Positions 1-26,619 of a stretch of 26,619 nt of DNA are shown piece after piece. Every line of letters starts with the position of its first letter. Positions within the stretch are counted from its first letter, which is position 1. The translations under genes and the position numbers were made by a program. A model generated the notes under the pieces. The model was not told the origin of the DNA. It worked only from the letters and a program-made list of their open reading frames with translations, and did no database searches. Source of the stretch: a virus; the IMG/VR virus record IMGVR_UViG_3300009428_004071, positions 1 to 26,619 of that record. The stretch is one strand, 5' to 3'.

Positions 1-17
1 GTTAAAAAACAAAGCTA

Positions 18-114
18 ATAACGATTGAACTAGTCGTTATATGTGACCATTAATCAGCTTGAGGCTGATTAACAAAAAATCCCTGCAGGCAGTAATGCCA
101 GCAGGGATTTTTTT
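18..114 (+). terminator. Three consecutive hairpins ending in an intrinsic terminator
   Basis: Three perfect stems follow one another. ATAACGA (18-24) pairs with TCGTTAT (34-40). TAATCAGC (51-58) pairs with GCTGATTA (64-71). ATCCCTGC (79-86) pairs with GCAGGGAT (101-108) and runs into seven T. The last is a convincing Rho-independent terminator, probably for a gene or small RNA lying left of the window. The role of the first two stems is unknown; they could belong to the 3' part of a structured RNA. Confidence 0.7.
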
Positions 115-115
115 A

Positions 116-147
116 TGGACTCAGGTTCAAGTCCCGCCGCCACCAAT
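116..147 (+). repeat. Degenerate ssrA (tmRNA) 3'-end copy, probable att remnant
   Basis: GGTTCAAGTCCCGCCGCC followed by ACCA is the T-arm and 3' end of tmRNA. It shares 17 identical bases (GTTCAAGTCCCGCCGCC) with the better preserved copy on the - strand at 2393-2440, and the sequence after it (hairpin and T-run) matches too. This copy lacks part of the CTCC that normally precedes ACCA. The upstream tmRNA body is absent: the DNA before it is a terminator hairpin. It is best read as an attachment-site scar left by an island that uses ssrA as its target. The tmRNA identity rests on resemblance to the known E. coli 3' end. Confidence 0.6.
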
Positions 148-153
148 TTATAG

Positions 154-186
154 AAGGGCTTATCTGCAATGCTAAGCCCTTTTTCT
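154..186 (+). terminator. Terminator following the ssrA 3'-end copy
   Basis: GGGCTTA (156-162) pairs with TAAGCCC (173-179) and is followed by a T-run. The same hairpin and tail follow the - strand ssrA copy (2350-2387), so this is the ssrA terminator carried along with the attachment site. Confidence 0.65.
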
Positions 187-240
187 TTGTCTATTTTTGC
201 ATGACAACTTTATATTAATTCATTTTTAAACCTAACATCA

Positions 241-312
241 ACGTCGTGGCGCTTCGCCCACACCCGACCAAGAAGGGAAAAACTGCTTTCCCCTCTTGGA
301 TCACCCCAGCAG
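241..312 (+). repeat. Dispersed repeat, copy 1
   Basis: ACGTCGTGGCGCTTCGCCC and the bases after it match the - strand sequence of 7442-7512 with a few differences. Both copies contain an internal hairpin with CCAAGA and TCTTGG arms, and both continue into CCCAGC. No protein is credible here. It looks like a non-coding interspersed element of the host genome. The rest of 190-608 shows no gene and no other feature I can name. Confidence 0.6.
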
Positions 313-614
313 CTCCGGCAAAGTGTTGATCCTCATACCATAATAAAAATCGCCTAACGGCTCAGATAGTACATCCATGTACCCCTGAGCCTGTGCCATC
401 ATCCATGATGTCACTACGGCATTTTTATCATGTTATTTCGGACACTTCGGACGGAGACTCATCGAACCTGCTGGTTTATATTCATTAACATCGTTTATAT
501 GTCATCTGAGGCTCTATTTTGATTATTAATGCCCCTTCTTACTATTCCCTTTACTTCCACCAAGTAATCGTTTGTTATATATGTTGATTGGTATTTTTCA
601 TATAAGGGATGGTA

Positions 615-1709
615 ATGGCTGAAGGATTAATCACGTTTTTTAAATATGAACAATTTGGTTTGTATAAACGCAGTACTAATGGTGAACAGTATTGTGAGCC
701 CTTAGGTATGAGTGATGTACTTAATGACTTGGTAAGATGGCATAGTGATAGAGTAAGCTTACCGGATACATTACCTTGGAATGATGACACTCCTGGTTAC
801 AAGAACCGAAAGAAAGTTTATTTAAAAAGTATCGAAAGAAATGACGAAACTGGTGACTATTTACTAATCCTTTGGAGGGCCGTGGGAGGCGGTGATGGTG
901 TGTATGGTATACCAGCTAAAGCTGCTCTCGACGATGATAAATTATATAATGCGAACGAAGCAGCAGATGGAGAGGAGATTATTTGGGGCGAAGCTGCTTA
1001 CTATTGGTTTATTCCTACTTTAAATCACTTTTCATCAATTAAGTTTTCACGTTCGGTTGCAGATACTCTTTCACTTAACCATTATCTAAAAAGTTTTATT
1101 GAATTACACAGTACAATTCGCGAAAAACATGTAGAGGAAAAAGAGAATACTTTAGGTTTTCCATACCTAAGTATTTCATTTAAATCTGTAGATAGTAGTG
1201 CTCATTTATGGCTGAGAATTTTATCTAAACAAGTTACTAAACTAACTCAAGAAGCTGATCTTGAAGCAATAGCCCGAGATATTACACACTTGGTTAAGCG
1301 GGAGGAAATTAGCGCTTTAAATACAGATCATGAGGGCTGGGAGAGACTGCTTGCTGGTTTGCTATTTGTTTCAAGCACAAAAACAAAGCACACCCGTAAA
1401 GTTGAGGTTGTTATCGAGGTTAAGCCAACTCCTGAAGAGTTGAGAGAAATGCTTGAAACTTATAATGATCACTATGCTGGGGGAATTGACCCTTGGGTAA
1501 ATGTTGGTTTCAAAAAGGAAGGTGTTGGTGGTACGGTGTGGTTAAATAAATACGTTCTAAAAAATATACTCGCAGTCAGTGAAATAGCGAATAATGTAAA
1601 TGATACTGGACATTATTCAACGTCACGCCTTTTTGCTGCTTTACATCTTAGGAGAGACAGTTTACTGGCTCCATTGGGTTCAGTTGTTCACAAAGAAGCT
1701 GCTGCATAA
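615..1709 (+). CDS. Unrecognised soluble protein, first gene of a two-gene module
   Basis: I do not recognise this protein of about 364 residues. It has no signal peptide or membrane span, is rich in charged residues, and ends in Ala-Ala-Ala. ATG 615 is preferred over ATG 609 because AAGGG at 604-608 lies six bases before 615 but touches 609. The stop codon at 1709 directly abuts the ATG of the membrane-protein gene, so the two are almost certainly co-translated. Base composition is AT-rich, like the other cargo genes in this window. A soluble protein tightly coupled to a multi-pass membrane protein inside an integrase island resembles sensor-plus-effector phage-defence pairs. That is an analogy from layout; no motif supports it. 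Confidence 0.8.
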   Translation: MAEGLITFFKYEQFGLYKRSTNGEQYCEPLGMSDVLNDLVRWHSDRVSLPDTLPWNDDTPGYKNRKKVYLKSIERNDETGDYLLILWRAVGGGDGVYGIPAKAALDDDKLYNANEAADGEEIIWGEAAYYWFIPTLNHFSSIKFSRSVADTLSLNHYLKSFIELHSTIREKHVEEKENTLGFPYLSISFKSVDSSAHLWLRILSKQVTKLTQEADLEAIARDITHLVKREEISALNTDHEGWERLLAGLLFVSSTKTKHTRKVEVVIEVKPTPEELREMLETYNDHYAGGIDPWVNVGFKKEGVGGTVWLNKYVLKNILAVSEIANNVNDTGHYSTSRLFAALHLRRDSLLAPLGSVVHKEAAA

Positions 1710-2285
1710 ATGGTAGATGAAGTGAGGTCTAACTTGTGGGGTTTTAACTTTATTTTATGGAATGTATTTGTAATTTTTGTGCTCGCCTTCTTCGCTTATT
1801 GGGGGATGGATAAACTCGACTTAAAAGATCTGGAGCCTTTATTAGGAATATTGCAAAATACGTCTTCAATGGTATTTGCTATTGCAGGTATATGGATTGC
1901 TTATCTTTATCCAGAAGCTATAGCATCTATTATAAAAGATGGTAAGTCTACTGTTTATAATGGTTCAAATGACGATGTTAGTAGAGTTCGATTAATCGTT
2001 GGAGTTATCGCATTATCTGGTTTGGTGATGGGTTGCCTAATAATTTTTTCAATGGCCGTACCATTATTTCAAAAGTCTTCATTCTACTTAGACGAACCAA
2101 ACTTTTTTCGTGGTATAGGATTAATGTTCATATTCTCTCTTGCTTACATACAATTGTTTGCTGTGTATGTAATATTAGCTTCTAATATTAACTTTTTAAT
2201 TCGCCTTACTAATATGCAAGTCGAAGACAGACTTGATAAAAAACTGAATCCTTTAAAGAGTGTTAAGAAAGACAGCAATGATTAA
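1710..2285 (+). CDS. Four-helix membrane protein, second gene of the module
   Basis: This 191-residue protein has about four hydrophobic segments: near residues 10-31, 52-70, 93-119 and 134-166 (the last long enough to be one long or two short helices). The C-terminal tail is charged and Lys/Asp-rich and is probably cytosolic. I cannot assign a family. The ATG follows the previous stop without any gap, so translation is coupled. No independent promoter or terminator lies between the two genes. The convergent ssrA terminator at 2350-2387 lies just downstream and would stop this transcript too, since it has T/A-rich flanks on both sides. A membrane effector such as a pore-former is one possibility by analogy with other island pairs. 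Confidence 0.75.
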   Translation: MVDEVRSNLWGFNFILWNVFVIFVLAFFAYWGMDKLDLKDLEPLLGILQNTSSMVFAIAGIWIAYLYPEAIASIIKDGKSTVYNGSNDDVSRVRLIVGVIALSGLVMGCLIIFSMAVPLFQKSSFYLDEPNFFRGIGLMFIFSLAYIQLFAVYVILASNINFLIRLTNMQVEDRLDKKLNPLKSVKKDSND

Positions 2286-2349
2286 TAAATCAAAGGGATA
2301 GTTTAAAATAATTTAGAGATGCTGCAAAATTAATCTCATACTGTCATGC

Positions 2350-2387
2350 AAAGAAAAAGGGCTTAGCATTGCTGCTAAGCCCTTTCG
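2350..2387 (-). terminator. ssrA-type terminator, right copy
   Basis: On the - strand GGGCTTAGCAGCAATGCTAA begins a stem that closes with GCCC and is followed by TTTTTCTTTG. The reverse strand also has a CTTT tail, so it may work for the converging + strand module as well. It matches the hairpin at 154-186. Confidence 0.7.
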
Positions 2388-2392
2388 GTAAT

Positions 2393-2440
2393 TGGTGGAG
2401 GCGGCGGGACTTGAACCCGCATCCAGAAAGCCTACATTCA
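2393..2440 (-). ncRNA. ssrA: ssrA (tmRNA) 3'-end fragment, island attachment site
   Basis: Reading the - strand, AATGTAGG, then GGATGCGGGTTCAAGTCCC, then GCCGCCTCCACCA matches the 3' acceptor/T-arm end of tmRNA. Upstream (2441-2590 on the + strand) there is no tmRNA body: no tag ORF and no pseudoknot region. Only the 3' end regenerated by site-specific recombination is present. The intact gene would be at the other end of the island, outside what can be seen here. ssrA is a well-known target of tyrosine-integrase islands in gammaproteobacteria, and the integrase gene lies a few hundred bases away. Confidence 0.7.
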
Positions 2441-2596
2441 TTATTAGGTGTTGACTTTATTGCATTGCATAATACTTTCAGTTGCTTATGTGTTTAGTTG
2501 TGGCTGGTTGTGGTGATGTCTGCCGCCACTTTGTCGCCACTGCAAATGAAGTATGAAGATAGTTTTTAGTCGTAACTTGATAGTGAACTAGACCTA

Positions 2597-3220
2597 TTAA
2601 ACGCCAAAATAAGTAAATTTTATCCATTTCTTGCGATTCATCTCTATAAGTAAATACTTATATTTATTATTGTAATGTGATTCCTCATTGCTAGCACCTA
2701 AGCAGGACATCGAAATAAAGTGATTCATTAATATCAGTTTGGACGTTATTGAAATGAGTATTCGATAATTATGATGTTCAGGCTTAGGACCTACTAATTT
2801 AACTTTTCCTGCGACTATATTATCATCGTCAACTTTTTCTTGAATAAGATCCTTAATCAATGGGTCATAAAAAACTAATAACATGCTTAAATCGATCGGC
2901 TCAGTTGCATATTTAGACAAAACTTTTGAACCACAACATTTTATTGTGAGAAAGACAATTTCATTATCAAGTGATAATAGCTTTCCTCTTAAATGTTCAG
3001 CCTCTGCATTTTCCCTATACATCTTGTTCTGTTGAATTAGTCCCCAAAAAGCGAGGAATGCCCCAATTGGTCCTAAGGTGCCACCTATATAAGTTCCGAA
3101 ATAAGCCCAATCTTGAGAGTTGGCAGAAAGTTTATAATTAAATGTATAAAAGTAAGGCCCAAGTAAAAGTAAAAATATGAATATCCCAATGAATATTAGA
3201 GTTTCTTTTGTCAGCTTCAT
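2597..3220 (-). CDS. Membrane protein resembling AbiC-type phage abortive infection proteins
   Basis: This 207-residue protein has two N-terminal membrane helices (about residues 8-26 and 48-64). The linker between them reads DWAYFGTYIGGTLGPIGAFL, and a soluble domain rich in basic and aromatic residues follows. The WxxFGxxxGGxLGP segment and the topology resemble the putative phage abortive infection (AbiC-like) family as I remember it; the C-terminal domain is not diagnostic. Its ATG overlaps the integrase stop (ATGA, 3217-3220), so it is translationally coupled to the integrase gene. It sits between integrase and attachment site, a common position for island cargo. A phage-exclusion role is inferred from family and position. 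Confidence 0.6.
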   Translation of the reverse strand: MKLTKETLIFIGIFIFLLLLGPYFYTFNYKLSANSQDWAYFGTYIGGTLGPIGAFLAFWGLIQQNKMYRENAEAEHLRGKLLSLDNEIVFLTIKCCGSKVLSKYATEPIDLSMLLVFYDPLIKDLIQEKVDDDNIVAGKVKLVGPKPEHHNYRILISITSKLILMNHFISMSCLGASNEESHYNNKYKYLLIEMNRKKWIKFTYFGV

Positions 3221-4248
3221 TTTGAGTTTATTAATCCTGCTATTGGGTTTTTAGTAATCGCGTCGTCTAGGTGATCTGGTGCGAAGTGAGCGTAGCGCAT
3301 TGTGTCTTTGATATCTGAATGACCTAATACTTGTTTGAGTACCAAAATATTGCCACCATTCATCATAAAACGGCTGGCGAATGTGTGGCGTAAAATATGG
3401 GTCATTTAGCCTTCTGGGAATATTAAACCGGTTCGCTTTATTGCACGTTCGAATGATCTGCGGCACGGTCTGAATAATGGGCCGCGGACTCTTGGCAGCA
3501 TGTTTTCCAGTTCTTGGGCGATTGGTACGGTTCGGTTCTTTTTACCTTTGGTTTTTACAAAGGTAATACGGTTATGCGCTATTTGGCTACCTTTGAGGTT
3601 TTCAGCTTCTGACCATCGGCAGCCGGTTGCCAAACACACCATTACTATCGTTACCAGGTGTTCATATTCTGCATTGCGGCATTCGTCCAATACTATGGGT
3701 ATTTCTTCTGGGTAAAGGTAGGCCAGTTCAGTATCTTCAATTTTGAACTCAGGTAAACCCTCAAGCGGGTTAGGGTGAGTCCATTCGCCTAAGCGCTTTA
3801 ACTCCGAAAATACCGCGTTCAAATAGGCGTGTTCGTGGTTAATCGTGTTCGGTTTAACCTTGGTCTTTTTACCTTGAAAATCTTCTATCTCACCATCAAG
3901 ACGCATTTGGCGATAATTGGCAAAGTCGTTAATAGTTATCTTGCTGGCAACTGGGTCGTTCATACCATCGCAGGTTAACTGTAATTTTCGTAAACGGGTT
4001 TCAGGTTGTGCTAGTTGTTGGCCATGCAAGTCATACCAACGCTTGATTAGTTCCGATAACTTACGATTATCGACTTTCTCACCTAACCACGGCTTTTCAT
4101 CTACCTTTTTCATGGTGTAAAGTTCAAACGCAGTCGCTTCGCCTTTTGTGACAAATTTTTTGCGAATGCGTTTCCCTTCGCGGCCATTTGGGTAACACTC
4201 GCAAAGCCAAGGCTTATCACTGCTGTCTTTTTGGTTTCTAATACTCAT
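3217..4248 (-). pseudogene. int: P2-type tyrosine integrase interrupted by one in-frame stop
   Basis: A site-specific recombinase that would cut and join DNA at the ssrA attachment site. Residues 1-280 (4248-3406) hold the N-terminal arm-binding and core-binding domains and the first catalytic Arg (TGCRWSE). After TAA at 3406-3408 the same frame continues to 3217 with HILRHTF (His, Arg), LGHSD (His) and the nucleophile in MRYAHF (Tyr). Relatives usually have Gln at the stop position (GQ-THxLRHTFAS), so one C-to-T change, CAA to TAA, explains the break. No frameshift is needed. Without readthrough the product lacks the nucleophile. It lies 15 bases downstream of the coiled-coil membrane protein gene and overlaps the AbiC-like gene. 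The upstream ribosome-binding site is weak. Confidence 0.88.
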
Positions 4249-4263
4249 AGTAACAGTTGTCTA

Positions 4264-4866
4264 CTATTGAAAAATTTCAGACTGAAGCATCGCTATGGAA
4301 AATAAAACCCACATAGATATGAGAAATGTTGATGCTAAAAGTTTGGATATATACTTGAATTTAATGAACTGGTTTTCACCTTTTTTCACTTTCTCCCATT
4401 CAGTTTTTAATACCTCATGAGCGATTGTTTCTATATTAAATAGAATTTTTATACCATTTCTAGTTTCAGGCTTAAGCTGAACAGTCTCATCTCTTAATTT
4501 ATTGATTTCTTCTATAAGTTTTATGTGTTCTAACTTATTTAGTCGAAGTCTTATTTTGGTGGATAAAGAATTAATTTCACCTATCAATTCTACGCTTCGC
4601 ATTGCAGATACTAATCCGGATTCAATATTTTCAATTTCTAATCGTTCTTTTTGAACAAAAAAATTAGATCTTTCTGCTATTAACTTATAACTAATAGAAG
4701 AAAGATCTGATATCTCCTGCCTCAAAGCATCAATCCAAGCTTGCCTAAATTCAGACACTTTGTGTTCTTTTGCGATAATAGCAGTTGTCACTGCAATTAA
4801 AAAACCGATAAATGCGACGATAATCGGAACAATTATGTTAGATGAAAATAGTGTTTCTAAGCTCAT
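4264..4866 (-). CDS. Membrane protein with long coiled coil, unknown function
   Basis: The 200-residue protein has an N-terminal membrane helix (about residues 10-31), the segment HKVSEFRQAWIDALRQEIS, a long heptad-like helical region (about 45-135) and a second hydrophobic helix near the C terminus (about 173-194). This hairpin-like topology, with both ends in the membrane and a cytosolic coiled coil, occurs in uncharacterised proteins from accessory regions. The FRQxWIDALR motif is one I have seen in such proteins, but I cannot name a function. It is followed after 15 bases by the integrase and preceded by the SEFIR gene (gap of about 150 bases), all on the same strand. No clear ribosome-binding site is visible before its ATG. 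Confidence 0.7.
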   Translation of the reverse strand: MSLETLFSSNIIVPIIVAFIGFLIAVTTAIIAKEHKVSEFRQAWIDALRQEISDLSSISYKLIAERSNFFVQKERLEIENIESGLVSAMRSVELIGEINSLSTKIRLRLNKLEHIKLIEEINKLRDETVQLKPETRNGIKILFNIETIAHEVLKTEWEKVKKGENQFIKFKYISKLLASTFLISMWVLFSIAMLQSEIFQ

Positions 4867-5016
4867 AGGTGATTTAAACCTTCAAATTCATTTGTGCATT
4901 GTGACTTTAAGACGTTTAAGTCATCTTGCATTAATTGTGTTTGTTAATTTGTTAAAAGTTTAACTTACTTTTTCCTATATAGCTTTTATATTTACTCATT
5001 ATGTAGTCCTAATTGA

Positions 5017-5760
5017 CTAGAACTCAATAATACTATGTTGCTCTAAGTAATTAATTCCTGCGTCAGTAATACTATACAATTCATTGTTATATTCGTAGAT
5101 TAATTCAAGTTTCATGGCTTCATGTAAATATCGACTGAATGCCAATCTATGCATGGAGGTTGAATTTATTAGTCTCGCAAAATGTATAAGGTTATTAGGG
5201 TTTTTTTTATAGGTTTCAGCCATAGCCTTCATTACTTCTTTTATGCCATCAGCTGTTTTATCAGGTCTTGAACCTTCCATTGGTGTGAAAGGATTTAATC
5301 CTATTGCTGGCTTTTCATATAGAGGAGCATTTAAAAGTGTTCTAAGTACATCATCTAATCTGTACTCATTTTCTGAGTCATTCGAAAAATTAATATAGAG
5401 TTTGGTATTCAAGAAAGTTGGTCGATGATCTGTTCCCGGTTGTCTAATAATAGGAATCACTTTGTTTTTATCAATAGAAGACAACATTGATGATGTCATT
5501 ATCATTTTTTCGTAACCAACACCACCTTCACCAGCATTAGCTTTGGCAACGTATTTATCAGTACAAATCATAAGAACGTTATCGCATTGAGCCAACTGGG
5601 TTTCCATAAAGTGAGGCAAATCATCACCAGGCAGTAAATCCCATTGGTCTAATACAGCATCGACCCCACGGTTTCTCTGTGTTGTTGCAAAGTCTAAAAC
5701 CCATAATTTATGTTCAGCAGAGTCGTGCGAATAAGATATAAATACGCGTGGTGGATTCAT
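5017..5760 (-). CDS. SEFIR/TIR-domain protein with C-terminal winged-helix-like region
   Basis: The N-terminal domain (about residues 4-150) has the SEFIR/TIR features: VFISYSHDS (6-14), the LDQWDLLPGDDLP stretch (37-49), VLMICTDKY (62-70) and GGVGYEKM (79-86). Glu84 is a candidate catalytic residue. Bacterial TIR and SEFIR proteins are NAD-degrading or signalling effectors of anti-phage systems, and SEFIR proteins have been reported to protect against phage through NAD depletion. The C-terminal 75 or so residues look helical with a winged-helix pattern (YSITDAGINYLEQH near the end). AGGA before the ATG is a good ribosome-binding site. It lies 46 bases downstream of the BRCT gene, so the two are probably one operon. 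NADase activity here is inferred. Confidence 0.85.
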   Translation of the reverse strand: MNPPRVFISYSHDSAEHKLWVLDFATTQRNRGVDAVLDQWDLLPGDDLPHFMETQLAQCDNVLMICTDKYVAKANAGEGGVGYEKMIMTSSMLSSIDKNKVIPIIRQPGTDHRPTFLNTKLYINFSNDSENEYRLDDVLRTLLNAPLYEKPAIGLNPFTPMEGSRPDKTADGIKEVMKAMAETYKKNPNNLIHFARLINSTSMHRLAFSRYLHEAMKLELIYEYNNELYSITDAGINYLEQHSIIEF

Positions 5761-5806
5761 TATTTTTTCCTAATCTCTTATCACTAGATTGAATATTAAT
5801 CAGTCT

Positions 5807-6700
5807 CTAAAAAGAAGCCATCCACTGATCTTCACTGATAATAAATATATTGTGGCCTTTAGCCTGCATTGATTTTGCATGCTCTATTTTGCGGCCATGG
5901 CTTGAATACGCCCAATCTCGACTTGATAGTGAGCCGACTACGACATAATGAGTGGAGAGGGTAGGTGTTTTTTTAATAACGATAGCGCCAAGGTTTAGTG
6001 CTTTAGATTCTATTTCACTACGAGAGCCGCTTCTAAACTTACCAGTAAAACAGAAGCCATAATCTGTATGAGTGATAGTTTCTACAACATCAAACAGCTG
6101 AGTTGGGTTGTCCGATGCATCACCCGTTTCATTGAAGTCATTGCCTGTAACTTGGTTTACCAGTTGGTAAAGTTCAGAACATTCATCTTTGGTGATTATT
6201 CCGTCTTCTAGAATGTCGACTATTTTCTTTGCCAATACCGGGACTGGCCAAATATTAGCAATATCGGGATTACTTGTTAGCCATTGGGTGAGAAAAATGA
6301 CTTCTGATTCATTAATCTCTTGGTCAGCAGTAATCCCTTTTAAAATACCCAACAATACATTCAAGTGATCTTTACAACATGAATCATCTAAGTCTTTATA
6401 GGCAATGATGTCCTCTACTAGGCAGAAAATATCTTCATGCTCTTCATCTGTCATTATTCCATCTTCAAGAATGTCTTCTAAAGCATCGATTAAATCAACT
6501 GAATCAGGGTCGCTTTGTAAAAACTCATGGTCTTTAAGCCAAGCATTAAGGAATAACAGTTCAGCAGGTTTTAGACTTTCATCGCAAACAATTCCCGTTA
6601 ATAACCCTTTAAGTGAGCACAATGCCTTTTGTTGGTTATGGGTAAAATTACTGCGATTGTATGGTTGGCCATCTTTATCTAGTTGAGTTGATTTAGTCAT
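5807..6700 (-). CDS. TerB-like repeat plus BRCT-domain protein
   Basis: This 297-residue acidic protein contains two related helical repeats (about residues 25-100 and 110-187). They share the patterns LLxGIxxDxxxxxxExxFLxxWL and xILEDGIxTxxExxxLxxLV, reminiscent of TerB-like helical domains. A linker leads to a C-terminal BRCT domain (about 213-297) with the LigA-type start FCFTGKF, a central GAIV and a THYVVVG segment. BRCT domains bind phosphorylated partners or DNA ends. AAGGAAG lies before the ATG. It is the first gene of a probable operon with the SEFIR gene, which makes a DNA-end or damage sensor feeding an NAD-consuming effector conceivable; that pairing is my inference. A role in DNA repair alone is the alternative. 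Confidence 0.8.
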   Translation of the reverse strand: MTKSTQLDKDGQPYNRSNFTHNQQKALCSLKGLLTGIVCDESLKPAELLFLNAWLKDHEFLQSDPDSVDLIDALEDILEDGIMTDEEHEDIFCLVEDIIAYKDLDDSCCKDHLNVLLGILKGITADQEINESEVIFLTQWLTSNPDIANIWPVPVLAKKIVDILEDGIITKDECSELYQLVNQVTGNDFNETGDASDNPTQLFDVVETITHTDYGFCFTGKFRSGSRSEIESKALNLGAIVIKKTPTLSTHYVVVGSLSSRDWAYSSHGRKIEHAKSMQAKGHNIFIISEDQWMASF

Positions 6701-7723
6701 ATAACTTCCTTGTTCTAAGTGTTCGTTTAATCGACTTGATACTCATTGAGCCTACTTCAGAAAAAAGCTAATGAAATTTTATAGTAACTCACATTTCTTC
6801 TACTGTGGTAAAGTTTTAGTTGACTACATCACATATATAAACCACGCCACGAAATACGTACTAATCCTAATCTTAATCCTCTTGCGGTTTTTTATGTTTA
6901 ATTTTTTTCAGTTTTATAATAATTAAGTTAATAGGGCTAACCAGCGAAGATACTAGACCTTGTCAAAGATCGAAGATCTGAAAATATCGCGATTCATTTC
7001 ATAGTTTTAAAGTCCTAAATAGCCGTAACCAAAGTTTATGGGTATTTCCAGACTGCATTCCAACAGGACTTTGCCTATCTCCTGTCAGAACTGAGGAGAT
7101 CTGAGTAAAAGTCACAAGGCATATAGTTTAATAAAAGTGATGTTTCGGTTGGATTTGGTAGTAAAATTTTTAGATTACTCAAAATGAGGTAACTAATTGC
7201 TCTAACTCATTTAGGACAAATTCAACTCTAAACTTGAGGCCGTTGAAGAAAATAGCGTGAGCCTGACAGGATGTCTGGCTAGCTTTCGTTGGCCAGGGAT
7301 GGCCTATCGGAAGCGTTAGCATTTTCACTCCTTATTACAAGATGGGCCGAAGCAGGTTTCAAATGAAGTTAAAAGCTGGTTCAATCCCCATGTCGACCTT
7401 TTCGCAGCTGTTGTTTTGTAAATCGCGAAAATGTAGCGGGGCGGCTGGGAGTTCCAAGAGGGAATAGCCGTTGATTTCCTCTTGGTCTGGTGTGGGCGAA
7501 GCACCACGACGTTAGTGGCCGCAGGTCATAGCCTAACCAACTTTGGGGCAGAAATGTGTTAGTCCTTAACCCGTTTCCTCACCAAAAGTCCCAAAAAACA
7601 TCAAACTATAATATAAATGATCAAACACTATTAAGAATTATTAAACTTTAGTATGAACGCACAACAGCTTCGAGGCCTTCTGCCAATTATTTGTCTAGAA
7701 GCTAGCTGTTGAAAACAAGTTGT
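6701..7723. other. Gene-poor kilobase
   Basis: No ORF here is convincing. Its 5' part should contain the promoter of the BRCT-SEFIR genes (reading leftwards), but I cannot fix -35/-10 boxes. The only recognisable structure is the dispersed repeat at 7442-7512. The 60-codon reading frame over 7325-7507 runs through that repeat and is rejected. The sequence TGTCTAGAAGCTAG at 7692-7705 recurs at 10250-10263. Confidence 0.5.
7442..7512 (-). repeat. Dispersed repeat, copy 2 (inverted relative to copy 1)
   Basis: The - strand begins ACGTCGTGGTGCTTCGCCC, continues through a hairpin with CCAAGAGG and CCTCTTGG arms, and reaches CCCAGCC, matching 241-312. The two copies lie in opposite orientations on either side of the island cargo. 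They are either a host interspersed repeat present by chance on both sides or a footprint of rearrangement. Confidence 0.6.
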
Positions 7724-8746
7724 TCAGAAAATATTAAGTCCAAAGATATCTTTAACATCAAAAAGTACTTTTTCTGTTTTATCTCTAGATACTTGACTTC
7801 CTTTTATTAAAATATTAATTAGTTGAGCCTTATCACTTAAAAACTCAGATCTTCTCACTCTTATTGGTCGGAGCATGTCCTGTAAACATTCTTCCAATAT
7901 TTTTTTAGTTGTACCATCACCAAGCCCTCCCCGTTGATAGTGCTCTTTTAGTTGGCTGATATAGTTTTCATCTGGATGAAAAGCATCAAGATAAGTAAAA
8001 ACAATATTTCCTTCGACATTGCCAGGATCTTCAACCCTTAGGTGATTAGGGTCGGTATACATAGATTTTACCGCTGCGGAGATCTCTTTTTCGGTAGCCC
8101 CAAGATTAATGGCGTTGCCCATCGATTTAGACATCTTATTTTTCCCATCTGTACTTGGTAAACGTGATGCATTACTTAATAAGGGTCGACATTCATTCAA
8201 AACAATACGTCCTGCTAGTGAGTTAACTTTTCTCACTATCTCATTATTTTGTTCGAGCATTGGTAATTGATCATCCCCAACAGGAACTAATGTTGCGTTA
8301 AAACCCGTTATATCAGCAGCTTGAGATATTGGGTATGTTAAAAAACCAGCAGGAATCGAACGTTCAAACCCTTTGTGTTGAATCTCACTTTTAACAGTTG
8401 GATTTCGCTCTAAGCGACTGATTGATACAAGATTACTGTAATACATAGTTAATTCAGCAAGGGCGGGTAGTTTTGATTGAAGGCAAATCGTTGTTATAGA
8501 AGGATTGATGCCGACTGCTAGATAATCTGCAACGACATTTAGAATATTGGATGATACTTTTTTCGGATTATGAGCATTATCAGTAAGACCTTGCATATCA
8601 GCAACAAGAATAGTTTGTTCATGAATTGCCTGTAAAGCTACACGCTGCTTTAAAGAACCGACATAATGACCTAAATGCAATGGACCTGTAGCTCTATCGC
8701 CTGTTAAAATAATTTCTGGCTTATCTGAATCTTGCTTTGAGTTCAC
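7724..8746 (-). CDS. trpS: Tryptophan--tRNA ligase, GPLHLGH type (probable second TrpRS)
   Basis: Class Ic aminoacyl-tRNA synthetase that activates tryptophan with ATP and charges tRNA-Trp in the cytosol. The 340-residue length fits the family. The HIGH-type motif is GPLHLGHYVGSL (about residues 21-32), the VGDDQ motif of the Trp pocket follows, and KMSKSMGN is the signature loop. The start is GTG 8744-8746, with TAGGAG eight bases upstream. The GPLHLGH form differs from the GELTIGN form of the E. coli housekeeping enzyme and recalls the second, sometimes indolmycin-resistant, TrpRS found in several bacteria. Whether the host has another trpS cannot be seen here. An apparent tryptophan-responsive leader precedes it, so expression probably rises when charged tRNA-Trp falls. 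Confidence 0.93.
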   Translation of the reverse strand: MNSKQDSDKPEIILTGDRATGPLHLGHYVGSLKQRVALQAIHEQTILVADMQGLTDNAHNPKKVSSNILNVVADYLAVGINPSITTICLQSKLPALAELTMYYSNLVSISRLERNPTVKSEIQHKGFERSIPAGFLTYPISQAADITGFNATLVPVGDDQLPMLEQNNEIVRKVNSLAGRIVLNECRPLLSNASRLPSTDGKNKMSKSMGNAINLGATEKEISAAVKSMYTDPNHLRVEDPGNVEGNIVFTYLDAFHPDENYISQLKEHYQRGGLGDGTTKKILEECLQDMLRPIRVRRSEFLSDKAQLINILIKGSQVSRDKTEKVLFDVKDIFGLNIF

Positions 8747-8751
8747 GGGTA

Positions 8752-8786
8752 TATCTCCTAGTTAAAATAAATCACTACTGGAGATA
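8752..8786 (-). promoter_or_regulatory. Stem that can sequester the trpS ribosome-binding site
   Basis: On the - strand TATCTCC (8786-8780) is perfectly complementary to GGAGATA (8758-8752), which contains the trpS Shine-Dalgarno. A short TAG/CTA pairing adjoins it inside. The TATCTCC arm can alternatively pair with GGAAGGTAGCTAAG (8816-8803) through about twelve pairs with three bulges, which would free the ribosome-binding site. That segment also takes part in a third stem (8803-8827). Mutually exclusive stems of this kind suggest translational attenuation. I see no T-run terminator. The folding is done by eye. Confidence 0.55.
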
Positions 8787-8845
8787 CTAAAGAAATTACC
8801 GTCTTAGCTACCTTCCAGCAGCTTAAGAATGTAAGAATTCTGTGC

Positions 8846-8861
8846 CGCTCTAATTAGAGCG
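8846..8861 (-). promoter_or_regulatory. Perfect hairpin at the end of the trpS leader ORF
   Basis: CGCTCTAATTAGAGCG is a 16-base perfect palindrome that starts at the codon after the tandem Trp codons and includes the leader stop codon. A ribosome stalled on the Trp codons would cover this stem and prevent it from forming. Confidence 0.6.
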
Positions 8862-8903
8862 CCACCAGAAGAAGAATGATGTAAGAGTTGGAATATACTT
8901 CAT
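8850..8903 (-). CDS. trpS leader peptide with tandem Trp codons
   Basis: A 17-codon ORF reads MKYIPTLTSFFFWWRSN and stops with TAG. Two adjacent TGG codons (8867-8862) lie four codons before the end. Tandem codons for the amino acid being sensed, a short ORF about 100 bases before a tryptophan-related gene, a promoter directly upstream and downstream alternative stems are the features of ribosome-mediated attenuation leaders such as trpL. No clear Shine-Dalgarno is visible: the predicted transcript start is only about nine bases before the ATG, so initiation may be near-leaderless. The peptide itself is unlikely to have a function. It was too short for routine ORF calling. Confidence 0.72.
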   Translation of the reverse strand: MKYIPTLTSFFFWWRSN

Positions 8904-8918
8904 TTCGATAACTTAACA

Positions 8919-8947
8919 ATAATACTTTTGAAACTCAACCCTCTCAA
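8919..8947 (-). promoter_or_regulatory. Sigma70-type promoter for the trpS leader transcript
   Basis: On the - strand TTGAGA (8947-8942), a 17-base spacer and TATTAT (8924-8919) make a strong sigma70 match. Transcription would begin near 8912, about nine bases before the leader ATG at 8903. Confidence 0.65.
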
Positions 8948-9461
8948 GGGTAATTTTCAATATATAGCTTATGCAAAAAATAACTTTTATAGGAAGTATG
9001 GCGTTACGCCTCTTTGAAGGCTTCTCTTTCAAGTTGGTGATATTGATGCTGCGATAATGCTGGTGCATATACGCGATGCTAAAGGGGCAAAGACAGGCTG
9101 GTGCCATTACACCACGGACCTTGATAACACGGCTATTTTATGGATAAACTCATCGTCACCCTCTTTTGTCTTTCCCATTATATCTCTCTTGAATTGAACT
9201 GTATCTGCAATAGAGTACACTTTGTGTCATTACTAAAATTAGGTCAACTTTGCAAAACTTAACGGTTCAATAAGTTGCGTTCAAAATGTAACCAGTCACT
9301 AGGTATGAGAATTAAGCATTAAAGTGAAATCAAACGGGAATTAATTAAACTAGGTGGGAAATACAGTGAGGACTAGGCTTTGTGGCTGATTGCCATTTTG
9401 ACTGGTGCGTAATTGATTATTCGCAAGGTTTGAGATAAATCTTAGTTAAAAAGCAACAGCT
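8948..9461. other. Gene-free stretch, expected to hold the prophage left end
   Basis: No credible gene. The 64-codon frame on the - strand over 8913-9107 overlaps the trpS promoter and looks non-coding. The Mu-like element's left end and its transposase-binding sites should be here, between the trpS promoter and the repressor. I could not identify the terminal TG/CA boundary or a convincing set of repeated binding sites by eye. Confidence 0.4.
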
Positions 9462-9490
9462 CGGTGGGTTTGAGGCAAAGCAACCCACCG
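9462..9490 (-). terminator. Hairpin after the repressor gene
   Basis: CGGTGGGTT (9462-9470) pairs perfectly with AACCCACCG (9482-9490) around an 11-base loop, five bases beyond the repressor stop. On the - strand the T-run comes about ten bases later (GCTTTTTAAC), so termination efficiency is uncertain. On the + strand TTTGTTT follows directly. Confidence 0.55.
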
Positions 9491-9495
9491 TTTGT

Positions 9496-10200
9496 TTAGT
9501 AAAGGTCCTTACCGATCCAGACTACTTTACCTATTATATGAAGCTTATCGATCTCGTCAGCTTTGACGATTTGATCTTCATACTCTTTATTGTCACTAAT
9601 CAGTCGAATATCCCCATCAAACCGCTTTTGCAAACGCTTGGCATAAAGCTCATCACCAAATCGTAGAACGAAGATACTGCCATCAGTTAACTTGGTGTCA
9701 GATGTATTCACTAGCAGTGTGTTGTTATTGTGGATTGTTGGTTCCATTGAATCACCGGAAGCAAAAACCACAGCAAGCTTTTCAGTTTCAAACCCTCTGA
9801 ACTTTAACCATTTACGTCTTAAAGCCAGATGGCGCTTAACTGGTTCACTATCCGTGATCCTGCCATGGCCAGTACTAACAGATAGATGATATCCAGGTAT
9901 TAATGAGTACTCTTCATCAAATTCATTGTTCACAACTTTGGTAACTTCATCACCCGTCTGCGGGTAGCCTTCACCAGATATAAGCCAGTCTAAAGAAACA
10001 TTTGCTTGTCTTGCCATAAGAAGCGCTTTGTCAATTTGAGGAAGTGATTGCCCCCTTAAATACTTTCTTAAACCTCCTTCAGATAAATCAATAGCGGATG
10101 CGAACGCGCGTACGCTTGTAGTTCCTATCGCCATTTCTAATCTTTCTGCAAACGTTTCCTTTCCTATTGCTGGAAAAGAAACATCATTTTCATTTTTCAT
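9496..10200 (-). CDS. Mu-like prophage repressor, HTH plus S24 peptidase-like domain
   Basis: A 234-residue LexA/CI-type repressor that keeps the early operon off. The N-terminal HTH lies at about residues 17-62 (VRAFASAIDLSEGGLRKYL). The C-terminal S24 fold has the catalytic Ser in GDSMEP (Ser151) and the Lys in YAKRL (Lys188). In this family RecA-stimulated self-cleavage normally falls at Ala-Gly or Cys-Gly. The matching region here reads VSTGHG (108-113), a Thr-Gly at that position, so SOS induction may be altered. The gene is divergent from the early operon, and the operator half-sites lie in the gap. The ribosome-binding site is weak, as is usual for repressors. Confidence 0.92.
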   Translation of the reverse strand: MKNENDVSFPAIGKETFAERLEMAIGTTSVRAFASAIDLSEGGLRKYLRGQSLPQIDKALLMARQANVSLDWLISGEGYPQTGDEVTKVVNNEFDEEYSLIPGYHLSVSTGHGRITDSEPVKRHLALRRKWLKFRGFETEKLAVVFASGDSMEPTIHNNNTLLVNTSDTKLTDGSIFVLRFGDELYAKRLQKRFDGDIRLISDNKEYEDQIVKADEIDKLHIIGKVVWIGKDLY

Positions 10201-10305
10201 GTTTTGTTTCTTTTTAGTTAAGTAACTGAATTTAAATGCTTAAAGGTCATGTCTAGAAGCTAGTGCATAAAAGATGAAAAGAAACATTACAAACATGCTT
10301 GACCA

Positions 10306-10356
10306 GCGTACAAATGTGATCGTATCATCACATTCGTACGCAGTGCGTATGAATGT
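10306..10356. promoter_or_regulatory. Repressor operators: three related 12-bp half-sites
   Basis: GCGTACAAATGT (10306-10317), ACATTCGTACGC (10330-10341, inverted) and GCGTATGAATGT (10345-10356) are versions of one half-site, consensus GCGTAYRAATGT. Sites 1 and 2 form a dyad that extends to GAT/ATC, with 14 of 15 positions matching. Sites 2 and 3 form a second dyad with 11 of 12 matching. They lie between the divergent repressor and gp16-like genes, as expected for S24 repressor operators. On the - strand TTGTAC inside site 1 could be the -35 of the repressor promoter, with TGTAAT 16 bases on, giving autoregulation. Confidence 0.7.
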
Positions 10357-10404
10357 TACTTTTTGTATGTGCTACATGCGCAATGCGAACAATTATAAAT
10401 GTTA

Positions 10405-10418
10405 TCACAAATTTGTGA
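10405..10418. promoter_or_regulatory. Perfect 14-bp palindrome before the early operon
   Basis: TCACAAATTTGTGA is a perfect palindrome ending three bases before the AAGGAG of the first early gene. It differs from the repressor half-sites and could be the operator of a second regulator, for example the gp16/Ner-like protein encoded next. Confidence 0.45.
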
Positions 10419-10435
10419 AATAAGGAGCAGACATC

Positions 10436-10666
10436 GTGGAGATTGAAAATGCGAATCAGATCTACGCTGCATTAATGAGACGAGGACTCAGTTGCAGAGC
10501 CTGGGCATTAAGAGAGGGATATAACCCACGTACAGTACAAAAGTGCGTGCAAATGTTCGCGCCCAACACCGGACTAAAACCACGCTGGGGAAAAGTATCT
10601 AAAAAGATCTTGCTTGAGCTATCCAATGAAATTGAATTTGACTTGGTAGGGCATCGCTATGATTAA
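10436..10666 (+). CDS. BcepMu gp16-like small DNA-binding protein
   Basis: A 76-residue protein with a helix-turn-helix-like stretch (LSCRAWALREGYNPRTVQKC, about residues 18-37). It resembles the phage-associated BcepMu gp16 family, which takes the place of the Mu Ner regulator as first early gene. The start is GTG 10436, with AAGGAG eight bases upstream. It overlaps the transposase start by eight bases. A likely role is modulating early transcription, possibly by binding the nearby palindrome; this is inferred from position. Confidence 0.75.
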   Translation: MEIENANQIYAALMRRGLSCRAWALREGYNPRTVQKCVQMFAPNTGLKPRWGKVSKKILLELSNEIEFDLVGHRYD

Positions 10667-12881
10667 GCAATATTACACCCTTCAAGAACTGCTAAACATT
10701 CCTGGCATGTACACCACAGTGCAAGGTAATAGAAAGCTCGCTAATCGTGAATGTTGGACTAAAAAGAAATGCGACCAAGGCAAAGGCTTTGAATATCTCA
10801 TTGATAGTTTACCCACAGAAACACAAGCCTACCTAAAGGCTAAAGCTGTTGAGTCTAGTACCTCAAAAAGTGTTGTTTCAGCTAAATCAGCGTTAAAGCA
10901 GGACGAAGCTCAAGGTAAACAAATACGCCAACAACGTATCAATGCTAAAAGCCAAGGTTTAGCGCAATTCATGTGCTTAAGCGAATCAAAACAGGCCAAA
11001 GCTAAAGCCAGAGAAATGGTCATCAATGCTTTCAGCGAATTTGTATCGCCTTATGAGTCAGCTGGAAACAAATCGGCAGGAGTGATTGTTTTTGTAAATG
11101 GATTCAATACATCAAAAATACTCAGCAATAAAGACGTCCGAACCCACGTCACGCAACTCGCAAAAGCAACGCTTTATCGTTGGCACAAAGCCTATGAAGA
11201 GCAGGGCATCATCGGCTTAGTCGATCAATACAAAGGCCAAACAGCCTCAAAAATTGATCAACAACCGCGCTTGGGTGAATTTTTGCTCGCGTTAGTGACC
11301 AAAAAACCACATCTATTAAACCAAGCAAACAAAGTGCGTGATTTAGCCCTCGTTCGAGCTGCTGAATATGGCTGGCAACTCCCGTCAATCAGTTCATTTA
11401 AACGCTGGTTAACTCAGTATGCCGCCAAGCATGAGTTAGCGCATGCATTTACCACCAATCCGTCACTCTACACCGACAAATACCGACCGCTATTTGCCCG
11501 CATGTATCCACACATAGACGGACCAAACCAAGTATGGGAATTCGACTCAACACCCACCGACATTGAGCTAAACGTCGATGGCAAACTTAAACGTCATAGC
11601 ATCGTCGCAGTTATCGATGCATTCAGTCGCCGTGTGCAACTCATTGTGTCGCCAACATCTAATAGCGAAGCTATCTGTCTTCTGCTGCGTAAAACCCTCT
11701 TAGAGTGGGGATTACCAGAGCAGGGCGCCATCATGCGTACCGATAACGGTAGCGACTACGTCTCAAAACGCACCACCACAATATTCAACTTATTAGATTT
11801 AAAACTATCTAAAGCCAATGCATTTAGCGGATGGGAAAAACCCTTCATCGAACGCTTCTTTGGCACCATGAGTCGTGTGTTAATGGAAAAAATGCCAGGT
11901 TATATCGGTCACAGCGTAAGTGATCGCCAACAAATAGAGGCCATGTACAACTTTGCCAAACGTATTGGCGAAGGTAAAAAGCAAGCAGAAGCCGAAAGAC
12001 TCAGCCTGGCACTAACACCAGCGCAACTGCAGCAAGTGCTTAACGACTATTTAGAATTTGACTACAACCACGTAGCGCACGACAAAACCGACAAAACACC
12101 CTTCGAGTTATATGCCGGTTCTGGTTACAAAAAACGGGTTATCGATAACCCACATATCCTCGACACATTACTCAACTTTATCGGCACTGCAAAAGTAGTA
12201 CGTGGCAGCGTAAAAGCCGACGGCGTGCAATACACAGCACCCGAACTCATGGAAGCCGCATGGCAGCGCCAAGATGTTCGAGTATTTATCGACCCTTGTG
12301 ACATTGGCCGAGCCACCTTATACCCAATCGACAATTGGGAAACCTATATTGATGCCGTCAACATGGATCTCGTCAATCGTGGTATCGCCCCTGGTGAATT
12401 CCGCGAGCGTCGCAAACAAACCCAAAAAGAACTCAGCGCCTTTCGTAAATCGGCCAAACGATTACAACAAGAGCTTGGTATTGATGCGTTATATGCCGAC
12501 GAACTCGCCCAGAAAAAACTGCTACGCGCCAGCCTCAGCCACCTTGAACAAACGGCAGCCCATAACAATAGCGCTATCGCTGGGTTACACGCTGCAACCG
12601 AGGCAAAAAATACTCAATTCAGTGAAGCAGAACTCAATGCTATAGAACGTCAACGCGAAGCAATTGCCGAGCGACGTTCGCGTCAAGCACAGCAAGAGTC
12701 CCGCATAGTCAGAAGTGATCACGAAAAAGCCGTCCTGTTAACAACAGACAGCCTAAATCAAACATTAAATGAGAAGGAAGGTGAATGGCTTAAAAAATAC
12801 CGTTTAAACAATGTACTACATCGAAATCGACTAGACAAAATTTTAAAACAAGCCGAGCAGCCCCACCGGCAAGTGAAATAG
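10659..12881 (+). CDS. MuA-type DDE transposase
   Basis: This 740-residue transposase catalyses strand transfer of the phage ends for both integration and replicative transposition. The N terminus has a Mu-type DNA-binding domain (YYTLQELLNIPGMYTTVQGN). Further helical domains lead to the RNase H-like core with Asp296 (VWEFDSTPTD), Asp362 (MRTDNGSDY) and Glu398 (WEKPFIERFFG), a DD(35)E spacing by my count. A beta-barrel and a charged, helical C-terminal tail (about 590-740) follow, where MuB and ClpX contacts map in Mu. It looks intact. Its start overlaps the previous gene, and MuB follows after 75 bases. Confidence 0.95.
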   Translation: MIKQYYTLQELLNIPGMYTTVQGNRKLANRECWTKKKCDQGKGFEYLIDSLPTETQAYLKAKAVESSTSKSVVSAKSALKQDEAQGKQIRQQRINAKSQGLAQFMCLSESKQAKAKAREMVINAFSEFVSPYESAGNKSAGVIVFVNGFNTSKILSNKDVRTHVTQLAKATLYRWHKAYEEQGIIGLVDQYKGQTASKIDQQPRLGEFLLALVTKKPHLLNQANKVRDLALVRAAEYGWQLPSISSFKRWLTQYAAKHELAHAFTTNPSLYTDKYRPLFARMYPHIDGPNQVWEFDSTPTDIELNVDGKLKRHSIVAVIDAFSRRVQLIVSPTSNSEAICLLLRKTLLEWGLPEQGAIMRTDNGSDYVSKRTTTIFNLLDLKLSKANAFSGWEKPFIERFFGTMSRVLMEKMPGYIGHSVSDRQQIEAMYNFAKRIGEGKKQAEAERLSLALTPAQLQQVLNDYLEFDYNHVAHDKTDKTPFELYAGSGYKKRVIDNPHILDTLLNFIGTAKVVRGSVKADGVQYTAPELMEAAWQRQDVRVFIDPCDIGRATLYPIDNWETYIDAVNMDLVNRGIAPGEFRERRKQTQKELSAFRKSAKRLQQELGIDALYADELAQKKLLRASLSHLEQTAAHNNSAIAGLHAATEAKNTQFSEAELNAIERQREAIAERRSRQAQQESRIVRSDHEKAVLLTTDSLNQTLNEKEGEWLKKYRLNNVLHRNRLDKILKQAEQPHRQVK

Positions 12882-12956
12882 CTGCTCAGCCTATTACCCC
12901 TGGTAAACACCAGATTAAACAAACGTAAAACCTAGTAAAACCACAGGAACAACATT

Positions 12957-13685
12957 ATGAAACATAAAACAGTAGAAGTAAAAAACGTACTACGCACTCA
13001 AGACATGTTCGCCAACCTACAAAGCCACAGTGAGATCACCCCAGGCATTGGCCTCATACACGGTGCAAGTGGCTTTGGTAAAACCACCACGGTTACCTAC
13101 ATGTTTAACCAGCTCACCAACATGGGCAATTTACCGGTATACGTGCGCTGCTACGCAACCGATACCCCAAGCTCATTTTTAGCTCGCATTCTAAAAGAAC
13201 TGGGTAGCGATCCTATGTATCCACTGCGTAAATCAGTGGATTTCATTACCCAAACCATGAACGACCAGCAAATTGCACTGTTTGTTGACGAAGCAGACCA
13301 CATCGTCGGCCAAGCCAAAACTATGGAAACCATCCGCGATTTATACGACGCCACCGAGTTGCCAGTCGTGCTTATCGGCATGGAAGAAATTGCCCGTCGT
13401 ATCAGCCACCGCAAACAGCTATTTAACCGCATCAGCGAATGGGTTGAATTTATGCCAGCAGACAATGAAGACGTGTCGATGTTTGCTATCGAACTACTCG
13501 AACGAGACATACAGGTAGGCGAAGACTTGTTGGACTTTATCCGCGTCAGAAGTGGTGGCGAAGTACGTCGAATACTTATCGCATTAGAAAAAATTGAGCG
13601 ATTCGCCATCTCAAACGATCTGGATTATGTAGACAAACAGCTTTGGGGCGATGGGCAATTATTCTTAAACCATAGTCGCCGTTAA
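12957..13685 (+). CDS. MuB-type AAA ATPase, target-DNA activator
   Basis: A 242-residue AAA ATPase. Walker A is GASGFGKT (36-43) and Walker B is ALFVDEAD (107-114). In Mu, MuB binds target DNA, selects the insertion site, stimulates MuA and provides target immunity. The length fits the shorter MuB proteins of BcepMu-like phages, which lack the N-terminal extension of Mu MuB. It has AGGAA before the ATG and follows the transposase on the same strand. Confidence 0.92.
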   Translation: MKHKTVEVKNVLRTQDMFANLQSHSEITPGIGLIHGASGFGKTTTVTYMFNQLTNMGNLPVYVRCYATDTPSSFLARILKELGSDPMYPLRKSVDFITQTMNDQQIALFVDEADHIVGQAKTMETIRDLYDATELPVVLIGMEEIARRISHRKQLFNRISEWVEFMPADNEDVSMFAIELLERDIQVGEDLLDFIRVRSGGEVRRILIALEKIERFAISNDLDYVDKQLWGDGQLFLNHSRR

Positions 13686-13738
13686 GCTTTTGTATTTATG
13701 CGCTAAATAAATAATAAGAAAGAAAAGGACTAACCATT

Positions 13739-14314
13739 ATGGAACAGTCAAATAAAGGCGTAATCACACATAAAGCATGGCAACTAATGTGTGAGAAACG
13801 CCAATTTACCCGACGAGAAATCGCCCAGTCACTGGGCGTAAAAACGAACTTGATAACCGAGCTCACTAAGCGATTGCAAAATCAATCTGCCATAGCGCTT
13901 ATCTCTAAGCAAACTGGCAATAAAGGCAACTTATATCAAGTCATTGTTACACCAGACGAGGTCATTTTAGGCAAAGGTAACCCACAAACCGAACGCGCTC
14001 CACAGCGGATTAAACGCAACACCGTGGTACAGCAGGTGTGGAACTCAATCCGCATTAATCGGCACTTTAACAAAGGGTTAATTTTAGCCACATCAATGGC
14101 CGAATCGTCACTCATTACCCGTTACCTCGGGTGCTTATCAAAGGCGGGTTATATACGCGCCCTTAATAGCATCAAAGGCAGCCCAAGAGGCACAACGCTC
14201 AAGTACATACTCATACGAGATACAGGGCGCTTACATCCAACAGAGCGCACCCAAGGCATGTGGGATCAAAACACCAATACATATTATCCATTCAAGGAGA
14301 AACACCATGAGTAA
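13739..14314 (+). CDS. Tandem winged-helix early protein
   Basis: The 191-residue protein contains two winged-helix-like segments. One is at about residues 8-70 (FTRREIAQSLGVKTNLITEL then a LYQVIV wing). The second, at about 97-165, is more divergent and ends in a TTLKYILIR wing. I do not recognise a specific family. Small DNA-binding proteins of unknown function are common between MuB and GemA in such phages. AAAGGA precedes the ATG. It overlaps the next gene by eight bases, which indicates coupling. Confidence 0.75.
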   Translation: MEQSNKGVITHKAWQLMCEKRQFTRREIAQSLGVKTNLITELTKRLQNQSAIALISKQTGNKGNLYQVIVTPDEVILGKGNPQTERAPQRIKRNTVVQQVWNSIRINRHFNKGLILATSMAESSLITRYLGCLSKAGYIRALNSIKGSPRGTTLKYILIRDTGRLHPTERTQGMWDQNTNTYYPFKEKHHE

Positions 14315-14840
14315 CTGGTTAACCATACTGGCCGAGCAAGCAAGTGCTCATGGTCAAGAAGGGGTTGCAAAGGTGCTAGGTATCAGCAAAACCGTCGTTT
14401 GTCAGCTAATCAACGGTAAGTATGCGGCTCAAGGCGGCAACATGGAACGCATGCAAAAGTTGGTCGAGGGGGCATACATGAACCACGTCGTGTTATGTCC
14501 AATATTGGGTAAAATCCCCTTGCATGAATGCGACAAACATCAATGCAATAAATCAACCAGTAACCCAATTCGTCTGCGTTTGTATCGAGCTTGTCGCAGT
14601 GGCTGCACCCACTCCAACTTATCTGCCAAGCATCAATTTAAGCGCATTAGCGTCACCCAAATAGAAAGCCGAATTACGCAGTATTCGGCCGAGGCAACCT
14701 ACAGCCGATTAGAGCGTCAATCCATAACCGACAACGGCGGTCATAAGCAATTATGCGAACTGCTCAAGCAAGAGTTAATCGCACTCGCTTACCGATACAA
14801 CCGCCTTTTAGAACAACATTCAACCCCACAACAGGAGTAG
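14307..14840 (+). CDS. XRE/Cro-like HTH protein with Cys/His-rich centre
   Basis: The N terminus (about residues 15-48: GVAKVLGISKTVVCQLINGK) is a clear helix-turn-helix, as used by Cro/LacI-type DNA-binding proteins. A middle part follows with Cys and His residues (CPILGKIPLHECDKHQC, and later CRSGCTH) that could bind metal. The C terminus is helical (QLCELLKQELIALAYRYN). At 177 residues it is longer than a simple Cro. It overlaps the preceding gene and has GGAGAAACACC before its ATG. A regulator of early or middle transcription is plausible but unproven. Confidence 0.75.
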   Translation: MSNWLTILAEQASAHGQEGVAKVLGISKTVVCQLINGKYAAQGGNMERMQKLVEGAYMNHVVLCPILGKIPLHECDKHQCNKSTSNPIRLRLYRACRSGCTHSNLSAKHQFKRISVTQIESRITQYSAEATYSRLERQSITDNGGHKQLCELLKQELIALAYRYNRLLEQHSTPQQE

Positions 14841-14845
14841 CCGTC

Positions 14846-15064
14846 ATGCCATACCCACTCAAAACATTCGACGTTATCAGCGCGCTACGGTTACGCGGCA
14901 TGCATGTGCTTGGCCGTAAGGCCAACGTGGTGCATATCGCAAATCCAAGTACCGACTTTAAAACTAAAGCGGTTGAAATCATCGAAAACATTAAAGGCAT
15001 TCGCCGCCGCAGCTGCGCAGTGCAATTTCATGGCGTCACAGTGCGCTGGAACGAGGACCAATAA
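14846..15064 (+). CDS. Small early phage protein, unknown
   Basis: 72 residues starting at ATG 14846 with CAGGAG just upstream. The frame is open further upstream, to 14753, but that part overlaps the previous gene and has no ribosome-binding site. The protein is basic in the middle and ends in a beta-rich segment (CAVQFHGVTVRW). I see no known motif. The next gene begins one base after its stop. Confidence 0.65.
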   Translation: MPYPLKTFDVISALRLRGMHVLGRKANVVHIANPSTDFKTKAVEIIENIKGIRRRSCAVQFHGVTVRWNEDQ

Positions 15065-15065
15065 C

Positions 15066-15692
15066 ATGAACAATCAAACTCAAACAAGCATTATCCCAAC
15101 AGGCTACCGCCAAAATGCCAAAGGCGATTTAGTGCCAGAAGAGCGCATCAAAGCCGTCGATAAAATCCGCGACGAAGTAGTTAACAATGTGGTGTCCGCA
15201 GCCAAATCACTACGCCAGGCCATGCTCGAATTTAAGCTGTCAACCATGGGGCAAATTGCCGACTTTGTCGATTTATCTGCAGAAGAATACGGCGTTAAAT
15301 ACGGCGGCAATAAAGGCAATGTCTTGCTCACCAGTTTCGACGGCAAATATCAAGTGCGTCGTGCAGTGGGTGAACACCGTGTATTTGATGAACGGATTCA
15401 AACCGCAAAATCACTCATTGATGACTGTATCAAACGTTGGAGTGGTGGCGCCGACACACGCCTCATGGCCATGGTTGAACACGCTTTTCGAGTAAATCAA
15501 CAGGGCCGTATCGACGTAAACCAGGTGCTTAGCTTGCGTCAGCTAGACATCGACGATGCAAAGTGGAAACAAGCCATGGATGCCATTGCCGACGCCATTC
15601 AAGTGACTGGCACTAGCGAGTACCTGCGCTTGTACGAACGCCAAGCGAATGGCAAATACACCCAATTACCCCTCGATATCAGCTCGCTGTAA
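15066..15692 (+). CDS. DUF3164 family Mu-like phage protein
   Basis: 208 residues from ATG 15066; the frame extends upstream, but that part overlaps the preceding gene. The sequence matches the DUF3164 family of Mu-like phages: an N-terminal GYRQNAKGDLVPEE, a central YGVKYGGNKGNVLLTSFDGK and the segment SLIDDCIKRWSGGADTRL. The family is a constant part of the early operon between MuB and GemA. Its biochemical role is not established. The gene sits one base after the preceding stop, in the same operon. Confidence 0.85.
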   Translation: MNNQTQTSIIPTGYRQNAKGDLVPEERIKAVDKIRDEVVNNVVSAAKSLRQAMLEFKLSTMGQIADFVDLSAEEYGVKYGGNKGNVLLTSFDGKYQVRRAVGEHRVFDERIQTAKSLIDDCIKRWSGGADTRLMAMVEHAFRVNQQGRIDVNQVLSLRQLDIDDAKWKQAMDAIADAIQVTGTSEYLRLYERQANGKYTQLPLDISSL

Positions 15693-15701
15693 GGAACGGC
15701 C

Positions 15702-15998
15702 ATGACCTCACATATCACTGCATTACTTAACGACAACCAAGTCAGGCTTGACCGTGTCGCATTCAAACTGCGTTTAGGTGAATTACTCGACGCAGATGTT
15801 GAATCACTCAGACAAACCTTGAGTACCACCGCAATCGATACCCCGCATTTAACCCTGCAACTTTGCGCCGCAATGCTGCATGAACTCAGGGGCTTTAAAT
15901 CGGCATCAATGTGCGACAATCGCAAAGTGGTGTTTTATGCCTGCAAACGTGCGCTTGATGTGCTCGAACAAGACACTATTTTATCAGCCCAAAACTAA
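15702..15998 (+). CDS. Small helical early protein, unknown
   Basis: 98 residues, mostly helical, with two Cys in the C-terminal half. No family recognised. AAGGA lies seven bases before the ATG, and the gene follows DUF3164 by nine bases. It is the last gene before the hairpin pair at 16010-16097, so it may close an early transcription unit. Confidence 0.65.
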   Translation: MTSHITALLNDNQVRLDRVAFKLRLGELLDADVESLRQTLSTTAIDTPHLTLQLCAAMLHELRGFKSASMCDNRKVVFYACKRALDVLEQDTILSAQN

Positions 15999-16009
15999 CA
16001 ATCCGCGAG

Positions 16010-16097
16010 ACACAGGCGGCAGTGCCGTCTGTGTTTATTCAGTGTCGTTACTGGATTTTTATTAACAAGACTGACGCGCAGCTAAGCGTCATTTTTT
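16010..16097 (+). terminator. Two hairpins before gemA
   Basis: ACACAGGCGGCA (16010-16021) and TGCCGTCTGTGT (16023-16034) form a 12-bp arm pair with one G-T, separated by one base, so the real loop is slightly larger. A second, weaker stem, GACGC (16073-16077) with GCGTC (16086-16090), runs into ATTTTTT. Together they could end or attenuate the early transcript. Confidence 0.45.
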
Positions 16098-16120
16098 AAC
16101 GATGATGAGGAGCACACCAC

Positions 16121-16729
16121 ATGAATGCATTACCCGACGACACAGCAACACTATTACGCAGTAAGAACCGCTTAAAAACCTTAATTCATGTCGCCAAAGG
16201 CCAATTAGGGTTAGAGGATGATATCTATCGCGCCATGCTAAAGCATGCCACCGGTAAAGACTCGCTGCGGATCATGAGTCTATCGCAGTTAGAAATGGCC
16301 CTAAGCGCATTTAAACAAAAAGGGTTTATCACAAAAAAATCGACGTTAAACAAGCATAAAACCCCAGTTAAACGCCGGTTAAGTCAGCCATCAGGGCGCA
16401 GTAAAGTGGCCATTATCGATAAAATTGTCGCGATATGGATCACCATGAGCCACCACATGATCATCCGCGACAGCAGCGAAGCGGCATTAGATGCTTATGT
16501 GCGCCGCATGACCTTACGTCGCCATGGCGAAGGGGTTGATAGCGTGCGCTGGCTCGACCAAGACATGGGCTATCAAGTACTCGAAAGCCTTAAAAATTGG
16601 CATAAACGTGAACTCACAGCACGCATAGTTGCCCGTGGTGAAACGCCGGTAAAAGGCGCCTCACGTCATGCCGCCAGTTACCAAGCCATATTAGAGCAGT
16701 ACCAAAGCATTGGCAGGGCTTGTAAATGA
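16121..16729 (+). CDS. gemA: GemA-type phage regulatory protein
   Basis: A 202-residue member of the Mu GemA family (DUF1018). The N-terminal half has LKTLIHVAKGQLGLEDDIYR and LSQLEMALSAFKQKGF. The C-terminal half has KIVAIWITMSHHMIIRDSSE and the RRHGEGVDSVRWLD segment typical of the family. In Mu, GemA affects expression of host genes and DNA gyrase-related functions. GATGAGGAG precedes the ATG. Mor follows closely, as in Mu. Confidence 0.9.
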   Translation: MNALPDDTATLLRSKNRLKTLIHVAKGQLGLEDDIYRAMLKHATGKDSLRIMSLSQLEMALSAFKQKGFITKKSTLNKHKTPVKRRLSQPSGRSKVAIIDKIVAIWITMSHHMIIRDSSEAALDAYVRRMTLRRHGEGVDSVRWLDQDMGYQVLESLKNWHKRELTARIVARGETPVKGASRHAASYQAILEQYQSIGRACK

Positions 16730-16783
16730 GTCGTTTATCACCTTTACTTACATGGCATGTTAATGCCAAAGGATGGCAAACAC

Positions 16784-17236
16784 ATGAATAATTCATCACT
16801 TCAACATAGCCAATGGGACAAGCAAATGGACTTGTTAAATACCGAAGCGGCAGAGCTAGAGCAAGCACTAGAAACCTTGCAAACGCTAAAACCAGACGAG
16901 CGTGAAGACTTCATCAAGCGCTGGCCTTCAACCTTACAAAGCTTATGTGAGCTAATGCGCATCACCCTTGAGGGCAACAAAGTGCCCAACTCAGTAGCAG
17001 TTAGCGAGGCACTAGCCACCACCCTAAGTACCTATTTAGGTGGCCGTGATATGTATATCCCTAATGGCGAACGCCTTAAAGATGCGCTGCGTGATATTCG
17101 TATATGGCGTGAGTTTAAAGGCAACAATTTAGAAGTGCTTGCTAGAGATTACGGCCTAACAGAGCGTCGAGTCAGTCAGATCATTGCCGAGCAGAGGGCG
17201 GCATTTGTGGCGAGGAAGCAGAGAAGGTTATTTTGA
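16784..17236 (+). CDS. mor: Mor-family middle transcription activator
   Basis: A 150-residue protein whose C-terminal half matches the Mor/C activator fold: YLGGRDMYIPNGERLKDALR, then IWREFKGNNLEVLARDYGLT, then a helix-turn-helix ending RRVSQIIAEQR. Mor dimers bind upstream of the middle promoter and recruit host RNA polymerase. I prefer ATG 16784 (AAAGGA ten bases before) to the in-frame ATG 16757, which has no ribosome-binding site. It is the last early gene; the cargo pair begins about 150 bases later. Confidence 0.9.
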   Translation: MNNSSLQHSQWDKQMDLLNTEAAELEQALETLQTLKPDEREDFIKRWPSTLQSLCELMRITLEGNKVPNSVAVSEALATTLSTYLGGRDMYIPNGERLKDALRDIRIWREFKGNNLEVLARDYGLTERRVSQIIAEQRAAFVARKQRRLF

Positions 17237-17288
17237 ATGCTGTAATGTTTACCTGATTTAAAGTTCATAGTCATTTTTAACGTGATTT

Positions 17289-17318
17289 TTGACAAAAAAG
17301 CCAAAAACTTTGTTTTAT
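17289..17318 (+). promoter_or_regulatory. Promoter for the RloAB-like cargo pair
   Basis: TTGACA (17289-17294), an 18-base spacer and TTTTAT (17313-17318) lie in an AT-rich gap of about 150 bases before the ATPase gene. A second candidate, TTGTTT (17310-17315) with TATTAT (17334-17339), overlaps it. Either would express the cargo without phage activators, as is typical for morons. A Mor-dependent promoter in the same gap cannot be excluded. Confidence 0.5.
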
Positions 17319-17384
17319 TGTCATTTTTGCTGCTATTATCAACCAGAATCATGAACATTCATTGATGTTACAAAGGACTAAAGA

Positions 17385-18647
17385 ATGTTAATCGAATTTA
17401 GCGTAGCAAATTTCAAATCAATCAAAACTGAGCAAAAATTAACGCTAACTAAAACAAAATCGAATGAGTTAGAAGAATCCAACACATTCGAATCTGGTGG
17501 ATATAATTTATTAAAGTCAGTTGTTATCTATGGTGCTAATGCTGCAGGAAAGTCTAATTTTATAAAGGCATTAGCAGAGATGAGGCATCTCATTCTAAGC
17601 TCTTCAAAGATGAACTCTGGAGATATGTTAGACATGACTCCTTATAAGCTAAGTGATGATACGATTAGTAAACCATCAGAGTTTGAAGTTATCTTTATTG
17701 CAGCTGACGGTGTTCGTTATCAATATGGTTTCACAGCAACTGCTTTAAGAATCCATGAAGAATGGTTATATGCATTTCCAAAAGGAAGACCCCAGAAATG
17801 GTTCACTCGTTACTTTGATGTGGAAACTGGTGAATATCATTGGGATATGGGAGCTGCTTTATTCGGAGAAAAAGCCGTTTGGCAGCGTTCTACAAAAGAA
17901 AACTCTTTATTTCTAAGTACTGCTGTGCAGCTTAACAGTAAACAGCTAACTCCAATTTTTGAGTGGTTCAGCGATAAATTAAAATTAGCTGTTAATGGTC
18001 ATTGGGGGCCAACACTGACCACAAAACTTTGTGAAGAAAAAGACAAAAATAAAATTTTGTCAATTATGCAGGCTGCTGATTTAGATATTGTAGACTTGCA
18101 AGTTGAGACAAAAACATTTGATATTAATAACCTTCCTAAAGATATCCCAAGTGATTTTAGACAAGTATTAATAAATGAACTTCGAGATCAATCTGTTTCG
18201 GAGGTTTTCACGATAAAGAAAAATGAAGATGGAAATTTGATTCGTTTTGATCTCGAGAATGATGAATCTGAAGGTACTCAGAAGTTATTTTCGCTTGCTG
18301 GGCCATGGATTACTAGTCTAAATCGCGGGCATATTCTTTTTATTGATGAATTACATTTAAACTTGCATCCTAAGCTTGTTGAGTTTTTAGTTAGTATGTT
18401 TCATGATCCTAATTTGAATAAAAACAATGCGCAATTAATCTTTACGACTCATGATACAACTATCTTAAGTCAAGACTTTTTCAGACGAGATCAAGTGTGG
18501 TTCTGTGAGAAAGAGGATGGATATTCTACAAAGTTATACCCATTGACAGACTTTAACCCTAGAAAAGGTAGGGAGAACTTAGAAGCTTCTTACCTCGATG
18601 GGAAATATGGAGGCTTGCCATATATTAATAAAATAAAAAGGTTATAG
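17385..18647 (+). CDS. AAA15-type ATPase, RloA/AbiL-like
   Basis: 420-residue ABC/SMC-like ATPase of the AAA15 group. The N terminus is LIEFSVANFKSI, and Walker A is GANAAGKSN (50-58). A long insertion follows, then Walker B in ILFIDELHLNLHPKL (about 315-330) and the switch His in FTTHDTTILS. This architecture occurs in RloA, AbiLi and AriA of PARIS, each paired with a TOPRIM or nuclease partner and mostly linked to phage defence. The partner here is an RloB-like gene two bases downstream, which favours an RloAB/AbiL-type system over PARIS. AAGGA lies before the ATG. The AT-rich composition contrasts with the phage genes on both sides, so it is acquired cargo. Confidence 0.87.
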   Translation: MLIEFSVANFKSIKTEQKLTLTKTKSNELEESNTFESGGYNLLKSVVIYGANAAGKSNFIKALAEMRHLILSSSKMNSGDMLDMTPYKLSDDTISKPSEFEVIFIAADGVRYQYGFTATALRIHEEWLYAFPKGRPQKWFTRYFDVETGEYHWDMGAALFGEKAVWQRSTKENSLFLSTAVQLNSKQLTPIFEWFSDKLKLAVNGHWGPTLTTKLCEEKDKNKILSIMQAADLDIVDLQVETKTFDINNLPKDIPSDFRQVLINELRDQSVSEVFTIKKNEDGNLIRFDLENDESEGTQKLFSLAGPWITSLNRGHILFIDELHLNLHPKLVEFLVSMFHDPNLNKNNAQLIFTTHDTTILSQDFFRRDQVWFCEKEDGYSTKLYPLTDFNPRKGRENLEASYLDGKYGGLPYINKIKRL

Positions 18648-18649
18648 TT

Positions 18650-19357
18650 ATGGGTCAGGATAATCTTCATCACCGCAGAAGAGCCAAAACTAAATCAGCT
18701 CTTGCTCGTGGAGATGCAAAACGACAGCCGTATAAAAAAGTCTTAATTGTATGTGAAGGAAGTAAGACTGAATTATTTTATTTTCAAGATCTTGTTGCTT
18801 TTTATAAGCTAAGTACAGCAAATGTTAAAGTTATAGATAACGATGAAACTTGCCCCTTAAGAATCTTTAAATTTGCTAAAGATTTTGCTAAAAAAGAAAA
18901 GAAAAAAGGTTCGCCGTTTGACCTCATATATTGTGTATTTGATAAGGATACACATGTGCATTTTAATAAAGCTATAGAGGAAATACAAAAACAACCGAAA
19001 TTGCCTTTATACCATGCGGTCACATCAATACCTTCTTTTGAATATTGGCTGTTATTACATTTTAAAATATCAACAAAACCATATAGTAGAACACACAAAA
19101 AAAGTATTGGTGATTTAGTCTTAAGTGATTTGAAGAAAGAATATAAGGCATATGAAAAAGCGAGTAAAAACACTTTTGCCGAATTATTCCCCAAGCTAGA
19201 ACTAGCGCTTTCTAATGCTAAAAGATGTCGAGAAATTGTAGAGAAAGATCAAACAGATAATCCTAGTACTTCAGTTGATTTGATGGTGGCCACATTACGA
19301 GATATCAAAAATCCACCCAAACCCAAACCCAAACCTGAAATCCTTCATATCCGCTAA
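18650..19357 (+). CDS. RloB-like TOPRIM-fold protein, partner of the ATPase
   Basis: 235 residues. A basic N terminus precedes VLIVCEGSKTELFYF (31-45), the TOPRIM Glu motif with Glu36. CVFDKDTH (95-102) gives the acidic DxD-type motif, and SIPSFEYWLLLHF (about 122-134) is a strong family hallmark of RloB/AbiLii. TOPRIM-fold partners of AAA15 ATPases are probable nucleases that act once phage is sensed. The C terminus ends in Lys-Pro repeats (PKPKPKP). It starts two bases after the ATPase stop, so the pair is one operon, closed by a strong terminator. Nuclease activity is inferred from the motifs. Confidence 0.85.
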   Translation: MGQDNLHHRRRAKTKSALARGDAKRQPYKKVLIVCEGSKTELFYFQDLVAFYKLSTANVKVIDNDETCPLRIFKFAKDFAKKEKKKGSPFDLIYCVFDKDTHVHFNKAIEEIQKQPKLPLYHAVTSIPSFEYWLLLHFKISTKPYSRTHKKSIGDLVLSDLKKEYKAYEKASKNTFAELFPKLELALSNAKRCREIVEKDQTDNPSTSVDLMVATLRDIKNPPKPKPKPEILHIR

Positions 19358-19365
19358 AAAAACCT

Positions 19366-19407
19366 AAACCGAGATAATGACATTACGTTCATTATCTCGG
19401 TTTTTTT
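19366..19407 (+). terminator. Strong terminator closing the RloAB-like unit
   Basis: AAACCGAGATAATGA (19366-19380) pairs with TCATTATCTCGGTTT (19389-19403) around an 8-base loop, followed by T to 19407. An A-run on the other side makes it potentially bidirectional. It would insulate the lysis genes from cargo transcription, yet the lysozyme ATG begins at the very next base. Confidence 0.88.
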
Positions 19408-19923
19408 ATGCCTGCACATAACGATTATCCATCCGAAAATTTCAATAGCGACTTTACAGATTTAGCCGCTGCAGCTGTCACTTTACTTGCCGATGAAGAA
19501 GGCTTTCGCCCTAAACCTTACCTTTGCAGTGAAGGTTTTCCGACTGTCGGCTATGGCCAACGTATCGGTGCTAAAAATCAGCCGTTAATTGCCTACCAAT
19601 TCTCATTGCCAGAAGTTGTTGCTAGGCGTTGGTTAGCGGTTAGTGTTGCCACACTGATTAATGATGTTAGTCAGCACCCCAAAATAGAAGTGGCTTTTTA
19701 TCGTTGTAACTTAGCCCGTCAAACTGTGCTGATATCGATGGCATACCAGCTTGGTGTGAATGGCCTAGTTGGTTTTAAAAACATGTTAACGGCCATTAAA
19801 GATGAACACTGGAAAGCAGCTGAAGCACATGCACTAGACAGTTTATGGGCAAGAATGCAAACGCCTAGCCGTGCATTACGTCATGCGCGCGTGCTTGCTA
19901 CTGGCAAGATGGATGCAAACTAA
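19408..19923 (+). CDS. GH24 phage lysozyme (endolysin), Cys-type catalytic triad
   Basis: 171 residues. The muramidase motif is EGFRPKPYLCSEGFPTVGYG: Glu31, then eight residues to Cys40, then five to Thr46. That fits the Glu-8-Asp/Cys-5-Thr rule of T4/P21-type lysozymes, with Cys in the Asp position. It cuts the glycan strands of peptidoglycan for host lysis. No signal peptide or signal anchor is visible, so release would need the holin encoded two genes later. ATG 19408 follows the terminator T-run directly and no Shine-Dalgarno is visible; no other in-frame start was found. Insertion of the cargo may have removed its original leader. The next gene overlaps its stop (TAATG). Confidence 0.9.
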   Translation: MPAHNDYPSENFNSDFTDLAAAAVTLLADEEGFRPKPYLCSEGFPTVGYGQRIGAKNQPLIAYQFSLPEVVARRWLAVSVATLINDVSQHPKIEVAFYRCNLARQTVLISMAYQLGVNGLVGFKNMLTAIKDEHWKAAEAHALDSLWARMQTPSRALRHARVLATGKMDAN

Positions 19924-20216
19924 TGGCCTTCATTAACCATCATCAAGCCAAAAGTGCAGTTAACCATTCCCCCATTGCGAGTTCAGGCCCCAAGCGCATT
20001 AAAAACCGTGTTCACCGTCAATGCGCCAAAGATGGTTTTGAGGCGCGTATTCGGGCAGAACTCGCGGCAAAACAGCCTAGTGATGTGGCAACGGTAGCGC
20101 CCTTATATAGCCATCATTCAACTCGTCAAAGCTATTTTAATCTGGGTTGGCAAGCAGTCACACTCACTCATGTATTACGTGCCAAAGCCCGCATTAACTC
20201 CAACGATAAAGGATAA
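19923..20216 (+). CDS. Small basic protein with an RMF/CrpP-like C-terminal motif
   Basis: 97 residues, very basic at the N terminus. The C-terminal part reads CAKDGFEARIRAE, then PLYSHHSTRQSYFNLGWQAV. That echoes ribosome modulation factor and CrpP-type small proteins (RGYQAG ... CPY ... RSQWLGGW): a small helix, a Pro, an Arg and a final GW. The match is short and by eye, so the family call is tentative. It lies between lysozyme and holin, is coupled to the lysozyme by a TAATG overlap, and precedes the holin by three bases. Confidence 0.6.
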   Translation: MAFINHHQAKSAVNHSPIASSGPKRIKNRVHRQCAKDGFEARIRAELAAKQPSDVATVAPLYSHHSTRQSYFNLGWQAVTLTHVLRAKARINSNDKG

Positions 20217-20219
20217 CTC

Positions 20220-20810
20220 ATGGACCCTATTACCCTTACGGCCATTGCCTCAACCTTGTTAAAAACAGGACCGGATTTAATCCGTAACCTGGGCAGTTTT
20301 TTTGATGACGACAAATCGAAAACGGCAAATAAAGTGGCTGATCTAGTCGATATTGCCAGCGGTAAATCCAACCCACAGCAAGCGTTAAACCAAGCGTTAA
20401 CGGCATTGTCACCGCAAGATTTAGTGCAATTAAAAACAGTCGCTGGCGAATGCGAAGTCGAACTGGCGCGCATTGAAGCCAAGCAAACGACAACGGTTCA
20501 CCAACAAACCCAAGCCACCATTCAGCACGGCGATGACAGCCAAGACCCTTACGTGCGCACCACTCGGCCACTTATGGCTAGATCGTCTGGCTATGTTACC
20601 GGCTTATACGTGTTGGGCATGGAAGGGCTAGCCGCGTTTGGCTATGGCAAAGGTGCTCAATGGGACCTAGCCATGATGATGCTTTCACCATTATTAACTT
20701 ACATGGGTCTGCGTGAAGTGGGTAAATGGCGCCAGGGCAAGTCAACTGGCACCGGCTTGCTGTCGAGTCTTGGCCAGTTAATCCCGCCAGCGTTTAAAAA
20801 AGGGGCCTAA
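20220..20810 (+). CDS. 3TM-type phage holin
   Basis: 196 residues. The N-terminal half is hydrophilic and helical (DPITLTAIASTLLKTGPDLI). The C-terminal half has the family core DPYVRTTRPLMARSSGY, followed by two hydrophobic helices (about residues 124-142 and 147-163). This matches the 3TM holin family of Mu-like phages and gene-transfer agents. It would open the inner membrane at the end of the lytic cycle so that the lysozyme can reach the cell wall. AAAGGA precedes the ATG. The next gene starts directly after its stop. Confidence 0.85.
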   Translation: MDPITLTAIASTLLKTGPDLIRNLGSFFDDDKSKTANKVADLVDIASGKSNPQQALNQALTALSPQDLVQLKTVAGECEVELARIEAKQTTTVHQQTQATIQHGDDSQDPYVRTTRPLMARSSGYVTGLYVLGMEGLAAFGYGKGAQWDLAMMMLSPLLTYMGLREVGKWRQGKSTGTGLLSSLGQLIPPAFKKGA

Positions 20811-21026
20811 ATGCAATTAGAAGACTGGGCAAGCAGTATGGAACAAAAGGAACGTGATGCCGCTGTGGCCCGTGCAAGGTCAAACAAAACCGAGCAAGGT
20901 AATGGCATCTGCCGTGGCTGCCTTGAACCCGTCGAAGCAGAGCGCAGTCATGCATTACGTTGTTTGAGCTGCCAGCAAGACTTTGAGCACCGACAGCGCA
21001 TCAAAACGGGAGGTCGGCGTGTTTGA
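20811..21026 (+). CDS. TraR/DksA-type C4 zinc-finger protein
   Basis: 71 residues with a zinc finger CRGC (about 34-37), 17 intervening residues and CLSC (55-58). This is the C-terminal module of TraR/DksA proteins, which bind the secondary channel of RNA polymerase. The short form lacks the full coiled coil of DksA; TraR itself is about this length. It is common in the lysis region of Mu-like phages. It begins right after the holin stop and overlaps the next gene by eight bases. Confidence 0.88.
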   Translation: MQLEDWASSMEQKERDAAVARARSNKTEQGNGICRGCLEPVEAERSHALRCLSCQQDFEHRQRIKTGGRRV

Positions 21027-21318
21027 TCTAATCAAAGAGTTTTGGGTGCAAATCTATGCAGTGATCTCATTGGTGTTACTTATCGCCAATTGGGCATTGG
21101 CGAAAACCTACGCCAAAACGGACTCAGTATCCATGCTCGAAAAGCGAGTCGATAAATTAGAGATCATTGCCGAGCACTCACCCAGTAAAGAAGACTTTCA
21201 CCAGTTAGATAAACGCATGGCCGAAGTTAACGGCCAGCTCACTGCCATCGCCCCACAACTTAAATCGCTGCAAAGCATGACCGAAATGCTCACCGAAAAC
21301 GAATTGCGTGGTAAATAG
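21019..21318 (+). CDS. DUF2730 family phage membrane protein
   Basis: 99 residues from GTG 21019, supported by GGGAGG seven bases upstream; a longer frame back to 20983 has no ribosome-binding site. One N-terminal membrane helix (FWVQIYAVISLVLLIANWAL) is followed by a coiled-coil-like region (SMLEKRVDKLEIIAE). This is the DUF2730 pattern found between holin and gp26-like genes in Mu-like phages. A role as spanin or lysis accessory has been suggested by position but is not shown. Confidence 0.85.
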   Translation: MFDLIKEFWVQIYAVISLVLLIANWALAKTYAKTDSVSMLEKRVDKLEIIAEHSPSKEDFHQLDKRMAEVNGQLTAIAPQLKSLQSMTEMLTENELRGK

Positions 21319-21363
21319 CCGCGCCAGTATTCACCAAGAGCGCCGTAAATAAAGGAACAACAA

Positions 21364-21660
21364 ATGTCGTTAGTTGATATTAAAAACGAGCATCAGCGCC
21401 GTTCAATTCTCAATGCCCTCAGTGCCATGGTCGGTTTTGGTGCCAACCATTCTATGGTGCGTGATACCTGTGCCAGCTTTGGGGTTGAAATGAGTAACGA
21501 CACCATCAAAACCCAGCTTTATTGGCTCGAAGAGCAGGGCTTAGTGAGCATTAAAACCCAAGGTAACTATCTTATTGCCGAGCTCAAATCACGTGGTCAA
21601 GACGTGGTTAATGGCCTCACGTTTGTGCCAGGCATTAAGCGTCCAAGTGCAGGGGATTAA
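21364..21660 (+). CDS. Mu gp26-like winged-helix phage protein
   Basis: 98 residues with a winged helix (KTQLYWLEEQGLVSIKTQGN) and the family ending GLTFVPGIKRPS. It corresponds to the Mu gp26 position, directly before DUF3486, and is present in most Mu-like phages (the VpaChn25_0724-type family as I recall it). Function is unknown, possibly linked to packaging. AAAGGAAC lies before the ATG, and the next gene starts two bases after its stop. Confidence 0.82.
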   Translation: MSLVDIKNEHQRRSILNALSAMVGFGANHSMVRDTCASFGVEMSNDTIKTQLYWLEEQGLVSIKTQGNYLIAELKSRGQDVVNGLTFVPGIKRPSAGD

Positions 21661-21662
21661 TC

Positions 21663-22241
21663 ATGGCCGACGTGAAACCAGACAACCCAACCCGTGGCCG
21701 TCGTTCTAAAGTCGATTTGCTGCCTGAATCTATCCGTAAGCATTTAGATAAAGGCTTGCGTGATGGCTCTATCACCCAGCTTGAATTGCTCGACGAAATT
21801 AATCAGCTGATAAACGCGACCGGTTTGCCCGACGACCTACATCTGTCACGCACCGGCTTAAATCGTTACGCCACCAAAATGGAGGCGGTCGGTAAAAGTT
21901 TGCGTGAAATGCGCGAAATCACTCAGGTGTGGACCGCCGAACTGGGCGACAAGCCTACCGGCGAAGTCACTAAACTGATATTAGAAATGGCCCGTTCACA
22001 GCTGTTTAAAGCCTTATTAAACGAAGACGACGAAGCAGCAGATGTGGGCATGATTAAAGATGCCATGTTAGCGGTGCAGCGCTTAGAGTCTGCTGCCATG
22101 GCCAGCCATAAACGCGAAAAAGAGATCCGCACCGCCTTTGCTAATGAGGCCGCCAATGCCGCTGAAAAGGTCGCCAAATCTGCAGGGCTCACCAAAGATG
22201 CCGTGAGTCTACTCAAGCGTGAAATATTGGGGATCGCATAG
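21663..22241 (+). CDS. DUF3486 family protein (Mu gp27), putative small terminase
   Basis: 192 residues beginning with GRRSKVDLLPESIRKHLDKG, the start typical of DUF3486. Long helices follow (EMREITQVWTAELGDKPTGE; AANAAEKVAKSAGLTKDAVS). In Mu this gene precedes the large terminase and is thought to be the DNA-recognition (small) terminase subunit. Its stop overlaps the GTG of the large-subunit gene (TAGTG), indicating coupled translation. Confidence 0.88.
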   Translation: MADVKPDNPTRGRRSKVDLLPESIRKHLDKGLRDGSITQLELLDEINQLINATGLPDDLHLSRTGLNRYATKMEAVGKSLREMREITQVWTAELGDKPTGEVTKLILEMARSQLFKALLNEDDEAADVGMIKDAMLAVQRLESAAMASHKREKEIRTAFANEAANAAEKVAKSAGLTKDAVSLLKREILGIA

Positions 22242-23838
22242 TGAATACTCAGTCTCACAGTATTAGCAAACCCCAATTTGATCCGGCAATGGAGGCAAGC
22301 TATCTCAGTGTGTTTGACCCCAAAGAGGTGTTGTTAGGTTATCAGAAACGCTGGATAGCTGATGAATCGCAGTTAAAAATTGCCGAAAAGTCTCGCCGAA
22401 CAGGATTAACCTGGGCAGAAGCGGCCGATGGCGCATTAACCGCAGGGGCAGCCCGTGGCCAAGGTGGCACCAATCACTTTTATGTCGGTTCCAATAAAGA
22501 AATGGCCCGCGAGTTTATCGACGCTGCCGCTATGTGGGCCAAGGTGTTTGATAAAGCCGCTGGCGATATTCAAGAAGAGATTTTTATCGACGATGGCCAA
22601 GACGGCAAAGAGATTTTAACTTTTGCCATTTACTTTGCCTCAGGCTTTAAAATTCAAGCGCTATCATCTAACCCCTCAAACCTGCGCGGTATGCAAGGTA
22701 ACGTTACCATCGACGAAGCCGCATTCCATGAGCGCCTTGCCGAAGTATTAAAAGCCGCACTGGCGTTAACCATGTGGGCGCAAAAGTACGCTTAATCAGT
22801 ACCCACAATGGCACCGACAACCTGTTTAACGAGCTGATTAACGATTCCCGTGCAGGCAAAAAAGACTACAGCGTTCACCGCATCACCTTAGACGATGCCT
22901 GTAACGAAGGGTTATATCAGCGTATTTGCCAAATTCGTGGCATCAAGTGGATGCAAGCGGGCGAAGATGACTGGAAAGCCAAACTGCTTAAAGCCACCGC
23001 CACCGAAGAAGATGCTCTCGAAGAATACTTTTGTGTGCCTAAGTCCGGTGGTGGCGCTTACTTAAACCGTGCGCTTATTGAAGCGCGTATGGCCAGTGTT
23101 GAAGAAAGCGGCCCCGTGGTTCGCTTAGCCAAAAAAGATGAATTCGGCCAGTGGCCTGAAAACCTGCGCGCGGCAGAAATACTGCAGTGGTGTGAAGATG
23201 AGTTAAAGCCTGTACTGGATAAATTAGATCCCTCACGGCCTCATGTATTTGGCGAAGACTTTGCCCGCAGTGGTGACTTAACCGTCATTGATGTGGGCGA
23301 ACTCGCCCAAGACTTACACCTTACCGTTAAGCTGCAAGTCGAGTTAAAAAACATTCCCTTTCGGCAGCAAGAACAAATCTTGTTTTACATTGTTGATCGC
23401 TTGCCGCGTTTACGTGGCGGCGGCATGGATGCGCGCGGTAATGGCCAAGCCTTAGCAGAATACGCCCAGGACAAATATGGCACCGAAGTGATTGAATGCG
23501 TGATGCTGTCTGAGTCGTTTTATCGTGAGCAAATGCCACGCTTTAAAAGCTATTTTGAAGATGCATTAATTACCATTCCAAGGGACGACGACACCGGCAC
23601 CGATTTACGTGCATTAAGCATTAACCGCCGTGGCACACCATGCCTAGGTGACGTGCGCACTGGGCAAGAGAAAGAGCGCCACGGTGATGCCGCCATCAGT
23701 TTATTTTTAATGGTGTACGCCTCAACCCTCGACGGCGCGCCCATCGAATTTACCCCCATTCCTAAAAGCGAACATCGCAATCCTAATGCCCGTCCGCATG
23801 ACGATGATGACGCCACAACACAACGAGGTTGCTGGTAA
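22241..23838 (+). pseudogene. Terminase large subunit (Mu gp28), broken by a one-base deletion
   Basis: The DNA-packaging motor and nuclease. The first frame (22241-22795, GTG start) carries KSRRTGLTW (Walker A-like) and VTIDEAAFH (Walker B), then stops at TAA 22793-22795. The second frame continues from about 22774 to 23838 with VRLISTHNGTDN, then the nuclease acids in FGEDFARSGDLTV, MDARGNG and HGDAAIS. Homologues read LTMWGxKV: ATG TGG GGC GCA would restore this. The sequence has GGG where GGGG is expected at about 22776-22778, so one G is missing. The product would lack the nuclease domain unless the ribosome shifts frame. The next gene overlaps its stop (TAATG). Confidence 0.88.
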
Positions 23839-25460
23839 TGCAACAACGAACCACCAAAATAGTTGATCACTTAGGTCGCCCTTTTAAGCAGCGTGATGCT
23901 AAAGCCATGCAAACTGACGATGTACGCTTAGTTGGTTTGCAACGCACCTTTAGCCAACACCCATCAAGCGGTTTAACACCAGCAAGGGCTGCACAAATTA
24001 TGCAAGCAGCCGAACAAGGTGACTTAATTGCCCAATGCGAACTGGCCGAAGATATCGAAGAAAAAGACGGCCATTTATATGCCGAGTTAGATAAGCGTAA
24101 ACGTGCCTTAATTGGTGTGGACTATTTTTTGGTGCCACCACGAAACCCCAGCGCACAAGAAAAAGCCGACACCGAATACCTGCAAGAAATGCTCGAAGAG
24201 GGCAACTGGATAAAGGCATTAATCAAATCTATGAGTGATGCCATTTTAAAAGGCTTTAGCTTGCATGAGTTGAGTTGGACTCGCGAACTTGGTGAGTGGT
24301 TTGTTGAGGTGCCAGAATATCGTGATCCGTCATGGTTTATGACCCACCCAGAAAGGCGTAATGAACTGCGCTTACGTGATGCATCCCATAACGGCGCTGA
24401 GCTATGGCCCTTTGGTTGGATTAAGCATACTCACTTAGCCAAATCGGGTTATCTCAGTCGCGGTGGTTTAGTGCGCCAATTAGTATGGCCATTCATCTTT
24501 AAAAATTACAGTGTGCGTGATCTCGCCGAGTTTTTAGAAATTTATGGTTTGCCACTGCGCATAGGCCAATACCCAGCCGGTGCCAGTGATGACGAAAAGC
24601 GTGCATTACTGCAAGCGGTAATGAGCATTGGCCACAATGCGGGTGGCATTATGCCCAAAGGCATGGTGATGGACTTTCACAGTGCCGCCACCGGCCAGGC
24701 CGACCCGTTTGAGCTGATGTTCACCTGGGCCGAAAAAACCATGAGTAAGGTGATTTTAGGTGGCACCCTCACCAGCCAAGCTGATGGTAAAAGCTCAACC
24801 AATGCCTTGGGTAATGTACATAACGAAGTACGCCAGGAGCTGCGTGACTCAGACTTGGCGCAAATAGCCGAAACCTTAACCCGTGATTTAATCGCGCCGT
24901 TATATGCGCTTAACTGCAAGAGCTATCAAAGCCCACGTCGTCACCCGCGCTTAGTATTTGATATAACCGATACCGAAGACTTAGCCGGATTAGCAGAGCC
25001 ACTAAAAGTATTAGTCAGCATGGGGTTGCAGGTGCCACAAAGTTGGCTGCATGAAAAAACCCGCATCCCTAAGCCTGCCAATAATGAGGCGGTATTGTTG
25101 CCAGAAGCAACGGCATTACCGCGTTCGCCAGAGCCTACTAATAACAAACCCAGTGCCTTAGCAGCCTTAGCGGCAGATAAAATTAGCCGCCTTAAAAAGC
25201 TGAGTGAGCAACAGCAGTTTGATGAATCTGAAAACCAACTTGATAGCATGGCCGAACAGTTGGCAAATGATATGCGCCCAGTACTGGCTAACTACACTGA
25301 GCAAATCGCCGCAGTGGTTGCCAATGCCGAATCGCTTGAAGCACTGCAAGCAGCATTAGCTGAGTTTGATTTATCCATCGATGAAGCCAGCGACATTATG
25401 CAGCAAGCGTTTGCCGTGGCTGATTTAGCGGGGCAGTTTGATGTAAGCGAGGGCCGCTAA
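23838..25460 (+). CDS. DUF935 portal protein (Mu gp29)
   Basis: 540 residues from ATG 23838, which overlaps the terminase stop; GAGG lies upstream. DUF935 features include TKIVDHLGRPF at the N terminus, DGHLYAELDKRKRALIG, LSWTRELGEWFVEVPEYRDP and the central FLEIYGLPLRIGQYP. The C-terminal part (about 430-540) is helical and more variable. The portal forms the ring through which DNA enters and leaves the head, and here it would work with the now broken terminase. Its stop overlaps the ATG of the MuF gene (TAATG). Confidence 0.93.
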   Translation: MQQRTTKIVDHLGRPFKQRDAKAMQTDDVRLVGLQRTFSQHPSSGLTPARAAQIMQAAEQGDLIAQCELAEDIEEKDGHLYAELDKRKRALIGVDYFLVPPRNPSAQEKADTEYLQEMLEEGNWIKALIKSMSDAILKGFSLHELSWTRELGEWFVEVPEYRDPSWFMTHPERRNELRLRDASHNGAELWPFGWIKHTHLAKSGYLSRGGLVRQLVWPFIFKNYSVRDLAEFLEIYGLPLRIGQYPAGASDDEKRALLQAVMSIGHNAGGIMPKGMVMDFHSAATGQADPFELMFTWAEKTMSKVILGGTLTSQADGKSSTNALGNVHNEVRQELRDSDLAQIAETLTRDLIAPLYALNCKSYQSPRRHPRLVFDITDTEDLAGLAEPLKVLVSMGLQVPQSWLHEKTRIPKPANNEAVLLPEATALPRSPEPTNNKPSALAALAADKISRLKKLSEQQQFDESENQLDSMAEQLANDMRPVLANYTEQIAAVVANAESLEALQAALAEFDLSIDEASDIMQQAFAVADLAGQFDVSEGR

Positions 25461-26619
25461 TGGCAACCACAGCCAACTATGGCTCACTGCCGTTTAACGA
25501 GCAAATTGACTTTTTTAAACAAAAGCTCAATCTGCCCAGTGAGCGTTGGAGTGACATTTGGCAAAGCGCCCATAACACCAGCTTTGCGGTAGCCGGTGCC
25601 ATGAAGGCTGATTTGCTCAATGACTTTCGCCGCGCGGTGGACGCAGCCATTAGCGAAGGCAAATCGATTACCTGGTTTAAAAAAGAGTTTAACCACATAG
25701 TGGCCAAGCATGGTTGGTCGCATACTGGTAAAGCCGATTGGCGGGCGCGGGTGATCTACAACACCAATATGCGCCAAAGCTATAATGCCGGTCGTTACGA
25801 GCAGCTGCAGCACTTTGCCTATTGGCGTTATGCCCATGGCGATAGCCGTTATCCCCGAGAGCTGCATTTAAAATGGCATAACACCACTTTATCCAAAGAT
25901 GATCCATGGTGGCATACTCACTTCCCCTCAAACGGTTGGGGCTGCAAATGCCGCGTTTACGGTGTCAGTCATGCGGAGATGACTCGGCGCGGGTTGATAT
26001 TAAAGCAAGCACCAAATGACGGTAGCCGAGACTGGTTAGATAAAGCCACCGGCGAAGTGCATCAGGTACCTAAAGGGATAGACCCAGGTTTTGACTATGT
26101 ACCCAAGCGCGAGGTTAATCAGCAAAAACAGCAAGCATTAGTTAGCACTAAAAAAGTGTATCAACCGCAACAAAAAATCGTACCCAATAGTTTTAGTACT
26201 GTTAAAGGCGTATCTAACGACAGTTTAAACACCCTATTAAATGCCATTAAACAAACTGAAAGTGCGCCGCAAATTGAACAGCTAGGCCAGTTTTTGGCCC
26301 AGTATAAGGTGAAAAGTCTTTTCTTAAAGCAAGCCGAAATGGGTGTGAGTAACGCTGGCGCGAAAGCCATTGAGGGCACGGTAAAAGACTATCTGCAAAA
26401 TGATAAATACCATCCTCGACGGTTATTTACCGCTAACAGTTATCGGCGTTCTTGGGGCTTTACGTCTTCATCTTATGATCATGTCAACGTGAAAGTTGCT
26501 GCGTCGACTCGTTTGGATAAAGTCGATGTTAACGAACTCAGGCAAGTGGTGGCATTAGCTGGCCAGTTTCATCAACAAGGCGGGGCTAAATTCTCGCTAT
26601 CAAGTATTGCTAGAACCTA
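25460..26619 (+). CDS. MuF/gp30-type head morphogenesis protein, runs off the right edge
   Basis: Open from ATG 25460 to the window end (386 complete codons, no stop), so the gene is partial. The first 230 or so residues are the Mu F-like minor head protein: NYGSLPFNEQIDFFKQKLNL, WFKKEFNHIVAKHGW, RVIYNTNMRQSYNAGRYEQL, the HFPSNGWGCKCRV segment with Cys-Lys-Cys, and DPGFDYVP. In Mu the protein helps head assembly and packaging. Beyond about residue 235 comes a region that is not part of the usual core (VKGVSNDSLNTLLNAIKQTE ... RSWGFTSSSYDHVNVKVAAS). MuF proteins often carry C-terminal toxin or enzyme domains, but the part visible here is not enough to name one. Confidence 0.92.
   Translation, partial: MATTANYGSLPFNEQIDFFKQKLNLPSERWSDIWQSAHNTSFAVAGAMKADLLNDFRRAVDAAISEGKSITWFKKEFNHIVAKHGWSHTGKADWRARVIYNTNMRQSYNAGRYEQLQHFAYWRYAHGDSRYPRELHLKWHNTTLSKDDPWWHTHFPSNGWGCKCRVYGVSHAEMTRRGLILKQAPNDGSRDWLDKATGEVHQVPKGIDPGFDYVPKREVNQQKQQALVSTKKVYQPQQKIVPNSFSTVKGVSNDSLNTLLNAIKQTESAPQIEQLGQFLAQYKVKSLFLKQAEMGVSNAGAKAIEGTVKDYLQNDKYHPRRLFTANSYRRSWGFTSSSYDHVNVKVAASTRLDKVDVNELRQVVALAGQFHQQGGAKFSLSSIART

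Follow-up and report, generated by a model that had tools for sequence, protein, structure and literature searches.

The window, a stretch of 26,619 nucleotides taken from an IMG/VR record, contains a Mu-like prophage joined to host DNA. A gene for an auxiliary tryptophanyl-tRNA synthetase, trpS2, and the leader that precedes it are found on the minus strand (Table 1). Over the 1.56 kb compared, Shewanella ulleungensis is 98% identical to the window from position ~9287 downward. Homology to this host relative breaks off ~340 nt ahead of the trpS2 promoter (window 8950–9290), and this point is thus the likely host–prophage boundary; the promoter and leader are intact beside it. No relative was found among the viral contigs searched.

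Table 1. Positions of the trpS2 locus, its RNA segments and the prophage genes in the window.
Feature	Position	Strand	Details
-35 box	8933–8938	-	TTGAGT; aligned with Shewanella, Alteromonas and Vibrio leaders
-10 box	8910–8915	-	TAAGTT; 17-nt spacer; ends 6 nt before leader ATG
Leader ORF	8850–8903	-	MKYIPTLTSFFFWWRSN, then stop; 17 codons; ATG 8903, TGG TGG 8867–8862, TAG 8852–8850
H1 hairpin (1:2)	8838–8870	-	arms TTCTGGTGGCGCTCT/AGAGCGGCACAGAA
Segment 1	8856–8870	-	5′ arm of H1, holds the Trp codons; fold, 1:2 partner swap
Segment 2	8837–8851	-	3′ arm of H1 (AGAGCGGCACAGAAT), begins inside the stop codon
Segment 3	8809–8830	-	ATTC (8830–8827) and GCTGCTGGAAGGTA (8822–8809); partners 2, 3′ or 4
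Segment 3′	8796–8812	-	
H2 hairpin (3:3′)	8796–8834	-	MFE structure
Segment 4	8774–8786	-	TATCTCCAGTAGT; anti-sequestor with 3, sequestor with 5
Segment 5	8752–8758	-	GGAGATA; includes the trpS2 Shine–Dalgarno
Sequestor stem (4:5)	8780–8786 with 8752–8758	-	TATCTCC/GGAGATA
trpS2	7724–8746	-	GTG start, 340 aa; TIGR00233 217.8 bits
Prophage repressor	9496–10200		
Prophage transposase	10659–12881		
Prophage portal	23829–25460		

The solved structures nearest to the trpS2 product are those of D. radiodurans TrpRS II (1yi8, 2a4m; E 1e-102). A TIGR00233 search of eight genomes revealed a separate housekeeping trpS (353–375 bits) beside trpS2 (220–240 bits) in seven of them, while MAG G006 carried trpS2 alone. 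The trpS2 product has GDRATG where housekeeping enzymes carry G(A/V)QPSG, a position tied to indolmycin resistance in Streptomyces; with regard to an indolmycin-resistant enzyme, the motif is suggestive only. Insertions are tolerated in Salmonella trpS, a tolerance the authors ascribe to trpS2 (PMC3487940), and trpS2 is 2-fold up in biofilm along with trp genes (PMC2805695). Both published observations are consistent with the Trp-sensing reading developed below and are not proof of it. On two E. coli plasmids trpS2 with its leader is located near transposase genes, of IS26 in one (L081) and of IS3000, together with a fosA8-like gene, in the other (L089). Two MAGs named Desulfobacterium (L047, L066) carry a trpS2 ~70% identical to that of the window, in L047 also with the leader, indicating either horizontal transfer or mis-binning.

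The leader contains a 17-codon ORF with tandem TGG codons, as described in a preliminary description made from the window sequence alone. That description proposed a comparison of orthologous upstream regions. When this was carried out on a collection of 84,980 species, 65 close trpS2 loci were obtained, of which 63 carry an ORF of 16–23 aa with WW near its end; by sequence, the short ORF rich in regulatory codons that broadly characterizes ribosome-mediated amino-acid attenuators is therefore present. Both arms of the downstream stem were likewise kept, with compensatory change, so that the outcome named in the preliminary description as refuting its reading did not occur. Across 398 proteobacterial genomes the WW ORF preceded 18 of 25 trpS2 genes (E ≤ 1e-80), with one more showing a single W (L130) and two left unlocated by the script. 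Within the same eight genomes as above it was observed before trpS2 in 8/8 cases, versus 0/7 for housekeeping trpS. These counts were taken only from samples not chosen by TGGTGG, whereas the leaders in the structural tests below were chosen by that motif. The WW leader occurs in plasmid records of Klebsiella, E. coli and Salmonella, and in Aeromonas, Variovorax, Burkholderia and Roseibium. WW is constant while the residues that follow differ by clade (RS, LPA, CCF, HG, RA, LVS), a variation presumably imposed by the need of segment 1 to match segment 2. No leader was found before trpS2 in L060, L082, L087, L124, L126, L128 and L136. The L130 leader, read by eye, has one Trp codon only (MDNHAQTQTRFYWPSP) and retains the GCGGC, GCCGCC and ACGGCGGC segments. 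In L092 the Salmonella sRNA family isrQ (Rfam RF01399; 171–332, minus strand) is found immediately before the trpS2 leader ORF but on the other strand, and is thus divergent from the promoter region of the leader.

The promoter originally assigned to this leader, TTGAGA-17-TATTAT, does exist, with 10 of 12 consensus bases, and its TATTAT outscores TAAGTT when the window is considered alone. However, it is unconserved, reading CATTAT in the nearest relative; TAAGTT is the conserved box, and the true promoter appears to lie ~9 nt downstream of the one first assigned. Given the short distance from this -10 box to the ATG, transcription is expected to start at or beside the ATG itself. In 63 of 87 leaders the best -10 box, scored with a hand-written matrix, ends 6–7 nt ahead of the leader AUG; gaps of 3–11 nt are seen in 79% of leaders versus 30% of shuffled upstream DNA. 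Only 7 of the 87 have a Shine–Dalgarno sequence of at least 4 nt ahead of this AUG. The leader ORF thus appears to be leaderless, i.e. the transcript would begin at the AUG. There are precedents for such an arrangement, since S. meliloti trpL RNA begins at its ATG (PMC7298713) and leaderless leader peptides occur in S. lividans (PMC8079986).

The five RNA segments give rise to the mutually exclusive pairings 1:2, 2:3, 3:3′ (H2), 3:4 and 4:5. The leader fold (MFE −52.0 vs −38.3 kcal/mol, z −3.5) beats 200 of 200 dinucleotide shuffles. The hairpin noted earlier over the end of the ORF corresponds to H1, and the stem reported to hide the trpS2 Shine–Dalgarno is 4:5. The alternative partner ascribed to its TATCTCC arm was also recovered, as CTGCTGGAAGGTA (8821–8809) within H2. 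Pairing 3:4 is exemplified by CTGCTGGaAGGTA/TATCTCCAGTAG in the window, GCCGCCAGCCATG/CATGGCTGGCGGC in Burkholderia and GCCGTCGGT/ACCGATGGT in Shewanella marina. The default fold accordingly pairs the Shine–Dalgarno and a competing anti-sequestor exists, the layout of a translational attenuator that acts by Shine–Dalgarno sequestration.

The pairings were tested without alignment on 21 leaders less than 72% alike, by comparing each segment's own partner with the partners from other leaders in 20,000 permutations. Own partners were better on average for 1:2 (z −6.1), 2:3 (z −5.3), 3:4 (z −9.5) and 4:5 (z −5.7), each with 0/20000 permutations as good, and eight unexpected combinations gave z +0.7 to −2.5. 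H2 reached only z −1.6, and its pairing in divergent leaders is weakly supported. Segment 4 and its surroundings were also shuffled 200 times. Of 74 leaders, 72 had a 3:4 duplex and 56 a 4:5 duplex better than these shuffles (p ≤ 0.05); some leaders from beta-, alpha- and enterobacteria showed only a weak 4:5. In an alignment of 15 leaders (A1), 3:4 was 92.8% paired and both bases had changed in 6 of its 13 pairs (0/500 shuffles), while H2 was 81% paired, with covariation matched in 4/500 shuffles; 1:2 (97% paired) and 4:5 (93%) displayed scant variation for testing either. Pairing 2:3 was 94% paired in A1 with no excess over shuffles. As MAFFT misplaces the inner helix of 2:3 in Photobacterium, the alignment-free swap test was given more weight. 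A covariance model built from A1, which is of Vibrionales/Alteromonadales type, correctly placed 14 leaders outside its training set, including ones from Klebsiella, Salmonella, E. coli plasmids and alphaproteobacteria. A low-power search of 274 gammaproteobacterial genomes with the RNA model under strict filters recovered no leader but that of the Shewanella centre genome, and no other gene class. A motif-based DNA search of 398 genomes was disregarded, since its motif is missing from Vibrio leaders. In combination, sequence comparison supports the ORF with its WW, the pairings 1:2, 2:3, 3:4 and 4:5 and, less firmly, H2, the promoter position and the ribosome geometry considered next, and with them the original proposal of a leader that sequesters the Shine–Dalgarno and would sense Trp.

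In 85/85 leaders the core of segment 2 begins 16–21 nt downstream of the second TGG, counted from its first base, and at most 9 nt past the stop. The edge of the ribosome footprint is found ~12 nt from the A-site codon. Consequently, a ribosome with the second TGG in its A site would leave segment 2 free, and one with the stop codon there would shadow it. The coevolving pairings together with this geometry point to an attenuator in the broad sense, with exclusive structures among which, we infer, the position of the ribosome chooses. However, equilibrium partition functions computed with ribosome masks revealed no switch: wherever the ribosome was placed, the Shine–Dalgarno stayed closed (mean P open 0.13–0.19). 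Moreover, H2 was more stable than 2:3 in 29 of 31 leaders. Hence a switch would exist only if folding is kinetic. Folding-path barriers, a calculation with nested structures only and not a demonstration, had medians of 4.8 kcal/mol from 2:3 to 3:4, 8.8 from 2:3 to H2 and 21.3 from H2 to 3:4, and a barrier of 19.3 kcal/mol was obtained from 3:4 to H2 plus 4:5. The step from 2:3 to 3:4 was lower than that from H2 to 3:4 in 31/31 leaders, and lower than that from 2:3 to H2 in 29/31. This pattern makes a kinetic switch plausible, in which 2:3, expected to form only upon stalling, would serve as a placeholder deciding between two long-lived folds. We propose pairing 2:3 as the link from H1 to the downstream stems, a connection the preliminary description had not made.

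The proposed mechanism would proceed as follows. The RNA would start at the leader AUG, and a ribosome would translate the leaderless WW ORF while the RNA emerges. With ample Trp-tRNA the ribosome would reach the stop codon and shadow segment 2, or leave and let H1 re-form; segment 3 would then enter H2, and segment 4, left partnerless, would pair with segment 5 and shut the Shine–Dalgarno. Conversely, when Trp-tRNA is scarce the ribosome would stall on TGG TGG, so that H1 does not form and segment 2 is exposed. Pairing 2:3 would be made before the 3′ arm of H2 exists, keeping segment 3 from H2. The 3′ part of segment 3, single-stranded in 2:3, would offer a foothold from which segment 4 takes segment 3 over to give 3:4; segment 5 would never be covered and trpS2 would be translated. 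This relay step is a model, because the two pairings 2:3 and 3:4 overlap in segment 3. We infer from these data in what order the events occur, which sign applies (starvation = ON) and Trp sensing itself; the sign rests on the barrier calculation and on the biology expected of a synthetase gene.

The same parts could be read with the sign reversed, 2:3 blocking 3:4 upon stalling so that 4:5 forms and trpS2 is shut under Trp starvation. The segment 3 bases common to 2:3 and 3:4 would allow this, and for several Photobacterium leaders the calculation gives a more open Shine–Dalgarno when the ribosome sits on the stop codon. Such a scheme, however, leaves no role for H2, is at odds with 3:4 being reached over ~5 kcal/mol from 2:3 compared with ~21 from H2, and would turn off a TrpRS upon charging failure; we regard it as unlikely. 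Only slightly better placed, and still improbable in our judgement, is classical transcription attenuation of the kind known from trp operons and Streptomyces trpRS1, with H2 as terminator and 2:3 as antiterminator. The layout of 2:3 and H2 fits it, 41 of 86 leaders, but few of the divergent ones, have at least 5 T in the 8 nt after H2, and Roseibium L093 and the alphaproteobacterial L135 show a GC-rich hairpin followed by a T-run. Against this, a T-run after H2 is lacking in Burkholderia, Variovorax, Photobacterium, L129–L134 and the window, where, in agreement with the first inspection, no canonical terminator of the trp-operon type was found past H2 (4 T in 8 nt). Moreover, the compensatory upkeep of 3:4 and 4:5 would go unexplained. 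Since the Shine–Dalgarno sequestor is present in most leaders and the U-tract after H2 is not conserved to the same extent, translational output, as suggested at the outset, is favoured; termination at H2 may have been added in some clades (L093, L135), though not in the window.

That the Shine–Dalgarno is hidden by the default fold in all states would also suit a constitutive RNA thermometer or translation moderator in which the WW codons are incidental. We consider this very unlikely, as WW is retained while its neighbours vary by clade and is missing before housekeeping trpS. A T-box or other known Rfam element is given next to no credence: two Firmicutes relatives of trpS2 do carry a T-box, but neither RF00230 nor any other Rfam 15 family matched the window at gathering threshold or E ≤ 5, and no Rfam match was seen over the leader in 12 other loci. 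In those two Firmicutes loci (L069:2618–2968 and L070:2574–2994) the T-box is followed by a short GTG-started WWW ORF just before the trpS2 relative, an arrangement reminiscent of the anti-TRAP leader in B. subtilis. The reading we prefer, with a probability of roughly three in four, is control of trpS2 translation by a ribosome-mediated attenuator sensing charged tRNA-Trp.

Attenuation by the ribosome is textbook knowledge, and most of what is known of it in proteobacteria concerns transcription termination ahead of biosynthetic operons; the E. coli trp operon, with tandem Trp codons and a terminator as output, is an example. The B. subtilis rtpLP/anti-TRAP system likewise has a Trp-codon leader ORF, and a ribosome stalled on it governs how the following gene is translated, but the system is T-box-coupled, belongs to Firmicutes and controls anti-TRAP. 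A 2010 study by Vecchione and Sello reportedly concerns Trp-leader attenuation of a Streptomyces auxiliary trpS. The Trp leaders before auxiliary trpS in Streptomyces (trpRS1/trpS2) are described as transcription attenuators (PMC1262725). They share with the present leader a Trp leader peptide before an auxiliary TrpRS and ribosome-mediated attenuation, proposed or shown, yet they are actinobacterial and, as described, act on transcription, whereas in the proteobacterial leader the Shine–Dalgarno is sequestered and U-tracts are unconserved. The trpL attenuators of E. coli and S. meliloti trpLE(G) (PMC7298713) similarly combine a short tandem-Trp ORF with exclusive 1:2 and 2:3 hairpins, but place a terminator before biosynthetic genes and are not known to have a 3:4/4:5 Shine–Dalgarno switch. 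The gammaproteobacterial pheST attenuator (PMC1262725) also provides leader-peptide control of a proteobacterial aminoacyl-tRNA synthetase, albeit for Phe and via a transcriptional terminator. Ribosome profiling in C. crescentus identified a translated small leader CDS on trpS mRNA (PMC4117421), which is similar to the window leader as a small CDS upstream on a trpS mRNA, a likeness by description only. No description of the proteobacterial trpS2 leader or its Shine–Dalgarno switch was found in the open-access literature searched.

It is conceivable, though we rate it somewhat below an even chance, that these leaders constitute an undescribed regulatory RNA family, spread over alpha-, beta- and gammaproteobacteria and also found on plasmid records, whose leaderless WW ORF and five-segment kinetic relay turn on translation of an inhibitor-tolerant spare TrpRS when the housekeeping enzyme fails. 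On the preferred reading, one RNA design would control translation initiation of a spare aminoacyl-tRNA synthetase in three proteobacterial classes, with 2:3 as a helper pairing which, by calculation, matters only as a kinetic intermediate. The leader would thereby provide a small system, open to experiment, in which the position of the ribosome determines cotranscriptional strand exchange. The model predicts that inhibiting the housekeeping TrpRS induces the backup enzyme and, as trpS2 and its leader are found on plasmid-typed records of Klebsiella, E. coli and Salmonella, this would bear on tolerance of TrpRS-directed antibacterials.
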